From an uncultured Alphaproteobacteria bacterium (GTDB lineage Bacteria > Pseudomonadota > Alphaproteobacteria > Puniceispirillales > UBA1172), in contig OY288107.1 in NCBI GenBank assembly GCA_958431225.1, positions 1,639,501 to 1,703,500 of the forward strand: DNA of 64,000 bases. The letters are read 5' to 3'. This document shows, in pieces, positions 1-64,000 of the stretch. The stretch's first letter is position 1. Each line of letters begins with the position of its first letter. Both the position numbers and the translations under genes were made by a program. Under the pieces are notes generated by a model. The model was not told the DNA's origin. It saw only the letters and a list, made by a program, of their open reading frames with translations, and did no database searches.

Positions 1-102
1 ATACCCGCCCCATTCAAAAATAGTCAGTTCTGCGTGAGCAGTAGTCGCCAAGCCAAATACGGACAAAGCCACCGCCACAAAGATTCGTTTTATTGCTTGC
101 AT
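1..102 (-). CDS. Periplasmic solute-binding protein, polyamine ABC transporter type (5' end only)
   Basis: Only the first 34 codons lie in the window; the gene runs off its left edge. A GGAGG ribosome-binding site (about 108-112) precedes the ATG at 102. The peptide begins MQAIKRIFVAVALSVFG and ends its signal with a THA/AHA-type signal-peptidase I site (ATTAHA|ELTIFEWGGY). The mature start ELTIFEWGGY is typical of PotD/PotF-like spermidine/putrescine binding proteins, which capture substrate in the periplasm for an ABC importer. It lies downstream of, and on the same strand as, a class III aminotransferase, which fits polyamine or omega-amine use. The call rests on a short stretch, so the substrate class is an inference. 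Confidence 0.7.
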   Translation of the reverse strand, partial: MQAIKRIFVAVALSVFGLATTAHAELTIFEWGGY

Positions 103-174
103 TTCTAACCTCCATTAGCAAATTCACGTTAGTTGATAATGCCTGTTTGAATGAAAAAAACAACACTTAATCTA

Positions 175-1560
175 TTAGGGCGCGTAATTTTCTTGCATGG
201 CACCAAGGGCATCGTCAAGAATTTGGAACATCGTAGCCGTCTCAGCACGGGTGATGATGAGGGGCGGGGAGAACACGCACATATTGCCAATCGGACGCAC
301 CAACAGCCCCCGCGCCTCGCATAACGCATCCATGCGCGCACCAAAATCCGCCGCTACGCCTTCTAAACAGCCCAACAGACCAACCCCGCGCGCCTCGCCA
401 ATCATCGGGTATTTAGCACCGAGCGCGCGTAAAGATTCTTGAAAATAAGGCGCAAGGGTGCGCACGTGTTGCAAAATGCCCTCGCGTTCCAAAATGCCGA
501 TATTGGTGAGCGCCGCCCGTGCCGCCACCGGATGCCCCGAATAAGTATAGCCATTGGTAAAGGGATGCGCGCCATCAATGCCGCTGATGCTATCAAGGAG
601 CGTATCCGAAATCAGCACCGCCCCCATCGGCACATAACCCGAAGTCAAACCTTTGGCGCAAGTGATAATATCGGGCGTGATGCCAAACACCTCGTGCGAT
701 GCAAACCAATGCCCTAACCGTCCAAAAGCCGTCACCACCTCATCGGCAATATAAACGATGTCATGTTGGCGGCATAATTCCCATGCGCGTTGGTGATAAT
801 CGGGGGGCGGCACAATCACCCCGCCCGAAGCCAACACCGGCTCGGCAATGAAACAGGCAATGTTTTCTGCACCAACGCTGTCAATGCGCTCCCGCATATC
901 ATTGATTTTGGCATCGCACCATGCCTCCATGCGCATACCATCGGGGCTCATATTATCAGGGCGCAGGGCGGGGTTGATATCCGGGAGCATCAGGGGCAGA
1001 TTTTCGGTGCGATCCATCAACCGCCCCGCCGCCGCCCCGCCGGTACTTGATACACTCGCACTCAGATAGGACGAGCCGTGATAACCTTGCTCGCGGCAAA
1101 GAATCTTCTTCTTACTCGTTTTCCCCAACACATTATTGCGATAGAACAAAAAGCGCAAAGCCGTATCCACCGCATCCGAGCCGCCATTAGTGAAAAACAC
1201 ATGATTAAGACCAGCAGGTGCCAGTTCGCTAAGTTTTTGTGCCAACATCGCCCCGGGTTCATGGCAGGTGAACCAAGGGCTTGCATAAGTCATCTCCATC
1301 ACCTGTTCGGCAATAGCATCCGCCATTTCCTGCCGCCCATAGCCGATATTGACGCACCACATCCCTCCGGGTCCATCAATGATTTTATTGCCCGCCCCAT
1401 CAATCAGATAAATCCCTTGCGCGCGCGCAATCTGCGTCATAGCTAGGGGCGGGGCGGTCAGATCGCGCCACGGATGGATGGTGTGTTGTTGATCCCACGC
1501 CGCCACATCTTTCGTGCGCGCCGGGTCATTTTTGCGGTCAGCGTGAGGATGCGCGGTCAT
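175..1560 (-). CDS. Class III aminotransferase (omega-amino acid/polyamine:pyruvate type)
   Basis: A 461-residue PLP-dependent fold-type I aminotransferase. Visible features are the GGSDAVDTALR segment (126-136) that contacts the PLP phosphate, the D273 of IADEV that pairs with the PLP ring nitrogen, and the Schiff-base lysine K303 in CAKGLTSGYVPMGA. The length matches the aspartate-aminotransferase-family proteins that act on beta-alanine, putrescine or other terminal amines with pyruvate as acceptor. The ATG at 1560 overlaps the TGA of the preceding aminotransferase (ATGA), so the two are probably translationally coupled. A polyamine-type binding protein follows downstream. The exact amine donor cannot be read from sequence; a SpuC-like putrescine role is a guess from context. 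Confidence 0.9.
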   Translation of the reverse strand: MTAHPHADRKNDPARTKDVAAWDQQHTIHPWRDLTAPPLAMTQIARAQGIYLIDGAGNKIIDGPGGMWCVNIGYGRQEMADAIAEQVMEMTYASPWFTCHEPGAMLAQKLSELAPAGLNHVFFTNGGSDAVDTALRFLFYRNNVLGKTSKKKILCREQGYHGSSYLSASVSSTGGAAAGRLMDRTENLPLMLPDINPALRPDNMSPDGMRMEAWCDAKINDMRERIDSVGAENIACFIAEPVLASGGVIVPPPDYHQRAWELCRQHDIVYIADEVVTAFGRLGHWFASHEVFGITPDIITCAKGLTSGYVPMGAVLISDTLLDSISGIDGAHPFTNGYTYSGHPVAARAALTNIGILEREGILQHVRTLAPYFQESLRALGAKYPMIGEARGVGLLGCLEGVAADFGARMDALCEARGLLVRPIGNMCVFSPPLIITRAETATMFQILDDALGAMQENYAP

Positions 1561-2411
1561 AATGCGGCTTTGATGCTTTCTTCAATAAAGATTTTGCGTA
1601 AATTGAGCGCGTGACTGCCGGGCTTGCCATCGCCAATCGCATGCCCATCAATAGACACCACCGGCATCACATACGCCGAAGCCGAAGTGACAAAGGCCTC
1701 ATCGGCATCTTTGGCTTCGGTGAGGGTGAAGGGGCGGATTTCCACTTTCATCTGCCTCTCCGCGGCATAAGCCAAAAGATTGGCACGAGTAACGCCGTGC
1801 AGAATATCATGCGACAACTCCCGCGTGATAATCACCCCATCTTTGATAATATAGGCGTTGTTTGACGTGCCTTCGGTAATCGCGCCGTCCTCAATCAGCC
1901 ACGCATCGTCAAAACCTTGACGCGCCGCTTCGGTTTTCACCAACGACGGGTAGAGCAGTTGCACAGATTTAATATCGCGCCGCCGCCAGCGTAAATCCGG
2001 CGCGGTCATCACCCGCCACCCTTTATCCGCGTCGCTATCATTGATGGGGTCAGGGCTATCTTGGGTAAATAGCACGATGGTCGGCGCCATATCGGCAATG
2101 ATATAATCGCGGTCGCCAGGATTGCCCCGCGTAATCTGCACATAAACCCCGCCATGCGTCAGATTGTTGCGGGCGATGAGTTCGCGGTGGATGGCGAGCA
2201 ATTCGGTGCGGGTTAAAGGACAGGCGAGGTGCAATTCCCCCAAAGATCTCTGCAACCGCGCCCAATGCCCATCAAAACCAACCATCTTGCCATCAAGCAC
2301 CGCAGTCACTTCATAAACCGCATCCGCCATCAAAAATCCGCGGTCAAAAATAGAAACCACCGCATCTTTTTCAGAAACATAATCGCCGTTAATATAGATC
2401 ATCCTAGACAT
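1557..2411 (-). CDS. D-amino-acid transaminase-like class IV aminotransferase
   Basis: A PLP fold-type IV aminotransferase, 284 residues from the ATG at 2411 (MSRMIYINGDYV); the ATG at 2402 (MIYINGDYV) is equally possible, and neither has a strong ribosome-binding site. The frame is open 12 codons upstream, but the family normally starts at the Y(I/V)NG strand. The catalytic lysine is K148 in RRRDIKS, followed by the LLYPSLVKTEA helix and the EGTSNNAYI PLP-phosphate loop. The sequence resembles Dat (D-alanine aminotransferase) more than branched-chain IlvE because of the DRGFLMADAVYEV and RRRDIKSVQLL motifs. It would interconvert D-amino acids and 2-oxo acids in the cytoplasm. It is coupled to the downstream class III aminotransferase by a 4-bp overlap. 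Confidence 0.85.
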   Translation of the reverse strand: MSRMIYINGDYVSEKDAVVSIFDRGFLMADAVYEVTAVLDGKMVGFDGHWARLQRSLGELHLACPLTRTELLAIHRELIARNNLTHGGVYVQITRGNPGDRDYIIADMAPTIVLFTQDSPDPINDSDADKGWRVMTAPDLRWRRRDIKSVQLLYPSLVKTEAARQGFDDAWLIEDGAITEGTSNNAYIIKDGVIITRELSHDILHGVTRANLLAYAAERQMKVEIRPFTLTEAKDADEAFVTSASAYVMPVVSIDGHAIGDGKPGSHALNLRKIFIEESIKAAL

Positions 2412-2456
2412 GAACACGAATTTACGCAGACGCGGGCGGGTCGTCAAATGAAATGT

Positions 2457-2588
2457 TTAAGGGCGCGTATCCTCATCCGTTTCCAGATAATGTTTCACCA
2501 AATCTATCGCCACCAACGTAAAAAAATACCAAGTGGTGAATTGGTCAAGCAAATGGTCGCGGAATAAATTGTCCTCATCAGGTTGCAT
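2457..2588 (-). CDS. Possible small protein of 43 residues, unknown
   Basis: A short frame begins at ATG 2588 and ends at TAA 2457, inside the 227-bp gap between the DMT transporter and the class IV aminotransferase, on the same strand. The predicted peptide (begins MQPDEDNLFRDHLLDQF) is amphipathic: acidic ends flank an aromatic/hydrophobic core (TTWYFFTLVAIDLVKHYL). The frame is open further upstream for 21 codons but contains no ATG, GTG or TTG. No good ribosome-binding site precedes the ATG. The composition is protein-like, not low complexity, which is the only support. It could equally be a non-coding gap. I do not recognise a family. Confidence 0.35.
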   Translation of the reverse strand: MQPDEDNLFRDHLLDQFTTWYFFTLVAIDLVKHYLETDEDTRP

Positions 2589-2637
2589 GCGGATAATTGT
2601 AGCGCGTTTTGCAGGAAATAGCGAATCGTTTTTTGGG

Positions 2638-3480
2638 TCAAAATAATCGCGTCATCGCCACGCCGATAACCATAATAATGGTAGCAACGATGCGGGTAAA
2701 AGTGATGCGTTCTCCTAACAACAATACTCCCAAAAATATAGCAAAAATCACCGAAGTCTCACGGATGGACGACACTACCGCCACCGGTGCATGCAAACAC
2801 GCCCACAACACAATCACATAAGCTAGATAGGAAACCGCCCCGCCAAGAAAAAACATTTTGCGCCCATCATGTGCCACGCGCCGCAAACAATCGCGGTGGA
2901 AAATAGCACTATAAATTGACATTAAAATCACATTGATTATTGTAGCCCCACCAAAGAATACCATCGCCTGCCCAACAATCCGCGCCCCCACCGCATCCAT
3001 CAGCGAATAGCTAGCAATGAAACACCCAGTAATGACCGCCAACAGCAAGCCTTTCGGCCCGTCCTTATCTAAACGATATTGCGTGGCACCAATATAAATC
3101 ATGGAAAGCGAGATAATAATAATGCCTAGAATCTGCCCGCCACTGATATAATCAAGTCCAATAATGAGTGTTGCCAGCATCAACAATAAAGGCGACAGCC
3201 CTCTAGCGATAGGATATATATTTGATAACTGTCCGAAACGATAGGCGTTCATCAAAAACACCTGATAGCCTAGATGGAGCGTCCCGCTAATGAGCAAATA
3301 TGGCAGGCTAGAAAGCGGCGGTAAACCAAAAACCATCAGACTAAGCACGGCGATAGGTGCGTGCCCTATGGTCATGGCAATCATGGCGAGGTGTTTATCT
3401 TGGTTACTGCGTATCAGAAAATTCCACCAAGCATGGAGCAACGCTGCCCCCAACACAGCTACAAAAATGAAACTAGTCAT
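2638..3480 (-). CDS. DMT-superfamily (EamA-like) transporter
   Basis: An inner-membrane protein of 280 residues with about ten hydrophobic segments in two EamA-like halves. Examples are the N-terminal VAVLGAALLHAWWNFLI and the C-terminal VVSSIRETSVIFAIFLGVLLLGE, the latter typical of EamA proteins before their last helix (LGERI). Such proteins export or import small metabolites; the substrate is unknown. I chose the ATG at 3480 (MTSFIF) because GGAAG lies 5 nt upstream; an in-frame upstream start at 3501 would lie deeper inside the preceding gene. The start overlaps the stop of the Pr6Pr-like gene by 8 nt, so it is probably the third gene of an operon led by typA. Confidence 0.85.
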   Translation of the reverse strand: MTSFIFVAVLGAALLHAWWNFLIRSNQDKHLAMIAMTIGHAPIAVLSLMVFGLPPLSSLPYLLISGTLHLGYQVFLMNAYRFGQLSNIYPIARGLSPLLLMLATLIIGLDYISGGQILGIIIISLSMIYIGATQYRLDKDGPKGLLLAVITGCFIASYSLMDAVGARIVGQAMVFFGGATIINVILMSIYSAIFHRDCLRRVAHDGRKMFFLGGAVSYLAYVIVLWACLHAPVAVVSSIRETSVIFAIFLGVLLLGERITFTRIVATIIMVIGVAMTRLF

Positions 3481-4156
3481 AACGCTTCCAGCCCTGCCCA
3501 ACTAGCCAGCAGATGCCGTAAAAAATGAGGGCGGTGAGCATGGTCTGTGCGTAAAATATGAGCCGCGCATCAAATTCCATATCGTTCAAAAATGGATAAG
3601 GCAACCCTGACGTAACCGAACCCTGCGGCGAAGTATTTAGGGGACGCACCGCGCCCTCAACCCAGATCGTATAGATGATACAGATGCCGATAGTCGTTGC
3701 CACCCCCCGCCAAATTTGCCGAAACGCCCGCGCCAACCAAACCCCATCAATCACCAACAAACACGGACCAACTAAGTGTAAATAATATTCTTGATGCCAG
3801 ACAGGAATGCCATCGCCATTCACCAATTTCGGGTCAATAAAATAAAGCCGCCAGTAAAGAAACACCACCAATAAATTCACCACCACCGCCATGGTAGTGA
3901 AACCATGATGGCGTGAAGGTGCGCTATATTCGCGCCCACGCCGCCGCGCCTCCCCATATTCGCGCCCACGCCCCCGCGCCTCCCGGGTCCTCCCGCGCCA
4001 ATGCAGAAAATGCACGACAACCGCAAGGCTCAACCCCCAATACGTCATCAGCCGAAAGTGGATACCAAATAAGCTCAAATCCGCGCGGAAGAATTGATAA
4101 ATCCAATATCCTAACGCAAGGAAAAATGCTATTTGTGCGAAACGTGTTTTGGTCAT
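3473..4156 (-). CDS. Pr6Pr-like (FAR-17a/AIG1-like) membrane protein carrying two 10-aa repeat units
   Basis: A 227-residue integral membrane protein with about six hydrophobic segments. The HLVGPCLLVIDGVWL and LPYPFLND motifs recall the bacterial Pr6Pr family, whose function is unknown. The ATG at 4156 overlaps the typA TGA (ATGA). Between the second and third hydrophobic segments the protein carries two tandem 10-residue units (EARGRGREYG, EARRRGREYS) encoded by two copies of a 30-bp GC-rich repeat found elsewhere in the window (3925-3984). The insertion keeps frame and adds strong positive charge to what should be a cytoplasmic loop. It is very likely an acquired repeat and not part of the family core. 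Confidence 0.75.
   Translation of the reverse strand: MTKTRFAQIAFFLALGYWIYQFFRADLSLFGIHFRLMTYWGLSLAVVVHFLHWRGRTREARGRGREYGEARRRGREYSAPSRHHGFTTMAVVVNLLVVFLYWRLYFIDPKLVNGDGIPVWHQEYYLHLVGPCLLVIDGVWLARAFRQIWRGVATTIGICIIYTIWVEGAVRPLNTSPQGSVTSGLPYPFLNDMEFDARLIFYAQTMLTALIFYGICWLVGQGWKRYD
3925..3984 (-). repeat. Two tandem units of the dispersed 30-bp GC-rich repeat, inside a gene
   Basis: Units 3925-3954 and 3955-3984 differ at few positions. Read on the minus strand each contains the core GGCGTGGGCGCGAA that recurs at 30862-30879, 43147-43172 and five times at 43741-43890. Here the unit is translated in frame as a 10-residue EAR-R/G-RGREY peptide within the Pr6Pr-like protein. Confidence 0.85.
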
Positions 4157-5982
4157 TCTGCACCTACCTCTCGCGCCGCCCTTTTACGTTCATGCGGACA
4201 AAGAAATTGCTTGCGTAAACGCAGATGATTTGGCGTGACTTCCAATAATTCATCCTCGTTAATATACGCCATCATATCTTCAAGCGACATGAGGCGGGGT
4301 GGGGTGAGGCGGATGGCTTCGTCGCTCCCGGATGCGCGCACATTGGTCAGCTGTTTGCCCTTTAACACATTGATTTCAAGGTCATTTTCGCGGTTATGCT
4401 CGCCGACAATCATGCCTTGATAAACGGCGGTCTGTGGGGGGACAAACATCTCGCCACGCTCTTGCAAATTGAATAGCGCGTACGCCACGGTCTCGCCAGC
4501 ATCGGTGGAAATCAGCGAGCCATTGCGCCGTCCTTCAATCGCACCTTTATAGGGGGCATAGGTGGAAAACACGCGATTCAACACGCCGGTGCCACGTGTC
4601 TGCGACAGGAACTGACTCTGATACCCAATCAACCCCCGCGACGGCACATGATAAATCAGGCGCGTTTTGCCGGCACCGCCACTCCGCATATCCAGCATCT
4701 CGCCTTTGCGCTTGCCTAAATGTTCCACGACGGCGCCGGAAAATTCCTCATCCACATCAATGGTGACTTCTTCTATCGGCTCAAGGCGGTTGCCGTTGCT
4801 ATCATTTTTATAGAGAACACGCGGGCGCGATACGCTCAGCTCAAACCCTTCACGGCGCATGGTTTCAATCAGCACACCGAGCTGCAATTCCCCGCGTCCG
4901 CCAATCTCAAAAGCATCGCGCTGACCGCTTTCATCAAAGGTTATGGCGACATTGGTTTCCGCCTCCGCCAGCAGACGTTTGCGGATGAGCGTTGAGGTCA
5001 CTTTCTTGCCATCCCGCCCGGCAAGCGGCGAGTCATTAACACTAATTGTGACAGACATAGTCGGCGGGTCAATCGGCGTTGAGGTGATGGGTTCGGTGAT
5101 GGCGGGGGCGGCGATGGTGTCGGCAACGGATGCTTTACTTAGCCCGGCGATGCAGATAATATCGCCGGCATGGACACGCTCCACCGGCACGCGGTTCATG
5201 CCCTCAAAGCGGAGCAATTTAGTCAGGCGTCCGCTTTCAACAACTTCACTTTTGAGATTTAGCGCGCGCACATTTTCATTAACGCCAGCCGCGCCCTGCA
5301 TCACCCGCCCAACCAAACACCGCCCCAAATAGGGGTCAGCATCAAGCAAAGTAGCCAGCATAGCAAAAGGCGCATCAAGCGGCGCATCAGGTGGCGGCAC
5401 ATGGGCGAGGATTAAGTCTAAAAGTGGGGTTAAATTATCGCGCGGGTCATCTAAATTTTCAACGCACCAACCACTCCGCCCCGAAGCATAAAGAATAGGG
5501 AAATCCAACTGCGCGTCGCTGGCATCAAGGGCAACAAACAGATCAAAAACCTCATCCACCACGGATTCAGGACGCGCATCACTACGATCAATTTTATTGA
5601 TAATAACGATGGGGCGCAAGCCTTGTGCGAGGGCTTTTGCCAGCACAAATTTAGTCTGCGGCATCGGGCCTTCCGCCGCATCAGTAAGCAAAATCACCCC
5701 ATCCGCCATACCCAAAACACGTTCCACCTCACCCCCAAAATCCGCGTGCCCGGGAGTATCAATAATATTAATCCGCACCTCACCCCACATCACCGAAGTA
5801 GGCTTAGCAAGTATAGTAATCCCCCGTTCAATTTCCAAATCCCCCGAATCCATCAGCCGTTCCTGAACCAACTGATTATCCCGAAAAACCCCAGCCTGCT
5901 TCATAATAGCATCAATAAGCGTAGTCTTGCCATGATCAACATGAGCAATAATAGCAATATTACGTAATTCGCGCGCAGTCAT
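4153..5982 (-). CDS. typA: Ribosome-associated translational GTPase TypA/BipA
   Basis: A 609-residue translational GTPase, the normal family length. From the ATG at 5982 the protein reads MTARELRNIAIIAHVDHGKT: P-loop AHVDHGKTT, switch II DTPGHADFGGEVER, G4 NKIDR. EF-G-like domains II, III and V follow, then the TypA-specific C-terminal domain, and the characteristic sequence SRGLIGYQSQFL is present. It binds the 70S ribosome near the A site, and in characterised bacteria supports growth under stress and large-subunit assembly. AGGA lies about 9 nt before this start; a frame extension to 6042 has no support. It leads an overlapping three-gene run (typA, Pr6Pr-like, DMT) and is divergent from the gene at 6127. 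Confidence 0.95.
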   Translation of the reverse strand: MTARELRNIAIIAHVDHGKTTLIDAIMKQAGVFRDNQLVQERLMDSGDLEIERGITILAKPTSVMWGEVRINIIDTPGHADFGGEVERVLGMADGVILLTDAAEGPMPQTKFVLAKALAQGLRPIVIINKIDRSDARPESVVDEVFDLFVALDASDAQLDFPILYASGRSGWCVENLDDPRDNLTPLLDLILAHVPPPDAPLDAPFAMLATLLDADPYLGRCLVGRVMQGAAGVNENVRALNLKSEVVESGRLTKLLRFEGMNRVPVERVHAGDIICIAGLSKASVADTIAAPAITEPITSTPIDPPTMSVTISVNDSPLAGRDGKKVTSTLIRKRLLAEAETNVAITFDESGQRDAFEIGGRGELQLGVLIETMRREGFELSVSRPRVLYKNDSNGNRLEPIEEVTIDVDEEFSGAVVEHLGKRKGEMLDMRSGGAGKTRLIYHVPSRGLIGYQSQFLSQTRGTGVLNRVFSTYAPYKGAIEGRRNGSLISTDAGETVAYALFNLQERGEMFVPPQTAVYQGMIVGEHNRENDLEINVLKGKQLTNVRASGSDEAIRLTPPRLMSLEDMMAYINEDELLEVTPNHLRLRKQFLCPHERKRAAREVGAE

Positions 5983-6126
5983 AAAAAGCATCCTATAATA
6001 AAGTGTAGCACCATTGCTAATACCAAACGCACATAAAGCCAAGTGATTTTTTTGTTTTTTTTGTGGGAGGGCATTGACAAAGGCGCGTTGATGCTGTCAT
6101 TCTGGTTTTATTATAGGAGGTGTTTT

Positions 6127-6762
6127 ATGGCTATTCCTACGCATGGTCCGTTCTGCCAGCATCAGTGGTATCCAACAAATTGCTGGTATTGTGGCGCAGA
6201 AATCCATATTCTTCAATGTAGCTGTGGTTCAGTGGTATTATTTAATTATATGAGACCGCCTTGGGACAAACATACTTGTTCGGGGGGCATAGGAGATAGC
6301 GGTCTTTCAGGTTGGAACGCCATTGATGCGCTAAAAAATGCTGGCATACCTATCTCGTCGGAAATGATGGATTTTGCTTTTGGCAGAAATACTAAACAAA
6401 CAACAAATCGTCCTGAAAATCTATTGGAGGCAACCCAAAGAATTGAGCCTAAAGCAGGCGAGAGAGTTGAACGTATATTAAATCTTGAGAATTTTTACAA
6501 AAATACTAAGGAAACTGAAAATGCCAATGCCCTCCCAGTTCTTGGCAGGGCGATGGAAGGCATCCCAAAGAATGAAAAAAACTTTTGCCAAATAACATTC
6601 ATCCGCACTAAAGAGGATAGCAGGAAAAGTTATACTGCTCTAATTGCCTCCGACAAAGTTCCAGCAAACATAGAGAAGGAAAAAGAGCATCGTTCCATCT
6701 TTTTTGTTAGGTTGCTTGGATTGCAGTCTTGGTGGTTGGTTGAGAGCATAGAGAAGCTATAA
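6127..6762 (+). CDS. Cys-rich protein of unknown function with a putative N-terminal zinc site
   Basis: A 211-residue protein starting at ATG 6127, 6 nt after a strong AGGAGG; longer in-frame starts lack one. The first ~52 residues are rich in potential metal ligands: C10, H12, C19, C22, C31, C33, H49 and C51, in the order CQH...CWYC...CSC...HTC, suggesting one or two zinc sites. The rest is Lys/Glu-rich and ends with a hydrophobic stretch (FFVRLLGLQSWWLVESIEKL). I do not recognise a family. Base composition is clearly more AT-rich than typA, and the two genes that follow share this, so the three may have been acquired together. Confidence 0.7.
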   Translation: MAIPTHGPFCQHQWYPTNCWYCGAEIHILQCSCGSVVLFNYMRPPWDKHTCSGGIGDSGLSGWNAIDALKNAGIPISSEMMDFAFGRNTKQTTNRPENLLEATQRIEPKAGERVERILNLENFYKNTKETENANALPVLGRAMEGIPKNEKNFCQITFIRTKEDSRKSYTALIASDKVPANIEKEKEHRSIFFVRLLGLQSWWLVESIEKL

Positions 6763-6833
6763 AATTATCGTATTGTTTTTTGGTGGTGGGTGATATAGTG
6801 TCTGCAACATTACAATCTGTGGAGGCAGAACAA

Positions 6834-7481
6834 ATGAGATTGGTGCGCGGTTTTAATTTTATGGGTAAGTCATCTATGTTGGCTGTGCGGGCGTTTTTAT
6901 TCGGCGCATTATGGCTTGCGTTAAGTGCGTGCGAGTCGCCGTCGTCGGTGACTGTCGATTATTCAAGTTTTAGCGCGCTCGCATCACTTAATCAGGGTGA
7001 CACTTTCTACATACAGCCCAGCGATGCACAAGCAACATCTACTGAATTTAATAATTACGCCGCATCAATAGCAAGGCGATTGTCAGACAAGGGATGGTAT
7101 CGCGTTTCGCGTTCAGATAATGCAAGATATATCGTGTTGCTTGATTATGGCGTTTCTGGAAGTGAAACGCATGCGGGTTCTACCCCTATATTTGGACAAA
7201 CTAGCGCTGGTGGTTATGGTGCTTATGGAACTTATTCAGCACCAACTTATGGCGTTGTAGGCAGTCGAAGTTATAGTTTTATACTGCATCAGAGATATTT
7301 TGAAATGAAGGTGCTTGAGAAAGCAAATCATGTTCCAGTGTATGAAATTAAATCCACGAGCGCAGGAAGCTCACCAACTTTTGGGCAAGTTGCTGAATGT
7401 ATTTTTGATGCCACTTTGGAATATTTTCCAGTTCAAACGGCTGGTCGAAGGGGCGTTGTAATGGAAGAGTGCGGAAAATAA
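6834..7481 (+). CDS. Putative outer-membrane or periplasmic lipoprotein, DUF4136-like
   Basis: A 215-residue protein from ATG 6834, preceded by GGAGG at 6821-6825; the open frame upstream has no such signal. A basic N-terminus, a hydrophobic helix (AVRAFLFGALWLAL) and a lipobox L30-S-A-C33 mark it as a lipoprotein processed by signal peptidase II. The body (VDYSSFSALASLNQGDTFYI, then a SARRLSDKGW-like segment and a final FILHQRYFEMKVLE strand) resembles DUF4136 lipoproteins, which share the pattern of a short beta-strand start followed by an expected-zero-or-full length alpha/beta core. A Gly/Tyr/Ala-rich stretch lies around residues 115-135. Function is unknown and the family call is tentative. 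Confidence 0.7.
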   Translation: MRLVRGFNFMGKSSMLAVRAFLFGALWLALSACESPSSVTVDYSSFSALASLNQGDTFYIQPSDAQATSTEFNNYAASIARRLSDKGWYRVSRSDNARYIVLLDYGVSGSETHAGSTPIFGQTSAGGYGAYGTYSAPTYGVVGSRSYSFILHQRYFEMKVLEKANHVPVYEIKSTSAGSSPTFGQVAECIFDATLEYFPVQTAGRRGVVMEECGK

Positions 7482-7581
7482 CCTGTTGTCCAAAGGGCAT
7501 CATAAAACCATTGACATTTAGTGCGGAGTGTAGTAGTATTTCACTACATAGCATGGATTGCCAATTAAGAGGAGCAAGATA

Positions 7582-8019
7582 ATGCAAGCAATGTCGTATG
7601 ATTCTATTATTGAAGCTATTTTGAATTCCGATCCCAAAGAGGATTGGGAAAAATCTTTTCATGCTAATGATGAACACTTTAACTGTCGTTTCTATAAACC
7701 CGACGTGAATCTTAGGCTTGAAGCTGAGTTAGATAATGATGGCTGTGTGACAAGTAGATCTTTCAGAGGGAATTGGACAGACAAATTCCCTAATCAAAAT
7801 GCTAGTTGCTATGACTTTGGATTTTACTATGCATCAACGCTGATAAAAACTGTCTTTTTAGTGTCTGTTGATGGAGGGAAAGTACGCATGCCAATGCCCA
7901 AGGCCGGCGATGCAACTATTGTTTCTGAGTTAGATTACAAAGCAGCTCAGATGCATGATACGCTTGGTTTGCTTGAAGAATATATGAAGCTCGCAAATTT
8001 CACCGTCTCCCCAGAATAA
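7582..8019 (+). CDS. Hypothetical protein, 145 residues
   Basis: Starts at ATG 7582 after GAGGAG about 7 nt upstream; an in-frame start at 7558 has no signal. The soluble, acidic protein (begins MQAMSYDSIIEAILNSDPKE) alternates predicted strands with a Cys-containing turn (DDGCVTSRSFRGNW-like) and ends in an acidic helix (TLGLLEEYMKLANF). There is no signal peptide or membrane segment. I do not recognise a family. It shares the lower GC of the two upstream genes and is followed immediately by a tRNA on the opposite strand, a common integration site for acquired DNA. Confidence 0.65.
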   Translation: MQAMSYDSIIEAILNSDPKEDWEKSFHANDEHFNCRFYKPDVNLRLEAELDNDGCVTSRSFRGNWTDKFPNQNASCYDFGFYYASTLIKTVFLVSVDGGKVRMPMPKAGDATIVSELDYKAAQMHDTLGLLEEYMKLANFTVSPE

Positions 8020-8028
8020 ACAAAAAAA

Positions 8029-8115
<87 letters not shown>

Positions 8116-8189
8116 TATTTTTGGGGCTTATTCGCACAACCCCCCACACAACAACCCCCACACAACACCCCCGCGTCAAACATAACCCC

Positions 8190-8984
8190 TCACACCACAA
8201 AAGCAAACAAAATCAGCACCACCCCTAGTGCGACTCTATACACCACGAACGGCATCATGCCTATGCGTTCTATTAGTTGCATCATGATTGCTATGGTTGC
8301 TAGTGCTACGGCGAATGATAATGCGGCGGCGGTTAGGGCTGGGGTTAGGATTGCGAAATTTCCGGTTATGGCTATGTCGGAGGCGGATTTTACTGATGCG
8401 CCTAGGATGGCGGGGATGGATAGGATCATGGCGAAGCGCACGGAGGCGCGGCGGCTTAGCCCTACCATGCGCCCTATGGTCATGCAGATGCCGGAACGGC
8501 TGGTGCCGGGGATGAGCGCTAGGGGTTGGGCTAATCCTATAAGCAATGCGTCCGAGAAAGTTAGGGTTGTCATGCGCCTTTGTGCGCTTTTGTTGTCGGC
8601 ATAGGCTAACAGGATGCCGAAAATGATGGACGCCCCGCCTATGATGATTAAATGGCGCAGGTAAATTGTTATGATGTCATACTCGCTCACTAGGTAGCCT
8701 ATAATGACTAGGGGGATGGAGGCTATGATGGTTAGGATTGCTAACACAAAATGTTCGTGATTGCTCCGCCCCCATGTCAGTAACGCCGTTGCCATGCTGA
8801 TAAGCAAGCGGATATGATACAGCACCACCGCCCCCAAACTGCCGAAATGCACGGCGATGTCTATCAACAATCCGTGGTCGTCTTGGCGGATTAGTGCGGG
8901 GAACATCGCCAAATGCGCCGATGACGATATTGGCAGAAATTCGGTTGCCCCTTGCAGGATTGCTAATATGATTAGATATTCCAT
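8190..8984 (-). CDS. uppP: Undecaprenyl-diphosphatase UppP (BacA)
   Basis: A 264-residue polytopic inner-membrane phosphatase that recycles undecaprenyl diphosphate to the monophosphate carrier used for peptidoglycan and surface polysaccharides. Both signature motifs are present: QGATEFLPISSSAH (11-24) with catalytic glutamate E15, and PGTSRSG (159-165) with the essential serine and arginine. Length is typical for the family. The gene is alone on its strand, separated by 74 bp from the tRNA-Leu gene and by 201 bp from the divergent gltD start. Confidence 0.95.
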   Translation of the reverse strand: MEYLIILAILQGATEFLPISSSAHLAMFPALIRQDDHGLLIDIAVHFGSLGAVVLYHIRLLISMATALLTWGRSNHEHFVLAILTIIASIPLVIIGYLVSEYDIITIYLRHLIIIGGASIIFGILLAYADNKSAQRRMTTLTFSDALLIGLAQPLALIPGTSRSGICMTIGRMVGLSRRASVRFAMILSIPAILGASVKSASDIAITGNFAILTPALTAAALSFAVALATIAIMMQLIERIGMMPFVVYRVALGVVLILFAFVV

Positions 8985-9125
8985 AATGATTCAGTCTAGC
9001 AAATTTTTGCGCCTGTGGGTGCTTTTTATTATGCCCGAATCGGAACTAAATTTCGCTTGCTATTGCATTCCGCGTGGTTTATGCTGGCATCTTATACGGG
9101 TAAAATTAAAAATAGGTAAATGTTA

Positions 9126-9154
9126 TTGACCTATTTAACGCATTGCGCTAGGTT
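9126..9154 (+). promoter_or_regulatory. Candidate sigma70-type promoter for gltDB
   Basis: TTGACC at 9126-9131 and TAGGTT at 9149-9154 are separated by 17 bp, 31 bp before the gltD ATG. Spacing is ideal and the -35 box is good, but the -10 box is only partly consensus. It lies in the 201-bp uppP-gltD gap, where I see no other feature. Confidence 0.4.
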
Positions 9155-9185
9155 ATAGGTGCAATCAACGGGAGCATTGGGGAAA

Positions 9186-10637
9186 ATGACTAGCAAAGCC
9201 ATGTTGCAATTCGTCACGCGCGCCAAGGAAATGCCTAAAAAGCGCGGGGCGAAGCAACGCAAACAGGATTTTGATGAAATTTATACCGATTTCATCGCCG
9301 AAAAAGCATCCGAGCAAGCCGGGCGTTGTTCGCAATGCGGGGTGCCGTTTTGTCAGACCGGCTGTCCGCTTGGCAACAACATCCCTGATTGGCTGATGCT
9401 GACTGCCGAAGGGCGGTTGGAAGAAGCTTATGATATCGCCTCTGCCACCAATAATTTCCCCGAAATCTGCGGGCGCATCTGCCCCCAAGACCGCCTCTGC
9501 GAAGGCGATTGCGTCATTGAAAAAGGCTTTGAAAGCGTCACCATTGGCGCGGTGGAACGCTATATCACCGAAACGGCTTTTACCGAAGGTTGGGTGCAAG
9601 CCCCTACGCCCACCACCGAACGCCCTGAAAGCATTGGCATTATTGGGGCGGGTCCTGCCGGGCTTGCCGCCGCCGAACAGCTGCGCCGTCAAGGGTTTCA
9701 GGTCGTTGTCTATGACCGCTATGACCGCGTGGGCGGGTTGATGATTTATGGGATTCCGGGATTCAAATTAGAAAAAGAAGTGGTGGCACGGCGCGAGGCA
9801 CTTCTGCGGGCTGGCGGGGTGGAGTTCGTTTTGAATTGCGCCATTGGCACCGATATGCGCTTCCAAGAATTGCGCGAAAAACATGATGCGGTGTTGATAG
9901 CGACCGGGGTTTATCAGGCGCGGGCGTTGGATTTGGGCGTGCGCTATGAGGTGGGGTTCGTGGCGGCTTTGGATTATCTCATCACGGCGAATCGCGCGGA
10001 TTTGGGGGATAAAACCGATGATGCGCTTGCGGTTGCCGGCAAGGATGTGGTGGTGATTGGTGGCGGCGATACGGCGATGGATTGCGTCCGCACCGCCATT
10101 CGCCAAGATGCCAAGAGCGTGACCTGCGTCTATCGCCGCGACCGTGCCAATATGCCCGGCTCGGCGCGTGAGGTGGAAAATGCTATGGAAGAAGGCGTGC
10201 GCTTTGAATGGCTGTCGCAACCTGTGGGGGTGAAAGAAAATAAAAAGGGGCAGATTTCTGGCGTGATTTGCCAACGTATGCGGTTGGGGGCGCGTTTGGG
10301 TGCGCCTGACCCTAACGGCCGCCAATCCCCGCAAGCCATTGACGGCTCAGAATACACTTTGAAAGCCGATAGCGTCATTCTGGCACTCGGTTTTGAGCCT
10401 GAAAATATGCCGACAATGTTTGATGCGCCGTCATTGCAATTATCGCCGCGCGGCACCATAGATATTGATTGGAAAACCATGATGACGAGCCTTGATGGGG
10501 TGTTTGCCGCCGGCGATATTGTGCGCGGGGCATCTTTGGTGGTGTGGGGGATTCGTGATGGGCGCGATGCCGCGACTGCTATTGCCGCGTGGCTCAATCA
10601 AAATGCCCCAAAAATCATAAAGCAAGCCGCGAGTTAA
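9186..10637 (+). CDS. gltD: Glutamate synthase (NADPH) small subunit
   Basis: The 483-residue beta subunit of glutamate synthase. It passes electrons from NADPH via FAD and iron-sulfur clusters to the large subunit, supporting conversion of glutamine and 2-oxoglutarate into two glutamates. The N-terminal cysteine clusters CSQCGVPFCQTGCPLG and CGRICPQDRLCEGDC bind [4Fe-4S]. Dinucleotide-binding motifs are GIIGAGPAGLAAAEQL (FAD) and VVVIGGGDTAMDCVRTA (NADPH), and a C-terminal GVFAAGDIVRGASLVVW closes the FAD site. I prefer the ATG at 9186; a GTG at 9159 is in frame but less likely. gltB begins 11 bp downstream. Confidence 0.95.
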   Translation: MTSKAMLQFVTRAKEMPKKRGAKQRKQDFDEIYTDFIAEKASEQAGRCSQCGVPFCQTGCPLGNNIPDWLMLTAEGRLEEAYDIASATNNFPEICGRICPQDRLCEGDCVIEKGFESVTIGAVERYITETAFTEGWVQAPTPTTERPESIGIIGAGPAGLAAAEQLRRQGFQVVVYDRYDRVGGLMIYGIPGFKLEKEVVARREALLRAGGVEFVLNCAIGTDMRFQELREKHDAVLIATGVYQARALDLGVRYEVGFVAALDYLITANRADLGDKTDDALAVAGKDVVVIGGGDTAMDCVRTAIRQDAKSVTCVYRRDRANMPGSAREVENAMEEGVRFEWLSQPVGVKENKKGQISGVICQRMRLGARLGAPDPNGRQSPQAIDGSEYTLKADSVILALGFEPENMPTMFDAPSLQLSPRGTIDIDWKTMMTSLDGVFAAGDIVRGASLVVWGIRDGRDAATAIAAWLNQNAPKIIKQAAS

Positions 10638-10648
10638 AGGAGGGAACA

Positions 10649-13600
10649 ATGCACGATATTCATGAACAACTAGAAATGCAGAAACGCCTACAAGCCCACG
10701 GCATCTGGTCGCCTGAACACGAACACGACGCTTGCGGCATCGGTTTAGTGGCGGCGGTGGATGGTAAGCCTTGCCGCGCGGTGGTGGAAAAAGGCATTGA
10801 GGCTCTGCGTTCGGTATGGCATCGGGGGGCGGTGGATGCTGATGGTAAGACCGGCGATGGGGCAGGAATCCATTTAGACATCCCCCGCGATTTTTTCGTG
10901 GAACACATCGCACATACCGGGCACGATTTAGATGAAGGGCGCATCGGCGTCGGCATGGTGTTCCTGCCGCGCACAGATATGGCGGCACAAGAACGTTGCC
11001 GGTGCATCGTTGAGGATGAAATTCTAGCGGCAGGGTTCAGCATCTATGGCTGGCGGCAAGTGCCGGTGGATATTTCCGTCATCGGTGCGCGCGCCGAATC
11101 CACGCGCCCGGAAATTGAACAGATTATGTTCTCAACGCCAAAAGATGCCGATATTGATGCGATGGAACGTCAACTCTATGTCATACGGCGCAAGATTGAA
11201 AACGCCATTTTGGGCGAGCGCATTATGGAATTTTATCTATGTTCATTTTCGGTGCGTTCCATCATCTATAAGGGGATGTTTCTGGCGGAACAAGTATCGG
11301 ATTTTTACCCCGACCTGCAAGATGAACGTTTCATTTCGCGTTTTGCGGTTTATCATCAACGTTATTCTACCAATACATTTCCGACTTGGCGTCTGGCACA
11401 GCCGTTTCGGGTGTTGGCGCATAATGGTGAAATCAACACCTATCGCGGTAATGTGAATTGGATGTCGTGCCACGAAGACCGCATGAGCTCGCCGCTTTTC
11501 GGTGAGGATGTTGAGCATCTAAAACCGCTTATTGCAGGGGGGTCATCGGATTCGGCGGGGCTTGATGCGGTGTTTGAATTATTGCTGCATGGGGGGCGTG
11601 ATTTGCCGATGGTTAAGACCATGATGGTGCCCGAATCTATGGATGCAAACGCGCCCAAGGTCTTGAAAAATTTTTACGGCTATTGCAATGCGGTGATGGA
11701 GCCGTGGGATGGACCGGCGGCACTGGCGATGGTGTCGGGGGATTGGGTGCTGGCTTCGGTTGACCGCAATGGCTTGCGCCCGATGCGTGTGCAGATTACT
11801 AGCGATGGCTTTTTCATGGCGGGTTCGGAAACGGGGATGGTGGCGGTGGATGAACGGCTGGTCGCCGAAAAAAGCCGTTTAGAACCCGGGCAGATGATCG
11901 CGCTCAATCTGGCGGAGGGTAAGATTTATCACGATATAGACCTCAAAAAAATGTTGGTGAAACGCCGCGATTGGGGGCAGTGGCTCGGGCGGGCGCGGGT
12001 GATAGATGATGTGATTAGTGCCGGGAAATGCGCGCCTGAATCTGACCTCACGCCAATGGATGCGCGGCGGCGTCAATACACGGCGGGCTGGACGCTAGAA
12101 GATTTGGAATTGTTGTTGCAACCGATGGCAGAAGACGGCAAGGAGGCGGTCGGTTCCATGGGGGATGATACGCCGCTGGCGGTGCTTTCAAGTAAGTATC
12201 GGGGTTTGCATCATTTTTTCCGCCAAAATTTCTCGCAAGTCACCAACCCGCCGATTGATTCTTTACGCGAACGCCATGTCATGACCTTAGGTACACGGCT
12301 CGGGAATCTGGGCAATATCTTGGATGAAAGCCCCGAGCAATGCGACCATCTGTTGTTGAATTCGCCGGTATTGACGACAGCAGAAGAAGCCTCGTTGCGC
12401 CATTGGCTTGAAGGCGATGGCGGTTTAGGTGCGCGTGTCGCCGTGATTGATGTGACGGTGGATGCCGGCCTAGACGCCAAAGGCTTTCAGCACGCCATTG
12501 ATGCCATAGAACGCACCGCCGAAGAAGCCGTGCGTGGCGGGGCAGAACATCTCATTTTAGACGACCGCAAAACCGCGGCAGACCGCATGGCTATACCGTC
12601 TATATTAGCGGTGGCGGCGGTGCATGCACATTTGGCGCGCAAACAATTACGCACTTTTACTTCAATAAATATAGTTAGCGGTGAGTGTCTGGATGTGCAT
12701 CATATTGCCGTGCTGATTGGTGTCGGTGCGACCACGGTGACCCCATGGCTGGCGGAGGCGTGTATTCGCGCGCGCCACGCACGCGGGCTTTTTAAGGGCA
12801 TTTCGGTGGAATCTGCGATCAATAATTATCGTGCGGGCATTGAAAATGGCTTGTTGAAAATCATGTCCAAGATGGGGATTTCGGTGCTGTCATCGTATCG
12901 CGGTGGCTATAATTTTGAGGCTTTGGGATTATCAAGGGCGTTAGTGTCGCGCTATTTTCCTTCCATGTCGTCGCGCATTTCGGGGCTAGGGCTGTCGGGG
13001 ATTTTCCGCCAGATTCAAGCACTCCACCACGAGGCTTGGGCGACCGAAAAAGCGGTTCTGCCCGTGGGTGGATTCTTCCGCTTGCGTCAATCCGGGGAAC
13101 ATCACGCCTTTGATGCCAAAACCATCCACGCCATGCAAAAAGCGTGCGATACCGGCAGTTATGATGCGTGGAAAGCCTATAGTGCGGTGGTGCGCCAAGC
13201 ACGTCCGGTGAGCCTGCGCGATTTGCTAGATTTCGTGCCAAAAAACCCGCCAATTAGTAGCGAGCGTGTCCAGAACATTACCGAAATTAGAAAACGTTTG
13301 GTCTCGCCGGGCATATCACTAGGTGCGTTAAGCCCCGAAGCCCATGAAACCCTATCCATCGCCATGAATCGCATCGGTGCAAAATCGGATTCCGGCGAGG
13401 GCGGTGAGGATGCGGCGCGTTTCGTTTTGCGCTCAAATGGCGACAATCCGTCTTCGGCAATTAAGCAAGTGGCGTCAGGGCGGTTCGGGGTGACGGCGGC
13501 GTATTTGAATCATTGTGCAGAATTAGAAATCAAAATCGCTCAAGGCGCAAAACCCGGCGAAGGCGGGCAGTTGCCGGGAATTAAAGTGGATAGCCTCATT

Positions 13601-15184
13601 GCCAAATTGCGCCATTCCACGCCGGGGGTGACGCTAATCTCGCCGCCACCGCACCATGATATTTATTCCATTGAAGATTTAGCGCAATTAATCTATGACC
13701 TCAAACAGATTAACCCCGATGCACGGGTGTGCGTCAAATTGGTGGCGGCGACCGGCATCGGCACCATTGCGGCGGGGGTGGCGAAAGCCAAAGCCGATAC
13801 GATTTTGATCTCAGGGCATGGCGGCGGCACCGGGGCTAGCCCGCAATCTTCCATCAAACACGCCGGGCTTCCGTGGGAGATGGGGCTATCCGAAGCGCAT
13901 CAGGTGCTCACCATGAACGGCTTGCGCGATAAGGTGATTTTACGCACGGATGGCGGCTTGAAAACCGGGCGCGATGTGGTGATGGCGGCGATGCTAGGGG
14001 CGGAAGAATACGGCATCGGCACGGCTTCATTGATTGCCATGGGGTGCATTATGGTGCGTCAGTGCCATTCCAATACCTGCCCGGTGGGGGTCTGCACACA
14101 GCGTGAAGATTTGCGCGGAAAATTCACCGGCACCCCGGAAAAAGTCGTGCAGCTATTCACGCATATCGCCGAAGAAGTGCGCGAGATTCTAGCGATGCTA
14201 GGCATGACGCATCTTGATGAGGTGGTAGGACGCACAGATTTATTGCGCCAAGTCAGCCGAGGCGATGAAGCACTAGATGATTTGGATTTGAACCCTATTT
14301 TGGTGCGCGCAGACGGCACAACCCACGGACGCGCCCCCAATTACGCCCGCAATGAGGTGGCGGATACGCTAGACGCATCAATGCTAGGCGATGCGCGCGA
14401 GGCACTAGAGCGCGGGCAGAAAATGCAATTATCGTATAATGTGCAGAACACCCAACGCGCGATTGGCACACGGCTTTCATCGCATATCACGCGCAAATTC
14501 GGCATGGATGGCTTGCGTGAAGAAACCATCAGCGTGCGCTTGCGTGGCTCGGCGGGGCAATCATTGGGGGCTTTTGCTGTGCAGGGGTTGAAATTAGAGG
14601 TCATTGGCGATGCGAATGATTATGTAGGCAAGGGGCTGTCGGGGGGCATCATTAGCGTGCGTCCCATGACGGCGTCGCGCCTAGTGCCACAAGATAACAC
14701 CATCATCGGCAACACCGTGCTGTATGGGGCGACGGCAGGGAAATTATTCGCCAACGGGCAGGCGGGCGAACGTTTTGCCGTACGCAATTCGGGCGCGATT
14801 GCCGTGGTGGAAGGTTGCGGGTCAAATGCGTGCGAATATATGACCGGCGGCGAGGCAGTGATTTTAGGCAGGTTAGGCAATAATTTTGGCGCCGGCATGA
14901 CCGGGGGCATGGCTTTTGTCTATGACCCCGATGATGTTTTCACAAAAAAAATCAACGCCGAAACCATCGGGCTGTATCGCCTAGAAGAAGGGGGGCATTG
15001 GTCGGAGCATCTCAAAGCCCGTCTGCAAGAACATATCCACCACACCAATTCCCCCCTCGCCACAGAATTGCTATCAAAGTGGGATATCGCAGCGGCAAAA
15101 TTCTGGCAAATTGTCCCCCACGAGGTCTTGTCGCATCTCCCGCATCCTGTTATGATAGAGACAGATGGCAAGGCAACCGCCTAA
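10649..15184 (+). CDS. gltB: Glutamate synthase (NADPH) large subunit
   Basis: The 1511-residue alpha subunit. Start at ATG 10649 after AAGGAGGG; a 20-codon upstream extension would overlap gltD. The amidotransferase nucleophile is C29 in HDACGIG, which becomes the N-terminal residue after the short propeptide is removed. A class II glutamine amidotransferase domain comes first, followed by a central domain and the FMN-binding synthase domain (SGHGGGTGASP). The cysteine set of the [3Fe-4S] cluster (CHSNTCPVGVC) follows, then the C-terminal GXGXG beta-helix (GGEAVILGRLGNNFGAGMTG). It acts with GltD in ammonium assimilation. The order here is gltD-gltB, the reverse of E. coli. Confidence 0.96.
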   Translation: MHDIHEQLEMQKRLQAHGIWSPEHEHDACGIGLVAAVDGKPCRAVVEKGIEALRSVWHRGAVDADGKTGDGAGIHLDIPRDFFVEHIAHTGHDLDEGRIGVGMVFLPRTDMAAQERCRCIVEDEILAAGFSIYGWRQVPVDISVIGARAESTRPEIEQIMFSTPKDADIDAMERQLYVIRRKIENAILGERIMEFYLCSFSVRSIIYKGMFLAEQVSDFYPDLQDERFISRFAVYHQRYSTNTFPTWRLAQPFRVLAHNGEINTYRGNVNWMSCHEDRMSSPLFGEDVEHLKPLIAGGSSDSAGLDAVFELLLHGGRDLPMVKTMMVPESMDANAPKVLKNFYGYCNAVMEPWDGPAALAMVSGDWVLASVDRNGLRPMRVQITSDGFFMAGSETGMVAVDERLVAEKSRLEPGQMIALNLAEGKIYHDIDLKKMLVKRRDWGQWLGRARVIDDVISAGKCAPESDLTPMDARRRQYTAGWTLEDLELLLQPMAEDGKEAVGSMGDDTPLAVLSSKYRGLHHFFRQNFSQVTNPPIDSLRERHVMTLGTRLGNLGNILDESPEQCDHLLLNSPVLTTAEEASLRHWLEGDGGLGARVAVIDVTVDAGLDAKGFQHAIDAIERTAEEAVRGGAEHLILDDRKTAADRMAIPSILAVAAVHAHLARKQLRTFTSINIVSGECLDVHHIAVLIGVGATTVTPWLAEACIRARHARGLFKGISVESAINNYRAGIENGLLKIMSKMGISVLSSYRGGYNFEALGLSRALVSRYFPSMSSRISGLGLSGIFRQIQALHHEAWATEKAVLPVGGFFRLRQSGEHHAFDAKTIHAMQKACDTGSYDAWKAYSAVVRQARPVSLRDLLDFVPKNPPISSERVQNITEIRKRLVSPGISLGALSPEAHETLSIAMNRIGAKSDSGEGGEDAARFVLRSNGDNPSSAIKQVASGRFGVTAAYLNHCAELEIKIAQGAKPGEGGQLPGIKVDSLIAKLRHSTPGVTLISPPPHHDIYSIEDLAQLIYDLKQINPDARVCVKLVAATGIGTIAAGVAKAKADTILISGHGGGTGASPQSSIKHAGLPWEMGLSEAHQVLTMNGLRDKVILRTDGGLKTGRDVVMAAMLGAEEYGIGTASLIAMGCIMVRQCHSNTCPVGVCTQREDLRGKFTGTPEKVVQLFTHIAEEVREILAMLGMTHLDEVVGRTDLLRQVSRGDEALDDLDLNPILVRADGTTHGRAPNYARNEVADTLDASMLGDAREALERGQKMQLSYNVQNTQRAIGTRLSSHITRKFGMDGLREETISVRLRGSAGQSLGAFAVQGLKLEVIGDANDYVGKGLSGGIISVRPMTASRLVPQDNTIIGNTVLYGATAGKLFANGQAGERFAVRNSGAIAVVEGCGSNACEYMTGGEAVILGRLGNNFGAGMTGGMAFVYDPDDVFTKKINAETIGLYRLEEGGHWSEHLKARLQEHIHHTNSPLATELLSKWDIAAAKFWQIVPHEVLSHLPHPVMIETDGKATA

Positions 15185-15222
15185 TTGAAATTACCCGCGA
15201 AAGGTCAAAAAGGAGCAAGAAT

Positions 15223-16092
15223 ATGAAGCCAGATTCTATGCAAGTGGAGCAAAATTCCCCAAAAAATTCTTTTGGCGGGCAACACGAAAATACCGCGGAT
15301 AGTATCCAAGAGAATCGCATTTATTGTGCGGATGCTTTTGATGTTCTGCCAAGGTTGAAAAATGACTCGGTTGATCTCATTGTTTGCGATGGGCCTTATG
15401 GGGTTACGCGGAACGAATGGGATCAAGTATCTGACATTCAAAATTATAATCTAAATCTAATTAAGATATTTTCTGAAAAACTTAAAGAAGGCGGGGCCTT
15501 GTATCTTTTTGGAAAGCATGATTGTATTGATTTCATTGATTATCGCCCCTATCTCAATTTGAAAAGAAGGATAATATGGTATCAACCTAGTCGGTTGTCG
15601 CAAGGGAAAATTAACTATACAAATAATTATGACGTGATATGCTATTTTGTGAAAGGCGCACGTCCTAGAGTTTTTGATTTGGACGCCATAAGGGTGGCAC
15701 AACTTGTTGAACTTGAACACCGATTGCGGTGCGAAAATGTCCCATCGGTGACAAACGGAAAATTTATAAAAACAAAATTTAATTCTGATGGGAAAAACCC
15801 CGGCGATGTATGGGGCGACATAAAGCAACTGACATATAAATCCAAAGAACTAATAAGCAAAGACGTGCTCAACACAATCCAAAAACCAGAAAAATTGATT
15901 GAACGTTTAGTTAAGGCGAGTTCAATGGAGGGCGATTTAGTTCTTGACCCATTTTCGGGCGTTGGCACTTGCCCCTCGGTGTGCAAAAGGCTCGGGAGAA
16001 GGTATATTGGTATTGAAAAAAATAAAGAATTCGTTGATTTTTCCAATACACGCCTTGCTGATGTTTGTATTGAAGAAGGATTGTTGTTATAG
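15223..16092 (+). CDS. Beta-class DNA methyltransferase (N6-adenine or N4-cytosine)
   Basis: A 289-residue site-specific DNA methyltransferase. The ATG at 15223 follows AAGGAG; the longer open frame upstream overlaps gltB and is not used. The catalytic motif IV is DGPYG (56-60), a variant of DPPY, and comes before the S-adenosylmethionine motif I DPFSGVGT (about 242-249), the beta-class order. The protein ends with GRRYIGIEKNKEFV, motif II. It is followed after 3 bp by a gene of the size of a type II endonuclease. Both are more AT-rich than gltB and the following acetyltransferase, so a recently acquired restriction-modification pair is the simplest reading. The target sequence is unknown. 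Confidence 0.88.
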   Translation: MKPDSMQVEQNSPKNSFGGQHENTADSIQENRIYCADAFDVLPRLKNDSVDLIVCDGPYGVTRNEWDQVSDIQNYNLNLIKIFSEKLKEGGALYLFGKHDCIDFIDYRPYLNLKRRIIWYQPSRLSQGKINYTNNYDVICYFVKGARPRVFDLDAIRVAQLVELEHRLRCENVPSVTNGKFIKTKFNSDGKNPGDVWGDIKQLTYKSKELISKDVLNTIQKPEKLIERLVKASSMEGDLVLDPFSGVGTCPSVCKRLGRRYIGIEKNKEFVDFSNTRLADVCIEEGLLL

Positions 16093-16095
16093 ACC

Positions 16096-16596
16096 ATGAG
16101 CAAATCCACATATAAGCCAATTATTGATTTAGTGCGAAAAGCTGCTGTCGTTGCAAGAGGTTTAGGCATCCAAAATATCTTACAACCGGGCTTGATAAAG
16201 GAGATGATAATCGCCGATTTGCTTGGTCATAAAGTGATGTACGCAAAAAGAGATGCTGATGCTTGTTCGTATGATGACCCCGATGAGAAATATGAATACC
16301 TTTCGTGCAAGGAAGGCGGTAACGGACAATTAGACCGAATGTTCAAAACCCCCAAAGAAAAGCGTGCGGAATCATTAAGGAGAATTACCCGAAACAAAAA
16401 ATTCTTTCTGGCAATTTTCTATAAAGACGATCAAATGCAATGCAAAATCATATACGAGCTAGATATCAAAAACGTTATGAAAGAAACGAATCGACAGCTG
16501 GATAAAAGCACAAACGATATATCTCATGTGAGTTTCAATGAAAATTGGGCTAGAAATAATGGAATTATCGTGTATGAAGACAAGAAACCTAACTAG
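16096..16596 (+). CDS. Putative type II restriction endonuclease (partner of the methyltransferase)
   Basis: A 166-residue soluble protein 3 bp behind a DNA methyltransferase and of matching low GC. A helix with a conserved-looking acid (LIKEMIIADLLGH) is followed by an acidic segment (DADACSYDDPDEKYEYL) and by SCKEGGNGQLDRMF. That arrangement recalls the helix-Glu, Asp and x-x-Lys elements of PD-(D/E)XK nucleases, although the residue two before the lysine is Ser and not Asp/Glu. Methyltransferase linkage is the main argument for an endonuclease role. A regulatory or other DNA-binding role is possible. Confidence 0.6.
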   Translation: MSKSTYKPIIDLVRKAAVVARGLGIQNILQPGLIKEMIIADLLGHKVMYAKRDADACSYDDPDEKYEYLSCKEGGNGQLDRMFKTPKEKRAESLRRITRNKKFFLAIFYKDDQMQCKIIYELDIKNVMKETNRQLDKSTNDISHVSFNENWARNNGIIVYEDKKPN

Positions 16597-16612
16597 TGTT
16601 AAAGATAGTGTC

Positions 16613-17167
16613 ATGGATGTTGCTCAAGTGTCTATTCCGAATCTGTCATCGGCTATCAGGCGGCAAATGCCTGCTGATGAGTCGGAAATTACGCGCCTGA
16701 TGCGGCTTGGTTTTGATGCTCATCATAGTGCGCGGGCGATTTGGCGTTTGCGGGAAGGGGCGGCGCTTGGCGCGTTTTCGTTGGTGGTTGAGGCGGAAGA
16801 AGCGGGGCGGTTGCTTGGTTCTATTCGTTATTGGCGGATTTCGGTTGGGGGTGCGCCATCATTATTATTGGGGCCGTTAGCGGTTGATCCTGCTGTGCGC
16901 GGATGCGGGGTTGGGCGGGCTTTGGTGCGTGAGAGTCTGGCTTTAGCACAGCAAGGGGCGTGGCACTGGTGCCTCGTTTCGGGGGAATCGGGGTATTATG
17001 TGCCGTTTGGGTTTGAGCCGGTTACTTATGCCGATATCACCCTACCTGCACCGATTGAAGAAGAACGTTTGCATCTGCTCCCCCTAGCACAAGCGAATCC
17101 CGCAACCATGCCACCAAAACCTTGGGCGATTTTGCCCAGCACTGCTAGCACTGGAGGAGCGCGATAA
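16613..17167 (+). CDS. GNAT-family N-acetyltransferase (YhbS-like)
   Basis: A 184-residue acetyltransferase. The acetyl-CoA-binding loop is VRGCGVGRALV within LGPLAVDPAVRGCGVG, followed by a helix and the GESGYYVPFGFEP strand-turn typical of the YhbS-like subgroup (COG3153). I chose the ATG at 16613, directly before MDVAQVSIPNL; upstream starts would overlap the nuclease gene. The substrate is unknown; members acetylate small amines, tRNA or proteins. Its TAA overlaps the ATG of the glutathione S-transferase (TAATG), so the two are coupled. High GC returns here, marking the right edge of the lower-GC restriction-modification insert. Confidence 0.85.
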   Translation: MDVAQVSIPNLSSAIRRQMPADESEITRLMRLGFDAHHSARAIWRLREGAALGAFSLVVEAEEAGRLLGSIRYWRISVGGAPSLLLGPLAVDPAVRGCGVGRALVRESLALAQQGAWHWCLVSGESGYYVPFGFEPVTYADITLPAPIEEERLHLLPLAQANPATMPPKPWAILPSTASTGGAR

Positions 17168-17835
17168 TGCGGGTTTTGCATCATTATTATTTGTCATCGG
17201 GTTCGCGTTTCGCACGGCTCTATCTGGGCGAACAAAATCTAGATTTCTTGCCGAAATTGGAAGAATACTGGCAGAAAGACCCGGCATTTTTGCAATTAAA
17301 TGTCGCGGGTTCGGTGCCGGTATTGTTGGAAGATGATGGCACGGTGCTGTGCGGGGCTTATGTGATTGCCGAATATTTTGATGATATTCTGGACGAACAT
17401 GCGCTATTATCAGGCACCCCCGCCGAACGTGCAGAGGTGCGGCGGTTATTTGATTGGGTCGCCGGGCGTTTTGAATATGAGGTGGTGTTTCCATTAATTC
17501 AGGAACGCATCATCCGCCGTTTCACTGGTGTTGGTATGCCGTCCTCGACGGTCATTCGCACGGCTTTGAGTAATCTATCCGTGCATCTCGCTTATTTCAA
17601 TCATCTGGCAGAAAAGCGGCGGTGGCTGGCAGGGCAGAGTTTGAGCATTGCCGATATGATGCTAGCGGCGTCGCTGTCGGTTTTGGATTATATGGATGAC
17701 ATGCGCTGGGAAGAATGGGATGAATTAAAAACATGGTATGTACGCATAAAATCGCGCCCGTGCTTCCGCACTTTGCTAGCCGACCAAGTCGTAGGGGTAA
17801 AACCGCCCCCGCATTACGCCGATTTAGATTTCTAA
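17167..17835 (+). CDS. Glutathione S-transferase family protein
   Basis: A 222-residue cytosolic GST. The N-terminal thioredoxin-like domain (MRVLHHYYLSSGSRFARLYL) has the SGSR segment in place of the usual catalytic Ser/Cys and the cis-proline SVPVL followed by the glutathione gamma-glutamyl contact (CGAYVIAEY). The all-helical C-terminal domain contains LSIADMMLAASLSVLDYM, the conserved N-capping box region. The start overlaps the stop of the acetyltransferase. The gene converges with the alpha/beta hydrolase, whose stop overlaps by 4 nt. The substrate cannot be predicted. Confidence 0.88.
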   Translation: MRVLHHYYLSSGSRFARLYLGEQNLDFLPKLEEYWQKDPAFLQLNVAGSVPVLLEDDGTVLCGAYVIAEYFDDILDEHALLSGTPAERAEVRRLFDWVAGRFEYEVVFPLIQERIIRRFTGVGMPSSTVIRTALSNLSVHLAYFNHLAEKRRWLAGQSLSIADMMLAASLSVLDYMDDMRWEEWDELKTWYVRIKSRPCFRTLLADQVVGVKPPPHYADLDF

Positions 17836-18617
17836 ACATTAGAGGGTTTAGGCTGGCGCGTGATTTCGGCTAGGGTGGCTAGTATCGTGTCAATCTGATC
17901 ATCTTTGGAAAAGCGGTGGTCGGCATCCGCATCAAATAAAACCTGCACATCATCATGCGGAATAGCACGGGCGATATCATTAGCCGTCTGCCACGGCACT
18001 TCGGCATCTTTTTTGCCGTGGAGCAAGCGCACCGGACAAGTTATCGCCATCTCCTGCCCCAAAACTAGATTATCGCGCCCATCGGTGATGAGGCTGTAGG
18101 GATAGATTACTTCGGCATCGGGGGCATAAGGGCTAGGCACAACGAGCCGTCCGCTTGCCTCAAAATCCTGTTGCTGTTCGGCATCTAGGGCATTCCAAAT
18201 CAGCGTTTCGGTAAAATCAGGCGCCGCCGCAATCCCCACTAGCCCCAAAACGCGCCCTGCCCGTGCCATGGCAACCAACAACATCAACCACCCGCCCAAT
18301 GATGAGCCTACCAAATAAAAATCACCGGGAACGAGCGCATCCACCACCGCTAGCGCATCTTGTTTCCATTGGCTAATCGTGCCGTCTAGCATCGCCCCGC
18401 TTGACTGCCCATGCCCCGAATAATCAAAACGCAGACTGCCGAATTGTTGATGGCGCGCCCATGCATCCACTGCCAACGCCTTGGTGCCATCCATATCCGA
18501 GCCATGCCCGTGCAGGAAAACAATCGTCGGCGCATCGGCAACTAGGTGCGCGCGATAGGCTAAACGATGCGTGGGCGTTTTAATAAATTCAGGTGCGTCA
18601 TCTATTTGCGTATTCAT
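17832..18617 (-). CDS. Alpha/beta hydrolase (serine hydrolase)
   Basis: A 261-residue cytoplasmic alpha/beta hydrolase. The HGHGSDMDGT oxyanion strand-loop (36-45) is followed by DYSGHGQSSG, the nucleophile elbow G-S-S-L-G (104-108, nucleophile S106), an acid in HGKKDAEVPW and a final histidine in DADHRFS. The hydrolase_4/palmitoyl-protein-hydrolase-like pattern suggests short-chain acyl ester or thioester substrates, but this is not determined. AAGGAT precedes the ATG at 18617. It faces away from the glycosyltransferase across a 56-bp gap that must hold both promoters. Confidence 0.85.
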   Translation of the reverse strand: MNTQIDDAPEFIKTPTHRLAYRAHLVADAPTIVFLHGHGSDMDGTKALAVDAWARHQQFGSLRFDYSGHGQSSGAMLDGTISQWKQDALAVVDALVPGDFYLVGSSLGGWLMLLVAMARAGRVLGLVGIAAAPDFTETLIWNALDAEQQQDFEASGRLVVPSPYAPDAEVIYPYSLITDGRDNLVLGQEMAITCPVRLLHGKKDAEVPWQTANDIARAIPHDDVQVLFDADADHRFSKDDQIDTILATLAEITRQPKPSNV

Positions 18618-18673
18618 GGGGGTTCTATCCTTTTTGATTGCGGTGCGGTAAATAAATCAATATACAAAATCAC

Positions 18674-19855
18674 ATGGCACTAACGCAACTTAAAGGCAAA
18701 ACGATTTTGCAAATTTTACCGCGCCTTGAACAAGGGGGGGTAGAACGTGGCACGCTTGAGGTGGCAAAAGCCATCATCAAAGCCGGCGGGCGGGCGGTTG
18801 TTATCAGTAGCGGTGGCGGGCTAGTGGCATCATTGAGGCGCATGGGGGCGACCCATATTACTCTGCCGGTGGAGCGCAAGAATCCGTTTTATTGGTGGTG
18901 GATACGGCGGCAAGTGCGCCAAGCCATGCTCCAAGAACGCGTGGATTTAGTGCATATACGCTCGCGCGCACCGGCGTGGATTGCTATGGCGGCGGCGCGT
19001 GCGCTCAAATTGCCGGTGATCACGACAATTCACGGACGCTTTCAAGCACATAATCCGTTCAAACGCTATTACAATTCTATCATGTTGCGGGCGGATTATA
19101 TCATTGTTATTTCGGACTATATTGCCGGGCTAGTGCGCGCGCATTTCCCCAATGCTACGCCCCGCATCACACGGATTTATCGCGGGGTAGATGTCGCGCA
19201 TTTTGATGCCGATGCCATTACCGCACAAAGGGTGATTAACGCCGCACAGCATCTAGGCATTATCCCGGGGCATAAAAAAATAGTCATGTTGCCCGCCCGC
19301 CCAAGCCTATGGAAAGGGCAGAAAGTGATGATTGAAGCCATGGCGCACCTAACCCAGCATGATGCGCTGTTGGTGTTGGTGGGCGCGCTATCGGGGGGTG
19401 CGGGGTTTCAGAGGGAATTGATGGATACAATCGCCAAATTGGGGTTAGAAAGGCGGGTGAAATTAGCACCATTGAGCATTGATATGCCGGCGGCATTGAT
19501 GCTCGCCGATGTGGTGGTGATGCCGTCCCTGACGCCTGAACCTTTTGGGCGGGTAGCGATTGAAGCCCAAGCCGTGGGGCGTCCTGTCGTTGCCTTTGAC
19601 CATGGGGGGGCGGCGGAAAGCGTTATTCATGAGGAGACGGGGGGCGAAACCGGCTATCTCGCACAAATTAACGATGCGCGGGGGGCAGCAGTCGCGCTAG
19701 CAGAGGCAGTAGACCAAGCCCTTGCCCTCAAAAAAACCGCACGCAAACGCCTCATCGTGCGCGCACGTCAGCATGTTTTAGACCATTTCACGACCGAACA
19801 GATGGTGGCAAAAACCTTGCGCCTTTATGCCGATGCGATAAAAACCTCCACTTAG
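18674..19855 (+). CDS. GT4-family glycosyltransferase
   Basis: A 393-residue GT-B glycosyltransferase. The N-terminal Rossmann half ([20 protein letters not shown]) contains the GGVERG acceptor-side loop of GT4 enzymes, and the C-terminal half carries the donor-binding [19 protein letters not shown], the E-x7-E motif. No signal peptide or clear membrane helix is seen; such enzymes work at the cytoplasmic face of the inner membrane on lipid-linked sugars, e.g. lipopolysaccharide core or exopolysaccharide. The sugar and acceptor are not determined. It stands alone between the divergent hydrolase and thrS, which starts 59 bp downstream. Confidence 0.87.
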
Positions 19856-19914
19856 CCCTTGACCTATTGCGTAGATTTGGCATAAAGCAGTGCAATTTTG
19901 ATTTAAGGATACCG

Positions 19915-21840
19915 ATGCCTACTATAACTCTCCCTGACGGTGCCATGCGCGCTTATGATGCGCCCCTTAGTGCCTATGATGTCGCGGCGGATATTGGTGC
20001 CGGATTAGCCAAAGCGGTGCTAGCGGCGCGGGTTGATGGTGCGCTGGTGGATTTGAGCCATATCATTGATGCGGATGCTGAACTGGCGCTCATCACCACC
20101 AAAGATGCCGATGCTTTGCCTCTAATCCGCCATGACTGTGCGCATGTTTTGGCGGAGGCGGTGTTGGAACTTTACCCCGAAAGCCAAGTCACCATCGGCC
20201 CTGCCATTGATAACGGCTTTTATTACGATTTCTACCGCGAGACGCCGTTTTCCGACCAAGACCTAGCGGCGATTGAAAAACGCATGCACGACATTATTGA
20301 CCGCGATGAGGCGATTTCCCGCGAGGTATGGACGCGCGCTGAGGCGGTGGAATTTTACCGCAAAAACAATGAACCCTTTAAGGTAGAATTGGTGGAAGCC
20401 ATCCCCGAAAACGAAAGCGTCAGTTTCTATCGGCAAGGCGATTTCATTGATTTATGCCGAGGCCCCCACGCGCCTTCCACCAAAAAAATCGGGCATGCTT
20501 TCAAATTGATGCATGTGGCGGGGGCGTATTGGCGGGGGGATAGCAACCGCCCGATGTTGCAACGCATCTACGGCACGGCGTTCTTCAACGATAAAGATTT
20601 GCAGGCTTATTTGACTATGTTAGAAGAAGCCGAAAAACGCGACCACCGCAAACTAGGCAAAGCCCTAGAATTATTTCACATCCAAGAAGAAGCCACGGGT
20701 TCGGTATTCTGGCACCATAAGGGCTGGACGCTCTATCGGGCGATTGAGGAATATATGCGGCGGCGGCTGGATGCGGCGGGGTATCGTGAGGTCAAAACCC
20801 CGCAACTCATTGACCGCACTTTGTGGGAAAAATCAGGGCATTGGGATAAATTCCGCGAACACATGTTTATTGCCGAAAGCGAAGCTGAACGCATCCTAGC
20901 CCTCAAGCCGATGAACTGCCCGGGGCATGTGCAGATTTACCGCCAAGGCATCACGTCATATAGGGATTTGCCGTTGCGGATGGCAGAATTCGGCTCGTGC
21001 CACCGCAATGAGCCTTCAGGGGCGTTGCACGGCATCATGCGGGTGCGCGCTTTTACCCAAGATGACGCGCATATTTTCTGCACCGAAGACCAGATTGATA
21101 GCGAGGGGCGGGCGTTTTGTGCGTTGCTGTTGGATATTTACAAAGATTTCGGCTTTGAGGATGTGCGGGTGAAATTTTCCGACCGCCCCGATGTGCGCGC
21201 CGGCGATGATGCGACTTGGGATAAAGCCGAAGCCGCGCTCAAATCCGCAACCAAGGCGGCGAATTTAGACACCGAACTCAATCCCGGGGAGGGCGCGTTT
21301 TATGGACCGAAATTGGAATTCATCCTGCGCGATGCGATAGGGCGCGAATGGCAATGCGGCACCTTGCAGGTGGATTTTGTGTTGCCCGAACGTTTGGATG
21401 CCGAATATGTAGCAGAAGACGGCTCGCGCCAACGTCCGGTGATGTTGCATCGGGCTATTTTAGGCTCGCTAGAACGTTGGATTGGTATATTGATTGAACA
21501 ATATGCCGGGCGGATGCCTCCATGGCTCGCGCCGGTGCAGGCGGTTATCGCCCCGATTACCGATGCCGCTATGCCTTATGCCAATGAAGTATTGGGGCAA
21601 TTTACCGCACAAGGATTCCGTGCCACGCTTGACGGGCGCAATGAAAAAATCAGCTATAAAGTGCGCGAACATTCCCTCGCCAAAGTGCCGTTCATTCTGG
21701 CAGTAGGCGAAAAAGAGATGGCAAATCAAAGCGTAGCCCTACGGCGTTTGGGGCAGGAAAAGCAAGAATTACTGCCCCTTGATGAGGCTTTGATGCAACT
21801 TCACAAAGAAATTCAACCACCCGATAGCAAAAACACTTGA
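19915..21840 (+). CDS. thrS: Threonine--tRNA ligase
   Basis: A 641-residue class II threonyl-tRNA synthetase with full domain set: N-terminal TGS domain ([20 protein letters not shown]), the editing domain with [11 protein letters not shown] (the HxxxH metal-type site) and the catalytic core. The core has motif 1, motif 2 ([20 protein letters not shown]) and motif 3 ([16 protein letters not shown]), and the anticodon-binding domain is at the end. The ATG at 19915 follows TTAAGGAT; an in-frame start at 19867 is without a signal. The length is normal. infC follows 69 bp downstream, the classical thrS-infC-rpmI-rplT-pheST order. Confidence 0.97.
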
Positions 21841-21909
21841 TTTTTGTTATGATACACTCCATATCCGTTAAGATATTCTGACAGGCCACTTACCAAAGGA
21901 GATACTTCA

Positions 21910-22455
21910 ATAGCCCGTCCACCATCAGCCCCGCTTAAAGGCGCATCAGGTCGTAATGGTCCCCGTGTTAACGAGGCAATTACCGCCCCCACCGTTCGTT
22001 GCATCAATGCAGATGGCGAACAGTTTGGCATACTCAATTTAGATGAAGCACTGCAAAAGGCAGCAACAATGGGATTGGATCTCGTTGAGGTGCAGCCTAA
22101 TAACGACCCGCCTGTCTGCAAGATTCTGGATTATGGCAAATTCAAATACGAAGCACAAAAACGTGCCAATCTCGCGCGCAAAAAGCAAAAAACCGTGGAT
22201 GTCAAGGAAATCAAATTCCGCCCGAACATTGACGAACACGATTATCAAGTCAAAATGCGCAATATGCACAGATTTATTGAAGCCGGCGATAAAGTCAAAG
22301 TGACATTGCGTTTCCGTGGGCGTGAGATGGCACATCAAGAACTAGGGATGCAGGTGCTGATGCGTGTGCGTGAGGAAATGGAAGCCACCACCAAAGTGGA
22401 AGCCATGCCGAAAATGGAAGGGCGGCAGATGGTCATGGTGCTGGCACCTCTATAA
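21910..22455 (+). CDS. infC: Translation initiation factor IF-3, apparent AUA start
   Basis: A 181-residue IF-3. The N-domain starts [20 protein letters not shown] and the C-domain contains [19 protein letters not shown]. The frame upstream of the conserved RVNEAI motif contains no ATG, GTG or TTG between an in-frame TGA (21850) and the conserved region; the next ATG is at 22069, inside the conserved N-domain. The only plausible initiator is ATA at 21910, 8 nt after AAGGAG. IF-3 discriminates against AUU/AUA-type starts, and in E. coli infC uses AUU for self-repression, so this is a recognised type of autoregulatory start. The frame must be extended to 21910 to give a full-length protein. Confidence 0.93.
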
Positions 22456-22464
22456 ATGCTGGTG

Positions 22465-22571
22465 GCACCGGCATAAAAGGGCTTGCATTAGGATGCATTT
22501 GTGGCTAGAAGGTGTTTTGATTGATTCCGCGCGTGGGCCAACACAATGATTCAGGGCTGCCCCGCCGGTGC
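22465..22571 (+). promoter_or_regulatory. Candidate L20-type leader between infC and rpmI
   Basis: The 144-bp gap between infC and rpmI contains a perfect 8-bp inverted repeat, GCACCGGC at 22465-22472 and GCCGGTGC at 22564-22571, extendable by two G-U pairs, with the 3' arm 28 nt before rpmI. In E. coli, L20 represses rpmI-rplT through a long-range pairing in this same location. A possible promoter-like pair (TTGCAT ~22483, TAGAAG ~22506) lies inside. This is inference from position and pairing only. Confidence 0.35.
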
Positions 22572-22599
22572 TGATTTACTTAACCCGAAAGAGGATAAA

Positions 22600-22800
22600 A
22601 TGCCCAAAATGAAAACCAAAGGTAGCGCGAAAAAGCGGTTTCGCTTAACGGCTACCGGCAAAGTGCGTGGCGGTGCCGCGTTTCTTCAACATAATCTCCG
22701 CCGCCGTTCGCAGAAAATGAAACGGCAAGCGCGTGGAACCATGATTCTTTCCGATGCCGATGCGCGTATCGTTAAAGCATTCATGCCTTATGCGAAATAG
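22600..22800 (+). CDS. rpmI: 50S ribosomal protein L35
   Basis: A 66-residue basic ribosomal protein starting [20 protein letters not shown], the family's invariant N-terminus, with GAGG 8 nt upstream. Internal Arg/Lys-rich segments ([18 protein letters not shown]) contact 23S rRNA. A longer frame from 22546 is an artefact. The next gene, rplT, begins 12 bp after the stop and the two are co-transcribed in most bacteria. Confidence 0.97.
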
Positions 22801-22812
22801 GGGGGGATTGAT

Positions 22813-23169
22813 ATGGCTCGCGTTACTTCAGGCAAAACCACTGCCGCACGTCATAAAAAGGTTATTTCTGCCGCAAAAGGCTATTACGGACGGCGCAAAA
22901 ACACGTTCCGTGCCGCCAAGCAAGCGGTGGATAAAGCCCGCCAATACGCCTACCGCGACCGCCGTGTCCGCAAGCGTGAGATGCGGGGCTTGTGGATTCA
23001 ACGCATCAATGCGGCATCGCGTCTGCATGGCATGACCTATTCGCAATTTATGAACGGCATCAAACTGGCAGGGATTGAAATTGACCGCAAAGTGATGGCA
23101 GACCTAGCCGTGCGCGATGAGACAGCGTTCAAAGCGTTGGTTGAGCAAGCGCGTAAAGCCTCGGCTTAA
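22813..23169 (+). CDS. rplT: 50S ribosomal protein L20
   Basis: A 118-residue ribosomal protein starting [20 protein letters not shown], with the [17 protein letters not shown] and [15 protein letters not shown] motifs of L20. It is needed early in 50S assembly and in several bacteria represses its own operon by binding mRNA. It is 12 bp after rpmI and 14 bp before pheS. Confidence 0.98.
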
Positions 23170-23183
23170 GCGGGGACACGGGC

Positions 23184-24260
23184 ATGGCTGGCGGCACCCC
23201 GCAAGCGTTAGAAGCACAGATTCTCCAAGCGATTGAAGCCGCGGATTCTGCGGTGGCGTTAGAATCCGTGCGCGTGGATGCGTTCGGCAAAAAAGGCTGG
23301 TTAACCCAAGCGATGAAGGCACTAGGCGCGCTAGAAGGCGATGCACGGCGCGAGATGGGACAGGCGCTCAACCGCGTCAAAGAAACTACGCAAACCGCAT
23401 GGGAAGCACGGCGCGATGCCCTAGCCCTAGCCGAAATGAACACCCGCCTCGCCATCGAGCAAGCCGATGTTTCGTTAAGTCCCCGCCCTGAAAGCATAGG
23501 CATGGTGCATCCGCTTTCGCGCACATTAGAAGAATTATTGGCGATTTTTGCCACCATGGGTTTCACCATGGCAGAAGGCCCCGACATTGAAAGCGATTAT
23601 TACAATTTCACCGCGCTCAATATCCCCCCAGAACACCCCGCCCGCCAAGACCACGACACATTTTACATGACCCCCGATAGCACCGGGAATCGTAAAGTCC
23701 TCCGCACCCATACCTCGCCGGTGCAGATTAGGACGATGGAAAACACCAAACCGCCCATCCGCATCATAGCCCCGGGACGCACCTATCGTTCTGACCACGA
23801 CGCCACGCATTCGCCGATGTTCCATCAATGCGAGGGGCTCGTGTTGGGGGATGGGATTACCATGGGGCACCTCAAAGGCTGTTTGATTGAATTCTGTCGC
23901 AGTTTCTTCGGCATAGCCGACCTACCCGTGCGCTTCCGCCCAAGTTATTTCCCATTCACCGAACCATCAGCAGAGGTGGATATAGGGTGCCGCCGCGAAT
24001 CTGGCACACTAACCATAGGCGACGGCGGCGATTGGCTAGAAATTTTAGGCTGCGGGATGGTCAATCCCAAAGTGTTAGAATACTGCAACATTGACCCAGA
24101 AGCGCATCAAGGTTTCGCCTTTGGCATGGGGCTAGAACGGCTAGCAATGCTAAAATACGGCATCCCCGATTTGCGCCCATTCTTTGACAGCGACCTACGC
24201 TGGATGCGTCATTATGGTTTTATGCCGTATGATGTGCCTTCGGTGCATTTAGGGTTATAG
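23184..24260 (+). CDS. pheS: Phenylalanine--tRNA ligase alpha subunit
   Basis: The 358-residue catalytic subunit of the (alpha-beta)2 phenylalanyl-tRNA synthetase. An N-terminal coiled-coil (LEAQILQAIEAADSAVALES) is followed by class II motifs: motif 1 GFTMAEGPDIESDYYNF, motif 2 GRTYRSDHDATHSPMFHQCE (the FHQ signature with the Phe/ATP site) and motif 3 GFAFGMGLERLAM. It charges tRNA-Phe in the cytoplasm with PheT, which starts 9 bp downstream. Confidence 0.97.
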   Translation: MAGGTPQALEAQILQAIEAADSAVALESVRVDAFGKKGWLTQAMKALGALEGDARREMGQALNRVKETTQTAWEARRDALALAEMNTRLAIEQADVSLSPRPESIGMVHPLSRTLEELLAIFATMGFTMAEGPDIESDYYNFTALNIPPEHPARQDHDTFYMTPDSTGNRKVLRTHTSPVQIRTMENTKPPIRIIAPGRTYRSDHDATHSPMFHQCEGLVLGDGITMGHLKGCLIEFCRSFFGIADLPVRFRPSYFPFTEPSAEVDIGCRRESGTLTIGDGGDWLEILGCGMVNPKVLEYCNIDPEAHQGFAFGMGLERLAMLKYGIPDLRPFFDSDLRWMRHYGFMPYDVPSVHLGL

Positions 24261-24269
24261 GGGGCGGAT

Positions 24270-26687
24270 ATGAAATTCACGTGGGGATGGCTGAAAGATC
24301 ATTTGGAAACCGATGCTGATATGGGGGCGGTGGTGGAGGCGCTTTCTATGTTGGGGCTTGAGGTGGAGAGTGTTGAGGATAAGCGGGATGCGCTCGCGCC
24401 TTTTACCATTGCGCGCATTTTGGAGGCGAAACCGCATCCCAATGCTGATAATTTGCGCCTCTGCCGTGTCGATACCGGTCAAGGCGAGGTTGAGGTTGTT
24501 TGCGGCGCGCCTAATGCGGAGGCGGGGTTGGTGGGGGTTTTTGCGCCGGTGGGGGCTTATGTGCCGGGGATTGATTTGACGCTCAGCGAGGCGGAAATTC
24601 GCGGGGTGGTGTCGCGGGGGATGCTGTGTTCTGAACGCGAGATGATGCTGTCGGACGAACATGACGGCATCATTGCTCTGCCCGATGATGCGCCTTTGGG
24701 GGAATCTTTTGCCGCGTGGGGGGGGTATGATGACCCGGTGATTGAAATCGCCATCACCCCCAATCGCGGGGATTGCCTTGGGGTTAGGGGCATTGCGCGG
24801 GATTTAGCGGCGGCGGGGTATGGCGCGTTGAAACCGCTAGCAACCGCGAAAATTACCCCTAAAGGCAAGAGCGCGGTGGCGTGGAAAATTGACCTGCCCA
24901 AAGGTGCAGAATCCCTCTGCCCCCGCATCGCTGGGCGCGGGTTTCGTGGGTTGAAAAATGGCGATGCGCCGCTTTGGATGCAGAGGCGGTTAAGTCTGGT
25001 TGGGCAACGTCCGATTTCGGCTCTGGTGGATATTACCAATTACATCATGCTTGATTTAGGGCGTCCGCTTCATGCCTATGATGCCGGGCGGTTGAGAGGC
25101 GATAGCCTCACCGTGCGCCTCGCCAAAAAGGGCGAAAAATTCGCCGCGCTCAATGAGAAAACTTACACCCTTGACGACACGATGCTAGTGCTGGCGGATG
25201 GGGAGGGCGTGGATGGTCTGGCAGGGATTATGGGGGGGGCGCGCACTAGCGTTGATGATGCCACCACCGATATTTTCCTAGAAATGGCGATTTTTGATGC
25301 GGTGTCGGTAGCGATGACCGGGCGTAAATTGAATCTACATTCGGATTCGCGCTATCGTTTTGAACGCGGGCTAGATGCGAGCGCGTTGGATTGGGCGCTG
25401 GATTACATTACCCAGATGGTGTTGGAAATTTGCGGGGGCGAGGCGTCTGATGTGGAAATGGCAGGGAAGGGCGTGGATTCCCGCACCGTCATCACCTACC
25501 ACCCAGAAAAATGCGAACAACTTACCAGCGTCGCCATCGCACCGAAACAGCAACAGCAAATTCTAACCGCGCTAGGTTTCACCATCAGCGAGGCTAAAAC
25601 CCCGTGGCAGGTTGTCCCGCCCCCTTGGCGTGGGGATATTGTCGGCGTGGCGGATTTGGTGGAAGAAATCGTGCGGATTAGCGGTTATGACCAGATTCCC
25701 GAATTATCCCTACCCCAAAAAACGGACGGCTATCAAGCGGCGGTGAGTCCCGCACAAAAACGTCCCTTCCTATTGCGGCGGCTGATGGCAGCGCGGGGGT
25801 TGCATGAGGTGGTGGGCTTTACCTTTATTGATGCGCCATCGGCGGCGCGTTTTGGTGGCGGTGCGGCGGCACTGCATGTCGTCAATCCGATTAGCACCGA
25901 TTTAGCGGTGATGCGCCCGTCTTTGTTGGCGGGGTTGCTCAATGTGGCGGCGGCGAATGGCGCGCGGGGGGAACATAATTGCGCGGTGTTTGAATTCGGC
26001 GCGATTTTCACCGATGATACCCCCGAAGGTCAGGCAAATATGCTAGGCGGATTACGCCGCGGCATGACCGCCCCCCGCGAATGGACAGCAAGCGCACGCG
26101 CCACGGATTGGCTAGATGCCAAAGCCGATGCACTGGCGGCTTTGGGCGCGATGGGGGTTAAGCCCGACAATCTGCAAATCCGCACCGATGCGCCCGCATG
26201 GTATCACCCCGGGCAAAGCGGCACGCTCAATCAGGGCAAAGCGGTGCTAGCACATTTCGGCACGATTCATCCGGCGATTGCCAAGCATCACGAGCTTGAT
26301 GATGGCGGTATGCGTGGCGGTTTGGTCGGCTTTGAGGTGCTAGTTGATGCCGTCCCATTGCCCCGCCAGAAAACCGCGCAACGCCAAGCCGCCGCACTTT
26401 CCCCCTATCAAGCCGTCAGCCGCGATTTCGCCTTTGTCGTAGATGCCGCATTACCCGCAGAACAATTACTCCGCGCCATCAACGGCGCCGGAAAACCGCT
26501 AATCCGCGAGGCGGTGGTGTTTGATGTCTATGTCGGCGCAGGCATCCCCCAAGGCAAAAAATCCATGGCAGTAGCGGCAACATTCCAACCCACCAAAGCC
26601 ACCCTAACCGAAGCCGAAATAGAAGCCACCGCCAACGCCATCATCGCGGCAGTGGCAAAACATTGCGGCGGGGAGTTGCGCGCTTAA
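24270..26687 (+). CDS. pheT: Phenylalanine--tRNA ligase beta subunit
   Basis: An 805-residue beta subunit with the expected domain order: N-terminal B1 (MKFTWGWLKDHLETDADMG), an OB-fold tRNA-binding domain (ARILEAKPHPNADNLRLC, about residues 45-155), B3/B4 editing domain (ISALVDITNYIMLDLGRPLH), B5, the inactive synthetase-like core, and the C-terminal FDX-ACB anticodon-binding domain (YQAVSRDFAFVVDAA ... QPTKATLTEAEIE). It edits mis-acylated Tyr-tRNA. It ends 27 bp before the convergent leuA. Confidence 0.97.
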   Translation: MKFTWGWLKDHLETDADMGAVVEALSMLGLEVESVEDKRDALAPFTIARILEAKPHPNADNLRLCRVDTGQGEVEVVCGAPNAEAGLVGVFAPVGAYVPGIDLTLSEAEIRGVVSRGMLCSEREMMLSDEHDGIIALPDDAPLGESFAAWGGYDDPVIEIAITPNRGDCLGVRGIARDLAAAGYGALKPLATAKITPKGKSAVAWKIDLPKGAESLCPRIAGRGFRGLKNGDAPLWMQRRLSLVGQRPISALVDITNYIMLDLGRPLHAYDAGRLRGDSLTVRLAKKGEKFAALNEKTYTLDDTMLVLADGEGVDGLAGIMGGARTSVDDATTDIFLEMAIFDAVSVAMTGRKLNLHSDSRYRFERGLDASALDWALDYITQMVLEICGGEASDVEMAGKGVDSRTVITYHPEKCEQLTSVAIAPKQQQQILTALGFTISEAKTPWQVVPPPWRGDIVGVADLVEEIVRISGYDQIPELSLPQKTDGYQAAVSPAQKRPFLLRRLMAARGLHEVVGFTFIDAPSAARFGGGAAALHVVNPISTDLAVMRPSLLAGLLNVAAANGARGEHNCAVFEFGAIFTDDTPEGQANMLGGLRRGMTAPREWTASARATDWLDAKADALAALGAMGVKPDNLQIRTDAPAWYHPGQSGTLNQGKAVLAHFGTIHPAIAKHHELDDGGMRGGLVGFEVLVDAVPLPRQKTAQRQAAALSPYQAVSRDFAFVVDAALPAEQLLRAINGAGKPLIREAVVFDVYVGAGIPQGKKSMAVAATFQPTKATLTEAEIEATANAIIAAVAKHCGGELRA

Positions 26688-26713
26688 TTAAATACGCCCC
26701 TTAAATGCGCCCC

Positions 26714-28411
26714 CTAAATACGATTAATGGCAGACACCACCGCTAGAATCGGTGCGCGGGTGATGGATGTATCTAGCCCCACGCCATAGACCCGCCGTCC
26801 GTCCTCATCAGGCACAGCCAATTCCACATACGCCGCCGATTCCGCCTTGGAGGTGGCTTCGCGGGTATTTTGCGCGAAATCTTTGAGCGTGAATTGCAAA
26901 CCAAAAGTCGCGCGCATGCCCTCCACAAAAGCCGAAATCGGTCCATTCCCTGTGGCTTCAAAAGCAACATTCTTGCCGTCAAAATTCACCGTGGCAGAAC
27001 ACGTTTCCGCATCGCCTTCATCGGCTTGACGGCTGGAAAAATCAATCAGCGTGTAGGGGCCATTTTGATGCACATATTCATCAAGGAAAATATCGTAAAT
27101 GCGTTGGCTGGTGATTTCTTGGCCCGTACGGTCGGCGACTTTCTGCACGGCTTGGCTCAGTTCAATTTCTGCCCCGCGCGGTAGTTTAATATGGTGATCC
27201 ACCTCCAACAAATAGGCAACCCCGCCCTTACCGCTTTGCGAATTGACGCGGATGATGGCTTCATAAGTGCGCCCGATATCCGATGGGTCAATGGGCAGAT
27301 AAGGCACTTGCCAGAACCCATCTTGACGTGCGGGCAGGGCATCTATGCCTTTGCGGATGGCATCTTGGTGGCTACCGGAAAACGCGGTATGCACCAATGA
27401 GCCGGCATAAGGATGGCGCTGATGCACCGGCAGTTGGTTGCAGAATTCCGCCGTTTCAATCAAACGATTTATATCCGAGAAATCAAGCGTCGGACTAACC
27501 CCTTGCGTCAGCAAATTGAGCCCAAGCGTGACAATATCCACATTGCCCGTGCGCTCGCCATTGCCGAAAAGCGTGCCTTCAACGCGGTCGCCCCCCGCCA
27601 TCAATCCCAATTCGGTCGCCGCAATCGCCGTGCCGCGATCATTATGCGGGTGGAGCGATAGGATTAGACTATCGCGGCGGCGAAAATGCCGTGCCATCCA
27701 TTCAATCTGATCCGCATAGATATTCGGCGTGGACATTTCCACCGTGGCCGGCAGGTTGATGATGGTTTTATTTTCAGGCGTCGGCTGCCACACATCCATC
27801 ACATCTTCGCAAACCTCAAGCGCGTATTCCAATTCGGTGCCGGTAAAAGATTCCGGCGAATATTGCAGTTGCAACCTCGTGCCTTTGAGCCTGCCGATGC
27901 GGTCAGCCACCATTTTCGCGCCATTAACGGCAATGGCTTTCACGCCATCACGGCTATCTTTGAACACCACCTCACGTTGCAAGGTTGATGTAGAATTATA
28001 GATATGCAGAATCGCAGAATGCGCGCCGGCAAGCGATTCAAAGGTGCGGTCAATCAAATGCTCGCGCGCTTGCGTTAGCACTTGGATGGTGACATCCGGG
28101 GGGATATGCCCGCCTTCAATCAGCTCGCGGCAGAAATTAAAATCGGTTTCGGACGCCGCCGGGAATCCCACCTCAATTTCCTTGAATCCCATTTCCACCA
28201 AAAGCCGAAACATCGCCATCTTGCGCGGGGAATCCATAGGCTCAATGAGCGCTTGGTTGCCATCGCGCAGATCGACGCTACACCAAATCGGCGCGGTGGT
28301 AATTTGCGCATGCGGCCATGTGCGGTCGGGCAAATCCAACGGCGCATAGGCGCGGTATTTGTTGAAACTAGCCGCTTTATTGGCGGCGGGACTTGAAGAA
28401 GATTGGGTCAT
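26714..28411 (-). CDS. leuA: 2-isopropylmalate synthase, long (type 2, yeast-like) form
   Basis: A 565-residue enzyme that condenses acetyl-CoA with 2-oxoisovalerate, the first committed step of leucine synthesis. The TIM-barrel starts with WCSVDLRDGNQALIEPMD and carries the metal-binding HPHNDRGTA (His-x-His). The C-terminal LeuA regulatory domain (TLIDFSSRQADEGDAETCSAT) binds leucine for feedback inhibition. The long form with the APIWCSVDLRDGNQ signature corresponds to the LeuA subfamily TIGR00970. The ATG at 28411 is preceded by an AGG-containing sequence. It is divergent from lepA, with 113 bp between the two starts, and convergent with pheT. Confidence 0.95.
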   Translation of the reverse strand: MTQSSSSPAANKAASFNKYRAYAPLDLPDRTWPHAQITTAPIWCSVDLRDGNQALIEPMDSPRKMAMFRLLVEMGFKEIEVGFPAASETDFNFCRELIEGGHIPPDVTIQVLTQAREHLIDRTFESLAGAHSAILHIYNSTSTLQREVVFKDSRDGVKAIAVNGAKMVADRIGRLKGTRLQLQYSPESFTGTELEYALEVCEDVMDVWQPTPENKTIINLPATVEMSTPNIYADQIEWMARHFRRRDSLILSLHPHNDRGTAIAATELGLMAGGDRVEGTLFGNGERTGNVDIVTLGLNLLTQGVSPTLDFSDINRLIETAEFCNQLPVHQRHPYAGSLVHTAFSGSHQDAIRKGIDALPARQDGFWQVPYLPIDPSDIGRTYEAIIRVNSQSGKGGVAYLLEVDHHIKLPRGAEIELSQAVQKVADRTGQEITSQRIYDIFLDEYVHQNGPYTLIDFSSRQADEGDAETCSATVNFDGKNVAFEATGNGPISAFVEGMRATFGLQFTLKDFAQNTREATSKAESAAYVELAVPDEDGRRVYGVGLDTSITRAPILAVVSAINRI

Positions 28412-28524
28412 AATAGAACCTGCTCAAAACACATGAACTATTATCTAGCACCTCGCACCGCCCCTGTCAATTAGGGTTGTCAATTAGCATTGCAGACACG
28501 CACAAAAATGGCTATGAAAGCACC

Positions 28525-30327
28525 ATGACCGCATTATCGCAAATTCGCAATTTTTCTATCATCGCGCATATTGACCATGGCAAATCCACCTTGGCGGATA
28601 GGTTGATTCAGCATTGCGGTGGCTTGACCGACCGCGAGATGAAAGAACAAGTGCTAGACAATATGGAACTAGAACGCGAGCGCGGCATTACCATCAAAGC
28701 CCAAACCGTGCGCCTAGATTACCGCGCCCGAGACGGCAAAGATTATGTGCTGAACCTGATGGATACCCCCGGACACGTGGATTTTGCCTATGAAGTATCG
28801 CGGTCATTGGCGGCGTGCGAAGGCTCATTGTTGGTGGTGGATGCGTCGCAAGGGGTGGAAGCCCAAACCCTAGCCAATGTCTATCAAGCCATTGACGTGA
28901 ATCATGAAATCGTTCCAGTGTTAAACAAAATAGACCTCCCCGCCGCCGAACCAACCCGCGTACGCGCGCAAATTGAAGACGTGATCGGGCTAGATGCCAG
29001 CGACGCCATAGAAGCATCCGCCAAATCAAATATAGGTATTGAAGGCGTGCTAGAAGCCCTAATCCAACGCCTCCCCCCGCCCACAGGCGATGCCGACGCG
29101 CCCTTAAAAGCCCTATTGGTAGATAGTTGGTATGACCCGTATCTAGGCGTGATGACGCTAGTGCGCGTGCGCGATGGGCAGTTAAAAAAAGGCATGAAAA
29201 TCCGCATGATGGCAACCGGCGCCAGCCATGTAGTAGAGCGCGTAGGCGTGTTCCAGCCAAAACCCAACAGCGTCGAGGCGCTAGGTCCCGGGGAAATCGG
29301 CTTTATCAATGCCGGGGTGAAAACCGTGTCCGATGCCAAAATCGGCGACACCATCACCGATGACCGCAAACCCGCCGAAGAAGCCCTAGCAGGATTCAAA
29401 CCATCCGTATCGGTAGTATTTTGCGGGTTGTTCCCCCTTGATGCCGGGGCGTTTAGCGATTTGCGCGAGGCGTTAGAAAAACTGAGCCTCAATGACGCAT
29501 CATTTTCATTTGAAGCCGAAACCTCGGCGGCGTTGGGTTTTGGTTTCAGGTGCGGGTTTTTGGGGCTGTTGCACATGGAAATCATCCGCGAACGCCTTAC
29601 CCGCGAGTTCAACCTAGAACTCATAGCCACCGCGCCTTCGGTAGTCTATCACATCCACCAAACCGATGGCAAAATGGTGGCGCTCCACAACCCCGCCGAT
29701 ATGCCCGATGTCACGCGCATCACCCACATTGAAGAACCATGGATAGAAGCCACCATCATGACCCCCGATGATTTTCTAGGCTCCGTGCTAACCCTATGCA
29801 CCGAAAGGCGGGGGGAGCAGGTGAATCTAACCTATGCAGGCAATCGCGCCATGGTGGTCTATCGCTTGCCGTTGAATGAGGTGGTGTTTGATTTCTACGA
29901 CCGCCTAAAATCCGTGACCAAAGGCTATGCGTCTTTTGACTATCACCTAACCGGCTATCGTGAGGGCGATTTGGTGAAAGTATCCATCCTAGTCAATGGC
30001 GAGGGGGTGGATGCGCTAGCCATGATAGTCAATCGCCAGCAAGCCGAAACCAGAGGGCGCGCCATATGCGCCCGCCTAAAAGACCTCATCCCAAGGCAGC
30101 TATTCAAAGTAGCCCTACAAGCAGCCATAGGAGGCAAAGTCATCGCGCGCGAGACCGTGGGGGCGTTGCGTAAAGATGTGACAGCAAAATGCTATGGCGG
30201 TGATGTCAGCCGCAAACGCAAATTGCTAGAAAAACAAAAAGAAGGCAAGAAAAGAATGCGCCAATTCGGCAACGTAGAAATCCCACAATCAGCATTCCTA
30301 GAAGCCCTAAAAATGGGAGACGATTAA
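28525..30327 (+). CDS. lepA: Elongation factor 4 (LepA)
   Basis: A 600-residue translational GTPase of normal length. Its P-loop is [14 protein letters not shown]2/G3 [14 protein letters not shown], and G4 [12 protein letters not shown]. After EF-G-like domains II, III and V comes the LepA-specific C-terminal domain ending [22 protein letters not shown] chose the ATG at 28525 ([10 protein letters not shown]); a TTG 16 codons upstream is in frame but unneeded. LepA affects initiation and elongation, particularly in stress. Its stop overlaps the stop of the small membrane protein on the other strand by 3-4 nt. Confidence 0.95.
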
Positions 30328-30659
30328 CGGCGCAAAATCTTACGGATTAAAATCAACACGATGGTGATGCCAAGAAAAAACGGCACCGCAGGCAACCCAA
30401 GGAAAAAGAACACAACCGGAAACCAAAGAAAAGGCGCGCAATTAAGACCAATAAACAATCCGCAAGGGTCAATATAACGGCTAACAATAGCCTCACTAAT
30501 TTGGAGCGTGGTAGGCGATAAATCAAACCACAAAGCCCCAATGGAAGCAAACCCAGCCTCACCATCAGTAAAATCCCCCCAAATCGCCACAAAGGTAAGG
30601 ACCGCAAAAAGCCAAATAAATAAAGTGCCAATAATACGCATAGACAGGATTATGCCCAT
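30324..30659 (-). CDS. Small integral membrane protein, unknown
   Basis: About 111 residues from ATG 30659 ([10 protein letters not shown]) or 105 from ATG 30641 (MRIIGTLF). Three hydrophobic segments are visible: [18 protein letters not shown], then [21 protein letters not shown], and [19 protein letters not shown] soluble loop ([20 protein letters not shown]) lies after the first. The basic end KILRR suggests a cytoplasmic C-terminus. A longer frame upstream overlaps the tRNA-Ser gene antisense and is not credible. I do not recognise a function; small membrane proteins of this shape occur next to housekeeping genes in Alphaproteobacteria. No clear ribosome-binding site decides the start. 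Confidence 0.6.
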
Positions 30660-30755
30660 AAATAACACATTTGACAACAGAAATTTACAAAAAAAGCAAA
30701 ACAAGCACAACACTTGCGAAAGCAACCAGTTTTCGCTATGTTGCAACCCAAATAA

Positions 30756-30845
30756 GGAGAGGTGGCCGAGCGGTTTAAGGCGCACGCCTGGAAAGCGTGT
30801 TGGGGTGCAAGCCCCTCGAGGGTTCGAATCCCTCCCTCTCCGCCA
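30756..30845 (+). tRNA. tRNA-Ser(GGA)
   Basis: The acceptor stem GGAGAGG/CCTCTCC, discriminator G and encoded CCA enclose a class II tRNA. The anticodon arm is CACGC-CTGGAAA-GCGTG, giving anticodon GGA, and the variable arm (TTGGGGTGCAAGCCCCTC) is long, as in serine tRNAs. Confidence 0.97.
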
Positions 30846-30936
30846 CCGCCGAGCGCGGCGGGGCGGCGTGGGCGCGAATTTAATCTGCGCGGCGGGGCGG
30901 TTTTTTTGGTGCGTGTGTTGGGGGTAGGCGCAGAAT
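30846..30936 (+). repeat. GC-rich repeat element downstream of tRNA-Ser, terminator-like
   Basis: A perfect hairpin CCGCCG-AGCG-CGGCGG (30846-30861) lies directly after the tRNA 3' end. It is followed by one unit of the 30-bp repeat core (about 30862-30886), then a second GCGCGGCGGGGCGG (30887-30900; first copy 30853-30866) and a T7 run (30901-30907), which could stop tRNA transcription. The next ~30 bp (GGTGCGTGTGTTGGGGGTAG, then cgcagaat) recur in inverted orientation at 52198-52253, where the 30-bp unit is missing. From here to 31033 I see nothing else. Confidence 0.75.
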
Positions 30937-31033
30937 CGCCGTAGTGCCCGACCCAACCCAAGATTTCGGCTAAAACAAACACACAAACCGCTAGATTCGC
31001 TAGGAAATCCCCCAATTTGGCGGGGTGTTGGGG

Positions 31034-31081
31034 AAATTCGTGAAATTCGTAATTTTTTGTTTGACGGATGATTTTTTGTGG
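31034..31081 (+). promoter_or_regulatory. Copy A of a 48-bp upstream element shared by the two RTX genes
   Basis: Matches 33462-33509 at 45 of 48 positions, and each copy lies upstream of one of the two RTX-protein genes. It holds a direct repeat (AAATTCGT-G-AAATTCGT, 31034-31050) and the -35 box TTGACG (31061-31066), followed after 17 bp by TAGCCT at 31084-31089. AGGAGGGG precedes the ATG at 31131. Candidate common promoter/operator. Confidence 0.6.
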
Positions 31082-31130
31082 GGTAGCCTAGCCATGATTA
31101 TAGGTGTAATAATAAGCCAAGGAGGGGATT

Positions 31131-33417
31131 ATGACTACACCAGTCGCTGATGAAAATGGTGCTTTTACTATCAGACCTGACGTGGTTATTGGCGATGCGG
31201 TTGCCGTAGCCACGGTTGCTGGTGCGGCAAGCTATGCAATCACTGGCGGCAATGATGCTAATCTTTTTGCCATTGATGCGGACACAGGCATCATTACGCT
31301 TGCTGTGTCTGGTGCGCAACTTTCCCAAGATGCCTATGAACTGACGGTGGAAGCAACCAACAATGAAGGAGAATCCACCCCAATAACCGTTAAGATCTAT
31401 GATGACACGATTCGCGGCACGCATAATGGAGAGGGTATTGGCGGCACACTAGGAGCAGATACCATCTATGGTTATTGCGGTGATGATTTCCTAAACGGTG
31501 GTGAAGGCGCAGATATGATTTATGGCGGCAGTGGGGCTGACATGCTTGTTGGCGCCAAAGGCAATGATATGCTTTAATGATATGCTTTATGGTGGCAATG
31601 GGGCTGACATATTTTTTGCTGGCAACGGCAAAGATACGCTTAATGGCGGCAGTGGGGATGACGAACTTCGTGCTGGCAACGGCAAAGATACGCTTGATGG
31701 CGGTAGTGGGAATGACGCACTCTATGGCGGCAACGGCAAAGATACGCTGTTTGGCGGCATTGGGGAAGATACACTCACTGGCGGCGACGATGCAGATATT
31801 TTCGTGCTGAATACGGATGATGATTCTGGCGTTGATACGGTCACTGATTTTACCCCAAGCGATGGCGATAAAATCCGCGTATATGTTGATGACACTTCAA
31901 CAATTAACACACTTAGAAAACTTTATAGAGAGGCTGAATTGCGGGTGAAACAAGACGGCAATGATACCCTCATCTATAAGAAGGTGGGTTTGGCGGATAC
32001 GCCAACCAATGAACAAAAAGATGACGTGCTTCTCATGAAATTAAAGGATTTTAGTAAGAACGATTTACGCATTCGGATGTTTGATGTGAGGACGGCGGAT
32101 GATGCCGAAGAACCGTCAATTATTGAGGGGATTCAGATTTCGGATGACTTTCAATCAGGCGTGCCTGAAAATACCGATGTCTCTACCTCTCCCGTAGTAG
32201 CAGAGGTCACCAGTGTTGGGACAGGAGTGACTTATCGCATCATTGAGGGCAATGGTTGTGGGCTTTTTGCTATCAATGCTGATGGGGAAATCACCCTCAA
32301 TGGTGCATTGGATTATGAAACCGAGCCTAGCCATATTCTCACCGTTGAGGCACGGAATGATGATGGCATCACCGACACCGCAGAAATCACCATAAAGGTT
32401 AAAAATGTCGATGAAGGGGATGCGACCGTTACGATTGTCCGCGATGCTGATGCGGATGATTATGATCCGAATTTAGTGTCTGTTGGTGACACGCTAACTG
32501 CGGATTTCAGCATAGAAGACCCCGACGGCATAGGTCCGGGGGCGACAATAATTTATCGTTGGTTTCATAATGATAATCCCGGCACCACAATTAATCCCGG
32601 TTTTATGGTTGATGATGCTGGTAAAACATACACCATCAAGCCTTCGGATAATGAGGAACTCATCGGTGTTGAGGTGTCTTACGTTGACAACTCTGGCGCT
32701 CCAAGTGCCATCAAGGGGATAATGTATCTCACGGTAGGAACACGATTGATTCGCCCGCCAGAAGACGAGATAGATAATGATAACACCATTTCCGCCTTGC
32801 CTGATGAATCCTCGCAAGTAGAAAGTGGGGACGGCGCGGATACTATTACTGATGGTGCGGGAAATGATATCATTGATGGTGGCAGAGGCGATGACAACAT
32901 TGACCTCATGAATGGTGATGGCGATGTTGATACGGTACTCTTTCGCTTCAGCGATGATGGCGTGGCGCTAGACGGTGGCGATATTGTCACCAATTTTGAG
33001 CGCGGGAAGGATAAAATTAAGTTCATACTGGAACGCACTAGCGAAACTGCTGACATTGACGACTATGATGGTATGCTGGATTACATAGTTGGTGGCACTC
33101 CCGATGACTTGATTGATGATAAATTTTGGGTGCTTCCCAACTTCAAATTGGATGGTGGAAAAACAACGTTAGGGGGAATCTCATTCCATTTCCAAGACAG
33201 CGTATACTTTAGTGGTGGGCGCGTATCCATGCCCATCTTCGAAATTAAGTTTGCCGACCCCCTCGGATTGAATGAGGCTAGAGATATATTCAGCGATGTA
33301 GATGATATATCGTCATTATTTAGCAGGCAAGGGCTATTGACTGATCTTTATTATTTGGACGATTTGTTTGGCGGTGATGGGGCTATTGAATTTTTTATTG
33401 AACCTGACGTGGTTTAA
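31131..33417 (+). pseudogene. Frameshifted RTX/cadherin secreted protein (757 aa if intact)
   Basis: Two overlapping-frame pieces form one protein. The first reads from ATG 31131 to TAA 31575-31577, where a 13-bp unit is tandemly repeated (31563-31588). Deleting one copy restores GNDMLYGGNG and a continuous 757-residue protein (second piece from ATG 31582). Architecture: N-terminal cadherin-like domain (SYAITGGNDANLFAIDADTG), RTX nonapeptide block (GGNGKDTLNGGSGDDEL), the ADIFVLN...DTVTDF region, a cadherin-like domain (LFAINADGEITLNGALDYE), an Ig-like domain and a ~220-residue C-terminal region. No N-terminal signal peptide is present, consistent with type I secretion. The C-terminal region is clearly homologous to that of the 3201-aa protein next door. 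Because the unit is a perfect tandem duplication, slip-back to the intact frame is possible. Confidence 0.88.
31563..31588 (+). repeat. Perfect 13-bp tandem duplication that breaks the RTX frame
   Basis: AATGATATGCTTT occurs at 31563-31575 and again at 31576-31588 with no spacer. One copy in frame gives N-D-M-L-Y-G-G; two copies introduce TAA at 31575. It is a typical product of strand slippage. Confidence 0.97.
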
Positions 33418-33461
33418 GCACCATGACAAAGATAAATGGGATGAATTGTTGATTGTATAAA

Positions 33462-33509
33462 AAATTCGTGAAATTTGTAAATTTTTGTTTGACGGATGAT
33501 TTTTGGTGG
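33462..33509 (+). promoter_or_regulatory. Copy B of the 48-bp element, with a strong promoter for the 3201-aa gene
   Basis: 45 of 48 identical to 31034-31081. TTGACG (33489-33494) is followed after 16 bp by a perfect TATAAT (33511-33516). GGGAG (33530-33534) precedes the ATG at 33541. This is close to consensus sigma70; the first copy has a weaker -10. Confidence 0.65.
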
Positions 33510-33540
33510 TTATAATGTCGGATAACGATGGGAGTAGACT

Positions 33541-36500
33541 ATGTCTAGCATGTTTCATATAGGCACCATACCGATGGTGCAAAGTAGTCAAGGGTTTGTT
33601 ACGGCTGATGACGCATCAGGCGTTAACACAGGACTCCGTATTACCATCGTTGACCCCGACATTTCAATTACCGATTTTTCCGTGTCCGATGACCGCTTTG
33701 AACTGGTGGCGGATGGTAGCCAGAAGGCTTTTTTAAAGCTTAAGGTTGGGCAATCACTGTGTGAGGAAACCAGTGTGAATATCATTTATAACTACGCCTT
33801 TCATACTGATGAAGGAACCACTGGATACATTGAGATGCCACTGTCTTTCACCATCAGTATGTATACTGATGGGGATTTCATACATGGCTACAGTGGCGAT
33901 GATACGCTCAATGGCGGTGCTGGTGATGACAAGATGTATGGCGTTGAGGGCGATGATACGCTTAGCGGTGGGGCTGGTGATGACAATATTATTGGCGGTC
34001 TTGGCGATGATACCATCTATGGCGGTGTTGGCGATGATAGGCTTGATGGTGATGGTACTACACGTGATATTAGCGAAGGAGGCGATGATACGCTTTATGG
34101 TGGCGATGGGGATGACGATCTCTTTGGTCATGCTGGCGATGATACGCTTTATGGCGGTGATGGCGATGACTATCTTAGTGGCAATATTGGCGATGACATA
34201 CTCTATGGCGATGCTGGCGATGATAGGCTCTCTGGCTCGCGTGGCGATGACCAGCTCTATGGTGGTGCTGGCGATGACCGCCTCAATGGCAGTTATGGCG
34301 ATGACCGCCTTTATGGTAATGCTGGCGATGATACGCTTTATGGCGGCGAGGGCGATGATTGGTTAATAGGCGCGCTCGGCGATGATACGCTTTATGGCGG
34401 GGCTGGCAAAGATTGGTTGCTGGGGGGTGTTGGTGCAGATACTTTCGTGCTAGGCGTTGGTGGCGATACGGTTGTTGATTTCAACCCAAGCGGTAATGTT
34501 ATTAGCCTATTCGGCAATGATTTCTCCGGCGATGGCGATAAAATCCGCATAGATAGCTTCACTGGCACGATGCCAGCAACGGTTGAGGAACTCCTAACCG
34601 CCACCAATCTGCGCGTGGTAAAAGGACATATCAGCGTCGATGGCTTCAATAGCGACACCGATGATGCCACCACCGAAAACACCGCCATCTATCGCGGCAA
34701 TACGCTCCGCATGGTGCTGGAAGATTTCACCCAAGACCTAACCCTAGACATGTTTGACCTACCCAACGCAACAACCGATATCATCGGCACCCCCGGCGAT
34801 GACACCCTAAATGGCGGCAGTGACGATGACACTATCCGTGGCAGGGGCGGCGATGATACGATTGATGGCGGCGGCGGCGATGACGATATCCGTGGCGGTG
34901 CTGGCGATGATACGATTGACGGCGGCAGTGGCGATGACACTATTCGCGGCAGGCGCGGTGATGATACGATTGATGGCGGCAGTGGCGATGATGAACTCCG
35001 TGGTAGCCGCGGCGATGATGCGATTAGTGGCAGTGGCGGCGATGACACACTCCATGGCGGCAAAGGCGATGATACAATTTATGGCGATGAAGGCAACGAC
35101 ACGCTCAATGGCAAGGCTGGCGATGACACGCTCTATGGTGGGGCGGGGGATGACGAACTCCGTGGCAACAAAGGCGATGATAGATTGGATGGCGGCAGGG
35201 GCGATGATACCCTATCTGGCGGCAAAGGCGCGGATATTTTCGTGCTAAATACAGATGCCACCGGCACCGATACAATCACCGATTTCAACGCAAACGATGG
35301 CGACAAAATCCGCGTAGAAACATTTGCTGGCACGATGCCAGCGACGGTTGAGGCATTCCTAACCGCCGCCAATCTGCGCGTGGAAAAAGGACATATCAGC
35401 GTAGATGGGCTTAATAGCACCACCGACAAGGCATCCAAACAAAACACCGCCATCTATAAAGGCGACACGCTCCTAATGGTGCTAGAAGATTTTACTGATG
35501 ACCTAACCCTTGATATGTTTGATTTGCCGAACATTAACCAAGCCCCGGTATTCGCCCAAGATTCCTATAGTGCCGATGTTGCGTTTGGGGCGGCAATTGG
35601 TAGCACGGTTATTCGCATTGCCGCCACCGACCCCGAGGGCGATGCGCTCACCTATGCGCTTACTGGTGGCATAGGGCTTTTTGCCATTGATGCGGCGAAT
35701 GGTGAAATCAAACTTGCCGTGCCTGATGTGAAGACGACCCCCGACACCTACACCCTAACGGTGCGCGCCACCGATAGCGCAGGGAATTTTGCTGACACAA
35801 CCGTCACCATCGCCGATTTGGCGGCGATTCGCGGCTCTAAATCTGGTGGTCATAAACTTCATGGCACTGAGGATGATGATGCCATTTATGGTTGGCGATG
35901 GACGGATCACATTTATGGTTTTCTCGGCGATGATGTGCTTTATGGCGAAGGGGGCGATGATGATCTTGATGGCTCCGTAGGCGACGATATTCTTTATGGC
36001 GGTAGCGGTGAGGATTTCTTAGAAGGTAATTGGGGCATAGATTTGCTCTATGGTGGTGCCGATGCTGATGTGTTTAAGGTGGATGCTCCAAACGTAGAAA
36101 GATGGGCGCGGCGTGAAGAATCGACCAATGCGGATACTGATATTGTCGTTGATTTTAGCGGCACTGATGGCGATCAACTTAGGCTGACCTTGCTCATTGA
36201 CGGCACGCTTAACGTTTCATCTTTAGAAGAAGTGGAAAATGCTGGCGGCTTTCGCTTTGATACTAGCGGCAATAAAGTCATTAAAGGGCATGAATCTGGG
36301 GAAAATGATGCGAATATCAATGATACGGTGATCTATAAAGTGGTGGATGGTGCTGACGATGTGATCCTCATGGTGATAGAAGATTTCACGAGCCTCAGTT
36401 TTGATATGCTTAAATTGAGCGTACAGGGCGGTGATGGTGCTGACATTATTCATGGCACTGATGGTGGTAATGGGCTTCATGGCTATAACGGCAACGATAT

Positions 36501-39500
36501 TCTTTACGGTGGCGGTGGTAGCGATTATCTTGCTGGCGGCCGCGGCGATGATACGCTTTATGGCGGCGCCGGCGATGATACGCTTTCTGGCGATTGGGGC
36601 AATAATGTGCTTGATGGCGGGGCTGGCAATGATTACTTAGATGGCGGCGAATCTGCGGATATTTTTGTGCTGAGTGCCGGTTCTGCGGCTGATGCTGATG
36701 TCGTGGAAGATTTCAACCCAAGAAATGGCGATAGAATTCGCGTGGCTGAATTTACCGGTGCGATGCCAGAGACGACGTTAGAATCTTTCCTTGAAGCCAC
36801 CAATCTGCGCGTGGAACGGGGGCATATCAATGTGGAGGGGCTTACCAGAAAAGATGGCTATTGGAGTGAAAACACCGCCATCTATAAGGGCGATGAACTT
36901 GTTATGGTGTTGGTGGATTTTGACGATGATCTAACCCTTGATATGTTTGATTTGCCGAACGCCACCAATCAATCCCCAAGATTTTGGCAAAAATCCTACA
37001 AGGCCGAGGTCGCAGTGGATGCGGAAATTGGCAGCACAATTATTAGCGTTGCCGCCACCGATGGCGAGGACGACACGCTCACCTATACTATCACCGAGGG
37101 CAACGATGCGGGGCTTTTTGACATTGATGGGGACGGCAATATCATCCTCAGCGTGCCTGATACGCGCCCTAGCGCCGCCCGTAGCACCCTAACGGTGCGC
37201 GCAACCGATAGCGATGGCAACGCCACTGAAACAACCGTCACCATCACCGACAAGGCGATTAGAGGCACCGATGGCGATGATGTGGTGGGTGCGCCCCTTG
37301 AGATTATTATTCCTAGGGTTATTACTGTTGTTGCTCATGACGATGAAACAATTGACAGCCCCGTTGCTAGCTCTAGCCCCAGCCCCAGCCCCAGCTACAG
37401 CAGCCCCTTTACTTACATCTATAACCCTCTCCCTGTTCATAAGGGCGATACCATCTATGGCTATGGCGGCAACGATACCCTTTATGGTTATGGTTATGGC
37501 AGATACAGTGTCAAGATCAATGGCAACGATAGTACGCTTTACGGCGGTGATGGCAATGATGCCCTTTATGGTGGCTATGGTCAGGATATTCTTAGGGGCG
37601 AAGCCGATGATGATACTTTATATGGCGGTGCCGGCGATGATTACTTAGAGGGGGGCGAATCTGCGGATATTTTCGTGCTGAATACCGCTGATGCTGGCGC
37701 TGATACGGTTGCCGATTTCACCCCAAGCGAAGGCGATAAAATTCGCGTGGAAGAATTTGATGGCGCAATGCCCGAGCGTATTGATGCGTTCCTAACCGCC
37801 GCCAATCTGCGCGTGGAGAAAGGCAATATCAATGTGGATGCATGGGTGGATGCGTTGGATGAGAATACTGATGACAGCGAAATTGCCAACACCGCCATCT
37901 ATAAGGTGGTGGAGGGCGGTGCTGATGTGCTTGTCATGGTGCTAGAGGATTTTGATGCTGACCTAACCCTAGCTATGTTTGACCTGCCGAACGCCGGCAC
38001 CAATACCGCCCCGGTATTCGCCCAAGAATCCTACAGCGAAACCATCGCGCGCGGGGCGAAAATTGGTGATATTATTACTAACATTGCCGCCACCGACGCC
38101 GATGATGATGCGCTGACTTACGCCATCACCGCTGGTAATGATTCGGGGTTGTTTATTGTTGATGCTACGAATGGCGATATCAAACTCGCCGTGCCTGAAA
38201 CGCGCACTAATGCTGGCGACCATACATTAACAATAACCGCCACCGATAGCGATGGCAACTCCGACACCGCAACCGTCACCATCACCGATTACGCCATCCG
38301 CGGCACTGATGAACATGATTATACTGCCATTATATGGCATGATGCTTGGTGGCGTCCGGATGATTTTACGGGTCCGCGCAACCCGAGCATTTGGGGAAGT
38401 GATGAGGCGGATACCATTTATGGCTATGCTGGCAATGATAAAATATATGGCGAAGATGGCGATGATATTATCTATGGCGGAGGCGGTCGTGTGGCTGATG
38501 CCATTGAAGTCACTGGAGGTAAAATTACATTAGCATCTAGCGACAATGATGAAACACCTAGCGATGACGCCGATGATGCCGAATCTTTCACGCTTCTTGC
38601 TGTCGATCCCAACTTATTCAGGATATCAAATGACCATGATGTTCTTTATGGCGGCAGTGGTGATGATACGCTTTATGGCGGTGGCAGCAGTGATGATCTC
38701 TATGGCGGTAATGATGATGACATACTCTATGGCGAGGAAGGCTATGATGAACTCTATGGCGGTGCTGGTGACGATACACTCTATGGCGGTAGCGGTAAGG
38801 ATTTATTAGAAGGCGCGGACGGCATAGATGTACTCTATGGCGGTGCTGATAAAGATACGTTTTACGTGGATATTAACCGGGCAGGGCAAGGGGATACCGA
38901 TATTATCGTTGATTTCAACACCGAGGATGGCGACCGCCTTAAACTGCATTTAGATGTTGATGGCACGTTTGATGCGTCATCTTTTGAAAAACTGGCAACG
39001 ACTGGTGATCTGCGCTTTGACACTAGCGGCAATAAAGTCATTAAAGGGCATGAATCTGGGGAAAATGATACGGATATTCACGATACGGTGATCTATAAGG
39101 GCGATGCCATCATTGCCGTGTTAGAAGATTTTGCAGATTTCACCACTGATATAATTGATTTTCGTATATGGGGCGAGAATGGCGATGACACTTTTCATGG
39201 CGCAGGTGGTAATGATAGGTTAGGTGGCGAAGGGGGCGTTGATACGCTTTATGGCGGTGCTGGCGATGATTTCCTTGGTGGCGGAAGCGGCGATGACACG
39301 CTTTATGGCGAGGACGGCAAAGATGACCTCTACGGCAATGACGGCGATGATATTCTTTATGGCGGGGACGGCAATGATTACCTCCAAGGCGGTTATGATC
39401 GTTATTATCCTTTCTCTAGATATGACCATGGCAACGATATTTTGTATGGCGGGGCTGGCAAGGATACCCTTTATGGCGATTACGGCAATGATACGCTCCA

Positions 39501-42500
39501 TGGCGGTGTCGGTCGTGATACGCTCAATGGGGATTGGGGTGCTGATACGCTTTATGGTGGTGACGGCAATGACCGCCTTGATGGCGGTGAGGGCGATGAT
39601 ACGCTTGATGGCGGTAGTGGCAATGATTACTTAACGGGCGGTGCGGGTGCGGATATTTTTGTGCTGGATATAGATGCAACCTCATCGGCTGACGTCGATA
39701 TTGTGACCGATTTCCATGACCATGATAAAATCCACTACCAAGTATGGGGGCTTGACAATAACGACCATGATAAAATCCGCGTAGATGGATTCACTGGCGC
39801 AATGCCAGAGACGCTTGATGATTTCCTAACCGCCGCCAATCTGCGCGTGGAAAAGGGACATATCCATGTGCCTAATGCCCAAAGTGGTAGTGGTGGTGGT
39901 ATTTATGGTGTTGCTGTAAGTTTGTTTGATAGTGCCACCATTGAAGACACCGCCATCTATAAGGTGGTGGAAGGTGGCGATGATGTGCTTCTCATGGTGT
40001 TAAGGGATTTCACCGATGACCTAACCTTAGATATGTTTGACCTACCAAACGCCGGCACCAATACCGCCCCAACATTCGCCCAAGATTCGTATAGCGCGAG
40101 CATCGCACAGGGTGCGGAAGTTGGCGATATCATTACCAATATCGCCGCACAGGATGCCGATAGCGATACGCTCACCTATTCCATCACAGCCGGCAATGAT
40201 GCAGGGCTGTTTATTGTTGATGCCACAAATGGCGACATCAAACTAGCCACGCCTGAAACGCGCACTAATGCTGGCGACCACACCCTAACAATAACCGCCA
40301 CCGACACCGCAGGCAACGCCGACACCGCCACCGTCACCATCACCGACTACGCCATTCGTGGCACTGGCGATGATGATGTGGGGCAGGATTATGACACCCC
40401 GCAACCCTACTATGTGCTGGCGCTGATAGGCACTGATGAGGCGGATACCATCTATGGCTATGGCGGTCATGATCTCATACGAAGCGGCGATGGCGCAGAT
40501 ACCATTTATGGCGGTGCTGGCAATGATGATGCACGGGGCGGTGATGACGATGACACCCTCTATGGCGGGGCTGGCAATGACAGGCTTAGCGGCGAAAGGG
40601 GCGATGACACGCTTCATGGCGGCGATGGTGATGATATTTTGAGTGGCAGAACCGGTGATGATGCCATCTATGGTGATGCTGGCGATGATACGGTCTCTGG
40701 TTTTTATGGCGATGACACGCTTTACGGCGGTGCTGGAAATGATAACATATCTGGCTATTACGGCACAGATACGCTCTATGGCGGTAGCGGTGCTGATTAC
40801 ATGCGCGGCGGTGAGGGCGATGATATCCTTCACGGCGGTAGCGACAACGATACGCTCTCTGGCAATGAAGGCGACGATACCCTCTATGGCGATGGCGGCG
40901 GTGATGACCTCCACGGCGGTGATGGTGCTGATACGCTTTATGGCGGGGCTGGTGTTGATACGCTTTATGGCGATGCTGGCGATGATACGCTTGATGGCGG
41001 TGATGCGTCAGATGTGCTTTATGGCGATGCGGGTGTTGATACGCTCAACGGCGGCGCTGGCGGCGATGTCATTTATGGCGGTGCGGACAATGATATTCTC
41101 AATGGCGGTGCTGGCAACGACCTGCTTGAGGGCAGTGCAGGCACGGACACCCTTTACGGCGGTGCTGGCAGTGATTACCTGAGAGGCGATAGTTTAGCCC
41201 TGATCGGAACAGAAATTTTCACAGGTCCGGCAGATGCGGATATTTTCGTCCTAAATACAGCAGATTCCGGCACCGACACAATCACCGATTTCACCCCAAG
41301 CGCAGGCGATAAAATCCGCATAGAAGAATTTACAGGCGTGATTCCCGCGAGCATTGAGGCATTTCTAACCGCCGCCAATCTACGCGTAGAAAAGGGACAT
41401 ATTAAGGTGGATGCGTGGGCTAACATAAACATCCCCACCGACGACAACGAAATCACCAACACCGCCATCTATCAGGGCGATAAGCTAGTCATGGTGCTAG
41501 AAGATTTCACCGACGACCTAACCTTAGATATGTTTGATTTGCCGAACGCAACACCCAACACCGCCCCGGTATTCGCCCAAGAATCCTACACCGCAACCCT
41601 AGCCGAAAATGCCGAATCTGGCAGTGCGGTGGTGACGGTTCAAGCCACCGATGCCAATGCTGGCGACACGCTGACCTATTCCATCGTCAGCAACAATACC
41701 CCGGGGCTTTTTGTGGAAGACACGATTATTGATAATGCTCCGCCTTTCGCCATTGATGCGAACAGCGGTGCAATCACCCTAACAGGCGCATTAGATTTTG
41801 AAACCGCAACCACCCACACTTTCACCATTCAGGTAGAGGACAGCGCCGGGCTCACCGACACGGCAGAGGTCACCATCAACGTCACCGATGCCCCGGTCTT
41901 TGATAAGGCGACCCATAGGGTAGAAATCCCCGAACTAACCGAAATCGGCACGGTGCTAACCACCGTCACTGCGCGGGATGCCGATACGAGTGGCGTGCGC
42001 TATTCCATCATTGGCGGCAGGAACGCAAATCTCTTTGCCATCAATGAGACCACCGGCGCGATTACACTAAAAGGCTTCTTGGATTTTGAAACCGCGGAAT
42101 CGCATCGCTTAGTAGTGCAAGCAAGCGATGGCGTCAGCACCGATACTATCAATGTGATAATTGGTGTCGTTGATGAAATGGATTGCGCGTGCCTAGACAT
42201 CGCCGCCAACACCGAAGAAATTGCCGCAGGCACCGTCCTAACCGCGAGCATCACCCATGACGACCCCAACGGCTATGAGGGCGGCAAAGCCCCCGAAAGC
42301 GGCTGGGTATGGTTCTACCAAAGCAAGCCCGACCAAGAAATCGGCGATGGCACTTCCACTTACACCGTAAGGGAAGAGGACAGCGGCGAGCAAATTTGCG
42401 TCCGCATCACCTACATGGACGGCAACGGACGCCCAGAAATCGTGCAAGCACGGCTAGAAGAAGCCGTCCAACGTGTCGTCATAAAACCCGATGCAGAAGA

Positions 42501-43146
42501 CGCCGACAAAGACAAAACCTACACCGCCGAAGCCGATAAAGCGACAAAAGTGGAAGCCGGCACAGGCGCCGACCATGTGCGCGATGGCAACCGCAATGAC
42601 GTCATAGATGGCGGCAAGGGCGATGATGAAATTGACCTAAGCGCCAGCAAGGAAGACAATGATGTGGTCATCTACGGCATCGGCAATCAAATGGCAAGCG
42701 ACGGCGCTGACAGCATCACCAGCTTCGTGCGCGGACGCGATAAGTTCGTATTCCAACTAAAACAAAGCGACATTGACGCCGGCGACATAGACCTGAGCGC
42801 AGATGACGGCTATGAAGGCTTTATCAATTACGTAACCAAAGGCACAGAAGATCTCATAGACGATCAATTCTGGGTAAATTTCAATTTTAGCATTGGTGAA
42901 AATGGCGTACAAATGGACGGCATTTCATTCCATTTCAAAGACAGCACCTTCTTCAGCGGCGGACGCATATCCATGCCCATAGTCAGCATAGAATTCGCCG
43001 ACCCCCTCTCAGTGGATGAGGTTAGAGAGGCATACAGCGGCAGAGATAAATCAACACCGCTAGTGAAACAAGGGCTATTGAGCGATTTTGATTACCTTGA
43101 CGATTTCCTAGGCGGCGATGGTGCCGTGGGCTTTGATATTATCTAG
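33541..43146 (+). CDS. Giant RTX/cadherin protein of 3201 residues, probable type I-secreted surface adhesin
   Basis: The protein has no signal peptide. After a unique beta-rich N-terminus (residues 1-113) it alternates RTX blocks (GGxGxDxLx Ca2+-binding nonapeptides; DNA about 33.88-34.43, 34.78-35.23, 35.83-36.06, 36.43-36.65, 37.44-37.66, 38.30-38.85, 39.18-39.65 and 40.42-41.19 kb) with a ~100-residue module. That module runs ADIFVLN..TxTDF.P..GDKIRVE, a MPxTxEAFLTAANLRVEKGH stretch, NTAIYKGDxLVMVLEDFTDD and LTLDMFDLPN, and two divergent copies occur. Most modules are followed by a cadherin-like domain (NxAPVFAQESYS...ITATDxDGNxxTATVTI). A Ser/Pro stretch (SSSPSPSPSYSS) lies near residue 1285. 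The end has two cadherin-like domains, an Ig-like domain (with CAC) and a ~220-residue C-terminal region shared with the upstream gene. RTX calcium folding and C-terminal export signal are inferred from the family; the transporter is not in the window. Confidence 0.93.
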   Translation: MSSMFHIGTIPMVQSSQGFVTADDASGVNTGLRITIVDPDISITDFSVSDDRFELVADGSQKAFLKLKVGQSLCEETSVNIIYNYAFHTDEGTTGYIEMPLSFTISMYTDGDFIHGYSGDDTLNGGAGDDKMYGVEGDDTLSGGAGDDNIIGGLGDDTIYGGVGDDRLDGDGTTRDISEGGDDTLYGGDGDDDLFGHAGDDTLYGGDGDDYLSGNIGDDILYGDAGDDRLSGSRGDDQLYGGAGDDRLNGSYGDDRLYGNAGDDTLYGGEGDDWLIGALGDDTLYGGAGKDWLLGGVGADTFVLGVGGDTVVDFNPSGNVISLFGNDFSGDGDKIRIDSFTGTMPATVEELLTATNLRVVKGHISVDGFNSDTDDATTENTAIYRGNTLRMVLEDFTQDLTLDMFDLPNATTDIIGTPGDDTLNGGSDDDTIRGRGGDDTIDGGGGDDDIRGGAGDDTIDGGSGDDTIRGRRGDDTIDGGSGDDELRGSRGDDAISGSGGDDTLHGGKGDDTIYGDEGNDTLNGKAGDDTLYGGAGDDELRGNKGDDRLDGGRGDDTLSGGKGADIFVLNTDATGTDTITDFNANDGDKIRVETFAGTMPATVEAFLTAANLRVEKGHISVDGLNSTTDKASKQNTAIYKGDTLLMVLEDFTDDLTLDMFDLPNINQAPVFAQDSYSADVAFGAAIGSTVIRIAATDPEGDALTYALTGGIGLFAIDAANGEIKLAVPDVKTTPDTYTLTVRATDSAGNFADTTVTIADLAAIRGSKSGGHKLHGTEDDDAIYGWRWTDHIYGFLGDDVLYGEGGDDDLDGSVGDDILYGGSGEDFLEGNWGIDLLYGGADADVFKVDAPNVERWARREESTNADTDIVVDFSGTDGDQLRLTLLIDGTLNVSSLEEVENAGGFRFDTSGNKVIKGHESGENDANINDTVIYKVVDGADDVILMVIEDFTSLSFDMLKLSVQGGDGADIIHGTDGGNGLHGYNGNDILYGGGGSDYLAGGRGDDTLYGGAGDDTLSGDWGNNVLDGGAGNDYLDGGESADIFVLSAGSAADADVVEDFNPRNGDRIRVAEFTGAMPETTLESFLEATNLRVERGHINVEGLTRKDGYWSENTAIYKGDELVMVLVDFDDDLTLDMFDLPNATNQSPRFWQKSYKAEVAVDAEIGSTIISVAATDGEDDTLTYTITEGNDAGLFDIDGDGNIILSVPDTRPSAARSTLTVRATDSDGNATETTVTITDKAIRGTDGDDVVGAPLEIIIPRVITVVAHDDETIDSPVASSSPSPSPSYSSPFTYIYNPLPVHKGDTIYGYGGNDTLYGYGYGRYSVKINGNDSTLYGGDGNDALYGGYGQDILRGEADDDTLYGGAGDDYLEGGESADIFVLNTADAGADTVADFTPSEGDKIRVEEFDGAMPERIDAFLTAANLRVEKGNINVDAWVDALDENTDDSEIANTAIYKVVEGGADVLVMVLEDFDADLTLAMFDLPNAGTNTAPVFAQESYSETIARGAKIGDIITNIAATDADDDALTYAITAGNDSGLFIVDATNGDIKLAVPETRTNAGDHTLTITATDSDGNSDTATVTITDYAIRGTDEHDYTAIIWHDAWWRPDDFTGPRNPSIWGSDEADTIYGYAGNDKIYGEDGDDIIYGGGGRVADAIEVTGGKITLASSDNDETPSDDADDAESFTLLAVDPNLFRISNDHDVLYGGSGDDTLYGGGSSDDLYGGNDDDILYGEEGYDELYGGAGDDTLYGGSGKDLLEGADGIDVLYGGADKDTFYVDINRAGQGDTDIIVDFNTEDGDRLKLHLDVDGTFDASSFEKLATTGDLRFDTSGNKVIKGHESGENDTDIHDTVIYKGDAIIAVLEDFADFTTDIIDFRIWGENGDDTFHGAGGNDRLGGEGGVDTLYGGAGDDFLGGGSGDDTLYGEDGKDDLYGNDGDDILYGGDGNDYLQGGYDRYYPFSRYDHGNDILYGGAGKDTLYGDYGNDTLHGGVGRDTLNGDWGADTLYGGDGNDRLDGGEGDDTLDGGSGNDYLTGGAGADIFVLDIDATSSADVDIVTDFHDHDKIHYQVWGLDNNDHDKIRVDGFTGAMPETLDDFLTAANLRVEKGHIHVPNAQSGSGGGIYGVAVSLFDSATIEDTAIYKVVEGGDDVLLMVLRDFTDDLTLDMFDLPNAGTNTAPTFAQDSYSASIAQGAEVGDIITNIAAQDADSDTLTYSITAGNDAGLFIVDATNGDIKLATPETRTNAGDHTLTITATDTAGNADTATVTITDYAIRGTGDDDVGQDYDTPQPYYVLALIGTDEADTIYGYGGHDLIRSGDGADTIYGGAGNDDARGGDDDDTLYGGAGNDRLSGERGDDTLHGGDGDDILSGRTGDDAIYGDAGDDTVSGFYGDDTLYGGAGNDNISGYYGTDTLYGGSGADYMRGGEGDDILHGGSDNDTLSGNEGDDTLYGDGGGDDLHGGDGADTLYGGAGVDTLYGDAGDDTLDGGDASDVLYGDAGVDTLNGGAGGDVIYGGADNDILNGGAGNDLLEGSAGTDTLYGGAGSDYLRGDSLALIGTEIFTGPADADIFVLNTADSGTDTITDFTPSAGDKIRIEEFTGVIPASIEAFLTAANLRVEKGHIKVDAWANINIPTDDNEITNTAIYQGDKLVMVLEDFTDDLTLDMFDLPNATPNTAPVFAQESYTATLAENAESGSAVVTVQATDANAGDTLTYSIVSNNTPGLFVEDTIIDNAPPFAIDANSGAITLTGALDFETATTHTFTIQVEDSAGLTDTAEVTINVTDAPVFDKATHRVEIPELTEIGTVLTTVTARDADTSGVRYSIIGGRNANLFAINETTGAITLKGFLDFETAESHRLVVQASDGVSTDTINVIIGVVDEMDCACLDIAANTEEIAAGTVLTASITHDDPNGYEGGKAPESGWVWFYQSKPDQEIGDGTSTYTVREEDSGEQICVRITYMDGNGRPEIVQARLEEAVQRVVIKPDAEDADKDKTYTAEADKATKVEAGTGADHVRDGNRNDVIDGGKGDDEIDLSASKEDNDVVIYGIGNQMASDGADSITSFVRGRDKFVFQLKQSDIDAGDIDLSADDGYEGFINYVTKGTEDLIDDQFWVNFNFSIGENGVQMDGISFHFKDSTFFSGGRISMPIVSIEFADPLSVDEVREAYSGRDKSTPLVKQGLLSDFDYLDDFLGGDGAVGFDII

Positions 43147-43172
43147 GGACGGCGCGGCGGCGTGGGCGCGAA
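43147..43172 (+). repeat. Single unit of the dispersed 30-bp repeat
   Basis: Begins directly after the TAG of the 3201-aa gene and ends 1 bp before the stop of the truncated MFS fragment on the minus strand. Its core matches the array at 43741-43890, so the 568-bp MFS fragment is flanked by copies in the same orientation. Confidence 0.85.
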
Positions 43173-43173
43173 T

Positions 43174-43740
43174 TTAGTCTCGCGCATCATTTAGATACAA
43201 ACACAAAACACACCCCACCAGCGCGGCGGCGAGGAATAGCGTGTAGCTACTAACAAAACTGCCGGTTGCGGTTTTGAGCGCACCGCCGGCGACATTCCCC
43301 AACGCCGCACCAACCCCAAGCCCAACATTGCCTAAACCAAAGATACGCGAAGCGCGCGCGCCGGAAAAATTGCGCGCAATAAACGCCGGAACAAGCCCAA
43401 AAATCGGATAAAACGCCATACCAAAGCAAATAGCAATCAGCCAAATCCAATAACCCTGCGCCAAGCCAACAATCAGCATGAGAGTAGAAATAAGAAGCAA
43501 AATGAGACTAATCATAAGCGACCAACGAATGGTAATCCTATCCCCCAACCAACCCATAAGAAACCCGCTAAACATCCCAACAACACCAATAATTTTCCAA
43601 GCCGTAGCCGTTTCCACCACACGATAACCATATTCCGCGACCAAAAACGAGGAAAAATAATTCTGAAACGGCACACAAGCAAACCCATGAAAAAACATAC
43701 TAATTATAACAAGTATAGCAAGCCGCCGCGGGGCGTTAAG
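43174..43740 (-). pseudogene. MFS transporter fragment: C-terminal half only
   Basis: About 186 residues comprising six hydrophobic segments of a major-facilitator C-domain. Visible are the TM7-TM8 region (ISMFFHGFACVPFQNYFSSF, WKIIGVVGMFSGFLMGWLGD with the MFS GxLxDR-type motif), a TM10-11 segment (FIARNFSGARASRIFGLGNV) and a terminal helix (LFLAAALVGCVLCLYLNDARD). No N-terminal half exists on this strand: immediately upstream is the 5 x 30-bp array, which in this frame translates into VRAHAAAPPS-type units. If translated through the array the product would be 256 residues, probably non-functional as a transporter. It is classed as a broken gene; a half-size expressed transporter is less likely. 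Confidence 0.65.
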
Positions 43741-43890
43741 GGACGGCGCGGCGGCGTGGGCGCGAACTGAGGACGGCGCGGTGGCGTGGGCGCGAACTGA
43801 GGACGGCGCGGCGGCGTGGGCGCGAACTGAGGGCGGCGCGGTGGCGTGGGCGCGAACTGAGGGCGGCGCGGCGGCGTGGGCGCGAACTAA
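43741..43890 (+). repeat. Array of five 30-bp tandem repeats (dispersed GC-rich repeat family)
   Basis: Five contiguous 30-bp units, 43741-43770 through 43861-43890, differing at a few sites (GGAC/GGGC start, GCGGCG/GTGGCG). Each contains GGCGTGGGCGCGAACT. Units are not separated by unique spacers, so it is not CRISPR. In one plus frame the array reads (T/A)ARRRGREL, the same phase as the EARRRGREY units in the Pr6Pr-like protein; on the minus strand it reads VRAHAAAPPS-type peptides. It sits between two truncated MFS genes. Confidence 0.95.
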
Positions 43891-44291
43891 AGGGCGAGAG
43901 GCAACAGAATTTTCCACAGCCCGCAACCCTGACCGCGCCCGCACCTGCCGCCACCAAGCAAGGCACGAGGCGCGAACGCCTACCTATTTTGCAGATGCTT
44001 CCCTCTTTGGCGGGGTATTTTTTCTTTGGCTGGGGGTATGTGGTTTATTTGGCCTTTATTGTCCAATGGGTGCGCAATGCCGGAGGGACGCCGCTTTTGA
44101 TATCTACGAAATGGTCCATTCTCGGTGTGGGGGTTATTTTAAGCGCATTTCTGTGGCGGGGGCTATTAGCAAAACACAAGAATGGCATACCACTTGCCGT
44201 GGCGACGATGGCAACCGCATTTGCGGCGGTTTTGCCGCTGATAACGGATACAACGAAAATTGCCGTGGAAGATATGAAGCGTATTGGATGA
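43891..44291 (+). pseudogene. MFS transporter (YbfB/YjiJ-like) fragment: TM7-TM9 region only
   Basis: On the plus strand a continuous frame runs through the array into a central-loop-like segment (APAPAATKQG, ATG-less) and then a typical YbfB/YjiJ-family second half: LPSLAGYFFFGWGYVVYLAF, IVQWVRNAGGTPLLISTKWS, GVILSAFLWRGLLAKHKNGI and TMATAFAAVLPLI, about three helices. It stops at TGA 44289-44291 before TM10. There is no N-half upstream: the sequence before the array is the minus-strand MFS fragment. The likely starts inside (TTG 43989, ATG 43995) would make a useless 3-helix peptide. It is a remnant, convergent with ccoS. Confidence 0.65.
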
Positions 44292-44309
44292 AAACCCGTG
44301 AAAAACCTG

Positions 44310-44468
44310 CTATTCAGGGGGGGAATCGTCAAAACGTTTATCGAGAATGCGGTGCGATTCGCCCTCAAGGTCGTCATATTGATGGCTCCGCACCGACCAA
44401 ATAAACGCCAATAATCCTAATAATCCCAAGAATAATGATATAGGAATTAGTGCTAACAGAACATTCAT
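44310..44468 (-). CDS. ccoS: cbb3-type cytochrome oxidase assembly protein CcoS
   Basis: A 52-residue protein, too short for many gene finders. From ATG 44468 it reads MNVLLALIPISLFLGLLGLL, then AFIWSVRSHQYDDLEGESHR and ILDKRFDDSPPE: one transmembrane helix and the YDDLEGES(H)RIL motif that defines CcoS. It is required for copper and haem incorporation into cbb3 oxidase. Its ATG overlaps the ccoI stop (ATGA). It is the last gene of the ccoGHIS group, transcribed leftward. Confidence 0.93.
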   Translation of the reverse strand: MNVLLALIPISLFLGLLGLLAFIWSVRSHQYDDLEGESHRILDKRFDDSPPE

Positions 44469-46636
44469 GGCTTTGCCCTCCCCCCCATATTATTCCCCCC
44501 CAAATTCCAAAACCGCACCGCATTCAACACCACCGTCAGCGACGATAGTGACATCGCAATCGCCGCCATCAACGGCGTGGCTAACCCGGCAAATGCCAAT
44601 GGCACGGCTATCATATTGTAAAGCGCGGCTAGGGCGAAATTTTGTAATACCCGACTTTTGGCTTGGCGGGCTACCGTTAGCACATCGGGGAGGGCTTTTA
44701 ACTGCGCCCCGCCGGCACCTGCACCTGCACCTGCACCCGCCCCGCCGGCACCTGCACCTGATAACAGAATCACATCTGCGGTCGCGCGCGTGGCGTCTAG
44801 TGCCGATGCCGGTGCAATCGCCGCATCCGCCGCCGCCAACGCACCCGCATCATTCAACCCATCGCCAACCATCAAAACCACCCGCCCCTCCGCCTTGCAA
44901 GCGTCAATCACCGCCAATTTTTCCGCCGGATTCTTGCCCCCATAAAACGCCTTGAACCCCAGCCGTTCTGCCATGCGCGCAACCGCATCCGTATGGTCGC
45001 CACTCAACAAAATGCGGGGGATGCCTAGCGCATCAAGGCGCGCCAACATCGCGGGCACTTCAGGGCGCACGGATTCTTCAAAATATAGCCACTTTACCCC
45101 CCTATCACCCCAACGAAAGCCTAGATAGCGGTCGCTTTCTTGGGGTGATTCTAGCCATTCGGCTTTGCCTAAACGCACCGCACTGCCTTTGTAAGTGCCG
45201 CCAATACCGCACCCGGCTACCTCCGCTAGATTTTTGAGCGTGGCGATTTTACCCGCCGGAATGACCGCATTGAGATTTTGCGCCAAAACATGCCTTGACC
45301 CCCGCGCCAACGCCCGCAAAATCGCCAATTCTTCAGGCGACCAATCATCCAAATTTGATGGCTTAAACGCACCACTCGTGAGCACCCCCGTTTTGTCAAA
45401 AATGATGCAATCTACCGCCGCTATGCGCTCCAAAGCGGTGGCGTTTTTTATCAATGCACCACGCGAAAATAAACGCGCACTCGCCGACACCATCACCGCC
45501 GGAACCGCTAAACCCAACGCGCACGGACAGGTGATAATCAACACCGCAATCGCTATCGTCAAAGCCGTATAGACCCCCGCCCCTAACCACAACCACAGGC
45601 AAAACGCCAACAACGCCAAACAATGCACCAGCGGGGCGTAAATCGCCGCTGCCCTGTCGGCTAAAGCGGTATAGTGATGGCGCCCACGTTCTGCTACCTC
45701 AACCAAATCAATGAAACGGCGCAAGGTGCTGTTATGTGCGGTTTTGCTGATTTTTACTTCAAGAACGCCGTTCAAACACAGCTCGCCCGCAAAAACCTCC
45801 GCCCCCACATCCAACGCCACCGGCATGGCTTCGCCCGTGAGGAACGACCGGTCAGCATCGGCTTGCCCTTTGACGATGACACCATCCGCAGGAATGCGCT
45901 CACCCGCCCGCACTAACACCAACATCCCCGGGCGCAACGCATTGATGGAAATTTCGCGCAGATTGCCTCTATGTTTATGCGTGGCGGTGGGGGTTTGCAT
46001 TTTTGCTAAATGCGCGGCGGCAGAACGCGCTTTCTGGCGGGCTTGCATATCCAAATACCGCCCCAATAACAGAAAAAACGTCAATGCCAGTGCCGCATCA
46101 AAATAAGCATGTTGCCCCCCCGCTAGTGATTCATAAAGCGATAATCCCGCCGCTAAAATAATCGCCAAGGCTATCGGCACATCCATATTCAAACGCATCC
46201 GCATCACCGCACGCCACGCATTGACATAAAAAACCGCCGACGCATAGACCAAAATCGGCAAGCCTATCAAAGCCGAAACTAAATGCAGAAATTGCCGTGT
46301 CGCCGCATCCGCACCCGCCCACACCGCGACCGATAGCAACATCACATTCATCATACCGAACCCCGCTACCGCTAGGCGAATCAGAAGCGGGTTGGTTTTA
46401 TCAGTGGCGGTGATTTGTTCAAAATCTAATGCCTCGGCGGGGAAGCCTAGCGCATCTAGTGCCGCAACCACCGCCCCTGCCTTGACCCCATCTGCCGCCG
46501 TCACCCGCAATTCTTTGCGCGATAAATTGACCCGCGCCGCCACCACACCCGTCAGGGCGCCGATATGCTGTTCAATCTTGACCATGCACCCCGCACAATG
46601 CATAGACGGCACGTGAAATATATGCGTGGCTGTCAT
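44465..46636 (-). CDS. ccoI: Copper-translocating P-type ATPase CcoI/FixI
   Basis: A 723-residue P1B-type ATPase that supplies copper for assembly of cbb3 oxidase. Features in order are an N-terminal heavy-metal domain with SMHCAGCMVKIEQH (CxxC), about eight membrane helices, the ion-translocating CPCALGLAVP motif, phosphorylation site DKTGVLTSG, and hinge GDGLNDAGALAAADAA. After the hinge there is an unusual Ala/Gly-rich stretch (SGAGAGGAGAGAGAGAGGAQ), encoded by GGTGCA-type repeats around 44705-44765, that is absent from the typical family sequence. It is in frame and in a cytoplasmic loop. Coupled to ccoH upstream (8-bp gap) and ccoS downstream (4-bp overlap). Confidence 0.94.
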   Translation of the reverse strand: MTATHIFHVPSMHCAGCMVKIEQHIGALTGVVAARVNLSRKELRVTAADGVKAGAVVAALDALGFPAEALDFEQITATDKTNPLLIRLAVAGFGMMNVMLLSVAVWAGADAATRQFLHLVSALIGLPILVYASAVFYVNAWRAVMRMRLNMDVPIALAIILAAGLSLYESLAGGQHAYFDAALALTFFLLLGRYLDMQARQKARSAAAHLAKMQTPTATHKHRGNLREISINALRPGMLVLVRAGERIPADGVIVKGQADADRSFLTGEAMPVALDVGAEVFAGELCLNGVLEVKISKTAHNSTLRRFIDLVEVAERGRHHYTALADRAAAIYAPLVHCLALLAFCLWLWLGAGVYTALTIAIAVLIITCPCALGLAVPAVMVSASARLFSRGALIKNATALERIAAVDCIIFDKTGVLTSGAFKPSNLDDWSPEELAILRALARGSRHVLAQNLNAVIPAGKIATLKNLAEVAGCGIGGTYKGSAVRLGKAEWLESPQESDRYLGFRWGDRGVKWLYFEESVRPEVPAMLARLDALGIPRILLSGDHTDAVARMAERLGFKAFYGGKNPAEKLAVIDACKAEGRVVLMVGDGLNDAGALAAADAAIAPASALDATRATADVILLSGAGAGGAGAGAGAGAGGAQLKALPDVLTVARQAKSRVLQNFALAALYNMIAVPLAFAGLATPLMAAIAMSLSSLTVVLNAVRFWNLGGNNMGGRAKP

Positions 46637-46644
46637 GGAATTAC

Positions 46645-47175
46645 CTATGGAATTACCTGTGGAATCACCTGTGGAATCGCCTGTGGAATTACTAGGCGAT
46701 GGCGTTGCGAAAATGCTGTGCCATCGGCTGCCTCTGCATCGACGAAAATGACCTTACTGCCCGCGCGCAATGCTAGAACTACCTCATAATGCCCCCCTGT
46801 ATTTATGGGATGCACCACCGCATCTTCGCGCGCACTAGTCGCACTGCCTACGCGCAAACGCAATGCACGTGGCACCACCGCAACCCCCGCATCATCAACC
46901 AACTCCACCACCAACCGCCCCTGTTCATAGCGCACATGTTCATAACGCACATGGCTGTGCCAACCAAGGCGGGCTTGGGCTTGGCGTTTGGCATCAAATT
47001 GCTGGCTAGCGACATAGGTGTTGGCGACCTCAAGCCCGGGGAAACTGCCTAGGGCAAAAAAAACTAGCGCCAAATTTGCCGTGATAATGACACCGAACGC
47101 ACCCAATATGATGCACAAAAAATGCTTGCCGGTGAATTGCCGTTTCGTCATGGGGTGTTTCATGGGGTGTTTCAT
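46645..47175 (-). CDS. ccoH: cbb3 oxidase assembly membrane protein CcoH/FixH
   Basis: A 176-residue protein with a single N-terminal transmembrane helix (FLCIILGAFGVIITANLALV) and a periplasmic domain (VANTYVASQQFDAKRQAQAR is the FixH signature). It stabilises CcoN during assembly. The start overlaps the ccoG stop by ATGA (47172-47175). Internal tandem duplications are visible: MKHPMKHPM at the N-terminus, HVRYEHVRYE in the middle and VIPQAIPQVIPQVIP at the C-terminus, the last from a repeated 12-bp unit. These expansions preserve frame and are unusual for the family. A start at the third Met (MTKRQFTGKH) is possible. Confidence 0.88.
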   Translation of the reverse strand: MKHPMKHPMTKRQFTGKHFLCIILGAFGVIITANLALVFFALGSFPGLEVANTYVASQQFDAKRQAQARLGWHSHVRYEHVRYEQGRLVVELVDDAGVAVVPRALRLRVGSATSAREDAVVHPINTGGHYEVVLALRAGSKVIFVDAEAADGTAFSQRHRLVIPQAIPQVIPQVIP

Positions 47176-48602
47176 GGCGCATCTCCGTTGAAAATGGTGG
47201 CGACGTGCTGTCGGCGCGCACCATCGGGGGTGGCTATCCAGAAACGGAACGCCGTGCTGGCACTAGTCGCAGGAACACTACCCGCAGGGGCGGATACATA
47301 AACGCGCACGAAATGCGTGCTATCCGCCGCCACCCGCACAAACGCATCATCCTGCCCACCCAAATGCAAGCGCAGTTGCGGGGCGGTGCTGTCAATGCCT
47401 AGTTTCAATTCTTGGGTCGCGTAGGTCTTATTGCGTACACGCAGCTCATAAATGTTGCGAATCGTGCCATCGCTCAAAGTGACAAAAACGGGATTCCGCA
47501 CCGGTGCCACCGTCAATTCCACCTCCGCCCGCACGAATAGCCCATAAACCAACCCCACACCAATCAACATCCATAAAAACGTATAAAGCAGCGTCCGCGG
47601 GCGGAAAATATGCAACCACGGGGTGCGCGGTTTACCCCCGGCTTGTTCGTGCGCCTCATCCGCAAGTGCCATGTAATCAATCAGCCCCCGCGGCTTGCCA
47701 ATGCGCGCCATCACATCATCACACGCATCAATACATAGCGCACAGCTAATACATTCCAACTGCTGACCATCACGAATATCAATCCCCATCGGGCAGACAT
47801 TGACGCAAGCATGGCAATCAATGCAATCGCCATAACTGCCCTTGGCTAATTGGGCTTGATGTTTAGCACGCGGCTCGCCCCGCCAGAACCGATAGCCGAT
47901 GGTGAGCGTATCCTCATCCATCATCGCCGCTTGGATGCGCGGCCACGGACACATATAGATGCAGACTTGCTCGCGCATGAAACCGCCAAAAATAAAGGTC
48001 GTCGCCGTCAAAATAGCAATGGAAATCCACGCAATCGCCGGGGCTGTGCCGTCCCATAGCGATACGGCTAGGCTTGGCGCATCGGCGAAATAAAACACCC
48101 ACGCCCCGCCCGTCAGCACGCCAATCACCAACCACACCGCCCATTTTACTAGGCGCAAAGCAATTTTCCCCGCATCCCATTTACGCTTCCATAGGCGCAC
48201 ACGCGCATTGCGGTCGCCCTCAATCCAGCGTTCCACCAAAATGAATAAATCGGTCCAAACCGTCTGCGGACACGTATAACCACACCACACCCGCCCCAAA
48301 GCCGAGGTGAATAAAAACAACCCAATCCCCGCCATAATCAACAACCCACCGACAAAGTAAAACTCGTGGGGCCAGATTTCAATCCAGAACATATAGAAAC
48401 GCCGATGCGCCACATCTACCAACACCGCTTGGTCAGGCAACCCCGCCCCACGTTCAAAACGAAGCCACGGGGTCAGATAATACACCCCCAGCGTCAGCAA
48501 CATAATCCACCATTTCAGATTGCGAAAACGCCCTTTAACACGGCGCGGGAAAATCGGCTCACGCGCCACATATAAAGCCGAAGACGAGGGATGCTGTGCC
48601 AT
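47172..48602 (-). CDS. ccoG: Cytochrome c oxidase accessory protein CcoG/FixG (4Fe-4S)
   Basis: A 476-residue membrane-anchored iron-sulfur protein. The two-cluster ferredoxin site is DCHACVNVCPMGIDI and ECISCALCIDACDD, preceded by five hydrophobic segments (including WWIMLLTLGVYYLTPWL), and the WCGYTCPQTVWTD motif of the CcoG family. It reduces Cu(II) and is required for copper delivery to cbb3 oxidase. The C-terminal half forms the IG-like FixG domain (DGTIRNIYELRVRNKTY). ccoH overlaps the end. Confidence 0.95.
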   Translation of the reverse strand: MAQHPSSSALYVAREPIFPRRVKGRFRNLKWWIMLLTLGVYYLTPWLRFERGAGLPDQAVLVDVAHRRFYMFWIEIWPHEFYFVGGLLIMAGIGLFLFTSALGRVWCGYTCPQTVWTDLFILVERWIEGDRNARVRLWKRKWDAGKIALRLVKWAVWLVIGVLTGGAWVFYFADAPSLAVSLWDGTAPAIAWISIAILTATTFIFGGFMREQVCIYMCPWPRIQAAMMDEDTLTIGYRFWRGEPRAKHQAQLAKGSYGDCIDCHACVNVCPMGIDIRDGQQLECISCALCIDACDDVMARIGKPRGLIDYMALADEAHEQAGGKPRTPWLHIFRPRTLLYTFLWMLIGVGLVYGLFVRAEVELTVAPVRNPVFVTLSDGTIRNIYELRVRNKTYATQELKLGIDSTAPQLRLHLGGQDDAFVRVAADSTHFVRVYVSAPAGSVPATSASTAFRFWIATPDGARRQHVATIFNGDAP

Positions 48603-48614
48603 GGTTGATGCGCT

Positions 48615-49493
48615 CTATTCTCCGCCCCCAAGTTGATGGACGAAATAAGCCACTTGGCGTAATTGCGCTTCGGATAGAATATGTTGCCAGGCGGGCATTT
48701 TGCCTTGGCGTCCTTCGGTGATGCTGGCGCGCACGTCGCTTTGGGATTTGCCGTAAAGCCAGATACTATCGGTGAGGTCGGGCGCGCCTAATGCGCGGTC
48801 GCCTTTGCCATCAGCGCCATGACAGGCCGCGCAATTATCCGCAAAGACACTAGCACCGCTACCAACAAAAGACGGATTATGCCCCGCACCCGATAGCGAC
48901 AACGTATAATGCAACACCGAAGTCATCTCATCATCGCTCAAAAATTCGCCAAAAGCCGACATTTCCGCAAAGCGCGTATTGATATCATCTTCCGCGCCGA
49001 TGCCGTGGCGGATGCTTTGATAAATCGCCTCAATATCACCCCCCCAGAGCCAATCATCATCCAGCAAATTCGGATAGCCCTTGGCCCCTTCAGCGCCTTC
49101 CCCGTGGCATTGCGCGCACGCCGTTTTGAACACCGCCGCCCCGCCGGCACTAGCATAATGCGCGAGGTCGGGATTGGCTTGAATTTCGGTCAAGGGGATG
49201 GCTATTAATGCTTCATCAAGGGGGGCATTGCGTGCGGCAAAATGCGCTAAATCTTCCTCAAGGGCAAGGCGCGAGGAATAGCCCGCCGTTCCTTGGGTGG
49301 CACTAGTCAATAACGGCACCGACGGATAGACCACCATATAGCCAATCCCCCAGATAATCGTCGCATAAAATGTCCAAAGCCACCAGCGTGGTAGCGGATT
49401 ATTGAGCTCTTTAATGCCGTCCCAATTATGTCCGGTGGTTCCCACCTTATTGGCTTTTGGGGCGGGTTTATTTGGTTTTTTTCGCGGATTCAT
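48615..49493 (-). CDS. ccoP: cbb3 cytochrome c oxidase, dihaem subunit III CcoP
   Basis: A 292-residue subunit from ATG 49493 (MNPRKKPNK), with GGAGA 7 nt upstream; an in-frame ATG at 49505 has no comparable signal, and the longer frame to 49595 overlaps ccoQ without support. One N-terminal membrane helix (WWLWTFYATIIWGIGYMVV) follows an HNWDGIKELNNPLPRWW motif typical of CcoP. Two c-type haem sites are CAQCH and CAACH. It passes electrons from soluble cytochrome c to CcoO. Its start overlaps the end of ccoQ by 26 bp. Confidence 0.95.
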   Translation of the reverse strand: MNPRKKPNKPAPKANKVGTTGHNWDGIKELNNPLPRWWLWTFYATIIWGIGYMVVYPSVPLLTSATQGTAGYSSRLALEEDLAHFAARNAPLDEALIAIPLTEIQANPDLAHYASAGGAAVFKTACAQCHGEGAEGAKGYPNLLDDDWLWGGDIEAIYQSIRHGIGAEDDINTRFAEMSAFGEFLSDDEMTSVLHYTLSLSGAGHNPSFVGSGASVFADNCAACHGADGKGDRALGAPDLTDSIWLYGKSQSDVRASITEGRQGKMPAWQHILSEAQLRQVAYFVHQLGGGE

Positions 49494-49674
49494 AGGCGTC
49501 TCCATTATCGGCTTGAGGGGCGGACTCATCGCGGAGGGGCATCGCCGCCATCTCAGCATGGTGTTTGGCACTGCCCGGGCGGAACACGAAAGCAATCACC
49601 CCCAGAAAAAACACCACCAGCATCAATAGCCCCCAACTATCAGCAAATTCGCGCAATAAATCATAAGTTGTCAT
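49468..49674 (-). CDS. ccoQ: cbb3 cytochrome c oxidase subunit IV CcoQ
   Basis: A 68-residue single-helix protein from ATG 49674, preceded by AGGGGAGG about 6 nt upstream; the longer frame (49468-49818) is an overlap with ccoO. The sequence MTTYDLLREFADSWGLLML, then VVFFLGVIAFVFRPG, shows the SWGL...FxPG pattern of CcoQ, followed by a soluble tail (AKHHAEMAAMPLRDES). It stabilises the ccoP association. Gene order ccoN-O-Q-P is standard. Confidence 0.92.
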   Translation of the reverse strand: MTTYDLLREFADSWGLLMLVVFFLGVIAFVFRPGSAKHHAEMAAMPLRDESAPQADNGDAYESAKKTK

Positions 49675-49687
49675 CGCCCGCCTCCCC

Positions 49688-50416
49688 TTAACGTTCCGCA
49701 TCAGGCACGAAGGTTGAAAAATCCACCAAAGTGCCAAGCATCTGCAAATACGCCACCAACGCATCCATCTCGGTGATGCGTGGCGTGGCATCAAAATTGC
49801 GGATGCTGATATTTTCATAGCGCGCCGTCAGCCCCTCTATACCATCGGCATAAGGGTCTAATTGTGCCAATAAATCCGCCTCGGCATTGGCAATCATCGC
49901 ATCGCTATACGGCACACCGACTAAGCGATGCGTTTTTAGCAAGGCTTCAATATCGCTATAATCAAGTTCGGTTTGCGACAGGAACGCATATTTTGGCATA
50001 ATGCTTTCAGGCACGACGCTTTGGGGGTTTTCCAAATGCACCACGTGCCATTCATCCGAATAACGCCCGCCAACCCGTGCTAGATCAGGTCCGGTGCGCT
50101 TTGACCCCCATTGAAACGGGTGGTCATACATGGATTCCGCCGCAAGGCTATAATGTCCGTAACGTTCAATTTCATCGCGCAAGGGGCGAATCTGTTGGCT
50201 GTGGCAGGTATAACAGCCCTCGCGGATATAAATATCGCGCCCTTTTAATTCAAGGGGCGTATAGGGGCGCATGCCTTTGACTTTCTCAATGGTGTTTTCT
50301 AGGTAAAATAATGGTGCGATTTCAACAATGCCGCCGATGCTCACCACCACCAGACTCGCAATCAGCAACAGCGTGGCGTTTTTTTCGAGAATCTTATGTC
50401 GGTCAAGAAATGCCAT
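49688..50416 (-). CDS. ccoO: cbb3 cytochrome c oxidase, monohaem subunit II CcoO
   Basis: A 242-residue inner-membrane protein, N-terminal helix ([20 protein letters not shown]), with a single c-type haem site [11 protein letters not shown] and the distal methionine region MPKYAFL. The [20 protein letters not shown] motif is characteristic. It relays electrons from CcoP to CcoN. AAGGATAG precedes the ATG, and the ccoN stop lies 4 bp upstream. Confidence 0.96.
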
Positions 50417-50420
50417 AGTG

Positions 50421-52022
50421 CTATCCTTTAATCAGTGCCGGTTGCAGAGATGCGGATTTTTTCTTGCCACTGCTGACCGTTTTCCACAGATTGACCGCCA
50501 TCAACACCGCCCCTGCCAAATAAAGCACCCCGCCAAACCCGCGCACTAGATAGAGCAGGTATTTCGCGCGCACAGTGTCGGCAAAGGAATTGACTAAAAA
50601 GCCTTGGCTATCCACCTCGCGCCACATCAACCCTTCCATAATCCCGGTCACCCACATAGAGGCGGCGTAAAGCACGATGCCTATGGTCGCTAGCCAAAAA
50701 TGCCAACTAACCAAGCGCGCCGAATAAAGCCCTTCACGTTGCCACAGACGCGGGACGAGAAAATACAGCACAGCAAAAGTAATCATCCCATTCCACCCAA
50801 GTGCCCCCGAATGCACATGACCTATTGTCCAGTCGGTATAATGGCTGAGGGAATTGACGGCTTTGATGGACATGACCGGACCTTCAAAAGTGGACATCCC
50901 ATAAAAAGCCAGTGCCAGCACCATCATGCGCAATACCGGGTCGGTGCGTAATTTATCCCACGCCCCCGATAGCGTCATCAGCCCATTGATCATCCCGCCC
51001 CAAGACGGCATCCACAACATCACCGAAAACACCATACCCAAAGTCTGCGCCCAATCGGGGAGGGCGGTGTAGTGGAGATGGTGCGGGCCCGCCCAGATAT
51101 AGAGAAAAATCAACGCCCAAAAATGAATGATGGATAATTTATAACTATAAATGGGGCGATTGACTTGTTTAGGCACAAAATAATACATCATCCCCAAAAA
51201 CCCAGCAGTGAGAAAGAATCCCACCGCATTATGCCCATACCACCATTGGGTCAGCGCATCTTGGACGCCAGCAAATAACTGCACCGATTTTGACCCGTAA
51301 ATAGACACAGGGATTGAGATATTATTGACCAAATGCAGCATCGCCACGGTGATGATAAAGCTCAAATAAAACCAATTTGCCACATAGATATGGGGTTCGC
51401 GGCGTTTCATGAGCGTGCCAAAGAACACTGCCAAATACGCCACCCACACCATCGTCAGCCAAATATCGGTATACCATTCGGGTTCGGCATATTCTTTGGA
51501 TTGCGTTGCCCCTAGCACATAGCCTGTCGCCGCCATGACGATAAAAATCTGATAGCCCCAAAACACAAACCACGCCAGATTCCCGCCCCAGAGCCGCGCC
51601 GCAGAAGTGCGCTGAACCACATAAAACGACGAGCAAATCAGCGCATTGCCGCCAAAAGCAAAAATCACTGCCGAAGTATGCAAAGGACGCAACCGCCCAA
51701 AACTCGTATAAGATAGATTCAAATTGAGTTCAGGAAATACCAACTGAAACGCGATGACAACACCAACCGCAAACCCCACCAACCCCCAGAATGCCGTAGC
51801 AATAACGCCCGCGCGTACCACATCATCCATATAAGTTTTGGCAAGTGTTCGGGGCAGGGCGGCGGGTGCGACCTCAAGGCTACGCCAAATCAGCGTCGCC
51901 GCCCCCGCCAAAACCAAAACCAACATAGCGGTCTGATAAGCCAAATCCTCCCCGTGCATCAAACACCACCCAGCGAGAAGCACCCCCAAAACCAAAACCA
52001 CATTCAGCAAAGTCTTATCCAA
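50421..52022 (-). CDS. ccoN: cbb3 cytochrome c oxidase catalytic subunit I CcoN
   Basis: The catalytic subunit with low-spin haem b and the haem b3-CuB centre, a high-affinity terminal oxidase. His-containing motifs are [16 protein letters not shown] (haem b), [16 protein letters not shown] (CuB and the cross-linked Tyr region), [14 protein letters not shown] and [14 protein letters not shown] (haem ligands). I place the start at TTG 52022 ([10 protein letters not shown]), 533 residues, because AAGGAGGG lies immediately upstream, while the frame continues to ATG 52085 without such a signal. It heads the leftward ccoNOQPGHIS unit. Confidence 0.93.
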
Positions 52023-52197
52023 AAAGCCCTCCTTTGAAAAGGCATGATAGGCTATCCTAAAAGATGATAGCGCAAACAACCGCATCAACCAAGAACAAAA
52101 TTGTCGCAGGGGAAAATTCTACGCTATCAACAAAATGCGGGTAAAAAGCGGCACAGCGTTCGGTGGCGCGGCACCACGTTCCGCACCAAAACATCCC

Positions 52198-52253
52198 ATT
52201 CTGCACCTACCCCCAACACAAGCACCAAAAAACCGCACCGCCGCGTTCGGCGG
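52198..52253 (-). repeat. Second copy of the GC-rich repeat found after tRNA-Ser
   Basis: Read on the minus strand: hairpin CCGCCG-AACG-CGGCGG (complement of 52238-52253), a T6 run, then GGTGCTTGTGTTGGGGGTAG and cagaat, matching 30846-30861 joined to 30895-30936 at nearly every base but lacking the intervening 30-bp unit. A degraded relative occupies about 52150-52185. Located between ccoN and the giant lipoprotein gene. Confidence 0.75.
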
Positions 52254-52332
52254 CACACCGAATGATTTGTTGCTTTAGGTTGCCATCGGATTGTGTATTG
52301 TGCCATCCCAGTTTAGTAATGTACGTTGCAGA

Positions 52333-52440
52333 ATGCGTTCATCATTCTCCGACGTTCCTATTTCATCCCTTCCGCCACCTCATTGGGGCGCAGTGTGGCG
52401 GAAGGGTTGAAATAGGGGCATCGAAGAATGATGGGCGCAT
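52333..52440 (+). repeat. Long imperfect palindrome with 46-nt arms and a 16-nt loop
   Basis: Arms 52333-52378 and 52395-52440 match at 39 of 46 positions as inverted repeats. As a plus-strand RNA four of the seven differences are G-U wobble, two are C-A and one is U-U. There is no T run after it, so it is not a simple terminator. Beyond it, 52441-52613 shows no clear gene, only the lipoprotein start signals. Confidence 0.85.
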
Positions 52441-52613
52441 GGCAGTAATGAAGCCTTTTGCGAAGTCTTGGCGATTTTTTCGTTATTGTTACGGGCGCTT
52501 ACCTCAATTGCCCCACCATATAATACCAAAGGCTAGTTTTTGTTGCAAATGCTGTGTGCTTGTTCTAGGTTGTGAAAGATGTGCTATTGTTAATTAATTG
52601 GGAAGATTAAATC

Positions 52614-55600
52614 GTGCCAAATTTGCTCAATAAGCGACTTGATGCGCATAAAAATCGCACCTCAGCGGGCTTTACTGCGGGGGTATGGACGCTTTCGGGT
52701 GTTGTGCTGGCTGCTTGTGGTCTTTTTGATGATGACGATGGGGGCGGTCATGCGCTCCATGTGCAACGCAGCCCGGTTCAGGGGGCGCGTATTTATTTTG
52801 ATATGAACAATGATGGCGTCATTGATGCCACTGATGAGGCGATGCAGGATGCGGTGTTTCCGCAAGGTTTCGTCACCGATGCCGCTGGGCGGGCGCACAA
52901 TATCCCGGCGGTTTTCCAAGACCTCCCATTCAAGGCAGTGCTTGACGGCGCCATTGATGCCGATACCGGCGCGCCATTAAGCGGTGCGCTTCACTCCATC
53001 CCCGATGCCAATGGCGCGCACCGCCTAACCTCGCCGATTACCGATTTGCTCGCCGATGACAGCAAAACCCCCGAGGAAGTGGCGCGCGCATTATTGCCCC
53101 ACGCCGATAACGCAGAAATCACGCGCATATTGGAGGCGATTAACGACCCAAGAAACTATCTAGGCGGGGATGATGGCGTTGAGGGTTTTGCGTTCTTTTT
53201 GGCGACAGAGACAGAGGCAGGGCGCACCCCCGCCCCCACGGATAGCGCAGTGCAGAGCAAAGCGGCGCAATATCTGACCGACAGCCCCACCGACACGCTC
53301 ATCGTTGTCAATGAAGATGCCGATGCCGACCCGGCTTTCATTGATTTGCCAGCAAAAACCATAGGCGCGCATGATTCCTATGTAGCAACGATTCAGGCGG
53401 TGAGCCATGCGGGTGGCGTGAACTATCGCTTTGTTGATGCTAATGGCACCCCCGCAGATATCAGCGATTTTAGCATTAATGCGCAGGGCGTTATCTCATT
53501 TGTCGGCGAGAATCCAACCACGGCAACCCTACATATTGAGGTCAGCAACGGCGATGAGGCAGAAACCGAAATCGTGCGGATTGAGGTCACGGTCGCACCC
53601 GCCCCAACTGTGGACGAACTCCCCGCCGGTGATGAGACTGCCACGATTATGGAAAATGTTGAGGGTGCGGCGGGTGATGGCACGGCTTTGATTACCGGCA
53701 TCACAACATCCGCGACAAATCCCTCATGGGAGATTAGCGAGGCTAACCCTGCGGGGTTGAGCGCCATTATGGACAAATTTGAAATTGTATCTGGCAGTGG
53801 CATCACCTTCAATCTAGTGCTGAAAGCTGGCGCAAGCCTAGATTATGAAACGATTCCCGGTGGCGTGTTGAATCTGCACCTGTGGGCGCAAGAAAACGGC
53901 GTCCGTTCTAACCCACTAGCATTACGGATTCAGGTTGAAAATGACCCAGACGAGGTAGGCTTTAGCGGTAGTTTTACTGGCATCGTGACAGAAGACGGCA
54001 ATGGCATCGCGCGCGGGAGGGTTAGCGTTGAAAATCAGGACAGCGCCACCGCTACCGCCACGGATGGCACTTACGGCACATTAGAATACACCGATGGACG
54101 CTGGATTTACACGCTAGACAACACCAATTCTGCGGTCAATGCGTTGCGCGCAGGCGAGGTTTTGATAGACACAGCAACAATAACCCTCAGCAGTGGCGAG
54201 AGCCAAAACATCGTCATCCGCATCAACGGCGCTGATGAGGATGTGCATTTCCTCAACGACACAGGCACCCGCACCGCCGATGCGCGCGTAGATGTTGAAC
54301 TCGGCAACCCGGTGCTTGCGGGCGAGGATATTTTTGACGGCTTAACCCTAACCAACGCGACTTTAGCGGATATTGAGGTAAAATTTGCCGATACGGGGGA
54401 AAATTATAATTTATTCACCATAACTGACGCCGGGCTTCTAACTTTCACCGGCACCAATGAAGATGTCGCAAGTTTCGGCAACGGCATCACGCTAAATCTA
54501 CAAATCACCGCCCCAACTTTAACCACGGCAACGCTTCCATTCGCTTTGCAGGTCAATGTCATCAATGCGGTTGATGATGGGCGCGTCGCCTATGAAATTG
54601 TCGGCGATGTCGCGGTAGGGCAGCTCCTCAGGGTACAGGAGGTGCAAGGCTCAACCGACCCCGATGGCGTTGTCGGCGATGTCAGCTTCCAATGGTTTAG
54701 AGGCGATGAAAACGCCCCCACCTTACTCCGCACCGGCGAAACATACCGCGTCACCCAAGCCGATATAGATTCCGGCGACAGCATCGGCGTTTTCGCCATC
54801 TACACCGATGGCTCCGGCACGACCTACACGCACAGGGATAATGACGTTGCAACAACCATCACCGCCTTTGCCACCCCGGTGAAATTCACCAGCCCCGCCA
54901 TCAACGCCCGCACGATAGACCTAAATGAAAACACTGGCGCAACTAGCACGGTGCATTTTGCTGTGGCGGCGACCTCTTCGGATAATTCTGGTCCTGTTGA
55001 TATTGCTACCTATATGTTTATTGATGACACAGACACAGCAACGACAAGCTATAGGGGCTTTACGATTAATCCGAGTTCGGGGGCAATCACGCTCACAGGT
55101 TCATTGGATTTTGAAGACACACATAGAGATGGTAGCACCATAAACCTGCGCGTCCGTGCCACCGATGACAATGCCGAAACTGCGGATATCACCCTGACCG
55201 TCAATCTCAGTGATGTGAACGAACACGCCCCAGTATTTGCCACGAACGCTGACGATTCCGCCCTGACTGACGGCACGGAGGAAATTGCTGAGGATGTCGC
55301 AAATGGCCATAGGGTTGGGCTATTCCGTGCAACAGATGCGGATGGCACGAATAATGATGTTACCTACAGTTTGGACGATGGCGGTGTTGGCGTGTTTGGT
55401 ATTCGTGCGGTGGCAGGCACTGATAATTGGGAAATTTATGTGGCTGACAATACTAATTTGGATTTTGATGGAAGCACCAAAAGCTACACCATAAGGATTA
55501 CGGCTTCCGATAGCGACCCTGATAGCGTTATGTCCTCCCCGCCCGAGGCGGTCACCATCACGCTCAGCGATGTCAATGATATCGTGCCCACCTATACGAC

Positions 55601-58600
55601 ATCTGGCACAGCTTCGGTTAGGACTACATCTGACCCGGCCGTTGATCCTCTAACTAGCGACACTGCTACGGGGTATAGCATCACCATCATCGATGCGGAC
55701 ACGAACAACCAATTCGCTGGCAATTTTGACTTAAACGACAACCGCTTTGCTTTCCAAGAAACATCTGCTGGCAATGGCGTTTGGGAATTGGTGCTTTTAG
55801 CCAATCAAGACATCACCGAGGCAGCTGCTACCACCATCACGCTCACCTATCAAGTGCATGACGGCGACAACACTGCCGCAACGCCCGGCTCGGTTGATAT
55901 TAATGTTGTGGAATCTTCGGTCAGTTTCAATGCAGGTATGGGAACGCAAACCATTCGGGAGAATGAATATGATACCGCCAATGCTGCCCCTATAACGCTT
56001 GCTACGACGACGCCTGTGGCGACGGTTGCGGCGACTAGTATCACGCCTTCGGCAGTTGTGCGTTATGCTATTACTGGCGGTGCGGATATGGCGTTCTTTA
56101 CTATCGCCGATTCTAGTAGTGGGGCGATCAGCCTTGTTAATCCGTTGCCTCTTAATTATGAAATGAAGGACAGCTATGAGGTGGTGGTTACTGCCACTGA
56201 TTCGATAACTACCAACACGGCGATTGCGCACATCACCATTGAGGTCATCAACAACCAAGAGGGCGATGGCACTTATGTTATTGAGGGCAATGTTGCGGCG
56301 GGCGGTCGTTTGAATGCGGTTGTCACCGACCCTGACGGCACAGAAAGCATTACTTATGAATGGTATAGTTTGGATGCGTTGGGGGCAGATCGTCAAACCC
56401 TCGGTGCCACGCAAAGCATAACGCTTGATCAGGATGCAGATTTGACCCGCAGCTATCATGTTGAGATTACGCACACTGATAATCTCGACGATGCGCATAC
56501 GGAAACGCTACAAGCCTCGGCGGTGCAGTTTGGTGAAGATTCCTACTCGCTTGATATTTTTGAAGGCGAGAATAACCCTCTCCCCGATATAGATGCAACT
56601 TTGACTGGGGCGACGCTGACCTACGCATTTTTGACGAATCCCGCCACTGGTGCGACTTCACAAACCTCCGGTATTTTCACGATTGATGCGGGCTCAGGTG
56701 CGATTTCCCTCACAGATTCATCGGCAGCCCCGCTAGATTATGAAACCGCGCAAACACATAACCTAACCGTGCGCGCGACCGAAACTGGTGGCAATCAAGC
56801 CTCTGGCGATGTGGAGGTGACTATCAACGTGCGGGATTTAAATGAACACGCCCCGGAAATTGTGGGCGGGGCGACTGCCACCGCCTCAATTAGCGAGGAT
56901 GCGGGGCTTAATGCTATGGTCACGGATGTTGACGCTAGCGATGATGACCCAACGAACACGCTCAGATATGAAATCACAAGTGGCAATATAGGCGATGTAT
57001 TTACCATTGACCCGACCTCTGGCGTAATCACGGTCAATGGCGCACTAAACCGCGAGACGACCGCTTCATACGACCTAGTGGTCACGGTGACCGATGACGG
57101 CGTGGATGACAATAACATGCCCGACCCGAAAACCGCCACGCAAACCATCACGGTTGCCATTGGTGATGTCAATGACAGCGATCCCACCTGGACTACAGGT
57201 AACGCCCCGAATTTTGCCGAGAGAGTAGCGGTTGCTAGCGACACGCCAACAGGCTTTTCCATCACGCTTTCCGATGATGATACGGATGCGGTTAATGAGC
57301 ACAATGTTATGGTTGTAGGCACGCACGCCAGCCGATTCAAATTTATAGAAGATGGCACTACGGCTAATCAGTGGAATTTGGTTCTCATTGCCGGGCAGGA
57401 AGTGGATAGGGAAACAGATGGCGATTCGCTGACGATTGAATATCAAATTCTGGATGGCACCAGATTTACGTCTTCACCACCCAGCACTGTTGACATTACG
57501 ATAGACGACATCAACGATAATGGGCCGACGGTGACGGTTGCTCAGACGGTCGCTGGCACTAATGGCATGATTGATGAACGCATTTCCGGCAATACGGCGG
57601 CGATAGTTGCTACTGGCATCACCATTACGCTTGCTGATGCTGATGCCACTTCGGCGCGTCAAAGCATCACGCCGTCCTCTACGCCCAAGCCGCAATTCAA
57701 GGTTTATAATGACGACGACCCGAGGACGGAAAATACGGATTTTGAGGTTGTGGATGATGGCGGCAACTGGGTGCTACGACTAAAGGCTGGGGAGGCGTTA
57801 GATCACACCGCATCGCCGCTTAGTCTCAAAATCGGAGTGAGTGATGGGGCGCATGATGAATACATAACGCCTACTGCGTTCACCCTCACCGTCAATAATT
57901 TGCAGGAAGGCCCGGCAGTTTTTGAAGTCAACCCCACGCAAGCCAATGAAAAAATACTCGAGGTGGAAGTCGCAACGCCAGACCCTGACGGCTTGGATGG
58001 CATGTTTAGTTTTCAGTGGTTCACAACAACCGATAATGGCATCACCCAAACCGATATTGATGGTGAGGTTGGGCGCACATTTGATACCACAGATCGCACA
58101 GACCCAGAAGACACGGTTTATGGTGTGCGGATTGAATATACCGATCATGCTGGCACGACATACTCTAAGGCTAATGGCAATGCGCCTTTCGCTGTCAATA
58201 CGACATTGCGATTTACGTCTAGCTATTCCATCACGCTTACCGATGGTGATGCCAGCCCGACATTGCCGACATTCGCGCTAGAACTCAATAACGTTGCGGT
58301 TACGATGGGTGCTAAATATACATTTGCGACTAATGGCGACCCCCATAATTTTTTCACACTTTCGGAAGCGGGTGTATTAACTCTCAATTCTGCTGTAGAT
58401 TTTGACACTGCCACAGACGCACAAAAATCGTTTAACTTGCTCATAGTGGCAACGGCGATGGGCGGTGAAACTGCACTTGCGATGATTCCTGTCAGCGTGA
58501 TGGATGCCAATGACAGCGACCCAAGCATCACCGCCGCCGATGACTCGCTAGACGCAATGGGGGTTTTGGTGGATGATGTCGTGGATAGCGACCCGGGCGT

Positions 58601-61600
58601 TAGTTTCAAAATTATGGATGCTGATAGCAATGCTGAGAACACATTTGACAGCGCAATCACTAGCACGACCCACCCATCTCTCGAAGACAGATTCACGCTC
58701 ATATTTGACACGTCCGACCCGAAAGCGAAAACGGCAAAACTCGCACTGAAACCCAACATGAAAATTGACCGTGAAGAACTAGGCAACACCGACACCATCA
58801 GCCTAAATGTCAAAGTAAAAGATGGTCAGGCAACCAGCACGGATGGTGTAGCTGTTACTATCACCTTCACCGATATCAACGACAACGCCCCCACGATGAC
58901 CATAAACGGCACAGCCTCGCTTACTGAGGAGATGGCAGGGATTGCTGGCGGCACGAAAACAGGTTTTTCCATCACGCTTGCCGATAAAGATTCGGATGCG
59001 GTTAATCAGCACGATATTAGAGTTACAGGTGATCTCGCCAGCCGCTTCGGTTTTGTCAAAGATGGCACTACTCCTAACCAGTGGAATTTGGTTCTCCTTG
59101 AAGGGAAGAAAGTTGATAGGGACCCCGGCGGGGACGGCGCATCACTCACGATTGCATACACAATTAAGGATGGCGATGGCACCCACCCGCCTATAACCGA
59201 CTCTGTTACCGTTAATATAATTGATACCAACGACAACCCGCCAAAATTCGCACAAAGCACATACACGCTTAGCGTAAGGGAAGATGCAGGTCTAGATGAT
59301 AAAATCGGGGCGCCAATCACGGCAATGGACCCTGACGTCGGCACGTTGTACTACAGCATCTATAATGATCCTGATGCTTTGTTTGAGGTTGATAATAATG
59401 GGCAAATCACCGTTAGTGGTTATTTTGATTATGAGACTACTAAATCTTATACACTGACCCTTGAAGCCGATGATGGCGACAATACCCCCGCCACCGCAAC
59501 CCTCACCATCAACGTTGTAGATACCAACGACAATCAACCAACTCTGACGATTGTTGGCACGGGTACGTTGCAAGAGCTACCCGCCTCCACCACGGCAACC
59601 GATACGGGCATCAGTTTTACGATTGATGATGCTGATAAAACAGCTGGTGTTAATACTGCTGTGACCGAATCTTTCTTCGCGGTTGACGATGATCGTTTTG
59701 ATGTTGTTTCTGATGGTAGCGGCGGCTGGAAACTCGTGCTATTGGCGGGTAAGACGGTGACTTATGACCCTGACATCCCCGAAATCTATCCCCAAGTTGA
59801 CATATATGATTGGAGTTCGTCGGGCGAAGCCGAAGACCCCATGATGGTCACCATCACCATTGCACCGCCGCCTAATCAAATCCCGGTCTTTGCTGATAAT
59901 CCGTTGAGTTGGGGGGCGCTTGTCCACGGCGTTTTGCCTGAAGATACCTACGACGGCGACCACCTCGCTACCATCAATGCTTCTGACCCAGATGGCAATT
60001 ATGGCAATGTGTTGGAATTCAGAATCGTCGGTGGCGATGGGACATTTTCCATCACTGACGATACGCTAATTCTCAATAAGCCTTTGGATTACGAAACCAC
60101 ACAGAGCTATCAATTAACGCTTCGCGTCCTAGATGATGATGGCGGTTTTTCCGACACCGACCCCATCACCATCAATATTGGCGATGTCAATGATAACGGG
60201 CCGACGGTGACGGTTGCGCAGGCGGTTGCTGGCACTGATGGGGCGATTGATGAACATGTTGCCGGCGAGACGGCGGCGATAGTTGCGACTGGAATCACCA
60301 TCACGCTGGCTGACGCTGATACCATTGAGGCGCATAAAAGCATCGCACCGACCTCTTATTTCTCACCGCTATTCAGGGTTCTAAATGCCGCCGATAACAC
60401 GCACAACACGGATTTTGCGGTTGTGTATGATAGCGGCAACTGGGTGCTACAATATACTGGCACAACATTATCTGCCGAATCTGGTGGCGCCACGATTACT
60501 CTCAAAATTGAAGTCAGTGATGATGAAAACATGCCCCCCGATGTGTCGGATGCCTTCACCCTCAACATCAATAATTTGGATGAGGGCGCGGCGACCTATA
60601 TTGTTTCGGGCAATGTTGCGGCGGGGGCGGAACTCACGGCTATGCTGGCACCGAATGGCGCCGACCCTGATGGGCGTGTTGGTGATGCTACCTATCGTTG
60701 GTTTAGGAAATCTAGCACTGATGCCGACCCTAGCGCGCTTGATGCCCCTGATACGGCTAGTTTTAGCTGGCTTGCCCCGGCTTCCACAACGAATACCCAT
60801 ACGCTCGGCGCGCTTGTTGATGGGGCGGATTATGGTGTTGCTGTCCAATATCTAGATGGCTATGCCGATGGAAGTGTGCCAAAGGGCGCGGCGACGGTGG
60901 TGACGGCACTAGCCTTGGCGGTGGAATTTGCACAAACTGGCGGCTACACAGCGACAATTAACGAATCTGGCACTAGCCTTACGGCACTGGATATAGATGC
61001 GGTTTTGAACGACCCGAATATCACCGAAAATATAAGCTACGCCTTTGTCACTGATGCCGACACCGGCGCAACGGACACCGCCCATTTAGGCTTTACGATT
61101 GATGCAAGTGATGGCACGATTAGCTTTACCGGCACTGCTAGTACGGATTTGGATTTCGAATCTATCACCGAAAATCCCATCCCCTTAACCGTGCGCGCCA
61201 CCCACGACAATGGCTATAACAGCATTCCGAATCCGTATGGCGATATTATGGTGGCTATTTCTGTGAATGATGTTAATGAATTTGCGCCGGTATTCGTCAC
61301 GCCCACGATGGACACAAGCCTCATTGGCGACAGCAAAAATGTCGCTGAGGATGTTGCGGTGGATTATAGGGTTGGGCTATTCCGTGCGACAGATGCGGAT
61401 GGTAGCAATAATATAGTTACCTACACGCTGGCGGGTGGCGGTGGTGTGTTTGATGTTCGTGCGGTGACGGGCAGCACCGATAATAATTGGGAAATTTATG
61501 TGACTGACACGTCCGCCTTGGATTTTGAATCAAGCACCAAAAGCTATGACCTAATCATCACGGCTTCGGATAGTGACCCCGATGCGCCTATGACGGAAAC

Positions 61601-64000
61601 GAAACCGGTCCGCATCACGCTCACCGATGCCAACGACAATGCCCCGCAATATGTGAATGTTGATGACACGCCACTGACCACGACTGCGACTGTGGATGAG
61701 CGCACCTCTGACAATACAGCCCCGATAGATATTCTCACATTTAGATTTACCGATGCAGATACGGCTGGGGTTAATCCGACGATATTGGCGAGTCATTTTA
61801 CGGTTCTTGATGCTAGCGATGTTGAAGATACACGCTTTGATGTTGTTGCCGATGGGCAGAACTGGAAACTTCAGCTGAAAGCCACGGCGGAACTGGATTT
61901 TGAGGCCACAGAAACGCTAGATTTGCGTATCAGCATGAACGACCAAACGCACATTGCCCGCAGTGATTTAATCACCCTCACTATCAATAATCTAGATGAT
62001 GGTCCGGCGATTTATGCGATTGACCCTACGGCTTCGGCGACAGGGGGAAATATGCTAGCATTGGAGGTCAGCACGCCCGACCCTGATGGCGTTGATACCA
62101 ATTTTCCTATCACTTATCAATGGTTCACCACCACCGATGACGGCACAACGAAAACGCCTCTTGCCACCGATGCCGATGGCGCTAGTTATACGCTCAAAAT
62201 GGGTGATAGCACCACGCCGGACTATGGCGTCACCGTGCGTTACACCGACATTTCGGGCAAAAATGAGGTCGTTGATTCTGCCCTCATCACCCTGCATCCT
62301 TTGATTGCGACAGGTAGCGGGGCGGTTGAGGAAAATGACCAAGGCGCCGATACCGGCATCACGCTATCCGCAGGCAATGGCTACACGATAGGGGGCGATG
62401 CTGAATTCTCTGTTTTTGCCAAAGGTGGGGACAATGATGGGGAGGAGGATGAGCGCTTTGAGGTGGTTAATGAAGCTGGTGTATGGAAGTTAAAATTAAA
62501 ATCAAATGTATCCTTAGACGCCGAACAAGCGACACGAATTAATTTAAGGATTGTGCATAACAATGGGGCGGTGGTGCCGGTGGATGTGCAGGTTGCTGTG
62601 GGGGATGTTAATGAACTTAACCCAGAGATTGCCCCCGAGACATTTCCCCCGCGCGATGGCGTCGTATTTTACGAGGATGTAGAAATTGGCACTGCCGTCC
62701 ATGAGTTTGAAATCATTGATGATGCTACAGCGTTTGATGGGTTAAAAATCACCTTTGAAAGCACGAATAGAGATTTTAGTGAAGGCGACAGATTTACACT
62801 ATCCAAAGAATTGCGGGTTGATGAGGAGACTGGCAAAAATAGGATATTTGCCAATCTTGAACTGGCACGAGAGCTAGATTATGATGAATATACACGCCTA
62901 GATGCGAGCTATTCGGAGACTGTCACCGTTAAAGTTACGGGTTCAAGTATGCTTCAAAATGGCACGTTGCGATCATCTGTTACTGATTTTACATTTAGCA
63001 TTTATATTCTCAATATTAATGACACCGCCCCAGAATTGGAACTGCCCGATGGCACCGATTCTGCCGTGGCACAGCTTGACGAAAACACCGATGGCGCTAA
63101 TGTTGCGCTCAATATCAATTTCAAAGCCAGCGACCTAGATGATTCATTTTCATTTGCTAATGCGCACCAAGGGCATAACCTACCCGATACCGAATTCACC
63201 TTCACCATCAGCGGCGACCAAGCCCATAGATTTGAAATTGTTGCCAACCACAATGAAATTTACAACTGGCAATTAAATCTCAAAAGCGGACATAGCCTAG
63301 ATTATGAACGCGCCGCCACGCTCAATTTACAAATCACCGCCAGCGATGGCGTTAATACATCCGCGCCCATTTTTGTCACCATAAACGTAAATGACGACAA
63401 CACCGAAACCAATATCCATAACCCCTATTTCATCGGTGGTGCTATTGCTTTGGACGTGTTTGAAGATATTGCCGTGGGCGTACGCATTGCTACACTGACC
63501 GCCCTAGATGGAGACGGCGACACCCTGACCTATGCCATCACTGCTGGCAATGAAAGGGGGCTATTTGCCATTGACGCCAACACCGGCGCGCTCACCATTG
63601 CCAAAACGCTGGATTACGAAACCGCTATAACCCACACCCTAACGGTGCAAGTTGCCGACAACAACGGCAAAACCGATAAGGCGGAAGTAGCGGTCAATGT
63701 GCTTGATGTCAGCCCCGAAACCCCCGCCCCAACCGACACCACCCCGAGTGTCAATGATATCATCCCCATTTTCACCCGCGCCATTGATAGCCCCATGCAT
63801 GGCGTCATTGATGAAACCGGGGGCAGTGGCAACACCGAGGATGTCAGCACCGGCTATAAAATCCTTATTACCGATGCCGATAGCAATAATAACTTCACCT
63901 TTGACTTCAATGACAACCGCTTCAAATTTGCAGACCAAGGGGAGGGGATTTGGGAATTATTCCTCAAAGCCAACAATGCCGTGGATTACGATATGGCGGG
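52614..64000 (+). CDS. Giant cadherin-repeat lipoprotein, at least 3795 residues, 3' end outside the window
   Basis: One open frame from GTG 52614 to the window end (checked at several points; 11,387 bp without a stop that I can find). A TAA lies 2 codons upstream in frame and GGGAAG 7 nt before, fixing the GTG start. Residues 1-35 form a lipoprotein signal (SGFTAGVWTLSGVVLAAC, lipobox L32-A-A-C35) followed by Asp/Gly linker. An EF-hand-like loop DMNNDGVIDATDE lies at 63-75 within a start region (QGARIYFDMNNDGVIDA ... SPITDLLADDS) common to large bacterial adhesins. The rest is a long row of cadherin-like domains, ending in xSxDVNDxxP linkers (e.g. LSDVNEHAPVF, IGDVNDSDPTW), interleaved with Ig-like domains (FQWF-type). 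Several segments are near-duplicates of each other. Function is surface adhesion by inference. Confidence 0.9.
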   Translation, partial: MPNLLNKRLDAHKNRTSAGFTAGVWTLSGVVLAACGLFDDDDGGGHALHVQRSPVQGARIYFDMNNDGVIDATDEAMQDAVFPQGFVTDAAGRAHNIPAVFQDLPFKAVLDGAIDADTGAPLSGALHSIPDANGAHRLTSPITDLLADDSKTPEEVARALLPHADNAEITRILEAINDPRNYLGGDDGVEGFAFFLATETEAGRTPAPTDSAVQSKAAQYLTDSPTDTLIVVNEDADADPAFIDLPAKTIGAHDSYVATIQAVSHAGGVNYRFVDANGTPADISDFSINAQGVISFVGENPTTATLHIEVSNGDEAETEIVRIEVTVAPAPTVDELPAGDETATIMENVEGAAGDGTALITGITTSATNPSWEISEANPAGLSAIMDKFEIVSGSGITFNLVLKAGASLDYETIPGGVLNLHLWAQENGVRSNPLALRIQVENDPDEVGFSGSFTGIVTEDGNGIARGRVSVENQDSATATATDGTYGTLEYTDGRWIYTLDNTNSAVNALRAGEVLIDTATITLSSGESQNIVIRINGADEDVHFLNDTGTRTADARVDVELGNPVLAGEDIFDGLTLTNATLADIEVKFADTGENYNLFTITDAGLLTFTGTNEDVASFGNGITLNLQITAPTLTTATLPFALQVNVINAVDDGRVAYEIVGDVAVGQLLRVQEVQGSTDPDGVVGDVSFQWFRGDENAPTLLRTGETYRVTQADIDSGDSIGVFAIYTDGSGTTYTHRDNDVATTITAFATPVKFTSPAINARTIDLNENTGATSTVHFAVAATSSDNSGPVDIATYMFIDDTDTATTSYRGFTINPSSGAITLTGSLDFEDTHRDGSTINLRVRATDDNAETADITLTVNLSDVNEHAPVFATNADDSALTDGTEEIAEDVANGHRVGLFRATDADGTNNDVTYSLDDGGVGVFGIRAVAGTDNWEIYVADNTNLDFDGSTKSYTIRITASDSDPDSVMSSPPEAVTITLSDVNDIVPTYTTSGTASVRTTSDPAVDPLTSDTATGYSITIIDADTNNQFAGNFDLNDNRFAFQETSAGNGVWELVLLANQDITEAAATTITLTYQVHDGDNTAATPGSVDINVVESSVSFNAGMGTQTIRENEYDTANAAPITLATTTPVATVAATSITPSAVVRYAITGGADMAFFTIADSSSGAISLVNPLPLNYEMKDSYEVVVTATDSITTNTAIAHITIEVINNQEGDGTYVIEGNVAAGGRLNAVVTDPDGTESITYEWYSLDALGADRQTLGATQSITLDQDADLTRSYHVEITHTDNLDDAHTETLQASAVQFGEDSYSLDIFEGENNPLPDIDATLTGATLTYAFLTNPATGATSQTSGIFTIDAGSGAISLTDSSAAPLDYETAQTHNLTVRATETGGNQASGDVEVTINVRDLNEHAPEIVGGATATASISEDAGLNAMVTDVDASDDDPTNTLRYEITSGNIGDVFTIDPTSGVITVNGALNRETTASYDLVVTVTDDGVDDNNMPDPKTATQTITVAIGDVNDSDPTWTTGNAPNFAERVAVASDTPTGFSITLSDDDTDAVNEHNVMVVGTHASRFKFIEDGTTANQWNLVLIAGQEVDRETDGDSLTIEYQILDGTRFTSSPPSTVDITIDDINDNGPTVTVAQTVAGTNGMIDERISGNTAAIVATGITITLADADATSARQSITPSSTPKPQFKVYNDDDPRTENTDFEVVDDGGNWVLRLKAGEALDHTASPLSLKIGVSDGAHDEYITPTAFTLTVNNLQEGPAVFEVNPTQANEKILEVEVATPDPDGLDGMFSFQWFTTTDNGITQTDIDGEVGRTFDTTDRTDPEDTVYGVRIEYTDHAGTTYSKANGNAPFAVNTTLRFTSSYSITLTDGDASPTLPTFALELNNVAVTMGAKYTFATNGDPHNFFTLSEAGVLTLNSAVDFDTATDAQKSFNLLIVATAMGGETALAMIPVSVMDANDSDPSITAADDSLDAMGVLVDDVVDSDPGVSFKIMDADSNAENTFDSAITSTTHPSLEDRFTLIFDTSDPKAKTAKLALKPNMKIDREELGNTDTISLNVKVKDGQATSTDGVAVTITFTDINDNAPTMTINGTASLTEEMAGIAGGTKTGFSITLADKDSDAVNQHDIRVTGDLASRFGFVKDGTTPNQWNLVLLEGKKVDRDPGGDGASLTIAYTIKDGDGTHPPITDSVTVNIIDTNDNPPKFAQSTYTLSVREDAGLDDKIGAPITAMDPDVGTLYYSIYNDPDALFEVDNNGQITVSGYFDYETTKSYTLTLEADDGDNTPATATLTINVVDTNDNQPTLTIVGTGTLQELPASTTATDTGISFTIDDADKTAGVNTAVTESFFAVDDDRFDVVSDGSGGWKLVLLAGKTVTYDPDIPEIYPQVDIYDWSSSGEAEDPMMVTITIAPPPNQIPVFADNPLSWGALVHGVLPEDTYDGDHLATINASDPDGNYGNVLEFRIVGGDGTFSITDDTLILNKPLDYETTQSYQLTLRVLDDDGGFSDTDPITINIGDVNDNGPTVTVAQAVAGTDGAIDEHVAGETAAIVATGITITLADADTIEAHKSIAPTSYFSPLFRVLNAADNTHNTDFAVVYDSGNWVLQYTGTTLSAESGGATITLKIEVSDDENMPPDVSDAFTLNINNLDEGAATYIVSGNVAAGAELTAMLAPNGADPDGRVGDATYRWFRKSSTDADPSALDAPDTASFSWLAPASTTNTHTLGALVDGADYGVAVQYLDGYADGSVPKGAATVVTALALAVEFAQTGGYTATINESGTSLTALDIDAVLNDPNITENISYAFVTDADTGATDTAHLGFTIDASDGTISFTGTASTDLDFESITENPIPLTVRATHDNGYNSIPNPYGDIMVAISVNDVNEFAPVFVTPTMDTSLIGDSKNVAEDVAVDYRVGLFRATDADGSNNIVTYTLAGGGGVFDVRAVTGSTDNNWEIYVTDTSALDFESSTKSYDLIITASDSDPDAPMTETKPVRITLTDANDNAPQYVNVDDTPLTTTATVDERTSDNTAPIDILTFRFTDADTAGVNPTILASHFTVLDASDVEDTRFDVVADGQNWKLQLKATAELDFEATETLDLRISMNDQTHIARSDLITLTINNLDDGPAIYAIDPTASATGGNMLALEVSTPDPDGVDTNFPITYQWFTTTDDGTTKTPLATDADGASYTLKMGDSTTPDYGVTVRYTDISGKNEVVDSALITLHPLIATGSGAVEENDQGADTGITLSAGNGYTIGGDAEFSVFAKGGDNDGEEDERFEVVNEAGVWKLKLKSNVSLDAEQATRINLRIVHNNGAVVPVDVQVAVGDVNELNPEIAPETFPPRDGVVFYEDVEIGTAVHEFEIIDDATAFDGLKITFESTNRDFSEGDRFTLSKELRVDEETGKNRIFANLELARELDYDEYTRLDASYSETVTVKVTGSSMLQNGTLRSSVTDFTFSIYILNINDTAPELELPDGTDSAVAQLDENTDGANVALNINFKASDLDDSFSFANAHQGHNLPDTEFTFTISGDQAHRFEIVANHNEIYNWQLNLKSGHSLDYERAATLNLQITASDGVNTSAPIFVTINVNDDNTETNIHNPYFIGGAIALDVFEDIAVGVRIATLTALDGDGDTLTYAITAGNERGLFAIDANTGALTIAKTLDYETAITHTLTVQVADNNGKTDKAEVAVNVLDVSPETPAPTDTTPSVNDIIPIFTRAIDSPMHGVIDETGGSGNTEDVSTGYKILITDADSNNNFTFDFNDNRFKFADQGEGIWELFLKANNAVDYDMA

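Follow-up and report, generated by a model that had tools for sequence, protein, structure and literature searches.

The long hairpin at positions 52333-52440 of the window (the whole 64,000-nucleotide stretch of alphaproteobacterial DNA that was analysed) is best explained as an intergenic quasi-palindrome, and we infer, with a probability of roughly one half, that it arose from a local inverted duplication by template switching, is now drifting, and serves no dedicated function. Overall, the initial annotation of this locus was partly supported: its exclusion of a terminator was right, whereas the identities that it offered (a small MITE, a structured 5' leader, or a small RNA) proved weakly supported or disfavoured, as set out below.

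Anatomy and folding of the hairpin

An inverted-repeat search recovered the same arms that had been annotated, each 46 nt long, complementary at 39 of 46 positions (85%) and separated by 16 nt (Table 1). With its nearly identical inverted arms around a short spacer, the hairpin has the form of a quasi-palindrome. In plus-strand RNA the hairpin folds at -73 kcal/mol, compared with a mean of -33 kcal/mol for shuffled sequences (z = -10.85, with 0 of 200 shuffles matching it), and the minus strand folded as DNA gives a z-score of -11.3. Four of the seven arm mismatches (52338, 52339, 52355, and 52356) are G-U pairs in plus-strand RNA, a count that the initial annotation had given correctly; it had left unmentioned the two mismatches at 52349 and 52353, which are C/A in the plus strand and hence G-U in minus-strand RNA only. 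The last mismatch, at 52366, is T/T. The differences between the arms comprise six transitions and one transversion, the transitions being split 4:2 between plus- and minus-strand G-U pairing, as expected if a perfect palindrome had drifted, and this split is no real sign of selection keeping RNA pairing on one strand. Transitions also predominate (18:8) in a decayed gene fragment elsewhere in the window.

The claim that the hairpin is not a terminator held up, since a T tract directly after the stem is absent and the combination of a short GC-rich stem with an immediate T run is not found here. Frames of 26 codons were seen by eye on both strands of the hairpin; they mirror each other because the sequence is a palindrome, and are therefore no evidence of coding.

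Table 1 Coordinates of the hairpin and of the features around it, in window positions
Feature	Position	Strand	Method
Left arm of hairpin	52333..52378	+	Inverted-repeat search, RNA folding, arm comparison
Hairpin loop, 16 nt; internal pairing in part in the RNA model	52379..52394	+	Inverted-repeat search, RNA folding
Right arm of hairpin	52395..52440	+	Inverted-repeat search, RNA folding, arm comparison
Weak stem abutting the hairpin, in plus-strand RNA only; 13 pairs including 5 G-U	52441..52490	+	RNA folding
Homolog of the upstream region of a YbfB-type MFS gene (G000:C1:1223261-1223402, minus); takes in 12 nt of the left arm	52202..52344	+	
Terminator-like stem with T run, in a multi-copy repeat family of this genome	52234..52257	-	Genome search
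COX1-family oxidase subunit gene, ccoN-like, heading a cco-type operon; divergent neighbour	50421..52055	-	
Upstream block common to several lipoprotein paralogs	52537..52614	+	Upstream-sequence comparison
Giant cadherin-domain lipoprotein gene, GTG start at 52614, running off the window; open frame of 8146 aa in the genome	52614..63998	+	

A long hairpin found once

The length of the hairpin is unusual, its score alone less so. In an ungapped hairpin scan of 460.5 kb of the own genome (the window plus 20 sampled stretches), three inverted repeats exceeded the threshold: this hairpin with a score of 25, a 17-bp repeat (score 17), and a repeat pair of poor match around a 56-nt loop (score 14). 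No other inverted repeat in those 460.5 kb rivalled it in the length and pairing of its arms. A comparison set of 80 alphaproteobacterial loci (1.03 Mb) retained six hairpins once 179 of 185 rows, which came from a run of N in one locus (L048), had been dropped. The longest arm among these six was a perfect 26 nt, with a score of 26, slightly above that of the hairpin studied here, and it is therefore the arm length that stands out.

When the genome was searched with the hairpin stretch, the only hits with E below 0.1 were the query itself and its reverse complement. The 14-15-nt matches found at E 0.8-2.8 were treated as chance, the four places inspected lying inside coding frames or at unrelated sites. 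Plasmid records and phage records held no copy of the hairpin, and viral contigs gave no match to an exact 22-base pattern.

The same holds among relatives. Sixty other genomes of the order yielded zero matches to a 171-base query, and the hairpin was unmatched in 135 other genomes of the order, three of which match only 29-33 nt around 52520-52551, beyond the hairpin itself. In a class-level sample of 385 genomes, one other genome (G436) matches 24 nt of the right arm (E 9.7e-4); we rejected this match, as it resembles coding sequence, is at about chance level over 385 genomes, and is absent in the own genome. The neighbouring oxidase gene is itself absent from the six other species of the genus that were compared, its sole strong match being in another genus of the family, and the region therefore cannot be aligned with that of a close relative. 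Genome contigs scanned with the oxidase protein gave matches in more distant alphaproteobacteria alone, with none from this species. None of the compared relatives carries the region or a one-armed ancestral allele, so that the proposed duplication is not itself observed.

A copied left flank in a mosaic setting

The sequence to the left of the hairpin, together with the first 12 nt of the left arm, has a counterpart elsewhere in the genome, namely upstream of a YbfB-type transporter gene (Table 1), which lies 0.47 Mb away at 1.223 Mb of the genome. Over 122 aligned positions the two copies differ by 7 substitutions, in addition to indels. From 52258 on, they differ by a single substitution in 66 aligned positions, the window copy having 20-nt and 1-nt insertions. 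Further out, positions 52200-52257 belong to a repeat with 44 genome matches at E up to 10, a family found at many places in the genome whose variable, terminator-like stems resemble CCGCCGAACGCGGCGG and precede a T run. In addition, a fragment of the transporter gene (residues 202-308) is found at 43932-44252, with 89% identity in protein and 92% in DNA. Displaced pieces have clearly accumulated in this part of the genome, and we counted the copied left flank, the transporter fragment, and the 44-match repeat in favour of the quasi-palindrome reading.

The divergence of the flank copy complicates that reading. With 1 difference in 66 positions against 7 in 46, the flank is much less diverged than the arms (Fisher p = 0.008; p = 0.023 when the 12 arm positions that the flank copy shares are left out), and this was counted against a simple recent event, which does not fit: either the arms are older than the flank copy, or they were imperfect from the start, or they drift faster. 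If drift was equal, the arms would be the older, and the copy at the transporter locus would then have come from here and broken off inside the hairpin. Alternatively, the flank may be constrained or the arms may have been imperfect at their origin; the counts are small, and copying may have run in either direction.

We also considered whether the ATG at the beginning of the left arm might be a leaderless start of the transporter gene, since the transporter locus has the same ATGCGTTCATCA. This was dropped, the ATG probably being a coincidence, because the better start at the transporter locus, on our reading of the sequence, is a TTG after AAGGGGAGG, further down.

Proposed origin by inverted duplication

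Under the preferred reading, some 46 nt would have been copied in inverted orientation beside themselves in one replication accident, leaving the 16-nt spacer. The accident would have been a template switch onto the nascent or the opposite strand, after which the arms would have drifted apart by their seven differences. Directly observed are the palindrome itself, its single copy in the genome, its absence from the relatives searched, its place apart from the block common to lipoprotein paralogs, the near-absent strand bias of the arm differences, and the mosaic surroundings. Template switches of this kind are documented for E. coli (PMC7202029) and have been proposed as a source of RNA hairpins (PMC8794818). 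The hairpin resembles the quasi-palindrome reporters of E. coli and template-switch duplications in being an imperfect inverted repeat with a short spacer, present in single copy and with no conserved partner. It differs in length, the E. coli reporter of PMC7202029 being an 18-bp quasi-palindrome as compared with arms of 46 nt here, and it departs from the cases in both sources (PMC7202029, PMC8794818) in that its arms have already diverged at 7 of 46 positions and no ancestral allele is seen. If this reading holds, the hairpin is an ordinary example of replication errors making long hairpins in bacterial intergenic DNA, and it cautions against calling every stable hairpin a small RNA.

Relation to the giant lipoprotein gene

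The hairpin sits in the intergenic region between the divergent oxidase and lipoprotein genes. The giant lipoprotein family comprises about 15 genes in the 2.3-Mb genome, with open frames of up to 8648 aa (17 matches were obtained, two of which were read as second pieces of listed genes). We compared 15 upstream stretches, from 14 paralogs and one further DNA match. An upstream block shared among several paralogs has its start near 52537, some 100 bp beyond the hairpin, and likely holds the lipoprotein gene's own promoter and ribosome-binding site. None of the 15 stretches carries such a hairpin; their best inverted repeat reaches a score of 11, where the hairpin scores 28.5 by the same measure. 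The control region that the lipoprotein genes share thus does not include the hairpin. It had been described as standing ahead of the giant lipoprotein gene, which is correct as to position; the implied tie to that gene finds no counterpart in the family. On the same grounds (the distance to the common block and the 0/15 count), we rejected the hairpin as a leader of the lipoprotein gene, and the structured 5' leader proposed earlier is disfavoured.

Possible structured RNA

A transcript may instead start near 52333 from the transporter-like flank, its 5' end being the 108-nt hairpin, which would act as an RNase III substrate and give rise to a small RNA or a stabilised transcript. We consider this possible but unlikely. 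It would agree with the very stable fold, with the flank copy just upstream in the correct orientation, with the four of six transitions that still pair in plus-strand RNA, and with the second weak stem that adjoins the hairpin in plus-strand RNA only. That second stem, however, was not claimed, its z-score falling from -2.7 with hand-picked ends to a non-significant -0.9 after lengthening by 9 nt. The flank promoter is a reading of the sequence. A promoter scan of 51900-53000 gave no promoter-like site on the plus strand, and the candidate -10 element, TAGAAT at the transporter locus, reads TAGTAAT in the window. The only plus-strand terminator-like site (52244-52264) is upstream of the hairpin, and none follows it on that strand. 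The order and class samples provided no homolog that could show compensatory change, and Rfam returned nothing at gathering score, its seven sub-threshold rows all being microRNA precursor models. For the RNase-processed small RNA suggested earlier, foldability is the one supporting observation.

In a more specific form of this reading, the hairpin would open a structured transcript peculiar to this lineage. Template switching next to the copied, transporter-type upstream sequence would have given rise to it and RNase III would process it, making it a new bacterial small RNA soon after its origin. We regard this as very unlikely; if the hairpin is transcribed, it would show how an inverted duplication can give birth to a structured RNA. 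A small RNA on the minus strand, with a promoter-like site at 52549-52520 as its start and the terminator-like stem at 52257-52234 as its end, is possible; it was not claimed, the promoter scan having given 3 sites against 1.2 expected in shuffles.

Mobile and regulatory DNA elements as unlikely alternatives

Bacterial MITEs such as ERIC, Correia/NEMIS, and RUP are near 100 bp in size, have long terminal inverted repeats, and lie in intergenic DNA. The hairpin is similar to these in size, inverted repeats, and intergenic place, and differs from them in having neither other copies nor an abutting target-site duplication. That it is the single survivor of a fold-back MITE, or a decayed mobile element, is in our view doubtful and quite unlikely. 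Its size and full-length terminal inverted repeats recall fold-back elements, a GCAG direct repeat occurs on both flanks (TGCAGA and GGCAGT, as read from the sequence), and the displaced copy of another locus ends inside the hairpin. This GCAG repeat, however, is offset by 1 bp on each side and does not abut the hairpin as a target-site duplication would; no second copy was found in the genome, plasmids, phages, or (as the exact pattern) viral contigs; and the homology to the transporter locus enters the left arm by 12 nt, which means that the left end lacks the sharp edge expected of an insertion. The small MITE of the initial annotation accordingly lost ground on both counts, copies and target-site duplication.

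Very improbable indeed is a cis-acting DNA element, in which a cruciform or a palindrome bound by a regulator would control either the lipoprotein gene or the divergent oxidase operon. The placement in a divergent intergenic region and the ability to fold as DNA too would suit such a role; against it, the hairpin is absent from all 15 paralog-type upstream stretches, no FNR-type box lies nearby except for one site with 3 mismatches at 52117, and usual operators are far shorter. Integron attC sites are imperfect inverted repeats of ~60-140 bp that fold on one strand and have the core sites RYYYAAC and GTTRRRY; the hairpin is likewise an imperfect inverted repeat in that size range, and its ends, ATGCGTT and GGGCGCAT, do not hold these core motifs when inspected by eye.

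Other features of the window

The terminator-like repeat also occurs at 30888-30936, just past a tRNA-Ser gene (30756-30845), and positions 1202134-1202308 of the genome match 30756-30932 of the window at 84%. Between 31522 and 43146, two adjacent reading frames of 631 and 3201 aa are rich in GGxGxD-type repeats, which we take to be RTX-like. At 43740-43896, short tandem repeats of ~30 bp end an MFS-like frame, and the transporter fragment at 43932-44252 follows.
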